33,068 bases of DNA from Candidatus Amesbacteria bacterium (lineage in GTDB: Bacteria > Patescibacteriota > Microgenomatia > CAZETR01 > Amesbacteraceae). Below, one piece after another: positions 1 through 33,068 of the stretch. The notes under the pieces were generated by a model, which did not search any database, was not told where the DNA came from, and saw nothing but the letters and a program-made list of their open reading frames with translations. Position 1 is the stretch's first letter, and each line of letters opens with the position of its first letter. A program made the translations under genes and the position numbers. The DNA lies in NCBI GenBank assembly GCA_016219445.1, contig JACRNA010000023.1, positions 1 to 33,068 on the forward strand, written 5' to 3'.

Positions 1-59
1 CTAATCTCTTTCCGTATTGCGTAAGTTGTCTTGGCGTTCTTGTGTAATTTGATTTGCAT
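1..59 (-). CDS. IS481-like transposase, N-terminus only (cut by window edge)
   Basis: The minus strand from the ATG at 57-59 reads MQIKLHKNAKTTYAIRKEI before the window ends. This matches the usual opening of IS481/IS3-type integrase-core transposases (basic start, then the first helix of an HTH). Only 19 codons are visible, so the DDE domain cannot be seen. The start is supported by an extended -10 (TGATATACT) 7 nt upstream. The TGTTAGAT-like sequence at about 91-98 (minus strand) could be the terminal inverted repeat, but the other end lies outside the window. The family call rests on a short motif. Confidence 0.6.
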   Translation of the reverse strand, partial: MQIKLHKNAKTTYAIRKEI

Positions 60-83
60 GATCGTTAGTATATCATACTAACG
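60..83 (-). promoter_or_regulatory. Leaderless promoter overlapping a 9-bp inverted repeat
   Basis: CGTTAGTAT (63-71) and ATACTAACG (75-83) form a perfect inverted repeat around ATC. On the minus strand the same bases contain TGATATACT, an extended -10 with its hexamer at 67-72, 7 nt before the transposase ATG. A protein bound to the palindrome would block this promoter, so it could be an operator for the transposase; this is inference. Confidence 0.5.
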
Positions 84-124
84 TATCGTTATCTAACACA
101 TAAGCTAATTATACCCCCTATTTA

Positions 125-133
125 TGTTAAAAT
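125..133 (+). promoter_or_regulatory. Extended -10 (TGTTAAAAT) of the AbiEii operon
   Basis: TGTTAAAAT ends 6 nt before the ATG at 140, so transcription should begin at or next to the start codon. The same box and spacing precede both HEPN genes. No good -35 is seen. Confidence 0.5.
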
Positions 134-139
134 ATATGT

Positions 140-442
140 ATGTCAGGAAAGTTGCCACTTGAGCTGAAAAAATATTTCTGGGATGTGGATTTTGAGGGAC
201 TAAGTCTCAAAAATGATCGGTTATTTTTAATTAAGCGGATTTTGGACCGGGGGAATACCAATTCGGTTAAATGGTTGCGTACAGTTTGTACCGATACTGA
301 AATTATGACAGTACTTCGAAAAACTAGGGATTTATCATCTCAAACGGCAAATTTTTGGTCAGACGTTTTACAGTTAGATAAATCTCAAGTGGTATGTTTA
401 CAAAAGCCATACTCCCCGATACCTTACGGGCTATCCAGCTAG
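140..442 (+). CDS. Antitoxin-like partner of AbiEii toxin (DUF6922-like)
   Basis: This 100-residue protein opens with LELKKYFWDVDFEGL and then carries a helix-rich stretch with ILDRGN and VKWL. That is the pattern of the short DUF6922-type proteins found directly upstream of AbiEii nucleotidyltransferases (family knowledge). It overlaps the toxin gene by 49 bp, which suggests translational coupling. The last dozen residues lie in the overlap and may be a read-through tail. Role as antitoxin is inferred from the pairing; no DNA-binding motif is obvious. Confidence 0.65.
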   Translation: MSGKLPLELKKYFWDVDFEGLSLKNDRLFLIKRILDRGNTNSVKWLRTVCTDTEIMTVLRKTRDLSSQTANFWSDVLQLDKSQVVCLQKPYSPIPYGLSS

Positions 443-1029
443 TGAGCAAGATTCCCATAATTCAAAATGCCTATTTGGCAGGAGGCACAGCCTTGACACT
501 TCAACTTGGACATAGAATTTCTATTGATTTAGATTTTTTTACGCCAGAGGCATTTGATGAAAAAATTCTCGCATCATCTCTGGGTGAATTTCCCCAGTTT
601 ATTCAAGAAGGTACAGCCTGGAGGACAGTCTGGGGAAAAGTGGGGGAAACTAAATTCAGTTTATTTTATTATAAATATCCATTGATTGGTGATATTCTGA
701 TGTTCGAAAATTTGTGCTTGGCTAGTAAGAAAGATATTGCAGCGATGAAAATTCATGCAGTCTCAGACAGGGGAACAAAGAGAGATTTTGTTGACCTGTA
801 TATGTTGGCACAAGAATTTGGAATGAATGAAATTCTCATGTTTTATGATGATAAATATGGAGATTTAGATGAAAAAGCTTATCACCTTATCCGGTCTTTG
901 GATTATTTTTCCGATGCCGAGGCAGAGCCTTCTGATAAAGCGCCAAAAATGCTTATAGATTTACCGTGGGAGAAAGTTAGAACTTATTTTGCCAACGAAT
1001 CTTTAAGATTAGCCCATAAATATTTATGA
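394..1029 (+). CDS. AbiEii-type nucleotidyltransferase toxin
   Basis: The 211-residue product has the AbiEii/AbiGii signature near residues 27-50: AYLAGGTALTLQLGHR followed by SIDLDFF. GG and DxD are the nucleotide-binding and metal-binding parts of the polymerase-beta fold. KKDIAAMKIHAVSDRGTKRD, about residues 112-131, is the second conserved block of the family. AbiEii relatives transfer nucleotides to tRNA acceptor ends and block growth (established for MenT/AbiE). Length is slightly below the usual 220-300. A start slightly downstream is possible because the first codons overlap the partner gene. Probably a two-gene toxin-antitoxin or phage-defence unit. Confidence 0.85.
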   Translation: MFTKAILPDTLRAIQLVSKIPIIQNAYLAGGTALTLQLGHRISIDLDFFTPEAFDEKILASSLGEFPQFIQEGTAWRTVWGKVGETKFSLFYYKYPLIGDILMFENLCLASKKDIAAMKIHAVSDRGTKRDFVDLYMLAQEFGMNEILMFYDDKYGDLDEKAYHLIRSLDYFSDAEAEPSDKAPKMLIDLPWEKVRTYFANESLRLAHKYL

Positions 1030-1090
1030 CGAATTTTATCCTTGGCAAGATCACTGATTTTGAAGATAAGGGGATAAATATACGATTATA

Positions 1091-1130
1091 TGACCACTGT
1101 ATGCCCATATATGCCGCGAAGCGAATGACA
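1091..1130 (+). repeat. R2 repeat, diverged copy 1
   Basis: TGACCACTGTATG, then CCATATATGCCGCG, then GAATGACA. Two closer copies follow the MNT genes at 1872-1912 and 2710-2750. Here there is no R1 repeat behind it. ATGACA (1125-1130) is 18 bp upstream of the HEPN -10 and could act as its -35. Confidence 0.6.
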
Positions 1131-1145
1131 TCTATTTTATTAAGG

Positions 1146-1154
1146 TGTTAAAAT
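1146..1154 (+). promoter_or_regulatory. Extended -10 of HEPN-MNT pair 1
   Basis: TGTTAAAAT, with TAAAAT at 1149-1154, is 6 nt before the ATG at 1161. ATGACA at 1125-1130 is a plausible -35 at 18 bp. A leaderless transcript is expected. Confidence 0.55.
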
Positions 1155-1160
1155 AGATCT

Positions 1161-1556
1161 ATGACTCAAAATGAAGTAGTAAAATTTTGGAAAGAGAGCT
1201 CAGATAAGGATTGGGAATTTTCAATGGAATTATATGAAAGCGGTAAACGATACGATTATGCTTTGTTTTTCGTTCATTTATCTCTTGAAAAGTTATTAAA
1301 GGCTTTACATTATCATCTCAAAAATGATCATCCATTGGCAATTCATGATCTGGTAGAATTGGCCAAAAGGACAGGTCAGGAGTTTTCTGAGGAGAACTTG
1401 GCTGATCTCAAAGAAATGACTTCGTACAATTTGTCGGCTCGCTACGATGATTATAAAAAAAATTTCTACAAAAAAGCGACAAAAGAATATACTGATATTT
1501 GGTTTCGTAAAGCAATTAAAATCCGAAAGTTATTACTTTCCTTTTTTGAATTATGA
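1161..1556 (+). CDS. HEPN domain protein of HEPN-MNT pair 1
   Basis: The 131-residue all-helical protein fits the HEPN family (PF05168 type). It has YDYALFFVHLSLEKLLKALHYHL at about residues 31-53, HDLVELA near 62-68 and NLSARYDDY near 90-98. The RX4-6H RNase motif of many HEPN toxins is not obvious, as in other members of this subfamily. Its stop overlaps the ATG of the nucleotidyltransferase by 4 bp, so the two are coupled. HEPN-MNT pairs usually form toxin-antitoxin modules in which MNT modifies or neutralises HEPN. About half of the residues match the second copy at 2005. Confidence 0.85.
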   Translation: MTQNEVVKFWKESSDKDWEFSMELYESGKRYDYALFFVHLSLEKLLKALHYHLKNDHPLAIHDLVELAKRTGQEFSEENLADLKEMTSYNLSARYDDYKKNFYKKATKEYTDIWFRKAIKIRKLLLSFFEL

Positions 1557-1870
1557 GCCAGTCAGATGTAAAGATTATTCTAAAAAAATATCTAGAATTG
1601 GTAAATATGAAATATCCAGTTCAAAATGCTTATCTTTTTGGTTCATACGCCAAAGGGACTTGGCATGAGGGGAGTGATATAGATGTATGCGTGGTTTCAC
1701 CAGCATTTGGAAAAGATTATTTTGATGAGGAATCCCTTTTACGGAGAGACACGTTCAAAGTTGATTCACGGATCTCACCAGTCGCTTTTAATCCTGCAGA
1801 CTTTGCCGAAAAATACAATCTATTGGCTCACGAGATCAAAACATACGGTATACCTTTAATTTCACAATGA
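1553..1870 (+). CDS. MNT nucleotidyltransferase of pair 1
   Basis: This 105-residue minimal nucleotidyltransferase has AYLFGSYAKGTWHEGSDIDV at about residues 26-45: the GSYAxG helix and the DxD metal site. The third acidic residue is expected near the middle (KVDSR region). MNT proteins pair with HEPN toxins and can AMPylate them (known for related systems). The C-terminal 24 residues are identical at protein level to the second MNT, and the DNA there is nearly identical, although the rest has diverged strongly. Confidence 0.85.
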   Translation: MSQSDVKIILKKYLELVNMKYPVQNAYLFGSYAKGTWHEGSDIDVCVVSPAFGKDYFDEESLLRRDTFKVDSRISPVAFNPADFAEKYNLLAHEIKTYGIPLISQ

Positions 1871-1971
1871 ATGACCATCGTATGACCATATATGCCGCGT
1901 CAGCAAATGACGGGTGATTTCATCCTATAGCTTTACTCACCCAATGTGTATTGCCCCCACTTGACCTATAG
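1797..1971 (+). repeat. Long direct repeat, copy 1 (MNT 3' end + R2 + R1)
   Basis: From CAGACTTTGCCG at 1797 to the end of the R1 element, this stretch matches 2635-2808 with only a few differences by eye. It covers the last 24 MNT codons, the stop, the R2 segment and R1. Sequences just upstream have diverged, so the boundary is sharp. Confidence 0.85.
1924..1971 (+). repeat. R1 interspersed repeat, copy A
   Basis: The element begins and ends with CCTATAG and carries ACTCACCCAAT, GTATTG and ACTTGACC inside. This copy is 48 bp because of one extra C. It lies 53 bp behind the stop of MNT 1 and opens the block of HEPN-MNT pair 2. Confidence 0.85.
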
Positions 1972-1989
1972 AAATAATTTGAAATTAAG

Positions 1990-1998
1990 TGTTAAAAT
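1990..1998 (+). promoter_or_regulatory. Extended -10 of HEPN-MNT pair 2
   Basis: TGTTAAAAT, with TAAAAT at 1993-1998, is 6 nt before the ATG at 2005, the same arrangement as for pair 1. No -35 is seen at 16-18 bp. Confidence 0.55.
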
Positions 1999-2004
1999 AA
2001 AATC

Positions 2005-2391
2005 ATGACTCAAGTTGACGCAGTTAAAATTTGGCTCGAAGGTGCAGACGATGCTTGGGATACCGCACAAAAGTTGATGTTGCTCAAAAAGAATCACCAC
2101 GCTTTATTTTTCGCCCAGTTGTACTTAGAAAAGCTATTGAAAGCCTTAACTTATCATTTAAAAGACGATCACCCTTTATTTACTCACGATTTAGTATTGT
2201 TAGTGGCAAAGTTAGAGATTCAAATAAATCAGGCACAAATTGAAGATTTAAGAGAAATAAGTAAATTTAATGTTTCTGCGCGTTATGATGAAATAAAAAG
2301 AGGATTGTATAAAAAAGCTACTCCAGAATTTACAAAAATTTGGATCCAAAAAGTTAAAGATTTGGCGATTTATTTTCGAAAGATGTTATGA
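2005..2391 (+). CDS. HEPN domain protein of HEPN-MNT pair 2
   Basis: A 128-residue paralogue of the HEPN protein at 1161. It has HHALFFAQLYLEKLLKALTY near residues 31-50, DDHPLFTHDLVLL near 54-66 and NVSARYDE near 90-97. It overlaps the next gene by 4 bp. The strong similarity in order, size and promoter with pair 1 points to tandem duplication of a toxin-antitoxin block followed by divergence, which would let the two pairs act independently. Confidence 0.85.
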   Translation: MTQVDAVKIWLEGADDAWDTAQKLMLLKKNHHALFFAQLYLEKLLKALTYHLKDDHPLFTHDLVLLVAKLEIQINQAQIEDLREISKFNVSARYDEIKRGLYKKATPEFTKIWIQKVKDLAIYFRKML

Positions 2392-2708
2392 AACAAGATT
2401 TAATTATAAAAAAAGCCCAACAATTTGTAAGATTGGTTAATCACAGAGGTATACCAGTTCAAAAGGCTTACTTATTTGGATCATACGCTACCAATCAAGC
2501 TGATGAGTCGAGTGATATTGATGTCTTGATAGTTTCTGATTTATTGGGGAACGATTTAATCGATGAAATGGTAATGTTAGACAAAATAGGGGATGAGATA
2601 GACGGTCGCATTGAACCACATCCTATGAGTTCTACAGACTTTGCCGAAAAATACAATCTATTGGCTCACGAGATCAAAACATACGGTATCCCTTTAATTT
2701 CACAATAA
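2388..2708 (+). CDS. MNT nucleotidyltransferase of pair 2
   Basis: The 106-residue protein has KAYLFGSYATNQADESSDID at about residues 26-45, with the GSY helix and the DID metal site. The KAYLFGSY and DID segments and the last 24 residues agree with MNT 1, while the middle has few matches. Expected role is antitoxin or modifier of the HEPN partner. Confidence 0.85.
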   Translation: MKQDLIIKKAQQFVRLVNHRGIPVQKAYLFGSYATNQADESSDIDVLIVSDLLGNDLIDEMVMLDKIGDEIDGRIEPHPMSSTDFAEKYNLLAHEIKTYGIPLISQ

Positions 2709-2808
2709 ATGACCATCGTATGACCATATATGCCGCGTCAGCAAATGACGGGTGATTTCATCCTATAGTCTTACTCACCCAATATGTATTGTCCCTCTTG
2801 ACCTATAG
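2635..2808 (+). repeat. Long direct repeat, copy 2 (MNT 3' end + R2 + R1)
   Basis: Second copy of the 1797-1971 repeat, in the same orientation and 838 bp downstream. The few differences include the stop codon (TAA here, TGA in copy 1), which shows a copying event followed by slight drift. Confidence 0.85.
2762..2808 (+). repeat. R1 interspersed repeat, copy B
   Basis: A 47-bp copy with CCTATAG at both ends, 53 bp behind the MNT 2 stop. It has the ATGTATTG form, which makes CAATATGTATTG a 5-bp inverted repeat. Confidence 0.85.
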
Positions 2809-2838
2809 TGATATGTTACACTTAAATATTGATTCATT

Positions 2839-3024
2839 ATGGAAAGATTTGTTAAAACATTAGAAAAAGTTGAGTCACTGATCGTAACTTACAAATGTCT
2901 TGTTTCTGAGAGAATATTCAAAACAAAAGTTTTGTTGAACGATGATCCACCCGCCGAGGCTATATTGTGTGAATTACACGATAAAAAACACTCAGCGATT
3001 TCAGTAAATGTCGAAAGTGAATGA
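2839..3024 (+). CDS. Small hypothetical protein, 61 aa
   Basis: Not recognised. The ORF starts 30 bp behind R1 copy B and ends one base before the stop of the convergent NlpC-like gene. It is mildly charged, with no membrane segment or Cys motif beyond two isolated Cys. No clear ribosome binding site is seen; TATTGA lies 6 nt before the ATG. It could be a short cassette gene or a truncated remnant. Confidence 0.4.
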   Translation: MERFVKTLEKVESLIVTYKCLVSERIFKTKVLLNDDPPAEAILCELHDKKHSAISVNVESE

Positions 3025-3025
3025 A

Positions 3026-3793
3026 TTAGTAATTAATGCCGTAGATTTGACTAAAAATATTTAACCTTTTAATTCCATCAACAGCAGTTAGTCTCGGAGC
3101 AATGCTTCTCAAGTAATTTTCACCTACCCAGTCCACTTCGTGCCATTTTTGTTCAAAGATATTTTGGTCAAAGTTTGTTACCTCTATTTTAAATTTATTT
3201 GGCCCCCAGGCTTTGATAACATTAGTTGAGTGCGCGCATGTAATAATATTACGATGAGTGTCAATATCAAGAATTGAAATTAAATGATGTCCTCCGGCGA
3301 TACTTATAATATCCCCAGGCCTTGAATCATTGATTTTATCAATGGATCTAGCATTTGATTGATTAATAATATCTCTTCCATTAAGTTTCGTTACCCCAGT
3401 TAATTCTTTATTAGATGGTTTAGGCAAAGAAGTCTCAAAATTTAATGCTGTTATAGTTTCGATTGCGTATTGGGTGATATTGTAGACAAAACCGGAGCAA
3501 TCTATCCCCCCACCGATTTCAAAGATAAAATCTCTAATACGCTGTTGTGTGGAACATGATAAATCTAATCCAACTTCAGAAGCTTTTTGATAGACAAAAT
3601 CAACAATCTCCCAAGGCATTCGTTTTCCACCCTTTTGCACAGCCATATAATAAGGAGTTCCAATATATAAATCATCGTGATTCATAAAATATGGACATCG
3701 GACATCATGATTTGCTATGGAAAGATGTAAATAAGCATTAACAATAAAGTCAAACCGTTGTGATATTTGCGTGTTCATTTCCTTACTGTTCAT
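3026..3793 (-). CDS. NlpC/P60-like cysteine peptidase family protein, copy 1
   Basis: The product (255 aa from ATG 3793) has GGGIDCSGFVYN at about residues 94-105 and PGDIISIAGGHHLISI about 60 residues later. These are the catalytic Cys (in DCSGF) and His positions of the NlpC/P60 papain-like fold, which hydrolyses peptidoglycan stem peptides or related amides. An upstream CPYFMN motif and the order of blocks are shared with the gene at 3790-4512, so the two are paralogues. ATG 3793 overlaps the upstream TGA as ATGA and is preferred over GTG 3802. There is no signal peptide, so it acts inside the cell or is released otherwise. It may serve as a leader peptidase for the neighbouring RiPP-like operon; this is speculation. 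Confidence 0.65.
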   Translation of the reverse strand: MNSKEMNTQISQRFDFIVNAYLHLSIANHDVRCPYFMNHDDLYIGTPYYMAVQKGGKRMPWEIVDFVYQKASEVGLDLSCSTQQRIRDFIFEIGGGIDCSGFVYNITQYAIETITALNFETSLPKPSNKELTGVTKLNGRDIINQSNARSIDKINDSRPGDIISIAGGHHLISILDIDTHRNIITCAHSTNVIKAWGPNKFKIEVTNFDQNIFEQKWHEVDWVGENYLRSIAPRLTAVDGIKRLNIFSQIYGINY

Positions 3794-4512
3794 ATTTGCC
3801 ACCTGAATCTATATATCCCATCTCCTTGACTAGAATCAAAGTATATATGGCCGTATTTTTTGTATTCCTTAGTTTTTTCTAGCCAACATTGGTGATCCAG
3901 ACCGAGATTTGGATCAATAATTTTTATTTTTCCCAAATGTACCCCGTCTAATTGAGAGGTTAGAGAACTAGAATGGACATAAGTTAATATTGATCGGCTT
4001 ACTACAGTAATGAAAAATATGTGTTTTCCTCTATTTAATCTAATTAAATCTCCGGGTTTAGCGTGAGCAACTTTTATAGGACGTGCATTTTTGATATTTG
4101 TTAAGAATTCTGCATTACATCTCCAAGCATTTCTCCAGGAGGGTAATTTTGAATCGGGAAAGAATTTTTTGGCCAGACTAAATCCATACTTTTCTATGTT
4201 TAACCTATCTGACAGATGATAAGCCAATCCAGAACAATCAATGCCGATTCTATTATTTTTCATAAATACAGAGAGAGCTGTTTTTGTTGAGTTGATTACA
4301 TCAAGTCCATGTTTTTTTGCGCAAAGTTTGATAGCATGAATTATTTGTTTGGGAGTGCCTTTTCCAGAATATGGCCCCTTAATATTTTTTGGTAAATCAT
4401 TCATCCAATAGGGACAATTGATAAGACAGTTTCCAATTTTAAGATACAGATAATTATCCAAGAGTTTTTGTGTTTTTTGGGGTAATACAGTTAAATTTGT
4501 AAGCTTTTTCAT
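3790..4512 (-). CDS. NlpC/P60-like cysteine peptidase family protein, copy 2
   Basis: About 240 aa from ATG 4512. NRIGIDCSGLAYHL holds the predicted nucleophile Cys, and KPGDLIRLNRGKHIFFITVV the predicted His. NCPYWMND plus GKGTPKQII near the N-terminus parallel the CPYFMN and MPWEI segments of copy 1. No signal peptide. Transcribed first of the pair and coupled to copy 1 by an ATGA overlap. ATG 4512 is preferred to GTG 4530 because TGATAAAAT ends 8 nt before it, the leaderless arrangement seen elsewhere here. The two genes are the only ones reversed within the R1-punctuated region. Confidence 0.65.
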   Translation of the reverse strand: MKKLTNLTVLPQKTQKLLDNYLYLKIGNCLINCPYWMNDLPKNIKGPYSGKGTPKQIIHAIKLCAKKHGLDVINSTKTALSVFMKNNRIGIDCSGLAYHLSDRLNIEKYGFSLAKKFFPDSKLPSWRNAWRCNAEFLTNIKNARPIKVAHAKPGDLIRLNRGKHIFFITVVSRSILTYVHSSSLTSQLDGVHLGKIKIIDPNLGLDHQCWLEKTKEYKKYGHIYFDSSQGDGIYRFRWQI

Positions 4513-4520
4513 TTTGTGTA

Positions 4521-4529
4521 ATTTTATCA
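4521..4529 (-). promoter_or_regulatory. Extended -10 of the NlpC-like pair
   Basis: Minus-strand TGATAAAAT, 8 nt before ATG 4512. It lies about 20 bp from R1 copy C. Confidence 0.4.
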
Positions 4530-4548
4530 CATTTCCACAAATTTAAGA

Positions 4549-4595
4549 CCTATAGTCATACTCACCCAATATGTATTGCCCCACTAGACTCAAAG
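4549..4595 (+). repeat. R1 interspersed repeat, copy C (degenerate right end)
   Basis: It begins with CCTATAG and keeps ACTCACCCAATATG and TATTGCCCCACT, but the right end reads AGACTCAAAG instead of TGACCTATAG. It sits between the promoter of the reversed NlpC pair and the RiPP-like operon. Confidence 0.75.
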
Positions 4596-4612
4596 AATTA
4601 AAATGGCACAAA

Positions 4613-4681
4613 ATGCTTAACAAACCTGAATATAGGTTACTTTTGGAATTGTCGAAAGAAGGTGAATTACATGATAAGTAA
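4613..4681 (+). CDS. Possible 22-aa ORF or remnant ahead of the RiPP-like peptide
   Basis: A short frame opens MLNKPEYRLLLELSKEGE and overlaps the next ORF by 11 bp. PEYRLLLEL recalls the beginning of nucleotidyltransferase-type proteins found near PqqD genes, so it may be a truncated remnant. It may equally be a chance ORF. Confidence 0.2.
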   Translation: MLNKPEYRLLLELSKEGELHDK

Positions 4682-4811
4682 AGCCAAAGAAGTTATTATT
4701 GATATAATAGTTAGGGAATCAAGTCCAAAAGCAGAAAAGCTAAAACCCTACGAAACGGGTAATATAAAGAGACGTGTATTGGGAGATTTATTTCTTTTTA
4801 GAGTAGATTAG
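4671..4811 (+). CDS. 46-aa peptide, candidate RiPP precursor or leader-only peptide
   Basis: Starts at ATG 4671 behind GAAGGTGA and ends 12 bp before the RRE gene. The C-terminal half reads KPYETGNIKRR then VLGDLFLFRVD. Lasso precursors carry a leader of the form YxxPxLxxxG, a few residues and Thr, then the core. Here Tyr27, Ile32 and LGD at 37-39 can be laid on that pattern, but the peptide stops where a core would begin. If cut before Gly38, the product would be nine residues from Gly1 to Asp9, a length that matches a lasso ring but leaves no tail. Position and pattern suggest a substrate; no direct evidence. Confidence 0.45.
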   Translation: MISKAKEVIIDIIVRESSPKAEKLKPYETGNIKRRVLGDLFLFRVD

Positions 4812-4823
4812 ACAGAGTAACTT

Positions 4824-5114
4824 ATGCGACTAAATACGAGTAAAAGTCACGCAAGTGTTTTGTTTTGTCCGTTAATTGACAAGGTAAATGATTACAACAC
4901 CATTGTTTATAATGTCAATTCAAATACAAACCATAAAGTTAATAGTTTTGGGTATTTCATTTTAGAAATTGTTGAAAATAATCCTGGAATTTCTCTTGAT
5001 GATTTAGTAGATAAATATAGTCGCAAGGTTGGGAAACCAATATGGAAAATTAGAAATCAAGTCGAAAGTTTTGTCAAGGAGATGATGCGAGAAAATATCG
5101 TGCTGATTGATTAA
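4824..5114 (+). CDS. PqqD-like RiPP recognition element protein (lasso B1-like)
   Basis: The 96-residue protein fits the PqqD fold: an N-terminal strand pair (SVLFCPLIDKVNDYNTIVYN), a turn leading to VNSFGYFILEIVE, then helices with ISLDDLVDKYS and a C-terminal VESFVKEMMREN. The hydrophobic-G-hydrophobic segment followed by an acidic helix is typical of RRE domains that bind leader peptides. It directly precedes the cyclase-like gene with 3 bp between, as B1 and C genes do in lasso clusters. A separate transglutaminase-like B2 protease is not found in this block. Confidence 0.75.
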   Translation: MRLNTSKSHASVLFCPLIDKVNDYNTIVYNVNSNTNHKVNSFGYFILEIVENNPGISLDDLVDKYSRKVGKPIWKIRNQVESFVKEMMRENIVLID

Positions 5115-5117
5115 ATT

Positions 5118-6752
5118 ATGACTCAAGAGCTCAACAATTATTTATTCTTGAATCTTTCTAAAGATTTATTAATTACAGCCAAATCGACTTCTCAAATAAT
5201 CCCTCATATTAAGATTCCAAACAGACAATTCCCCAGACCCTTTTTCGTATATGACGATAAATTCATTTGTGCTGGATATTTTTTGTCTTTTGAGGAAGAG
5301 ATATTAAATGATCAGATATTTGAGATGTGTATAAATGGGCGTTGGAAGGAATTGGCAAATAAAATTGCCGATTTTATTATTATCTTTATTGATTGCACTA
5401 GTCACAAGCTTAATATTCTGACTAGTCATTCAGGAAAGTTCCCTTGTTTTTATTCTATTGAGAATAATCAAATAATTATATCCACGAGCTTTCATTTGGT
5501 GGACGAAAATCTTAAAAATAGAACTTTAGATATTGGAGAAGCTGTGGAACTTTTAACTTGGAGCCAAGCAGTATATCCGAGAGAAGAGACACTCTACAAA
5601 CAGATTAGACAGTTACCGCTTGCGACATTATTGACTATTGATAATAATTTTGCTGTTACCACGGAACCATTACTTGTGATTGAAGAAATATTGGAGAATG
5701 GAAGATCGTCGTTATTTTTAGACGAAAAAGATTTTATTGATGAATTTGTACGTACAATAAAAGTAGTTATGAATAATTACTTGAAAACAATTGAAGGTGT
5801 CGAATTTTCCACAGATCTGTCATCTGGCTTTGACAGTAGTCTAGTGACTTATTGGCTGCAAAAATTAACTCACCGGCATTTTTCCTGTCACTCAATGTTT
5901 TCACCACTTATTTATGAAGATTCTGATCCAGAAATTATTAATAAATTTTCAAAGATGCATGGTTTAAAGACCAAGTTCATTGATATAACAGAACAATATC
6001 CATTTACAAATCTTGATAAGATAAATAATGCAAAACATGACTTTTATGTCACCGATTATGCATTAGAAAAAGTATCGCATGCACTTAATTATATTTCCGA
6101 TTCAGGAAAAAAAGAAGTCGCTCTATTTACTGGGCATGGAGGCGATGAACTATTTTATTCTTTTGCCTTAGAAAATACTTTAAGATTTGGAGTTCAACAG
6201 ACATACTTTGATCTGTCAGATTATTCGAAAACCTGGCTAAGTTCAGTATTGACCACAAAAGGTATAGAAATTCTCATGGACAAAAAGAGATTTTTACCAA
6301 AAAGAAATTATCCTTCTCCATCAGCCTATTCAGTGTCAGTTTTGGGCCAAATGTATTTTCCTTTATTTTGGGAATCCGGTGTATGGCCGCTTACCCCCCT
6401 AGATGATCCCAGATTAATAAATGTTTTCAGGAGAATGCCAAAAAGTTTGCAAAGCAAAAAGAATGCTAAGCTAAAATTATGTTCTCTAATGCAAGATGTA
6501 TTTGTCAAAGAACAGTTTGTGCCCAAAGGGGGACCAGATAAACTACGGCATAGATTTTTAATAGAAAAAAAAGATTTGGTCATTACCGTCTTAAAGAAAT
6601 CTATCTTAGGTAATCTGGGTCTTGTAAGAAATTTAGAATTAATTGAAAAACTGGAAAGAAAAGATTCGACTCTTTTTACTGATCTCGCCATCTCCATATC
6701 TCTGCAAGCCTTAATTCAATTGGAAATTTTCCTTCAAAAATCAGACCTATAG
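5118..6752 (+). CDS. Asparagine-synthase-like lasso peptide cyclase (C protein)
   Basis: The 544-residue product has an N-terminal Ntn-hydrolase-like domain without the Cys2 needed for glutamine hydrolysis. The synthetase domain has TDLSSGFDSS at about residues 232-241, the ATP-pyrophosphatase loop that adenylates a carboxylate. A later FTGHGGDELFYS near 336-347 is the second conserved block of asparagine synthases. Loss of Cys2 plus an adjacent PqqD-like gene is the lasso cyclase arrangement rather than AsnB. The final codons GAC CTA TAG lie inside R1 copy D, so the repeat supplies the stop codon. Alternative: an amide synthetase for another peptide or antibiotic. Confidence 0.8.
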   Translation: MTQELNNYLFLNLSKDLLITAKSTSQIIPHIKIPNRQFPRPFFVYDDKFICAGYFLSFEEEILNDQIFEMCINGRWKELANKIADFIIIFIDCTSHKLNILTSHSGKFPCFYSIENNQIIISTSFHLVDENLKNRTLDIGEAVELLTWSQAVYPREETLYKQIRQLPLATLLTIDNNFAVTTEPLLVIEEILENGRSSLFLDEKDFIDEFVRTIKVVMNNYLKTIEGVEFSTDLSSGFDSSLVTYWLQKLTHRHFSCHSMFSPLIYEDSDPEIINKFSKMHGLKTKFIDITEQYPFTNLDKINNAKHDFYVTDYALEKVSHALNYISDSGKKEVALFTGHGGDELFYSFALENTLRFGVQQTYFDLSDYSKTWLSSVLTTKGIEILMDKKRFLPKRNYPSPSAYSVSVLGQMYFPLFWESGVWPLTPLDDPRLINVFRRMPKSLQSKKNAKLKLCSLMQDVFVKEQFVPKGGPDKLRHRFLIEKKDLVITVLKKSILGNLGLVRNLELIEKLERKDSTLFTDLAISISLQALIQLEIFLQKSDL

Positions 6753-6792
6753 TCCTACTCACCCAATATGTATTGCCCCACTTGACCTATAG
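6746..6792 (+). repeat. R1 interspersed repeat, copy D
   Basis: Full 47-bp copy. Its first CCTATAG overlaps the stop of the cyclase-like gene. TATAAT at 6795-6800 follows two bases behind its right end and may start transcription of the hydrolase gene. Confidence 0.9.
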
Positions 6793-6794
6793 TT

Positions 6795-6800
6795 TATAAT
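6795..6800 (+). promoter_or_regulatory. -10 box (TATAAT) just behind R1 copy D
   Basis: Consensus hexamer located 31 nt before the ATG at 6832, giving a leader of about 25 nt. TTGACC at the right end of R1 is too close (9 bp) to be its -35. A second possible -10, TACTTT, lies 6 nt before the ATG. Confidence 0.35.
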
Positions 6801-6831
6801 GGATCTACTCTGAAAAAAATACTTTAATGTT

Positions 6832-7557
6832 ATGAAACAAGAAGCAATTTTGGTACATGGTTGGGATCCAAGATTTTATAATAATCAAATCAAAGAACCT
6901 ATATCAACAGGAATGGCTTGGTCACACAGGCCTGAGTTGATAAAGAGATTAAGGGAGAAATATAATATTTGTTGCTATAATCTACCTGGATTTTGTGGGA
7001 TTAAGGAGCCTAACAAAGATAAATTTTCCGTGGAAGATTTTGTCCAAGACTTTTTTGAATGGAAAGAAAAAAAACACAAAGATGCAAAATTGATGATTGG
7101 TTATTCTTTCGGGGGAGCAATTCTTCTTAGTTATAAGGCAAAATACCACGATTCTACTCCAACCATCTTGATTTCCCCAGCCATATTTAGGAGTGAATCA
7201 AATCGGTCAGAATTGGCAAAACGCCTGAAGCCATTTATTCCAAGCTATTTTGCAGATTACTTTAGACACGTTTATCAATATTTTGTAAGTGAATACTATC
7301 GACGAGGTTCTCCTTTTTTGCGCTCAACTTACAATTCAATCGCTAGAGCGGATCTTCGTCCCTTGTTGAGTAAAGTGGATGTAAATAAACTGTTACTAAT
7401 ATATGGTAAAAATGACGAAGCTACGCCATGGAACTTAGTTAAAGACACGATAAGAGATCATAAGATTAATTGCCATCTTGTCTCAGACGGTGGCCATAGA
7501 ATTGGTCAGACTCATCCAGGCGAGATAATAAAAGCCATTAATGAGTTTTGCGAATAA
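6832..7557 (+). CDS. Alpha/beta hydrolase
   Basis: The 241-residue protein opens with AILVHGWDP (HG oxyanion motif) and has MIGYSFGGAILLSY with the nucleophile Ser in GYSFGG near residues 86-91. An acid follows in LIYGKNDEATPW and the catalytic His is in SDGGHRIGQTHPGE near the C-terminus, so the triad looks complete. There is no signal peptide. The substrate cannot be told. It overlaps the broken Mur-ligase gene by 17 bp, suggesting they were once one unit. Confidence 0.85.
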   Translation: MKQEAILVHGWDPRFYNNQIKEPISTGMAWSHRPELIKRLREKYNICCYNLPGFCGIKEPNKDKFSVEDFVQDFFEWKEKKHKDAKLMIGYSFGGAILLSYKAKYHDSTPTILISPAIFRSESNRSELAKRLKPFIPSYFADYFRHVYQYFVSEYYRRGSPFLRSTYNSIARADLRPLLSKVDVNKLLLIYGKNDEATPWNLVKDTIRDHKINCHLVSDGGHRIGQTHPGEIIKAINEFCE

Positions 7558-8321
7558 GGAAATAGTTGGTCTTGCGGACGAATTGATAATAGAGAACCAT
7601 GTTAGTGGAGATCACCTCTATGATTGGATCGATATCGTCGGAATTACTCAGCGTCCCGAGAAACTCAAGAAATCTTTATATTTTACTACTCACTCAGATG
7701 GAACCGACGGATGGCACAATGCCTTTGATAGACGGCCAATGGCTCAAAATGTGGCTAGAGATAAAGGGTGGCATTTGGCAGTTGAACCTGGAGTGAATGT
7801 TGATAATCATGAACATTTCATTGTTTCCTCATTGATTGGATTGTCTGAAAGACTGTATGAATTTGCAAGAACAAGAAGCAACCCCTATGTTATTGGTGTC
7901 ACTGGTTCTGTAGGAAAAACCACTACCGTGGCATTTCTGGAACATTTGATTCGAGAATCTGGGGTAGGAGTAACTCGTTTTTGGTCTAAGAGGCTGACTC
8001 CTTTACTCGTTCAGTGTCATTATATTAATAGAGTTGATACGAATACTCCATTTATTGTTATGGAATACAGTGCATATGGTAAAGATCATGTTAGTGAATT
8101 AGCTAAAGTGTTACCCCCTAACTTAGCATTTTTTACCAATATTTATGAAATGCATGTGGGCCAGGACTTATTCAAAAGTGAACGAGAAGTTTGTAGACGA
8201 GGAAAAATTTAAAGGGCTGCTAGAAAAAGGAAAAAGCAGTTATTTGGTCTATCACAAAGGGTTGTCTTTACGACAACCAAATTTTGATCCGGCAGAATAT
8301 CTTAAAAATCGCTGGGGTTAA
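7541..8321 (+). pseudogene. Mur ligase-like gene (MurF/MurE type), truncated and probably frameshifted
   Basis: The intact frame (7541-8212, 223 aa) has an N-terminal domain and the P-loop VIGVTGSVGKTTTVAFLEHL at about residues 112-131, then FIVMEYSAYG and LAFFTNIYEMHVG, which match the start of the Mur ligase central domain. It then stops. The +1 frame continues from about 8172 as VNEKFVDEEKFKGLLEKGKS and further to TAA at 8319-8321, with good codon composition, so a one-base indel near 8170 is likely. Even the joined product (about 260 aa) lacks most of the central domain and the whole C-terminal domain of a roughly 450-aa ligase. The end lies 5 bp before R1 copy E. Likely inactive. Confidence 0.65.
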
Positions 8322-8326
8322 CTCAT

Positions 8327-8373
8327 CCTATAGTCCTACTCACCCAATGTGTATTGTCCCACTTGACCTATAG
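8327..8373 (+). repeat. R1 interspersed repeat, copy E
   Basis: Identical over 47 bp to copy F at 16090. Homology with copy F continues beyond the right end through TGATATGAYGCATG and, after a gap, CCAAAAGTGGGGA. Confidence 0.9.
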
Positions 8374-8612
8374 TGATATGACGCATGACCAAAAGTGGGG
8401 AATTTTTATGACCTGCCAATGGTTATGTTACAAGAAACAAAAAGTTATGATGTTGGTATTGTCGTCACTGGATTTATCGCAATGACTGGTACCCCTTCAA
8501 AAGCCCTTTGATACGATACTTCTCTACAACAATAATCAACTTGGGCTCGCCGTGTGGGACGATTATGTTTAGAGGGGAGCTTGGCGATAAAGGCAACGTC
8601 GTTGCAGAGGGA
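8374..8612 (+). other. Leader region between R1 copy E and the FBP-like gene
   Basis: Contains CCAAAAGTGGGGAATTTTT at 8389-8407, the same segment that makes the right half of the hairpin at 16217-16234, but without the CCCC left arm. ATG 8408 directly behind it opens a 25-codon frame, and ATG 8425 a 28-codon frame. Neither resembles a known protein. The TTG-started extension of the FBP frame (8508) also lies here and is not convincing. Confidence 0.4.
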
Positions 8613-9077
8613 ATGAAGCCGTTGGCTGGAGATGAAATAACCGCAGCATTCTCAAAAAGAGATAGAAAAGTCCTCAAACTCCCAAGAAACATAACTGAAA
8701 TTGAGTGGGAGAAAATAACCTACTTATCTTGGCTCCATCCCGATGGAAGTAAATGGTTTGTGGTATATAACCCATTAGATGAATTACATGGGTTAGTTTT
8801 AGAAAAAATGGAAACTACTGGGTCGTCCGCAAAACAATGTTCTTGGTGTGCTACCACAAATGCCGGGGATAGAATAGCTCAGTTTGTAGTCAGGCATGCT
8901 TTAAATAGAAGTATAACCATGGGCACATATGTATGTTCAAGTCTAGATTGTGATGACTATATTCGAGGCAGAAAATTTCCAAGCATTGCAACGTTTTCAT
9001 CCTATCCAACATTAGAAAAAAGGGTCAAAAATCTCAGAGATAACTTAGATAATTTCTTTATTAGAGCTCTTTTTTAG
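8613..9077 (+). CDS. FBP-domain protein (EF-G-binding FusB-type treble-clef zinc finger)
   Basis: The 155-residue product matches the FBP family in order: MKPLAGDEITAAF, LPRNITEIEWEKITYLSW, FVVYNPLDELHGLVL, then the zinc finger with CSWC, about 30 residues, and VCSSLDCDDYIRGR. The four Cys are the zinc ligands. Family members include FusB, which binds EF-G and rescues fusidic-acid-stalled ribosomes; most are uncharacterised. The frame is open upstream to TTG 8508, and ATG 8565 is also possible, but similarity to the family begins at ATG 8613. First gene of the 7.7-kb block E-F. Confidence 0.75.
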   Translation: MKPLAGDEITAAFSKRDRKVLKLPRNITEIEWEKITYLSWLHPDGSKWFVVYNPLDELHGLVLEKMETTGSSAKQCSWCATTNAGDRIAQFVVRHALNRSITMGTYVCSSLDCDDYIRGRKFPSIATFSSYPTLEKRVKNLRDNLDNFFIRALF

Positions 9078-9087
9078 TCTTAAAGAT

Positions 9088-10242
9088 ATGTTAGATAATA
9101 GTTCTTACATCAAAACAGCTACGGCATCAGTTCCGTTATTTTATCCTCGGTACAAAATGAAACCTGGTGATAAAATTGATGGCTATATAACAAATAAAAA
9201 ATTGATTGAGGGATTACTGAATTGTGAATATATATTTTTGACTTTGTATTGGAAACCAGTAGGAGATTCTTTACTTTTTCTTTCTGTTGCCCAAGCTTGT
9301 TTTGAATATTTACAATTAACGAGAGATACTCAGCCCAAATGGATAGTTGATGATCAGTATCAGGAATTAATAAGACATATCGGTTTTTTGAAAGATGCAG
9401 ATATGGTTTTCAAAGCTTTAGACAGATTTAAATCTATGATAAAAAATAATCAAAAGGCAGTTTTAATTACGGACGATGATCCATTTAAAATGGCCAATGT
9501 GCCACCAATATTTAATTCGGAAGAATATGTTTATCCAAAATTTGTTGAAAAAGATTCAAGCATAATAATTAAAGAATATTCTTCCCGCCCAGCACGATAT
9601 TTTTTAACCTTTGAACGCGAGGTGGGCAAAAGATTGATTTCAGATCCAAATAACTCTTTGCCAAATTTTGTTTTTGACAGTCAAAAGACGAATAGTGGTA
9701 AGATTATGTGCATAGTAAGTCAGGCGAGCCGGCCAGAAAAGAAATTCGGCACAACCAGATTCATAAAATTAGCCAAAAGACTTTTTGATTCAAAGCTCGT
9801 AGATATAGTTTATTTACTAGCTAATTCAAAGGAAGAATCACCCTCAGAATGGATTTTAGTAAGAAGACTTTTAGAGAAATATAAAGACTGGTTAATACTT
9901 GTTGAGGACAAAAAGTTTGAAGAAACGGCTGAATTATTTAGTAAAAGCCAGATTGTTCTAGGAAACGATACTGGTTTTACACATTTAGCAGCAATGAGTG
10001 TAAACAATATGGGGAGGCCTAAAGTATTTATACTATATTCACGACATGATTATAGTAAATGGAGTACCGGTAAAGATAATGTATATCCGATTGTTACAAA
10101 ATTATCTGAATATTTGAAAAATAATAATATGTCTATTCAAAGAGACGGGATTGATTTGTCAAAGTGGGGTTCTGAAGAGTGGTCATATTCAATTCCTATT
10201 AATAGAGTAGAAAATATGATCAAAAAATATGCACAATATTGA
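9088..10242 (+). CDS. Glycosyltransferase family 9-like protein
   Basis: The 384-residue protein shows the GT9 (heptosyltransferase-like, GT-B fold) blocks: WKPVGDSLLFLSVAQACFEY near residues 53-72 and LGNDTGFTHLAAMS near 290-303, the NDP-sugar site. KKFGTTRFIKLAKRL fits the middle of the C-terminal Rossmann domain. GT9 enzymes usually transfer heptose or similar sugars in lipopolysaccharide; without LPS genes here, the acceptor is unknown. It begins 11 bp behind the FBP gene and overlaps the GT2 gene by 14 bp. Confidence 0.7.
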   Translation: MLDNSSYIKTATASVPLFYPRYKMKPGDKIDGYITNKKLIEGLLNCEYIFLTLYWKPVGDSLLFLSVAQACFEYLQLTRDTQPKWIVDDQYQELIRHIGFLKDADMVFKALDRFKSMIKNNQKAVLITDDDPFKMANVPPIFNSEEYVYPKFVEKDSSIIIKEYSSRPARYFLTFEREVGKRLISDPNNSLPNFVFDSQKTNSGKIMCIVSQASRPEKKFGTTRFIKLAKRLFDSKLVDIVYLLANSKEESPSEWILVRRLLEKYKDWLILVEDKKFEETAELFSKSQIVLGNDTGFTHLAAMSVNNMGRPKVFILYSRHDYSKWSTGKDNVYPIVTKLSEYLKNNNMSIQRDGIDLSKWGSEEWSYSIPINRVENMIKKYAQY

Positions 10243-11170
10243 TTTAACTATTTTAGTTCCAGCATACAATGAGGAAAAATCAATCTTAAAATTATTAAAC
10301 AGCATCAACGCTGCCAATCTGAATAAGATAAATACAGAGATAATTGTTCTTATTAATGGGTCAACAGACAATACCACCCAAGTTGTCAACAACTTTAAAA
10401 AAAAAAAAAAAAACTCCAACCTATCATGGGTTATATTTGAAACAAACGAAAGAGGAAAAACAAAAGCCCTGAACCTAGGATTGTCTATGTCTAAGTCCGA
10501 GATCATTATTAACATAGACGCTGATTGTAAAATTAAGAAAGAATCATTAATAATGATCTTCAACAAACTAAAGATTTGTGAGCAGCTTTTATTGGTTGGT
10601 GGTTTAGATAGACCAGATTTTAGATGTAGTGATAAACAAAGCTTGTTGTACCAATTTCAGGTTGTGCATCAGATATATCGAGAGGTTAGAGGTAGGGTAT
10701 TACCGGTTGGTCGGTTAATGGGATATAAACGTTCAAGTTTTGATAAATTTCCAAAATATTTACATTCAGAGGATACGTGGTTAGCTCTTGATCTAGCCAA
10801 GAGACATGGATGGAAGTCTGTAAAAATCCTGACGGATGCCGTGGTTAATTTTTCACCTGCGCTAAATTGGTTAGACTATATTAAGCAGGAATCCAGATTT
10901 GAATGTGGACTTCCACAGATACTAGATCAATTTCCAGAATTAGAAAATATTTATAACCAACGCAGAATCAATGTTGAGCAAAAGTCTAAAGACAAGATAG
11001 AATCGGAAATTTTTGAAAAAATGGATATGTTTAAGATACCAAGAGAAAGATGGACTCAGATGAATGATATAATTGATTCAGTTATTATTGAAAATGCTCT
11101 AATAATGAACAAACAGCTAATATCAAAAGATGGTAATTGGGATCCAACGAGATCAACTAAGAATGAATGA
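10229..11170 (+). CDS. Glycosyltransferase family 2
   Basis: The 313-residue GT-A enzyme has TILVPAYNEEKSILKLL at residues 6-22, VLINGSTDNTTQ near 41-52, GKTKALNLGLSMS near 78-90 and INIDADCKI (metal-binding DxD) near 96-104. HSEDTWLAL is the catalytic acidic block. No transmembrane helix, so probably soluble. A run of 17 A (10397-10413) encodes KKKKKK near residue 60; the frame is open at this length, but slippage would destroy it. Confidence 0.85.
   Translation: MHNIDLTILVPAYNEEKSILKLLNSINAANLNKINTEIIVLINGSTDNTTQVVNNFKKKKKNSNLSWVIFETNERGKTKALNLGLSMSKSEIIINIDADCKIKKESLIMIFNKLKICEQLLLVGGLDRPDFRCSDKQSLLYQFQVVHQIYREVRGRVLPVGRLMGYKRSSFDKFPKYLHSEDTWLALDLAKRHGWKSVKILTDAVVNFSPALNWLDYIKQESRFECGLPQILDQFPELENIYNQRRINVEQKSKDKIESEIFEKMDMFKIPRERWTQMNDIIDSVIIENALIMNKQLISKDGNWDPTRSTKNE
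10397..10413 (+). repeat. Homopolymer run of 17 A inside the GT2 gene
   Basis: Longest mononucleotide run in the window, located in coding sequence between the NGSTDNT and GKTKAL motifs. A change of one or two bases would truncate the enzyme. Confidence 0.9.
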
Positions 11171-11804
11171 TAAATTTAAAAATTTGCATAAAAAACACAC
11201 AAAGGGCTTGTATCCAGATAAATTTTTGGATTTAATCTTTACTCATTCAGACATAGTAAGACAGATTGCGCTAAAAATTGCAGATAACTTATCGCAAAAT
11301 AAAATTGTGGTAAATATGGATCTTGTGGAATCTGGGTCAATGTTCCATGATATTGGAGTATATCTATGTTTTGACGATGAATTTAATCCAGATGCTTCAT
11401 TATCAAAATATCTTTGTCATGGACACGAAGGGTACAAGTTACTAAAAGAAGAAGGGTATGATGAACAAGTTGCCCGATTTGCCCTGACACATACAGGAAC
11501 CGGAATTACCAAAGAAGATATAAAAAGAGAAAACATGCCATTTGAACCACGAGATTTTATACCTGTAACTTTAGAAGAGGAAATTGTCTGTTATGCTGAT
11601 AAATTTCATACAAAATGGCCGTCTTTTAATACATTTGAAGAAGCAAAGGCTAGACTTGAAAGATTTGACCCATCAAAGGGAATAATTATGGATAGGTTTA
11701 AAATGAAGTTTGGTTCTCCGAATTTAAGCGATCTTCAGCAAGAATATAGAGAATGGCATAAAAATATGGAAACATTCTTTAATTCCCTACCTAAAGCCAA
11801 GTGA
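11163..11804 (+). CDS. HD-domain phosphohydrolase
   Basis: The protein (213 aa from ATG 11163) has HSDIVRQIA, then MFHDIGVYL (HD motif), CHGHEGYKLL, FALTHTGTGI and CYADKFHTK, which supply the His/Asp metal ligands of the HD superfamily. Its size resembles small HD nucleotidases and YqeK-like phosphatases. The start overlaps the GT2 stop by 8 bp. Substrate unknown; possibly a nucleotide or sugar-phosphate intermediate of the operon. Confidence 0.8.
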   Translation: MNDKFKNLHKKHTKGLYPDKFLDLIFTHSDIVRQIALKIADNLSQNKIVVNMDLVESGSMFHDIGVYLCFDDEFNPDASLSKYLCHGHEGYKLLKEEGYDEQVARFALTHTGTGITKEDIKRENMPFEPRDFIPVTLEEEIVCYADKFHTKWPSFNTFEEAKARLERFDPSKGIIMDRFKMKFGSPNLSDLQQEYREWHKNMETFFNSLPKAK

Positions 11805-11806
11805 TT

Positions 11807-12925
11807 ATGTCAGGGGAGCAATTTCCTGATATTTTGTACAGAGAGGTACCAAGGAATAGGGTCTCCGCCCTAGGCAAAAGCAATAGTGGATATGAAGCTG
11901 ATAGCCTGGCTATTATCAGTGATAATCTCTGGGGACGATTTGGCGTTGTAAGAAAATGGACACAATATGTGACAGGCTCGGCGGATGTAATGATTATTCC
12001 ATTGGGAAGTAATGTATCTCAACTAACAGAATTGGAAGCTCCAAGATTGGGTAGATTTCTTCATTTATGTGGATCGCTCGTGGCCGAAATGCACCGGGAA
12101 TGCGGTAATGGATTTCCTGTTGTGGCCATAAATCAGCAGCCGGAATGCGTGAACATTCCCGATAAATACGCAGCTGACGGAACTGAACTCAAAGTGCAGA
12201 CGATAAACGAAGTTCATGCTCATTTATATATAGAAAACGGTAAATACAATCATACAATTCCGCCATCAAAACTAAAAGCGGAAGATAGGTACAGTTTTAT
12301 TGATCCTCTTGGGATTATTGCTGGTGGGCTTATCTATAAGGAAGCCTGTGACACATTGGAAAGAATCCCAGGATTTGTAAAACTGCATCTATTTGATGAT
12401 AAATATCCACTAGGTGTTAATTTTGAATTAACTGGAGGAATAAGTGAAAATCTGGACAAAACGGAATTGTGTGCGTTTGTAGCCGACACCCAATCGTGGA
12501 TATTCGGTATTTATAGGTCTTTAGAAAACAAACTGAGACAAACAACCGATAGAACTGATGTCGTTGATTGGTTTTTGAAAGAACATCATATGGATAAAAA
12601 AAGTGCTGACTATATATCTAAAATAATTAGTATTATTAGGGATCATTCTGTGGTTGAAAAGAAACATCACAGATTTGTTCCCGGTCCAGCGATGACATGG
12701 ATTATATATGAAAGAGGTGGTAATACATTTGTTAATTTAGCGCCCAGAATACTTTCACGAGGAAACGCCAGTGAATCATTCGGCGTGTGGGTGGAGCCCG
12801 TGGATAATATTGATGGAAATGGAGAAATGGTTTCTGACCAGAAGAAATTCTGGGATAGTATAATTACAAAATTATCTAAGACTTTAGATATTACAAAAGG
12901 TCCTACATATGATAACCCTATATAA
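11807..12925 (+). CDS. Unrecognised protein, 372 aa
   Basis: I do not recognise this family. A mixed alpha/beta sequence with the segment INEVHAHLYIENGKYNH near residues 125-141; the HxH spacing loosely recalls HIT/GalT nucleotidyl transferases, and PGPAMTWIIYERGG near 286-299 could be another conserved block. No membrane segment and no signal peptide. It lies between the HD gene (2 bp gap) and the PLP decarboxylase (17 bp overlap), so it is part of the same operon and probably of the same pathway. A role as nucleotidyl or phosphoryl transferase is a guess. Confidence 0.55.
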   Translation: MSGEQFPDILYREVPRNRVSALGKSNSGYEADSLAIISDNLWGRFGVVRKWTQYVTGSADVMIIPLGSNVSQLTELEAPRLGRFLHLCGSLVAEMHRECGNGFPVVAINQQPECVNIPDKYAADGTELKVQTINEVHAHLYIENGKYNHTIPPSKLKAEDRYSFIDPLGIIAGGLIYKEACDTLERIPGFVKLHLFDDKYPLGVNFELTGGISENLDKTELCAFVADTQSWIFGIYRSLENKLRQTTDRTDVVDWFLKEHHMDKKSADYISKIISIIRDHSVVEKKHHRFVPGPAMTWIIYERGGNTFVNLAPRILSRGNASESFGVWVEPVDNIDGNGEMVSDQKKFWDSIITKLSKTLDITKGPTYDNPI

Positions 12926-14555
12926 ATATTTTATTCATGATAATCAAGAGCAGAGGCTATTATTCAAAAGACTTATTGACATATGTTTTGATTTCTGGAA
13001 TGGTAAAACGCGTAACGGTAAGGTGTTAATATACAAATCACCCGATTGGTTGAAAAATAAGTTGTCTTCTTTGAATCCAAAACGAGGAATAAAAGAGGAC
13101 AAAATATTGGACATACTGAGAGACATCGGAAAGTATTCAATCTCCCAATCAGATGTAAACTATTTAGCCTTCCCTGATTCAAGTAATTCCCTAGCAGGAA
13201 TGATGGCCGAAATATATACGAAATTCTTGAATCAAAATATGATCGCTTTTAGTAGAAGTGCTCCATACGCAACATTTATTGAAATTCAACTTATAGAGTG
13301 GTTGAGGCAATTAATCGGATATGATTTTAAAAATATTAAGGATGTAAATTCCCTTGCAGAGGTGGGAGGAATGTGTACTACTGGAGGGCATATGTCAAAT
13401 CATATATCCATCCTGGCTGCGCTTAATCATAAATATCCACAAATAAAAGAGAATGGTCTAAATAATCTTGGGGTTAGCCCAAAAATAATCTTGGCCGGAA
13501 AAATCAGCCATTACTCATATTCATCGGCAATGCATCATTTGGGTTTGGGAAATAACAACATAATTTCGACCGAATCGACTACAGCATTTACTACTGATTT
13601 AAATAGTTTGAGAAACGAGCTAAACAAACACAGGGGCAGCGATGATGTATTTATGGTGGTGGCAGTCGCCGGAAATAGCAGAACCTGTGGAATTGACGAT
13701 ATAGAGGCAATTTCAAATATTTGTAAAGAGTTTGGAGTTTGGCTTCATGTCGATGCCTGTCACGGCGGTAGTTTAATATTTTCAGATAAACTTAAAAATA
13801 AACATCTTAAAAGAATAGAGACGGCGGATTCAATTTCCATTGATCCCCATAAGGGAATGTTTGTGACATATCCTTTAAGTTATGTCTTGTTTAAAAAGAG
13901 AGATTCACTCGTTCCGTTTACAAGATATGAGAGCCAGGTTCGAAGTGGAGAAGCTTGGGATTTGGGTTATACAAGTCCATTTTATGGTTCTAGGGGCTTT
14001 GAGTCTCTGAAGCTTTGGACCATGATTAGATCTATGGGCTTTGATGGTTTGAGAAAGGCTGTTGAAAAGAGAGAGGGTGACGCTATATTTGTTCAGAAAT
14101 ATCTTACCGAATCAGAACATTTTATTTTGTTTCATGAAATGACATTCTATAGACTTGCGTTCGTATTCTATCCAAACGATGTAAAAAACATTGTGGATAA
14201 CAGAAAAATAAGTCTAGAACAAAAAAAGAAAATAAGGCTGTGTATAGATAATTATACCCACAAAATAAACGATGAACTATACAAAGAAGGCACTATTTGT
14301 CTAGATGAGTTCAAGCTACACGATATTGCTAATATTACTAATTTAGAATCCGGTAACGACAGATTTTATGTAATGAGTGTGACCACCGGAAATCCAACGT
14401 ATTCAAAAAAGAGTTTAAAAAGATCTTTGGACGTTTTAATAACGAAGTCCAAGAATTATAGTGGAAGCTTCAGGGCCGATATTATAAAGATATTAAACTC
14501 AGAAAGTTATAGTGTTGAAGTTTCTGAAGGATATGGCCCCGCCAGTTGGAAGTAG
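12909..14555 (+). CDS. PLP-dependent group II decarboxylase
   Basis: The 548-residue protein carries the group II amino-acid decarboxylase blocks. These are CTTGGHMSNHISILAALNHK near residues 156-175, FMVVAVAGNSRTCGIDDIEA, VWLHVDACHGGSLIF near 280-294 (Asp for the pyridine ring) and SISIDPHKGM near 311-320, where Lys forms the Schiff base. Relatives decarboxylate glutamate, tyrosine, tryptophan, aspartate or diaminobutyrate; the substrate cannot be read here. The C-terminal 22 bp overlap the kinase-like gene. Confidence 0.8.
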   Translation: MITLYKYFIHDNQEQRLLFKRLIDICFDFWNGKTRNGKVLIYKSPDWLKNKLSSLNPKRGIKEDKILDILRDIGKYSISQSDVNYLAFPDSSNSLAGMMAEIYTKFLNQNMIAFSRSAPYATFIEIQLIEWLRQLIGYDFKNIKDVNSLAEVGGMCTTGGHMSNHISILAALNHKYPQIKENGLNNLGVSPKIILAGKISHYSYSSAMHHLGLGNNNIISTESTTAFTTDLNSLRNELNKHRGSDDVFMVVAVAGNSRTCGIDDIEAISNICKEFGVWLHVDACHGGSLIFSDKLKNKHLKRIETADSISIDPHKGMFVTYPLSYVLFKKRDSLVPFTRYESQVRSGEAWDLGYTSPFYGSRGFESLKLWTMIRSMGFDGLRKAVEKREGDAIFVQKYLTESEHFILFHEMTFYRLAFVFYPNDVKNIVDNRKISLEQKKKIRLCIDNYTHKINDELYKEGTICLDEFKLHDIANITNLESGNDRFYVMSVTTGNPTYSKKSLKRSLDVLITKSKNYSGSFRADIIKILNSESYSVEVSEGYGPASWK

Positions 14556-15828
14556 TATTTTGGTTTCTCCGACTTTTGCCAAATGGTACAGTGATATTTT
14601 TATGTCTCTAAACATCAAGGGTGAAAATTATTATCATCCGCACCAACTACTAACAAACTTTCTGGCATTGAGCAAAAGTAAGAGCCTTTGTGGATTTAAA
14701 ATAAAATTTACTAAAAATGTATTCAAGATAACCAATTTGAATATCTTGTATACAAACGATGATAGTTTAGCTAGTTATTTAGATTCAGAAAAAATTAATT
14801 CGTTTGATAATTATTTTGAGTCTTTGGCTCCCGTAAGCAGTGGAAGTTTGTTTCTAGATAAAGGAACTTCGCCAAGGCTAATCGTTATAAATCAAAGCTT
14901 GTCGTATGTCGTGGTTGGAGTACATGGGTTTGAGGAATACCTGACAAACTATATCAAAATAAAAAACTGTTTGTCGACCGAACTTACTATCGGAGTCATA
15001 GGAAGGATTGGGGCGATTAAATCTAATAATGGTGGTTACTTCATTTCTGAGTATAGGGGTTTCGATTTTGAGTCTGAAATTATAGAAAACAATAGACATG
15101 AGCTAAAAGATAAACTTTTAGAAGCGACTTCAAGACTAAATAAATATTTTGAGGAAAACAGCCTATTTGTTAGAAATTTGGCTCCAAGAAATATGATTAA
15201 TGGAGATGGAAAGATCTATTTAATTGATTTTGATCATGTATATGACCAACGAAAAATTAAGCCTTTAACCCTGATTACCCACATGTTTTCTAGAAGATTG
15301 TGGTATTCGGATGTATTTGAAAAAGATGTTATCAATAAATTATTTCCAATAAAACTGGATAGTGGCATTGAGACGTATTCAAAATGTGACGGTTTTGAGG
15401 TTAAATACTTTAATTCTTCCAAGGTGAAGCTAAAAGAAAAGATTCGCTTATATGATTTAGTAGAAAAATTTGAGTCAAAAAACGTTTTTAAGGGTTGTGA
15501 TATTTATGGTCATCAACTAGGAAGATTTATTACTGACTTTTGGGGGAATGATTTGGAGATCAAACTATATAAATATCTCCATGATAATTTAGAAAAACTA
15601 GACCAGGTACGAGCGGTGTTATACTTAGTGTCAAAGATTGACCAAGAGTTATTATTAAGGAAAAAGTACGGCCTGTCTTTGATATCGCCAATCCTCACAC
15701 CGAAAGTATTTGAGTGGATAAAAAACCAAAATGGGGAGTTTCAAGTTTGTTGTGATCTTTTCACATATCTATCAGAGACATCAAGGTTCGAAGCCAAATA
15801 CAAACACATTTCAGAATTATTAATTTGA
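14533..15828 (+). CDS. Kinase-like fold protein (APH/LPS-kinase type)
   Basis: About 431 aa from ATG 14533; GTG 14512 is also possible. The recognisable part is FVRNLAPRNMINGDGKIYLI followed by DFDHVYD at about residues 216-242. It matches the catalytic loop (HRDxxxxN, here RNLAPRN) and the DFG position (DFD) of protein kinase-like and aminoglycoside phosphotransferase-like enzymes. The glycine-rich N-lobe is not obvious. The His-Arg-Asp Asp is replaced (LAPRN), as in some LPS-kinase-like members, so activity is uncertain. Last gene of the block. Confidence 0.5.
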   Translation: MAPPVGSSILVSPTFAKWYSDIFMSLNIKGENYYHPHQLLTNFLALSKSKSLCGFKIKFTKNVFKITNLNILYTNDDSLASYLDSEKINSFDNYFESLAPVSSGSLFLDKGTSPRLIVINQSLSYVVVGVHGFEEYLTNYIKIKNCLSTELTIGVIGRIGAIKSNNGGYFISEYRGFDFESEIIENNRHELKDKLLEATSRLNKYFEENSLFVRNLAPRNMINGDGKIYLIDFDHVYDQRKIKPLTLITHMFSRRLWYSDVFEKDVINKLFPIKLDSGIETYSKCDGFEVKYFNSSKVKLKEKIRLYDLVEKFESKNVFKGCDIYGHQLGRFITDFWGNDLEIKLYKYLHDNLEKLDQVRAVLYLVSKIDQELLLRKKYGLSLISPILTPKVFEWIKNQNGEFQVCCDLFTYLSETSRFEAKYKHISELLI

Positions 15829-15838
15829 TAATACGAAT

Positions 15839-16088
15839 ATGCCCGAATGTTCAGAAATTATCCAGTCTGGGTCATTTTTGCTCGCTAGATGGGACGATTA
15901 TCGAAAGTCGGATTGGACTGAACTAATTGATTCACCTGGCTTATTTTTATAACAAACTAAACAACTTTTGTCTACTTTAAGGTGCTCAAGGAGTCTGGAA
16001 TGTTAACCAAAAAGACGAATTTTTATCTCACTGGGGAAAGCAAACATATCAAGAGGGTTTAGATTTGCCTTTACCTTGGAACAAGTAA
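15839..16088 (+). pseudogene. Remnant coding sequence before R1 copy F
   Basis: Two short frames have sensible amino-acid composition. ATG 15839 to TAA 15952 (37 aa) includes FLLARWDDYRKSDWTEL. A second stretch, 15981 to TAA 16088, includes GVWNVNQKDEFLSHWGK and ends PLPWNK one base before R1. They look like pieces of one gene broken by a frameshift or deletion, with its 3' end abutting the repeat as in other blocks. The family is not recognised. Confidence 0.35.
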
Positions 16089-16089
16089 G

Positions 16090-16136
16090 CCTATAGTCCT
16101 ACTCACCCAATGTGTATTGTCCCACTTGACCTATAG
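16090..16136 (+). repeat. R1 interspersed repeat, copy F (last in array)
   Basis: Identical to copy E over 47 bp and in the same orientation. It marks the right border of the repeat-punctuated region; no further copy is seen to 33068. Confidence 0.9.
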
Positions 16137-16210
16137 TGATATGATGCATGTAACGATGATTACATCATTGTTACTTAATTTTATTTTATTGTCCAGGTAG
16201 GACACTTTTT

Positions 16211-16234
16211 CCCCGCCAAAAGTGGGGATTTTTT
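16211..16234 (+). terminator. Intrinsic terminator-like hairpin directly before a start codon
   Basis: CCCCGC (16211-16216), loop CAAAA, GTGGGG (16222-16227), then ATTTTTT. A six-pair GC stem plus a T run is a textbook rho-independent terminator. It ends 2 nt before ATG 16237, so it either ends transcripts entering from the left or acts as an attenuator for the surface-protein gene. Confidence 0.6.
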
Positions 16235-16236
16235 AT

Positions 16237-17442
16237 ATGGCATCACATGCTAATCGGTTTGAAAATCCTTATTATTTTATTTCTGCGGGGTTAATAGTTG
16301 TTGCAATTGGGTATCTTGGGTATACTGAGATTATTCTTTTAATATCACATAGTGTTTCCGTAGCTCCAAATCAACTCAAATTAGACACAGTTATTATAGG
16401 CGAAATTGGTAAAGATCCACAACAATTTAACCCCAGCACGATCACTCCTACTGTCACGGCGACAGCCACACTTGAACCAACATTCACTGCCACTTCCACC
16501 CCCACTCTCACCCTAACCCCTACTGAAAATCCACAGCAAACATGGTTGAATAAATATAAAGTATTGAAAACGACTGGAAATTTAACTCTAGGGGGCGATA
16601 AGACTGGTAATAGAATTACTGCAGAAAATTTACAAATACTCGAAAAAAATGATCGAAAATATGCTTACTCCCCAGCTAAACCAATAAATCAATTTGAATT
16701 AAAGGGAGAGTTAGAGGGGGTTGCCTCTTACCAGAAAATCAATACCACAGAGAAATATGTTTTACAGACCTTAATTCCTGTGGATTCTGACGGAAATCTC
16801 TCGTTTCAATTTTTAGATAAAGACAAAAATTTGAGCATCATGAAGTTTAAATATGATCCAACTTCTAAAAATGGTCTTGGTTCTGTAGTTACCAATAAGC
16901 CAATTCCACTAGGCCAAGAGTGGAGAGCTTTGCCGGCTGGAGTGATTGCTAGGTTTGATGAAGGGGTAATGAAGTTTTATGTCGGCGACAAGCTTTATGT
17001 TCCCACTGCTACTTCCACCCCCACCCCCCAATCCACCAAAATTGCCGTAGTCGAAGCCCCCAAAACCCCCGTTCCTCAATTTGAAACCTTTAAGGGTACT
17101 GCTATGGAGGAGTTTGCAAAAGCCCATGGAATTCAATGTCCCGTGGGAACTACGGTTGAAGTAGTTGGAAATCAATATTGGCTTTATAGTTTTGGTAATG
17201 AGTGTACATTTGGGAATGTACCGTTTATTGGAAAAAATTTGGCTGGAGTGGGGATTCTCATACCAGGTGAAAAAGGAGGTTGGACTAACTATGATCCAGG
17301 AGTATCAGGTTGGGATGCCAAAGATATAACAGATAAAGCTGGGATATTGGGTTTTGAGGTTGTGGGGTATAAATATTCTGTTTATCAGAGTGGCGAGAAG
17401 GCATACTTAGGCTTTGTTTTGGCTAAACCAAAAGGCAAATAA
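16237..17442 (+). CDS. Membrane-anchored surface protein with Thr/Pro-rich linker
   Basis: The protein (401 aa from ATG 16237) has one N-terminal membrane segment (YYFISAGLIVVAIGYLGYTE), a Thr/Pro-rich linker at about residues 68-100 (STPTLTLTPTENPQQ) and a large outer part. A second TP-rich joint (TATSTPTPQSTKIAV) separates two outer domains. The C-terminal half has two Cys (IQCPVG and NECTFG) that could form a disulfide. Such tethered proteins are common in Patescibacteria, but the fold is not recognised. ATG 16222 upstream lies inside the hairpin stem and is unlikely. Confidence 0.6.
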   Translation: MASHANRFENPYYFISAGLIVVAIGYLGYTEIILLISHSVSVAPNQLKLDTVIIGEIGKDPQQFNPSTITPTVTATATLEPTFTATSTPTLTLTPTENPQQTWLNKYKVLKTTGNLTLGGDKTGNRITAENLQILEKNDRKYAYSPAKPINQFELKGELEGVASYQKINTTEKYVLQTLIPVDSDGNLSFQFLDKDKNLSIMKFKYDPTSKNGLGSVVTNKPIPLGQEWRALPAGVIARFDEGVMKFYVGDKLYVPTATSTPTPQSTKIAVVEAPKTPVPQFETFKGTAMEEFAKAHGIQCPVGTTVEVVGNQYWLYSFGNECTFGNVPFIGKNLAGVGILIPGEKGGWTNYDPGVSGWDAKDITDKAGILGFEVVGYKYSVYQSGEKAYLGFVLAKPKGK

Positions 17443-17465
17443 TCATTGATTTGTAAAAGTTATTT

Positions 17466-17474
17466 TGTTATGCT
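17466..17474 (+). promoter_or_regulatory. Promoter of the secreted Cys-rich protein gene
   Basis: TTGATT (17446-17451), 17 bp, then TGTTATGCT with hexamer TATGCT at 17469-17474, 7 nt before ATG 17482. Both boxes and their spacing fit a sigma-70-type promoter with a leaderless start. Confidence 0.5.
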
Positions 17475-17481
17475 GTAATTA

Positions 17482-18702
17482 ATGCCTAAGTTTATAAAAG
17501 TTTCAAGTTTATTTTTAGTTATTTGCTTGGTGATTGGAGTTTTTGTTCAGAAAGTCTCTGCTGGAAAGACTTGTGAACCAGAAATAACTTGTAATGGTAC
17601 TTGGCTTAGGTGTAATGATGAAGCCTTGGCTGATCCGGCTTTTATAAACAATTTTATCAAAACGAAAAGGAATCCTGATGGAAATCTTTTGTTTCCACGA
17701 GATCCAGTTACGGGAAATTTCATGGGAATTGGGGCGGGGTGGGGGTGCTTTGATCCGAGAATTGATGGTAGATCGACTGGTTGCTACTGTTGCACCTGCG
17801 ATGGAACTTGTGGCAACAATCCTCAGCCAATTTCAGGACCCGCAGAGACAGGCGGAATAAACAACAACAATGCCTTTAGCAATCCATTGCCTACTCCACC
17901 CGCATTGACGACAGGTAATTATTTTCAGACCAAGGGCGGCAGTGCCATGGCTTTGAATGGGAATATTTCTTCGTGGCTGCCATATGGCGTTAAGTTTTCT
18001 TTGGATGGCGAAGGTGGCGCACCCGGAATTCCTATGAGTAATGGTTCGTCAAGTTTTGGATCTGGGACGGTATCCAGTACAGGTTGGATAGCTGGAGATG
18101 CGATTAATTCACAGGGGGTAATTTCAGACAAGATTAGTTACCGCAACGACGTGGATTATATCCGAGACCGGATATTGGCTAATATCAAACCTACTCTTAT
18201 TTCCGGAAGCATTACTTCTCTTAGTAATTTGACCTCAGGGGCACCTTATGAAGATGGGGTCTATTATGTCCGCACGGAAGGGAATGCGGATATTTACGCA
18301 GACCTGAGTAATTTGGGCAATACTAGAGTCGTCATCCTGTCTGGAGCTGATATCAATATTTACCAGCCCATCAAATTTAACGGCGGCACAGGTCTGTTTG
18401 CGGCTATTGCCACCCGCGACATTAATATTGATCCGGTAGTCGGAGTAACTGCAGTCGATCCTGATACCCGGGAAGCTGACCTGATGGGAGTCTATATGGC
18501 CCAGCAAAATGTCAATACAGGTAGTAGTATTCGGCAATTACGAGTGGATGGAGTCGTCGTGGGTGTAAACAAAGTGAATTTGCAACGGACCTTGGTTTCT
18601 GCCTTTCCAGCTGAATACTTTGTTTTCAGACCGGAAATTGTGTTGAGCCTACCGAAAGCCCTATTGCGCCAAAATCACCTGTGGAGGGAGGCTCTGCCAT
18701 GA
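17482..18702 (+). CDS. Secreted Cys-rich protein of the Patescibacteria surface/pilus type
   Basis: The 406-residue product has a signal peptide (FIKVSSLFLVICLVIGVFVQ, cleavage after VSA near residue 27). A Cys-rich stretch follows at about residues 32-112, with CNGTWLRCND and CYCCTCDGTC. The C-terminal region has repeated beta-type segments (ADIYADLSN, VVILSGADINIY), and the end reads EYFVFRPEIVLSLPKALLR. This type of ending recurs in large secreted proteins of Microgenomates (from memory, not searched). Likely exported and disulfide-rich. The stop overlaps the next start as ATGA. Confidence 0.6.
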   Translation: MPKFIKVSSLFLVICLVIGVFVQKVSAGKTCEPEITCNGTWLRCNDEALADPAFINNFIKTKRNPDGNLLFPRDPVTGNFMGIGAGWGCFDPRIDGRSTGCYCCTCDGTCGNNPQPISGPAETGGINNNNAFSNPLPTPPALTTGNYFQTKGGSAMALNGNISSWLPYGVKFSLDGEGGAPGIPMSNGSSSFGSGTVSSTGWIAGDAINSQGVISDKISYRNDVDYIRDRILANIKPTLISGSITSLSNLTSGAPYEDGVYYVRTEGNADIYADLSNLGNTRVVILSGADINIYQPIKFNGGTGLFAAIATRDINIDPVVGVTAVDPDTREADLMGVYMAQQNVNTGSSIRQLRVDGVVVGVNKVNLQRTLVSAFPAEYFVFRPEIVLSLPKALLRQNHLWREALP

Positions 18703-19484
18703 TCAAAAATTTGTTGAGACTGGCAATAGTGATAGTAATTGGAATAATGAGCTTTGTGGTCGGCCAGACAGTCTGGTTCAGAGTTGCTCCCAAGCAAACC
18801 TTACCTGCTCCTGTGGCAATCCGTGAGACAAAACCAGAAGCCAGAAGATTTCTACCTGATGCAGTTGTTTCTGGAATTGTGGAAAAAGGAATGTTGCAAA
18901 GAGGAAACGAAAATTGGCCTCTCTCCGGTAAAGATGTCTATATTGGAAATATTTATACTAGAGACGATGTCACAGGATTCGGTCCGATAAGTCCGGGACG
19001 AGTTAAAGATGGCCAGAGAATATTTATAGATTTTTACAAGAATAAAAAATTAGATCTTGTAGTTGGCAAAGTCAAAACCTATAAAGACCGCTACATTACC
19101 TATGTAAATGATTCTAGTAATGAAAAGTACTTTTTGAGTTATAAATCCAAATTTTTGGTAGCCGACCCGACTGGTACATTCTGGCGTTGGGGGTATAAGC
19201 CGGATAAAATAAAAGTAGGTGATATTGTGGAGGTGGGCAAAGATACTTATACCTACATTGCTCCTCTCTTGGGTTCGGCTACTGGTATTATAAAAATAAC
19301 AGCCAGAGGAGATTTCTGGGTTAGGTTTGAGGTGGCTGAAGAAAAAATACCAATTGTAGTAAATAAAGGGACAAGGTTAAGTCGGGGGAAAATAACAGAC
19401 CTCAAAGACGGCACTAAAATTTATGTACTCTATTGGTTTGACGGTGGAAACTTAATTGCGCATAGTATAAATATCAATCCATGA
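18699..19484 (+). CDS. Single-pass membrane protein with outer beta domain
   Basis: 261 aa from ATG 18699, led by a strong Shine-Dalgarno sequence (GGAGGGAGG) 7 nt upstream, unlike most genes here. One N-terminal membrane helix (LLRLAIVIVIGIMSFVVGQT) is followed by an outer domain rich in short strands, in which two similar segments (VSGIVEKGMLQRG and ATGIIKITARGDFWVR) suggest repeated barrel-like units. Family not recognised. It is coupled to both neighbours by ATGA overlaps, so it belongs to one surface-protein operon. Confidence 0.6.
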   Translation: MIKNLLRLAIVIVIGIMSFVVGQTVWFRVAPKQTLPAPVAIRETKPEARRFLPDAVVSGIVEKGMLQRGNENWPLSGKDVYIGNIYTRDDVTGFGPISPGRVKDGQRIFIDFYKNKKLDLVVGKVKTYKDRYITYVNDSSNEKYFLSYKSKFLVADPTGTFWRWGYKPDKIKVGDIVEVGKDTYTYIAPLLGSATGIIKITARGDFWVRFEVAEEKIPIVVNKGTRLSRGKITDLKDGTKIYVLYWFDGGNLIAHSININP

Positions 19485-20176
19485 GAATTAAAATAGTTTT
19501 GATAATAATTTTTCTGTTTGTATTTGGAGTTGATCGCGTATCAGCTGTCCTAGCAACCTGTGGTGGTGTCAATGCCGGGACTACTACTTCAGCTACCGTA
19601 TCTCAGGCACAGATTGACGCTGAGAATGCTAAACAGAAAGCACTCGTTGCCCAGCAAGAAAAAGATAAAGCTGCGGCTGATTTAGCTGCTTTACAAACAC
19701 AAACAGTCAATAGTGTTACGATTGATCCTTTGGTTAGTGTTGCACTAGAACGAGCGGTATTGAGACTTCAAGAAAAAGAAAAAGAAGTTGATACGTTGTT
19801 CACAATAGTAGCAGATAAAAACAATACAGCAACTACACTAGAAGTTAATTGGAATATTGAGCTGGCTAGACAGGCTGAACAAGAACAAAACGCTTTGGCT
19901 GCGGCGGCAGCTCAAGTGGGAGCTCGAGCAGCTGAAGCGCCAGTTCAATATTATTCGGATTCTTCGGATCCAGGACCTTCTGCTTCTTCCTGTTCTGGTT
20001 GTGGTTGTGGAGGTTGTCGTAGTGATGAGGCTCCCGCACAAAGCAGTGGTAATGAATCTGTGCCAGCTCCAGCAGACAATACTCCACAACAGTCCTATGA
20101 ATCATTTTTTGATTGGGGGTCGCCACCTTCTAATGACTGTTGGTACTGTTATAATAATGATGATTCTTATATTTAG
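19481..20176 (+). CDS. Secreted coiled-coil protein with Cys-Gly-rich tail
   Basis: 231 aa. Signal peptide at the N-terminus (IVLIIIFLFVFGVDRVSAV), then Ala/Gln/Lys-rich helical segments (AQIDAENAKQKALVAQQEKD) that should form a coiled coil, then a low-complexity tail with SSCSGCGCGGCRSDEAP and a final CWYCYNND. The tail has six or more clustered Cys, suited to metal binding or cross-linking. Not recognised as a known family. Co-transcribed with its neighbours. Confidence 0.55.
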   Translation: MRIKIVLIIIFLFVFGVDRVSAVLATCGGVNAGTTTSATVSQAQIDAENAKQKALVAQQEKDKAAADLAALQTQTVNSVTIDPLVSVALERAVLRLQEKEKEVDTLFTIVADKNNTATTLEVNWNIELARQAEQEQNALAAAAAQVGARAAEAPVQYYSDSSDPGPSASSCSGCGCGGCRSDEAPAQSSGNESVPAPADNTPQQSYESFFDWGSPPSNDCWYCYNNDDSYI

Positions 20177-20181
20177 TAATT

Positions 20182-20544
20182 ATGTACGAAAATAAAAAAA
20201 ACTGGCTAATCTTGATTTTAATTATTGGTGTGATGTTTGGTTTGGGATTTTGGAAGGCGTCAGGTTATGCCAGTTTCAAACGTATCTATAACTTAGCCAA
20301 ATTTAGACTGGACATGGAGGTAGATTATGCAGTATTAAAATCTTATGATAAAGGTAAGTATATTTTTGTTACCAAAAAAGGTGCTGAGAAAATAGTAGAA
20401 GATACTCGGGGGGTTTTTGTATCAACGATTAATCCTTCAGGGGGATATCTTAAAGCTGATTGGAGTCTGGTTAAGCCAAGATCAAATGTCCAACTAGCTA
20501 TTGAAAAGACTACGGGGAAGATTGTGGCAGTGTTGGTATTATAA
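20182..20544 (+). CDS. Small membrane-anchored protein, 120 aa
   Basis: One N-terminal membrane helix (WLILILIIGVMFGLGFWKAS), then about 85 outer residues with alternating hydrophobics (DYAVLKSYDKGKYIFV, VQLAIEKTTGKIVAVLVL). No family recognised. Its last 44 bp overlap the start of the toxin gene, which may have been inserted here. Probably the last gene of the surface operon. Confidence 0.5.
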   Translation: MYENKKNWLILILIIGVMFGLGFWKASGYASFKRIYNLAKFRLDMEVDYAVLKSYDKGKYIFVTKKGAEKIVEDTRGVFVSTINPSGGYLKADWSLVKPRSNVQLAIEKTTGKIVAVLVL

Positions 20545-20755
20545 ACATATTTCCAAACACAATGTAGCAATATCTGAGGTATATGAAGCCTGTCAAAACG
20601 TGTTGCGTACAAGTGAGGCCAAAATGGGAAGAATCTCAGTAGTTGCTCAGACAAAGGCTGGTAGGTATCTCACTTTGATTTTGGCGCAAAAAGGTACCGA
20701 CAGTTATTATCCAGTTTCGGTTCGGGATTCAAATAAAAATGAAAAAAATAAATAA
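20501..20755 (+). CDS. BrnT-like type II toxin
   Basis: The 84-residue protein has HISKHNVAISEVYEACQN near residues 16-33, then MGRISVVAQTKAGRYLTLIL and YYPVSVRDSNKNEK at the end. This follows the BrnT order (HxxKHxV, GR..VVxxTxxGRxLxLxL, a final S/A-R-D and E-K), a RelE-like RNase fold. The first residues lie in the overlap with the previous gene, and the true start may be a few codons further in. The following CopG-type gene is the expected antitoxin. Confidence 0.65.
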   Translation: MKRLRGRLWQCWYYKHISKHNVAISEVYEACQNVLRTSEAKMGRISVVAQTKAGRYLTLILAQKGTDSYYPVSVRDSNKNEKNK

Positions 20756-21002
20756 AATTCCCCAATTCAAAACCTATGAAGAAGAGGCTAATTTTTGGGA
20801 TACTCATAGTTTTACTGATTTTCCGGGTGAATTTAAGCCTGTAAAAGTGGTGTTTAAACTCAATAAACCAAAAGACGAAAGTTTGACCGTCAGGTTGCAA
20901 GCAAATTTGAAGATCAAGCTAATTGAAGTAGCCAACCAAGCCGGGGTCAACGCCTCGACATTGGCTCGTATGTGGATTGTTGAGAAGTTGCGTGTGGTAT
21001 AA
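20739..21002 (+). CDS. CopG/BrnA-like antitoxin
   Basis: 87 aa. It opens IPQFKTYEEEANFWDTHSFTD, matching the CopG_antitoxin family (IPxFxSxxEEAxFW). It ends with SLTVRLQANLKIKLIEVA and GVNASTLARMWIVEKL, a ribbon-helix-helix region. These antitoxins bind the toxin through the N-terminus and repress their own promoter. It overlaps the toxin gene by 17 bp; the toxin-first order is typical of BrnT/BrnA. Confidence 0.75.
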   Translation: MKKINKIPQFKTYEEEANFWDTHSFTDFPGEFKPVKVVFKLNKPKDESLTVRLQANLKIKLIEVANQAGVNASTLARMWIVEKLRVV

Positions 21003-21022
21003 TACTAATATCCAAATCGTAG

Positions 21023-21062
21023 ACCTCCTTTTAGGAGCGAAATCGCGTAAAGGAGGTGAATT
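21023..21062 (+). promoter_or_regulatory. Hairpin that buries the Shine-Dalgarno sequence of the zinc-ribbon gene
   Basis: ACCTCCTTT (21023-21031) can pair with AAAGGAGGT (21049-21057), which is the ribosome binding site of GTG 21066. Between them GCG (21037-21039) and CGC (21044-21046) form an inner stem. The closed form would hide the whole Shine-Dalgarno sequence, so an RNA switch, a thermosensor or a bound protein may control translation. Confidence 0.6.
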
Positions 21063-21065
21063 CTA

Positions 21066-21356
21066 GTGCAAGACAAAACAATGAAATGTAAAGACTGTGG
21101 CAAGGATTTTGTGTGGACAGCTGGCGAACAGCAATTCTACCAAGACAAAGGATTTTCCAATCCACCTTCCCGCTGTGCAGACTGCCGAAAGGCCAACAAG
21201 AATGCGAGTTTTGGTGGGGGTGGAGCGTCCCGTGGACCCCGACAAGACTTTCCTATTACTTGTTCCAAATGTGGCAAAGCTGACACTGTACCATTCCAGC
21301 CCAAAGGGCCGGATGTATTGTGCCGAGACTGCTTTAAAGCCAGTAAAGGACGGTAA
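21066..21356 (+). CDS. Small zinc-ribbon protein
   Basis: 96 aa with CKDCGKDFVWTAGEQQFYQD, CADCRKAN about 23 residues later, then ITCSKCGKAD and CRDCFKASKG. These are four CxxC knuckles, making two zinc ribbons, of the family often annotated zinc-ribbon domain containing protein (zf-trcl type). The Gly/Arg-rich joint (FGGGGASRGPRQD) may bind RNA. GTG start with AAAGGAGGTGA 5 nt upstream; ATG 21081 is an alternative. Function unknown; RNA or DNA binding is likely. Confidence 0.75.
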   Translation: MQDKTMKCKDCGKDFVWTAGEQQFYQDKGFSNPPSRCADCRKANKNASFGGGGASRGPRQDFPITCSKCGKADTVPFQPKGPDVLCRDCFKASKGR

Positions 21357-21362
21357 TAGATG

Positions 21363-21391
21363 GAGTTAGTAGTGTAAAATATTACTAACTC
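21363..21391 (+). promoter_or_regulatory. Hairpin with -10 box before tRNA-Ala(CGC)
   Basis: GAGTTAGTA (21363-21371) and TACTAACTC (21383-21391) form a perfect 9-bp stem. The loop contains TGTAAAAT (TAAAAT at 21375-21380), 12 nt before the tRNA 5' end, the right distance for a promoter. No T run follows, so it is not a normal terminator. Confidence 0.4.
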
Positions 21392-21392
21392 G

Positions 21393-21463
21393 GGGCCATT
21401 AGCACAGTGGTAATGCATCCCGCTCGCAGCGGGAAAACGGGAGTCCGATTCTCCCATGGTCCA
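21393..21463 (+). tRNA. tRNA-Ala (anticodon CGC)
   Basis: Cloverleaf by hand. Acceptor GGGCCAT pairs with ATGGTCC and includes G3-U70, the alanine identity pair. The anticodon stem TCCCG/CGGGA holds loop CTCGCAG with CGC at 21425-21427. The T arm is GGGAG/CTCCC with loop TCCGATT. The D stem has a C-A mismatch at 13-22, and position 55 is C rather than T. CCA is not encoded. Slightly irregular, possibly a weak or decaying gene. Confidence 0.75.
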
Positions 21464-21473
21464 CTTTCGGAGT

Positions 21474-21533
21474 TCTCTGCCTGTAGATGCTTTCAGCATC
21501 AGCTAAATGCAGGCGGGAATTCTCCGTGGATCC
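21474..21533 (+). other. Structured stretch behind tRNA-Ala(CGC)
   Basis: CGGAG/CTCCG encloses TGCCTG/CAGGCG, and an inner GATGCT-TTC-AGCATC hairpin lies near 21486-21500. The right end (CGGGA, ATTCTCC, GGATCCAC) looks like the 3' half of the neighbouring tRNA with a 5-base deletion. Possibly a decayed tRNA copy; no intact cloverleaf can be drawn. Confidence 0.3.
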
Positions 21534-21596
21534 ACAACACAAAAATTTTTAACGTTGGGTCTGTCGTTCACCGATTTAATAGAATGGCACAGTATC

Positions 21597-21625
21597 TTGA
21601 CAGAAGTAATAGTTAGGAGTACGAT
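21597..21625 (+). promoter_or_regulatory. Promoter of the HTH/LAGLIDADG-like gene
   Basis: TTGACA (21597-21602), exactly 17 bp, then TACGAT (21620-21625), 7 nt before ATG 21633. A consensus -35 with ideal spacing supports both the promoter and this start. Confidence 0.6.
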
Positions 21626-21632
21626 AAACATA

Positions 21633-22322
21633 ATGAGACACTCAAATGAGTTGGTGGGTAAGATTAAAGAACTTAGATCAAAAGGTAGTACATATGGTGA
21701 AATTAATAAGACATTGAATACAAAACTTTCCAAAAGCACTTTACACTGGATTTGCAAAAAGGTATCTTTACCTCAGAAATATCTCGATAAAATAACAAAA
21801 CTTAATATTAAAAATTTGGGTATAGCCAGAGCAACAGCAAAAGCTGTAAATAAAGCTAAAAGAGAAGAATTAATAAATAAGTTTACCAATGTATATTTAC
21901 CGGTATCATTAAAAATCAATAACGCCAATACGGCAAAAATTGCACTTGCAATGTTATGTCTTGGCGAGGCATCAAAGTCAAAAAGTAAACACGCTTTTAG
22001 TCTGGGAAACTCTGATTCGAGAGTAATAATTATATTTTTAACACTTTTAAGAAGGTGCTTTCCTCAGTTTGATGAGAGTAAGATTAGAGCTACTGTACAG
22101 TGTAGGGCAGATCAGAACATCGAAGAACTGACACATTATTGGCAGAATATTACAAAGATTTCAAAATCTCAATTTTATAAAGTGTTGGTTGACCAGAGAA
22201 CAGTTGGAAAACCTACAAAAAGGTCGGATTATATGGGAGTACTAAATATTTATTATTTAGATAAGAAAGTTCAACTCGAGCTAGAGACTTTAGCAGATTT
22301 AGTCTATAATTCTCTGAAGTAG
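21633..22322 (+). CDS. HTH protein with LAGLIDADG-like domain, between two tRNA-Ala genes
   Basis: 229 aa from ATG 21633. The N-terminal part (ELVGKIKELRSKGSTYGEIN then LSKSTLHWICKKV) is a helix-turn-helix. The second half has LAMLCLGEASKSKSKHAF, LGNSDSRVIIIFLTLLRRCF and ELTHYWQNITKISKSQFYK. This is the pattern of single LAGLIDADG-like (WhiA/homing-endonuclease-related) domains in many Patescibacteria proteins (from memory). The acidic residue is the E of LCLGEAS. The stop codon TAG shares its last base with the first base of tRNA-Ala(GGC). The longer frame from 21507 runs through the promoter and is rejected. Homing endonuclease or transcription regulator; uncertain. Confidence 0.55.
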   Translation: MRHSNELVGKIKELRSKGSTYGEINKTLNTKLSKSTLHWICKKVSLPQKYLDKITKLNIKNLGIARATAKAVNKAKREELINKFTNVYLPVSLKINNANTAKIALAMLCLGEASKSKSKHAFSLGNSDSRVIIIFLTLLRRCFPQFDESKIRATVQCRADQNIEELTHYWQNITKISKSQFYKVLVDQRTVGKPTKRSDYMGVLNIYYLDKKVQLELETLADLVYNSLK

Positions 22323-22392
22323 GGCTTGTCGTATACTGGTAATACATCTGGCTGGCAGTCAGAGAAAAGGGGTTCGATTCCCCTCAGGTCCA
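22322..22392 (+). tRNA. tRNA-Ala (anticodon GGC)
   Basis: Acceptor GGGCTTG pairs with CAGGTCC, including G3-U70. D stem GTAT/ATAC with loop ACTGGTA. Anticodon stem TCTGG/TCAGA with loop CTGGCAG and GGC at 22374-22376. T arm AGGGG/CCCCT with loop TTCGATT. CCA is not encoded. All arms fit. The promoter must lie inside the preceding coding sequence unless it is co-transcribed. Confidence 0.9.
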
Positions 22393-23570
22393 CACAAGAA
22401 GTCTAAGATATGCATATGGGTAATTCCTTGGACAGAACCCCCCGCCATTTTGTCCATAGTTACCACATATTTTCTAAAATTGTCCGGAATATTTAATAAG
22501 TTTTCAAATTCTCTTTCTCTCACTTTATTTGACGAAATGAGATAAGCAACTTGAACATATATTCTTTCATTGGCTCTTTCTGCCACAAAATCAACCTCAT
22601 TGTTTCCCATTTGGCCAATATAGACTTTGTATCCCAAGTCGAGGAGCTTTGAATAGACGAGGTTTTCCAATATTTTATTTATGTCTACTTGTTTATAATT
22701 GATAATACTGTGCCGTAATCCCAAATCTTCAAAATAATATTTTTCACCTATTTCAAATATTTTTTTGCCGATAATATCTATACGTTGACACTTTGAAACA
22801 AAAAAACTGGATGTTAAAAAAGAAAGATAATTTAAAACTGTATTGGGGGATAAATTTATATTTTGGGATTTCAAAAAGTCGCTTATTTTTTTGGCCGACA
22901 CGAGAGAGCCGAGATTGTCAGCCAAGTATTCGATTAACCGACCTAAAAAGTTTACATTTCTGACCTCAAATCTAGAAACCACATCCTTTAAAATTACGGC
23001 ATCAAAAACATTGTTTAGATATCCGAATACTTGAATGTCTTCTAATTTTAGATTCACTAAATAGGGCAATCCTCCATACCTAATATATTTTTCCAAAGAA
23101 TCGAGATCTTTTGACAATTTATGAAAAGCTAAAAATTCGTCAAAAGACAAGGCGTGAACAGGAATTTCGACATACCTACCAGATAGTTTGCCGGCCAGGT
23201 CAGATGAGAGAAGCTCGGAGTTGCTGCCGGAAATGTATATGTCATACATGCCGGAATTGGCGCAATCCCGCAAGATTTTTTCAAACCCTTCAATTTCTTG
23301 AACCTCATCGATAAAGAGAGAAGATTTAGTGTGGTTTTTTGTTTTTGAGGCGATGTATTTTGCTAAATCGTGATAGTTTTTGATAAAATCGTATTCATAT
23401 TTTTCCTTGTCGATGTAAATTATATTTTGTTTTAGCGTATCGGCAATTTGCATCATTATGTAGCTTTTCCCCACCCGTCTTTGTCCTGTAAAAATTTTAA
23501 TTACATCTTTTCCCACATATGGTGCCACTCGTGCAAAGTATTTTGGTCTTGGGACAAATGTTTTATTCAT
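22359..23570 (-). CDS. AAA ATPase with DUF4143 domain
   Basis: 403 aa. IFTGQRRVGKSYIMMQIADT near residues 27-46 is the Walker A of the AAA_14 family, and SSLFIDEVQEIEGFEKIL near 83-100 the Walker B; SGSNSELLS is sensor 1. The C-terminal half fits DUF4143, ending with a restriction-like core (GNEVDFVAERANERIYVQVAY: D, then ExxVQ). Such proteins are frequent mobile genes in archaea and CPR; function unresolved. After the family's normal end (HILDFL) the frame reads CGPEGNRTPFL, which is antisense tRNA-Ala, and stops in its anticodon arm. Confidence 0.85.
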   Translation of the reverse strand: MNKTFVPRPKYFARVAPYVGKDVIKIFTGQRRVGKSYIMMQIADTLKQNIIYIDKEKYEYDFIKNYHDLAKYIASKTKNHTKSSLFIDEVQEIEGFEKILRDCANSGMYDIYISGSNSELLSSDLAGKLSGRYVEIPVHALSFDEFLAFHKLSKDLDSLEKYIRYGGLPYLVNLKLEDIQVFGYLNNVFDAVILKDVVSRFEVRNVNFLGRLIEYLADNLGSLVSAKKISDFLKSQNINLSPNTVLNYLSFLTSSFFVSKCQRIDIIGKKIFEIGEKYYFEDLGLRHSIINYKQVDINKILENLVYSKLLDLGYKVYIGQMGNNEVDFVAERANERIYVQVAYLISSNKVREREFENLLNIPDNFRKYVVTMDKMAGGSVQGITHMHILDFLCGPEGNRTPFL

Positions 23571-23605
23571 AGTTATAAAATCTATCTAAATATAGTTATA
23601 TTAGA

Positions 23606-23634
23606 AGTATAGCTAAAACTTATTTATTTGTCAA
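23606..23634 (-). promoter_or_regulatory. Sigma-70-type promoter of the ATPase gene
   Basis: Minus strand TTGACA (23634-23629), 17 bp, TATACT (23611-23606). Transcription would start near 23599, giving a leader of about 29 nt before ATG 23570. The best full promoter in the window. No Shine-Dalgarno sequence is seen. Confidence 0.75.
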
Positions 23635-23635
23635 G

Positions 23636-24922
23636 CTAGTATTTTATTCCAAACAACTTGAGGATGAAGCCCACGATCTTGCCAAAGAAAGATTGTTTTC
23701 GAGGAGTGGGAGCCGAAGCGGGTGTTTCTAGATCCAGATTATAGATCCTCATGTCAGATTTTGGAGTCGGTGTAGGAGTACGCACTGGGGTGCTTGTACC
23801 CAACGGAGTCGCAGACGGAGTGGTTCCGGGAATGGGTGATGGCGCAATTTCATTGACCTTGGCCACAAAATTATCAAATGTTCCAGTTACCTCGGGATAA
23901 TCAGGGGTTCTGGTAGATGTCTGAAGAGCCAATCTACCTTCTCCACTATAAATTCCCGTAAAATTGCCTATTGGTTCCCAACCAAGCGCTGATTTGTAAT
24001 AAGAATAAACTGTCTTGTCGTTTCTCATTAGGCGTACTGTGAGTGGCGAGAACAAACCAGTCTTTATACCGGTTACAACCTGCTTACTATCGAGTGTAGA
24101 AAAGCCGTATACACCACCAAGATTGGATAGAGTAATACCCAGAGTGTTTTTCCAGGATTCATCATGAAATACCAGATCAACGGTTGAGGAAGATCCACTA
24201 GATTGACTGGTTTTAAGCTCGATTGATACGTCAAAGTCACCTTTAATAGTCTTTGTATCAGCAACTGCCGCAATATATTCTTTTAGACCAGCGGGGACAT
24301 AGTGAACAAAAACTTTATCTTTAATTTGTGATTGAGTAGGTGCTCCACTTGGATACTTCCAGACATTCCACCGGGAAACATCGAGTGATCCATCAAAATT
24401 ATCTTTGATTTCGGATGAAGTATTGGCACTTGGGAAAGGAGTGGGCGATGCTTGTAAACCCCAAGTAATTGGATATGAGGTTTTTATCCCACCATCGGCG
24501 ATAATCCAAATATCTGCTCGTCCCTCATTGCCGTTTAAACTAAATTCGGCATATCGATTACTAGAGTGAATATCTAAATTTCCTATTGAATTCGTGGAGC
24601 TAACGCCCCATTGATAATGAGCTTCGTCAACATTACCCTGACTATTAATTGCGGTAGCCGATAAACCATAACGAGGGTATGGGCTACGACCTTCAAGTGT
24701 TTTTACAGATAAATCGATGCGTTCAATTGGAACCGTATTTGCTTTGGAAAATGGATTTTGGCGATTCTGAGCGAGCTTGACAGCCAAACCAAGTCCAGCG
24801 GTTAGGACAAAGACAGAAATAATGGCAGTCAGTTGCCTGAAATAGGGATGGGGAAGGTGAGGAGATTCGGGAGAGACCTCAACTGGAATATCTGTAGATT
24901 GATTTGGATCCGGCAGAATCAT
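23636..24922 (-). CDS. Membrane-anchored surface protein with concanavalin-like domain
   Basis: 428 aa from ATG 24922. An inner tail (MILPDPNQSTDIPVEVSPE) precedes one membrane helix (LTAIISVFVLTAGLGLAVKL). The outer part has about 100 residues of beta sandwich and then EIKDNFDGSLDVSRWNVW and FDVSIELKTSQSSGSSS, typical of LamG/concanavalin-like carbohydrate-binding domains. A Pro/Thr/Ser-rich stalk (PSPIPGTTPSATPLGTSTP) follows, then a basic amphipathic end (FFGKIVGFILKLFGIKY) that may sit on a membrane. Upstream codons to 25036 overlap the divergent gene and are excluded. Confidence 0.65.
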   Translation of the reverse strand: MILPDPNQSTDIPVEVSPESPHLPHPYFRQLTAIISVFVLTAGLGLAVKLAQNRQNPFSKANTVPIERIDLSVKTLEGRSPYPRYGLSATAINSQGNVDEAHYQWGVSSTNSIGNLDIHSSNRYAEFSLNGNEGRADIWIIADGGIKTSYPITWGLQASPTPFPSANTSSEIKDNFDGSLDVSRWNVWKYPSGAPTQSQIKDKVFVHYVPAGLKEYIAAVADTKTIKGDFDVSIELKTSQSSGSSSTVDLVFHDESWKNTLGITLSNLGGVYGFSTLDSKQVVTGIKTGLFSPLTVRLMRNDKTVYSYYKSALGWEPIGNFTGIYSGEGRLALQTSTRTPDYPEVTGTFDNFVAKVNEIAPSPIPGTTPSATPLGTSTPVRTPTPTPKSDMRIYNLDLETPASAPTPRKQSFFGKIVGFILKLFGIKY

Positions 24923-24937
24923 ACTATAATAGTATAT
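24921..24937. promoter_or_regulatory. Divergent leaderless promoters on a 15-bp palindrome
   Basis: ATACTAT-A-ATAGTAT (24921-24935) contains TATAAT (24925-24930), 7 nt before ATG 24938 on the plus strand. It also contains most of TATACT (24936-24931 on the minus strand), 8 nt before ATG 24922. The start codons are separated by only 15 bp, so the two polymerases must exclude each other, and any protein on the palindrome would silence both genes. Confidence 0.6.
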
Positions 24938-25462
24938 ATGCCAGCAAAATTCCGCAATAAGCAGTTTGCCGTCGGGATCTATCATATTTTTCAGGTGGGT
25001 AAGGAAGTCATTTTTACAGGTGATATAGATTTCCAAAGATATTTAAGTAACTTGCGGAGATTCGTGCCCGAAACCGATGCCAAAATCCTGGCCTATTGTC
25101 TCATGCCTAATCGCTTAGATTTATTAGTACGACAAACCACTCCTCGGGCAATCACCACTTTGATGCGCAAACTAACTACTGCCTACAGCATGTACAAGAA
25201 GGGTTCACCTTTTAGAGGAGTGTACAAAGCCAAGTTGCTAGCAGGAGACCGAGAGGTACTAGATACTAGTAGATTAATTCATTGTCAACCCATAACCACG
25301 ACCAACTTTGGACCACTTCAAATCCGTTCCACATTCTCAAGCTATCTTTATTCTAGTTATCATTTATATATAGAGAGTGTCACAAATAACTGGATAGATA
25401 CATTGGACGTGTCTAGGTTGGTACCGGATTATAGGGGATATGTAGAAATAATTTTGATATAA
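24938..25462 (+). CDS. RAYT-like (IS200/REP-associated Y1) protein with degenerate HUH motif
   Basis: 174 aa. The order fits REP-associated tyrosine transposases: GIYHIFQVGKEVIFTGDIDF, AKILAYCLMPNRLDLLVRQT, LTTAYSMYKKGSPFRGVYKA and the C-terminal SSYHLYIES region. The canonical metal motif PNHxHLL reads PNRLDLL here, so both His are lost, although Tyr of TAYSMY is kept. This suggests a domesticated, catalytically inactive DNA-binding protein. The C-terminal part after residue 110 departs from the family. Its stop codon TAA lies within the -10 box of leuS. Confidence 0.7.
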   Translation: MPAKFRNKQFAVGIYHIFQVGKEVIFTGDIDFQRYLSNLRRFVPETDAKILAYCLMPNRLDLLVRQTTPRAITTLMRKLTTAYSMYKKGSPFRGVYKAKLLAGDREVLDTSRLIHCQPITTTNFGPLQIRSTFSSYLYSSYHLYIESVTNNWIDTLDVSRLVPDYRGYVEIILI

Positions 25463-25463
25463 T
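25455..25463 (+). promoter_or_regulatory. Extended -10 of leuS
   Basis: TGATATAAT with TATAAT at 25458-25463, 6 nt before ATG 25470. It overlaps the stop codon of the upstream gene. No -35. A leaderless leuS mRNA is expected. Confidence 0.65.
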
Positions 25464-25469
25464 ATTCAT

Positions 25470-27644
25470 ATGGCAAAATATGATCATAAGACTATAGAAG
25501 AAAAATGGAACAAGGTATGGAATGAACAAAAAATAAACACTGTAGATACCAAAAATGCTTCTAAACCATTTTTTAACCTGATGATGTTTCCATATCCGTC
25601 AGCCGAGGGTATGCATGTGGGTAATATGTATGCCTTTACCGCCTCCGATGTCTATGGCCGGTTCAAGCGCATGCAAGGATTTGATGTATTTGAGCCTATT
25701 GGTTTGGATGGATTTGGCATTCATAGCGAGAATTATGCTCTCAAAATTGGACGCCATCCCAAAGAACACGCTCGTATTACCGAGGAGAATTTTTATAGAC
25801 AATTACATATGGTGGGCAATATGTATGATTGGAGCAAGACAGTTGAGACTTATAATCCCAATTATTACAAATGGACTCAGTGGATTTTTATCCAATTATT
25901 TAAGAAAGGTTTGGCATACCGGGCCAAATCTGAGGTCAATTGGTGCTCCAAATGTAAGACGGTGCTTTCTGACGAGCAAGTTCTGGGTGACAAATGTGAA
26001 CGATGTAATACTGTAGTCATAAAAAAATCTTTGGAGCAATGGTTTTTCAAAATTACCGACTATGCCGAAAGGCTACTCAAGAATTTGGATTGGATTGACT
26101 GGACCTCCAAGATCAAGACTATTCAAAAAAATTGGATAGGGAAAAAAACCGGTTACAAAATAAAATTTGATGACCTGGAAGTATTTACGACTAGGCCTGA
26201 TACATTGCACGGAGCAACCTTTTTGGCAATTGCGGGTCACGAAGATAAATTTACGGGCAAAAAAGTAACCAATCCGGCGACTAGAGTAAAGATTCCTGTT
26301 TGGGAAGCCGAATATATTGTAGCAGACTATGGGACTGGAGTAGTGATGGGTGTTCCTGCTCATGACGAAAGGGACATGGTCTTTGCTAAAAAACATGGAC
26401 TAGAAATTGTAGATATGCAACCAGATGAGGCGATGAAGAAATACGCCGTTGAATATGTGACATACCATTTGCGCGATTGGCTGATAAGTAGACAGAGATA
26501 TTGGGGACCACCAATTCCGATGATCAATTGCCCAAAATGTGGTTGGCAACCTGTGCCTGAAGATCAATTGCCGGTTCTTTTGCCTGATATAGAAGATTAT
26601 CAGCCCAAAGGCGAGGGCAAAGGTCCTTTAGCCGGCCACCCAGAATTTTATAAGACCACTTGTCCTGTCTGTGGGGGATCAGCTGAGCGCGAAACCGACG
26701 TTTCAGATACTTTTTTGGATAGCGCGTGGTATTTTTTGCGCTATCCGAGTGCCGGAATTGACGGTAAACCTTGGGACAAGGACTTAACCAATAAATGGTT
26801 ACCAGTTGCCATGTACACTGGGGGAGCAGAACACGCCACTTTGCACTTGATGTACACACGGTTTATTACCATGGCCTTGAAAGATATGAGTTATTTGGAT
26901 TTTGAAGAGCCTTTTCAAAAGTTTTTTGCTCACGGGATGATTATTAAAGACGGGGCCAAAATGAGCAAGTCCAAGGGAAATGTCGTCAACCCCGATGATT
27001 ATATAACCAAATTTGGGGCGGATACTTTTAGGCTCTATCTCATGTTTTTGGGTCCGGTCAGTGCCGGAGGCGATTTCCGGGATTCGGGGATTGAAGGCAT
27101 GAATAGATGGGTTAACCGGATAGTAAAACACATTGACTTACAGCTGGGGAAAACTTCAAATAACGATCAGCTGGTATCTCGCGGGCTACACAAATTTATA
27201 AAGAGGGCGACAGAGGGATTAGAAAGCAGAAAAAACAATTTGCTGATCGCTGGAGCTATGGAGTTTTTGAATTTAGTCGAAAGCCAGAAAGCCATACTTG
27301 ATTCCTCACAATGGACAATTTTTATTAAGCTAGTTGCTCCACTTGCTCCTTACTTGGCTCAGGAACTTTGGAATAGACTGGGTAATACTGGCCTGGTTCA
27401 TTCTCAACTGTGGCCTGAGTATGATCCCAAGATGATAATTGATGAAAAAGTGACAGTCGTAGTTCAGATCAATGGCAAAGTAAGAGAGAAATTTGAGATT
27501 GAGTCGGATAATGCTGGTGATGAAGCATTTATCCAGCACTTGGCTCTAGAGAGCGCTAAAGTCCAGAATTATCTAAAAGGGGCTTCATATAGGACTATAT
27601 TCGTGCCATGCAAGCTGATAAATTTTATAGTCAATACAAAATAG
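25470..27644 (+). CDS. leuS: Leucyl-tRNA synthetase
   Basis: Class I synthetase that charges tRNA-Leu. MMFPYPSAEGMHVGNMYAF near residues 37-55 holds the HIGH-type motif (HVGN). CSKCKTVLSDEQV and CERCN form a zinc knuckle. FTTRPDTLHGATF and GTGVVMGVPAHDERD are the editing-domain signatures, and MSKSKGNVVNP near 505-515 is the KMSKS loop. At 724 aa it is shorter than most bacterial LeuRS (about 800-880). The distance from RPDT to AHDERD is short, so the CP1 editing domain is reduced but keeps its key residues. It overlaps comEA by 37 bp. Confidence 0.95.
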   Translation: MAKYDHKTIEEKWNKVWNEQKINTVDTKNASKPFFNLMMFPYPSAEGMHVGNMYAFTASDVYGRFKRMQGFDVFEPIGLDGFGIHSENYALKIGRHPKEHARITEENFYRQLHMVGNMYDWSKTVETYNPNYYKWTQWIFIQLFKKGLAYRAKSEVNWCSKCKTVLSDEQVLGDKCERCNTVVIKKSLEQWFFKITDYAERLLKNLDWIDWTSKIKTIQKNWIGKKTGYKIKFDDLEVFTTRPDTLHGATFLAIAGHEDKFTGKKVTNPATRVKIPVWEAEYIVADYGTGVVMGVPAHDERDMVFAKKHGLEIVDMQPDEAMKKYAVEYVTYHLRDWLISRQRYWGPPIPMINCPKCGWQPVPEDQLPVLLPDIEDYQPKGEGKGPLAGHPEFYKTTCPVCGGSAERETDVSDTFLDSAWYFLRYPSAGIDGKPWDKDLTNKWLPVAMYTGGAEHATLHLMYTRFITMALKDMSYLDFEEPFQKFFAHGMIIKDGAKMSKSKGNVVNPDDYITKFGADTFRLYLMFLGPVSAGGDFRDSGIEGMNRWVNRIVKHIDLQLGKTSNNDQLVSRGLHKFIKRATEGLESRKNNLLIAGAMEFLNLVESQKAILDSSQWTIFIKLVAPLAPYLAQELWNRLGNTGLVHSQLWPEYDPKMIIDEKVTVVVQINGKVREKFEIESDNAGDEAFIQHLALESAKVQNYLKGASYRTIFVPCKLINFIVNTK

Positions 27645-28156
27645 AGCTGATTTTAGCTGGATCAGGCTTATTTTTTATTTTTCTGGGTCTAAAATCACAT
27701 GTCTTTCCTCCCACTGTTCAGATATTAAATAAAAATATTGAGCAAAAAGAGATAATGGTCGACATCCAAGGAGCGGTAAACAAGCCAGGACTGTATAAAC
27801 TAGTCACGGGAAGCAGGATACAGGATTTGTTGGACAAAGCTGGCGGTCTACTGATCGATTCTGATACTAAGTGGATAGAGGTAAATCTAAATAGGGCAAA
27901 GAAGGTCAGTGATGGAGAAAAAATTTTTATACCAAGAATCAATGATCAATCAGCAATAATCAATAGTAAATCAAAGTTAATTAATATTAACGCAGGGACT
28001 AAAGCTGAACTTGAGGCTATTGCGGGAATTGGTGCGGTCACTGCGGAGAAAATAATCAATGGCCGGCCATACCAAGAATTGGCCGAATTGGTTTCCAAGA
28101 AGATCATAAGTGCCAAGCTCTATACCCAGATTAAAGATCTGCTGTCGGTATGGTAA
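27608..28156 (+). CDS. comEA: ComEA-like competence DNA receptor
   Basis: 182 aa. One N-terminal membrane helix (IELILAGSGLFFIFLGL), an SLBB-type domain (DIQGAVNKPGLYKLVTGSRI) and a C-terminal helix-hairpin-helix DNA-binding domain (ININAGTKAELEAIAGIGAV). ComEA binds incoming DNA at the outer membrane face and passes it to ComEC. The stop overlaps comEC by 7 bp. This pair next to synthetase genes supports uptake of DNA as a nucleotide source. Confidence 0.9.
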   Translation: MQADKFYSQYKIELILAGSGLFFIFLGLKSHVFPPTVQILNKNIEQKEIMVDIQGAVNKPGLYKLVTGSRIQDLLDKAGGLLIDSDTKWIEVNLNRAKKVSDGEKIFIPRINDQSAIINSKSKLININAGTKAELEAIAGIGAVTAEKIINGRPYQELAELVSKKIISAKLYTQIKDLLSVW

Positions 28157-29280
28157 GATGGATCGTTATTGGAATACTGATTGCATTATGTCTAGTCAGA
28201 TATATATATGTAGTGCGAACTCAAATCCAGGTCAATATAGGAGATCAAGTCGCAGTCACAGGAGTCATATGGAATGGTAAGATAAGGCTAGAAAACAGAT
28301 CATTTATTATACTAGATAAATTAGTAGATTTAAGTGACGGAGATGAAGTGACTCTGGTTGGCAGAGTATCGAGTCAGGTGATAGATAAAATTGGACAGAA
28401 CATATTCCTTGAAGAAGCCCAAATTGAAAATAATTACACACCAATATTTTATAAACTACGGGTCTATTTAGAAAAACGAATTACCAAATATCTACCTGGA
28501 GATTTAGGTGGTCTAGCCTCAGGTATATTATTAGGAGGCAACAGATTGCTTGACTATAATACCAAACGCGATTTTACTAGAGATGGCCTGTCGCATATCA
28601 TTGCTGCATCTGGATATAACGTCGTGATGGTTAGTGGATGGCTTGCTTATTTCGGTCGTAAAATAAAGCATCAAAAACTAATGATACTGTCTGGTCTACT
28701 AGGAACTATATTGTATATGTTACTTGCTGGGTTAACGGCATCAATAATACGTGCGGGAATCATGAGTATTCTCTCTTTTACCGCATTGATATATGGCCGA
28801 AAGAGCGATGCAATCTGGTCATTACTTATAACTGCGGTAATCATGATATTGTGGAATCCATGGTATATTGCGGATATTGGATTTCAATTATCGGTAGCTG
28901 CGACACTGGGAGTGTTGGTATCATCTGGCTCTGAAATAAATATATTATTAATGGTTCAGCTATTCACTATTCCACTGATTCTTCACCATTTTGGACAGCT
29001 ATCTCTAGTTGCTCCCATCGCAAATTTGTTGGTAGTCTGGACAGTACCTTTTATTATGCAGCTTACTGCTTTGGGTCTAATCTTTGTCCCGGTACTTTAT
29101 TTAGCCTGGCCATTTTTGACATACATGTTGTTTGTCGCAAGCCAGCTATCTAGATGGCCATACGCGAGCCTGACGGTTGGTCAAATGAGTTGGTCGTGGG
29201 TCGCCATCTGGTATTTGGTATTGGCAATAGTCTATAATCGCTATTATGCTAAGAGACAAATTGCGCCAAACGATCGCTGA
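28150..29280 (+). CDS. comEC: ComEC-like DNA channel, membrane domain only
   Basis: 376 aa with an N-terminal membrane helix, an OB-like outer segment (VAVTGVIWNGKIRLENRSFI), then the competence domain: LASGILLGGNRLLDYNTKRD, GLSHIIAASGYNVVMVSGWL (the conserved HxxAxSGxH-like block with N in place of the final H) and repeated membrane helices to the end. The C-terminal metallo-beta-lactamase domain of full ComEC (700-800 aa) is missing, as in many CPR homologues. It overlaps argS by 35 bp. Confidence 0.9.
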   Translation: MVRWIVIGILIALCLVRYIYVVRTQIQVNIGDQVAVTGVIWNGKIRLENRSFIILDKLVDLSDGDEVTLVGRVSSQVIDKIGQNIFLEEAQIENNYTPIFYKLRVYLEKRITKYLPGDLGGLASGILLGGNRLLDYNTKRDFTRDGLSHIIAASGYNVVMVSGWLAYFGRKIKHQKLMILSGLLGTILYMLLAGLTASIIRAGIMSILSFTALIYGRKSDAIWSLLITAVIMILWNPWYIADIGFQLSVAATLGVLVSSGSEINILLMVQLFTIPLILHHFGQLSLVAPIANLLVVWTVPFIMQLTALGLIFVPVLYLAWPFLTYMLFVASQLSRWPYASLTVGQMSWSWVAIWYLVLAIVYNRYYAKRQIAPNDR

Positions 29281-30838
29281 CGCTGCCGGAGTGGACATCA
29301 CAGAGGTTCAGCTCGAACATCCAAATCTGGAATCGTACGGCGATTATTCGACCAATATCGCCATTAAAAATAAGCTAGATGCCAAGGAAATTGCAAGTAA
29401 GATCCCCGGGGCATCTGTAGCAGGGTCGGGATTTATCAATATTACTCTCAGTCAAGATGTCTTACTTAGCCTAATAAGTAACGTTTGCGATATGCCGGAT
29501 ATAGGCCAAGGTAAGACAGTAATAGTTGAATATTCCAGCCCAAATATTGCCAAGCATTTTGGTATTGGTCATTTAAGGTCTACGATTATTGGTCAAGCGT
29601 TGTACAATCTATACAAGACACTAGGTTACAAGACAGTTGGAGACAACCACCTGGGTGATTGGGGGACACAATTTGGTAAATTACTCTACATGATAGATAA
29701 ATACGATTTGGTAGATTATGATATAGAAAAACTGGAAGAAATATATATAGAATTTCATAAATTAGCGGAGAATAATAAAACACTCGAAGATGAGGCTAGA
29801 AAGTGGTTTAAGAAACTGGAAGATGGTGATAAGTGGGCGCGGGAAATATGGCATAAATGTATTCAGATATCTCTGCGGGAATTTGATAGAATTTATGATT
29901 TACTTGAAGTAAAAATTGATCACGCTTATGGGGAAAGTTTTTATGAAGGTAAAATGCAAGAAATAATTAAACTGGCCAAGGAAAAAGTGGCTATACATAG
30001 TGAGGGGGCATGGATTATAGAAACAGGTCATGAATCTCCATTAATACTTCTTAAAAGCGACGGAGGAACTACTTACGCCACCCGCGATTTAGCAACTATA
30101 TTATATAGAACGACTGAATTTGATCCAGTCAAAATTATCTACGAAGTTGGGGTAGAGCAGACATTGTATTTTGCCCAATTATTTTCTGCCAGCCGGAAAT
30201 TGGGATTGGTTTCTGGCCAGGTGGAACTTGTGCATACCAAGCATGGTCTATATTTAGCCCCAGAAGGACGTAAATTTAGCACTCGGGAGGGTAATACTGT
30301 CAAACTAGACGAAGTGTTGGAAGAGGCTATAAATAGGGCAAAAACGCTTGGGTGTACCGATATTAGGACAGCGACAGCAGTAGGAATTGGTGCTATTAAA
30401 TATTTTGACCTTTCGCATGGCATTCAGAGCAATATTATATTTGATTGGGACAGGATACTTGCTTTGCAAGGGAACTCGAGCCCGTATTTGCAATACACCC
30501 ACGCTCGCATTATGAGCGTGCTCGCGAAAAATAACTCACCCCTTTCGTTCCCCTCTCTTAAATTAAGAGAGGGGGTAGGGGGTGAGTTAAATCCGGAAGA
30601 ATTATCTATATTGCGTTGGATTTACAGGTTTCCGGAAGTAATTGAGGAGGCGGCTAGCAGATACAGCCCCAATCTGCTATGCAATTTCATATACGAATTA
30701 GCCCAAAGATACAATACTTTTTATAACAAGCACCCTATTTTAGGAAATGAGTTTAGATTAGCATTGACAAAGTCAGTGGGAGATGTACTCAAAAAAGGCT
30801 TGAATCTTTTGGGTATAGAAGCCCCGGAAAAAATGTAA
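29246..30838 (+). CDS. argS: Arginyl-tRNA synthetase with in-frame palindromic insert
   Basis: 530 aa. N-terminal Add-1-type domain, then VEYSSPNIAKHFGIGHLRST near residues 94-113 (HIGH motif as GIGH). GDNHLGDWGTQFGKL follows near 132-146, and EGRKFSTREGNTVKLDEVLE near 342-361 takes the place of KMSKS. The anticodon-binding DALR domain ends the protein. A stretch of about 19 residues (SPLSFPSLKLREGVGGEL) is encoded by the palindromic element at 30532-30589, just before the DALR domain (LNPEELSILRW), and is probably a tolerated surface loop. It is 1 bp from the GT4 gene. Confidence 0.95.
   Translation: MLRDKLRQTIADAAGVDITEVQLEHPNLESYGDYSTNIAIKNKLDAKEIASKIPGASVAGSGFINITLSQDVLLSLISNVCDMPDIGQGKTVIVEYSSPNIAKHFGIGHLRSTIIGQALYNLYKTLGYKTVGDNHLGDWGTQFGKLLYMIDKYDLVDYDIEKLEEIYIEFHKLAENNKTLEDEARKWFKKLEDGDKWAREIWHKCIQISLREFDRIYDLLEVKIDHAYGESFYEGKMQEIIKLAKEKVAIHSEGAWIIETGHESPLILLKSDGGTTYATRDLATILYRTTEFDPVKIIYEVGVEQTLYFAQLFSASRKLGLVSGQVELVHTKHGLYLAPEGRKFSTREGNTVKLDEVLEEAINRAKTLGCTDIRTATAVGIGAIKYFDLSHGIQSNIIFDWDRILALQGNSSPYLQYTHARIMSVLAKNNSPLSFPSLKLREGVGGELNPEELSILRWIYRFPEVIEEAASRYSPNLLCNFIYELAQRYNTFYNKHPILGNEFRLALTKSVGDVLKKGLNLLGIEAPEKM
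30532..30589 (+). repeat. Palindromic element P1, in frame inside argS
   Basis: TAACTCACCCC (30532-30542) and GGGGTGAGTTA (30579-30589) are the perfect outer arms. CCCCTCTCTTAA (30550-30561) and TTAAGAGAGGGG (30563-30574) are the perfect inner arms around a single A. The whole 58-bp element is read through without stop in the argS frame. Confidence 0.9.
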
Positions 30839-30839
30839 T

Positions 30840-31913
30840 ATGAGGATAGGAATAGATGCTTCTAGAGCGTTTGGTGATCAAAAAACCGGTACCGAAAGCT
30901 ATAGTTTTGAGCTAATTACTCATTTACTCGAGCTTCCTGAGGCAAAAAAACATACTTGGATTTTGTATACACATAACTCACCCCGCCTTCGGCACCCCTC
31001 TTTTAAATTAAGAGAGGAGACGGGGGTGAGTTATAAAGAGATTAAACTCTCTTTTCTTTGGACTCAAGTTGGTTTAGCATATCAAACCTGGATCGACAGG
31101 CTTGATGTTCTTTGGATTCCTGCACACACTCTCCCAATATTGCGAAAGCCCAGTATCAAAACCGTGGTCACAATACACGGACTTGAGTACGAATGGCTGC
31201 CGGCGTACGAAAATTGGCTTCAAAGATGGTACCTTCCACTCAGTACTCAGTACGCAGTGGGCAGCGCCAATCGAATCATTGCAGTGAGTAAATTTACTAG
31301 AGATCAGTTAATTGAGAGATTGGGCGCCGATTCAAAGAAAATAAACGTGATTTATGAAGGAATCAATTTTACTGAGCCAAAAAGATCTACTAAGACAGGA
31401 GAAAGATATATTCTCTTCATCGGCACTGTCCAACCTCGTAAAAACCTAGTGAGACTAATTGAGGCTTTTTGTAAATTGAAAATTGAAAATTGTAAATTGG
31501 TAATATGTGGCAAACTGGGCTGGAATTACCAAGAGGTTTTGGAGGCTGCTAAAAACAAAAATGTCGAGATTACTGGCTTTGTCTCAAATGAGAAACGCAA
31601 TCAATTGTTAAAAGGGGCGTTGGCATATGTTCAACCCAGCATTACCGAGGGTTTTGGTTTACCGGTTTTAGAAGCCATGCATGCTGGTGTTCCCGTCGTC
31701 TCGTCCATGGGCGGAGCTTTGGCAGAAATAGTCGGGGATGCCGGGCTGCTATTTGACCCGTTTAATGTCGAAGACATTGCAAAAAAAATATTAATTATTA
31801 TTCGCAATCATTCGTTGCGATTAGTCTTAATCAAGAAAGGTCACCAAAGAATACAGGAATTTAGTTGGGAAAAAGCAGCAAGAGAGACCTATAAGATTTT
31901 GACAAATCTTTAA
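30840..31913 (+). CDS. Glycosyltransferase family 4
   Basis: 357 aa GT-B enzyme. MRIGIDASRAFGDQKTGTES at the start, VVTIHGLEYEWLPAYENW in the middle, GERYILFIGTVQPRKNLVRL (start of the C-terminal Rossmann domain), then PSITEGFGLPVLEAMHAGVP (the E-x7-E motif) and GGALAEIVGDAGLLFDP. It probably adds a sugar to a lipid-linked or surface glycan. Two repeat elements are read in frame: palindrome P2 (residues about 46-64, HNSPRLRHPSFKLREETGVS) and the AT-rich repeat around residues 210-220. Confidence 0.9.
   Translation: MRIGIDASRAFGDQKTGTESYSFELITHLLELPEAKKHTWILYTHNSPRLRHPSFKLREETGVSYKEIKLSFLWTQVGLAYQTWIDRLDVLWIPAHTLPILRKPSIKTVVTIHGLEYEWLPAYENWLQRWYLPLSTQYAVGSANRIIAVSKFTRDQLIERLGADSKKINVIYEGINFTEPKRSTKTGERYILFIGTVQPRKNLVRLIEAFCKLKIENCKLVICGKLGWNYQEVLEAAKNKNVEITGFVSNEKRNQLLKGALAYVQPSITEGFGLPVLEAMHAGVPVVSSMGGALAEIVGDAGLLFDPFNVEDIAKKILIIIRNHSLRLVLIKKGHQRIQEFSWEKAARETYKILTNL
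30974..31033 (+). repeat. Palindromic element P2, in frame inside the GT4 gene
   Basis: TAACTCACCCC (30974-30984) and GGGGTGAGTTA (31023-31033) as outer arms, an imperfect inner palindrome around TTAAATTAAGAGAGG. Same family as P1 and read in the same frame, giving a related peptide (NSP, then PSFKLRE versus PSLKLRE). Confidence 0.9.
31470..31500 (+). repeat. AT-rich repeat inside the GT4 gene
   Basis: AATTGAAAATTGAAAATTG at 31474-31492 recurs exactly, inverted, at 31925-31943. Within the gene it encodes LKIENCKL in frame. Confidence 0.7.
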
Positions 31914-32039
31914 TTTTTAATTTGCAATTTTCAATTTTCAATTGTGGAACGTGAGGTAAGAAATAATGGGGACAAAGTGTGAACAAAGTATAGAGATTAG
32001 AAATTAGAGATTAGAGACTAGAGGACCTGTAGCAAATGG
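31914..32039. other. Intergenic region with AT-rich repeats
   Basis: No gene. Contains the inverted copy of the AT-rich repeat (31925-31943) and a loose tandem of TTAGAGA-like units at 31987-32020. No promoter or terminator stands out here. Confidence 0.5.
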
Positions 32040-32084
32040 GGTATCACCCTCTTAAATTAAGAGGGGGATTAAGGGGGTGATACC
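32040..32084 (+). repeat. Palindromic element P3, intergenic
   Basis: GGTATCACCC (32040-32049) and GGGTGATACC (32075-32084), with inner CCCTCTTAA (32047-32055) and TTAAGAGGG (32057-32065) around one A. Shorter relative of P1 and P2; the outermost bases differ from theirs but stay complementary to each other. It lies 9 bp before the wecG -10 box. Confidence 0.85.
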
Positions 32085-32093
32085 GGTTGAGTG

Positions 32094-32099
32094 TATAAT
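32094..32099 (+). promoter_or_regulatory. -10 box of the WecG/TagA gene
   Basis: TATAAT, 7 nt before ATG 32107. No -35; a leaderless transcript is expected. Confidence 0.6.
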
Positions 32100-32106
32100 A
32101 TAAACA

Positions 32107-32694
32107 ATGATCCATAATAGAGCAAATATTCTGGGGGTGGGTGTGAGTAGCACTGAGCTTGCCGAAGTGCTAGCCAAAATTGCCAAAGAAAAGCTATTTA
32201 TAGTTACAGTGAACCCGGAATTTGTAATGCTGGCCCAAGATGACCTCGAATTTAAAAATATTTTAAATAAGGCCGATTTGGCAGTCCCAGATGGAGTGGG
32301 TTTGAAGTTTGCAAGGCCTGGCCTTGCAATTATCCCTGGTCGAAAACTAGTTGAAGAAATAATTAACTTAAAGAAATACAAAATTTTTTACTTGGGTGGG
32401 CAAAATAGAGTGGCGCAAGAGATGGCCAAAAAATTTGGTGGGGCTTTTGATGAAGGACATCAAGATATTAGATCTCAGATCCTAGATCTTAGAGAGAACA
32501 AAAGAATTATAAATAAGGTCAATAAATATAAACCCGATATTTTATTGGTTGCTTACGGTGCGCCGTTCCAAGAAAAATGGCTGTATGCTAATCGCCAATT
32601 GCTAAATGCCAGAGTCTGTATTGGCGTTGGTGGGGCTTTTGATTATTTGACAGGTAGATCAGCAATTCCACCGGAATGGGTGAATATCTCCTGA
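32107..32694 (+). CDS. WecG/TagA/CpsF glycosyltransferase (GT26), C-terminus missing
   Basis: 195 aa. LFIVTVNPEFVMLAQDDLEF, NKADLAVPDGVGLKFARP (the conserved DGxG block) and DILLVAYGAPFQEKWLYANR with VCIGVGGAFDYLTGRSAIPP follow the family order. These enzymes add N-acetylmannosaminuronate or N-acetylmannosamine to lipid-linked intermediates. The family normally continues for 40-50 residues after PPEWV (GLEWLYRL and EPxR), including the membrane-targeting tail. Here the frame stops six bases after TGGGTG. The tail may have been lost through a rearrangement with the convergent gene. Confidence 0.85.
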   Translation: MIHNRANILGVGVSSTELAEVLAKIAKEKLFIVTVNPEFVMLAQDDLEFKNILNKADLAVPDGVGLKFARPGLAIIPGRKLVEEIINLKKYKIFYLGGQNRVAQEMAKKFGGAFDEGHQDIRSQILDLRENKRIINKVNKYKPDILLVAYGAPFQEKWLYANRQLLNARVCIGVGGAFDYLTGRSAIPPEWVNIS

Positions 32695-32883
32695 AACTGT
32701 CCATCTTTGTTTTTTCCCCACTGGCTCCAATGCCCTAACAACGATTTCTGCTTGATGCTCACTAATAACACCCTGTTCTTTCAATTTTCTTGCTTCCTCA
32801 ATTGCTTCATCAATCTGTTGGGGCGCCCCCCCCTGGTTCATCCATTTTTTGTATGTATTTTTTAGTGAATCGCTAATTGACAT
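32659..32883 (-). CDS. Small hypothetical protein, 74 aa
   Basis: Starts at ATG 32883 with TAGGAGGT 12 nt upstream, and overlaps the tyrS 3' end by 11 bp. The middle (QQIDEAIEEARKLKEQGVIS) is a charged helix and the end reads KKQRWTVSGDIHPFRW. No known family. Its last 36 bp are antisense to the end of the truncated wecG, so its C-terminus may be as artificial as that of WecG. Confidence 0.5.
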   Translation of the reverse strand: MSISDSLKNTYKKWMNQGGAPQQIDEAIEEARKLKEQGVISEHQAEIVVRALEPVGKKQRWTVSGDIHPFRWNC

Positions 32884-33068
32884 TTATTTTTGTAAACCTC
32901 CTACCAATATTTATAACACAGGAATTTGAAATTTGAAATTCGAAATTTGAAATTTTGGTTTCATTTACTTTTACGCCACCTTGCTCAATGAGTCTTTTGG
33001 CCTCGGATTTGGATTTGGCCAGGCCAGTCTCAACCAAAATATCTATTATATTTCTACTTTCTACTTTC
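32873..33068 (-). CDS. tyrS: Tyrosyl-tRNA synthetase, C-terminal S4 domain (cut by window edge)
   Basis: The visible 64 codons include NIIDILVETGLAKSKSEAKR and LIEQGGVKVNETKI, the S4 RNA-binding domain at the end of bacterial TyrRS. The following ISNFEFQISNS is encoded by an AT-rich repeat (about 32922-32955, AAATTTC units) read in frame, and CVINIGRRF completes the fold. Other S4 proteins are possible, but the S4 end sequence and position fit TyrRS best. Confidence 0.75.
   Translation of the reverse strand, partial: KVESRNIIDILVETGLAKSKSEAKRLIEQGGVKVNETKISNFEFQISNSCVINIGRRFTKINVN
32922..32955 (-). repeat. AT-rich repeat within the tyrS C-terminus
   Basis: Four AAATTTC/GAAATTT-type units in a row, read through in frame near the end of the S4 domain. 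Similar in kind to the repeats at 31470 and 31925 but with a different unit. Confidence 0.65.

Follow-up and report, generated by a model that had tools for sequence, protein, structure and literature searches.

The window analysed here, 33,068 nt long, is an entire contig (C33) of an 810-kb Candidatus Amesbacteria genome that is 95.5% complete. Three consecutive genes in one direction, A, B1 and C, lie in it between two copies of a repeat, beside a pair of reversed ORFs. The features of the locus are as follows:

3026-3802 and 3790-4530, - strand: two NlpC/P60-like ORFs with a DCSG motif
4549-4597, + strand: upstream copy of a ~48-nt repeat bounding the operon
4671-4811, + strand: gene A, precursor peptide, 46 aa; an ORF with AAGGTG 5' of its ATG and homologues in G001, G008, Blackburnbacteria (2), Woesebacteria and G002
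4716-4736, + strand: leader recognition block E-S-S-P-K-A-E of A; P19 and E22 are invariant in 7 precursors
4767-4808, + strand: predicted core KRRVLGD-LFLFRVD of A, from a gapless alignment, with a putative start
4767-4769, + strand: Lys33 of A
4785-4787, + strand: predicted acceptor Asp39 of A
4824-5114, + strand: gene B1, stand-alone PqqD-like RRE, 96 aa; Pfam PqqD (3.2e-5), AlphaFold2 model matching 5v1v
5118-6752, + strand: gene C, Asn-synthetase-like macrolactam synthetase, 544 aa; Pfam Asn_synthase (2.4e-7), SSGFDSS loop and GGDE motif
6746-6794, + strand: downstream copy of the repeat, with the stop codon of C inside it

The initial annotation had described these genes as a lasso/RiPP-like operon, and this description holds: the three genes follow each other on one strand, and the PqqD and Asn_synthase matches are both above the Pfam cut-offs. 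Judged by sequence, the A-B1-C operon is real and its machinery resembles that for lasso peptides. None of the three gene products scored above the cut-off of any lasso-specific sequence model. C reached 27 bits (1.3e-6) against NF033535, the NCBIfam lasso cyclase model, far below its cut-off of 525 bits, while the NCBIfam lasso precursor models gave a single weak match, from the burhizin family, under the cut-off at E 0.02. An Rfam search gave no match. Pfam matches of other genes in the window identified toxin-antitoxin, glycosyltransferase and housekeeping genes, which lie outside the RiPP system. Positions 140-2708 hold an AbiEii-type pair (DUF6922, AbiEii) and two tandem HEPN/nucleotidyltransferase toxin-antitoxin pairs; 1785-1957 and 2623-2795, each at the end of a nucleotidyltransferase gene, are 94% identical.

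The AlphaFold2 model of B1 (pLDDT 79.5) had as its best match among all PDB chains the TbiB1-leader complex 5v1v, with probability 1.0, TM 0.73/0.78 and an E no better than 5.9e-3; the next matches were PqqD, then TfuB1. By predicted fold B1 is a lasso-type RRE, Pfam PqqD being the sole sequence model whose cut-off it passes. C is an Asn-synthetase-like cyclase by its Pfam match and, as first annotated, is without Cys2, the glutaminase nucleophile of asparagine synthetase B. Its residue 2 is Thr, and there was no Cys2 in the family homologues examined. Lasso cyclases are normally without Cys2. The model of C (pLDDT 88.3) was closest in fold to the hydroxyamidotransferase TsnB9, followed by beta-lactam synthetase, carbapenam synthetase and AsnB, and no lasso cyclase was among its structural matches.

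A maximum-likelihood tree united the Microgenomates cyclases in a single clade (100/99), apart from AsnB and the Lachnospiraceae cyclases. The RRE-less cyclases of G537 and G558 grouped in this tree with a paralogue encoded in a type IV pilin operon of the window genome (G000:C13, locus L015, 4276-5862). This paralogue is accompanied by neither RRE nor precursor and overlaps a prepilin-like gene (N_methyl, 5859-6320); G001:C25 has a pilin-operon paralogue too. The pilin-operon cyclase might cross-link pilins.

These relatives bear on a reading of C in which no ring is made and the Asp of the peptide is joined to another molecule (a protein, a lipid or ammonia). The closest fold match, TsnB9, employs an external amine, and the pilin operon places a related cyclase in the same genome without RRE or precursor. 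However, C has no glutaminase Cys2 for ammonia, the next fold matches after TsnB9 are lactam-forming, and the conserved short tail and fixed acid of the precursors fit an intramolecular ring. We consider an external amine unlikely.

The A-B1-C module was found in nine further Microgenomates loci, from Amesbacteria, Blackburnbacteria, Woesebacteria and others. The gene set and its order are unchanged in G001, of the same genus, and in G008, of the same family, whose cyclases are 58% and 38% identical, respectively. Two copies occur in Blackburnbacteria and others in Woesebacteria and in G002, where the order is C then B1. In a second subfamily (G642, G503, G677:C66) a precursor ending ...AKRGGREPGVHKWGR or similar lies 5' of B1 and C; in a third (G537, G558) a ~50-aa peptide ending ...KSSRYPEGRRPHY or ...KKSRYPEGRMPHY lies directly 5' of C, and there is no RRE. 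At G677:C33, B1 and C are present and a precursor was not found, while G671:C38 and G673:C2 are decayed copies. The distribution is patchy: a narrow profile found the system in 1 of 380 genomes of the phylum, and a broad profile gave strong matches in 11 of 374 genomes of the class. Only C and B1 recurred across most loci in a neighbourhood comparison (which left ORFs <70 aa, such as A, unscored), and an M23-type gene recurred in three neighbourhoods.

No relatives were found in the viral contigs scanned, and plasmids yielded only ~22%-identical Bradyrhizobium proteins amid transposons. The one at L103 4731-6317 is a cyclase-like protein (22% identity), annotated as hypothetical and adjoining an ABC transporter.

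The precursor had been annotated as a leader-only or remnant peptide, or else as one with a nine-residue Gly-to-Asp core (GDLFLFRVD). Both were rejected on the alignment of seven precursors. Conservation of the 46-aa frame is borne out by homologous ORFs that occupy the same place 5' of the RRE in G001 and G008; between the window and G001, codon positions 1/2/3 of A differ by 0.50/0.33/0.62. Peptide A is not leader-only, because related operons, including those of other genera, have full-length precursors, an outcome that the initial annotation had itself named as refuting. These precursors keep the same leader block and a core in which the position of an acid is fixed, followed by a tail. 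Conservation falls on the acid D39 (VLG-D) and not on the C-terminal D46.

A gapless alignment of six collinear precursors starts at one invariant Pro. Their aligned parts, each with its tail, are PKAEKLKPYETGNIKRRVLGD with LFLFRVD (window), PKAELLKPAEASFVKKEHGRD with LLPNRL, PEVEKLGFEVSSTIKVINPQD with RWLRMS, PTAEILGGMIELGNVKSVLID with ITRYPKATPS, PLAEIIGDVSELTPRKARGKE with VYTIQS and PTVEMLGKIRELNVGKRMNID with RTRYVPLD. Asp or Glu stands at P+20 in 6/6, and a tail of 6–10 residues follows. Permuting, sequence by sequence, the part that follows the leader motif produced an all-acid column across the six with p=2.5e-5 (5e-4 without G001). MAFFT alignment of the full peptides likewise put the acids of these six and of the G002 precursor into one column (n=7). 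For the second and third subfamilies the register was set by C-terminal alignment and not by the leader Pro; over all subfamilies, ring position 7 is acidic in 11 of 12 precursors, the exception being G677:C66.

The leader block reads [D/E]xxPx[A/V]E. It retains the Px[A/V] of the lasso RRE-recognition motif, [Y/W]xxPx[L/V/I/A/F/Y] (PMC13381572), and in 6/7 precursors Asp or Glu replaces the aromatic residue at P-3. Since YxxPxL occupies positions −17 to −12 of lasso precursors (PMC10368454), the leader Pro of the six precursors corresponds to −14, core residue 1 would be P+14 and the acid at P+20 would be core residue 7 in 6/6, within the 7–9 residues of lasso rings (PMC8498205). The core of the window precursor is thus probably KRRVLGD-LFLFRVD, as aligned, with Asp39 as the acid and LFLFRVD as the tail. 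The computed monoisotopic neutral mass of this predicted core (KRRVLGDLFLFRVD) is 1733.010 Da, and that of full-length A 5314.00 Da. The Woesebacteria leader PLAEIIGDVSELT has Pro/Gly/Thr at lasso spacing; Thr(−2) occurs in just 2/6 precursors. Core residue 1 would be Lys in the window and Val or Arg in the other precursors. Any of these three is unusual at this position among lasso peptides.

The B2 protease is absent, as had been annotated: Pfam Transglut_core3 has no match in the window genome and none above the cut-off in the 11 cyclase-bearing genomes, where it gave one chance-level match (E 0.07) in a frame interrupted by stops. No protease common to the operon neighbourhoods was found. 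The two neighbouring ORFs at 3026-4530 had been named NlpC/P60-like and offered as a B2 substitute. The name stands in part, with the DCSG motif in both, but only one of them matches Pfam NLPC_P60, at 13.7 bits against a cut-off of 23. As leader proteases they have in their favour that they adjoin the operon and carry a papain-type motif, but they lie on the opposite strand with a repeat copy in between. Furthermore, their homologues are absent from eight genomes with the cyclase system (G001, G002, G008, G694, G677, G642, G537, G558) and present in two (G005, G013) that yielded no cyclase of this family. Because the pair does not co-occur with the operon, it is not the operon's conserved protease, and a role in leader removal is highly improbable.

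An M16 peptidase was also considered and rejected. In the first Blackburnbacteria copy (L022 3031-4692) an ORF composed of Nudix, partial nitroreductase and M16_C has the precursor as its in-frame C-terminal part. The catalytic N-half of M16 was not found in this ORF, and no other locus has an M16 gene.

The repeat bounding the operon, CCTATAGTCnTACTCACCCAATRTGTATTGYCCCACTTGACCTATAGT, has six copies in the window (1924, 2762, 4549, 6746, 8327, 16090) and one elsewhere in the genome (G000:C13:712), all in constant orientation. The copies flank the HEPN/nucleotidyltransferase pairs, the NlpC/P60 pair, the RiPP operon, and a hydrolase with a Mur ligase fragment. At 7541-8327 a frameshifted Mur ligase-like ORF terminates at a repeat copy. 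In G001, where the surroundings differ, direct repeats of this family again enclose the operon; those enclosing it in L023, L024 and, in shorter form, G002 are unrelated. Alignment scores of the direct repeats at the five loci were 43.8, 34.4, 32.8, 36.0 and 17.8, against shuffle maxima of 13.0–16.6. For the window, G001, G002 and C13 copies, the gene lying before the repeat has its stop codon within the repeat or at it. The presence of direct repeats around the operon in five loci suggests that it moves as a unit. The repeats resemble those of integron cassettes, but an integron was rejected, as no integrase lies near them: none adjoins the repeat array, and the genome's two tyrosine recombinase matches are on other contigs without a repeat copy.

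We consider it fairly likely, from sequence and structural models, that A, B1 and C make a ribosomal peptide with one macrolactam in a lasso-like lariat layout. The ExxPxAE block in the leader of the 46-aa A would bind B1, the stand-alone RRE, and B1 would present the C-terminal core to C. With ATP, C would activate core residue 7, Asp39, by adenylating its side chain, and would link this side chain to an amine some six residues nearer the N-terminus. The predicted result is a lariat with a ring of about seven residues, possibly threaded by the seven-residue tail LFLFRVD. As no dedicated B2 was found in the genome, either the core N-terminus would be freed by a general cell protease, or the amine would be a conserved Lys side chain and no cut would be made. 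The ring is probably formed by an unusual route, because the usual leader-cutting protease is absent from the window genome and from ten others with the cyclase.

The first of these routes gives a lasso peptide proper. A general or unlinked protease would cleave ahead of the core, C would link the freed N-terminus to Asp7, and the product would be threaded. Leader and RRE, both of lasso type, favour this route, as leader spacing, RRE fold and bulky-residue tail all match the lasso layout, and a RiPP pathway is known that pairs a lasso-like RRE with a leader peptidase of another family, the SipW-like LppS (PMC13381572). It has to contend with N-terminal residues K, V and R, a variable leader-to-ring distance and neighbourhoods that share no protease, and we hold it as a tenable possibility short of probable.

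In the second route the leader stays on while C links Asp/Glu7 to the epsilon-amine of a conserved Lys, located at position 1 or 2 of the core, making a leader protease dispensable. Lys is found at one of these positions in 12/12 precursors across the three subfamilies, compared with an expectation of 22% per sequence, or ~5e-6 if eight lineages are counted as independent. This raises, without proving, a Lys-to-Asp/Glu side-chain lactam. Lys is invariant in the second subfamily, and in the first its placement gave a shuffle p=1.9e-4. Lys and the acid keep a spacing of 5–6, whereas the gap between leader motif and ring is variable, that of G002 being six residues shorter. This enrichment, the variable distance and the absence of B2 from all genomes tested favour the side-chain lactam. 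On the other hand, the Lys column shifts by one, the lineages are not wholly independent, Lys-rich cores may serve charge or a protease site, and no precedent was found for a lasso cyclase using Lys. Closure through Lys is a tentative proposal, and on balance somewhat unlikely.

The split-B1/B2 lasso systems (fusilassin, therbactin, paeninodin type) share with this operon a small precursor, a stand-alone PqqD-like RRE of TbiB1 fold, an Asn-synthetase-like cyclase without Cys2, Pro at −14, an acid at core residue 7 and a short bulky tail. Unlike them, the system here has no B2 found in this genome, no adjoining ABC transporter, an acid for Tyr/Trp at −17, Thr(−2) mostly missing, a Lys-rich core start, and cyclases in a clade of their own. 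C shares its fold with beta-lactam and carbapenam synthetases, whose chemistry is intramolecular lactam formation but whose substrates are small molecules, with no leader peptide or RRE. The linear polyphosphorylated peptides (LPP) of Bacillota also use a lasso-type RRE without the usual lasso enzyme set, but have a SipW-like peptidase and no cyclase, whereas the operon here keeps the cyclase and has no peptidase (PMC13381572). In the open-access literature searched, azole and lanthipeptide clusters are the RiPPs described from CPR bacteria (PMC7298704). The LAP (YcaO) clusters among them are likewise RiPP biosynthesis in Microgenomates, but use azole chemistry and no Asn-synthetase-like cyclase (PMC7298704). 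YcaO and ThiF genes of a LAP-type cluster adjoin the second Blackburnbacteria operon (L023 8112-10420, - strand). We found no description of lasso-type clusters in CPR, Patescibacteria or Microgenomates in the open-access literature, though descriptions may exist elsewhere.

Taken together, sequence and models give a conserved operon, a fixed acid, a lasso-B1-type RRE fold, a lactam-synthetase-type fold for C and the absence of B2. On these grounds we read the operon as a new form of lasso-type RiPP biosynthesis that lacks the protease, with a predicted product. The fullest form of the proposal, a Microgenomates RiPP family that makes a Lys-to-Asp/Glu macrolactam on a leader-bearing precursor, protease-free, from a ~2.2-kb repeat-bounded mobile cassette, is speculative and rather unlikely in its entirety; if true, Lys side-chain closure would be a new mode of action for a lasso-type cyclase. 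In lasso-type biosynthesis, by definition, the leader is cut off first and the ring closed afterwards, and a conserved family with leader, RRE and cyclase but no protease asks whether the cyclase may act on the uncleaved precursor.
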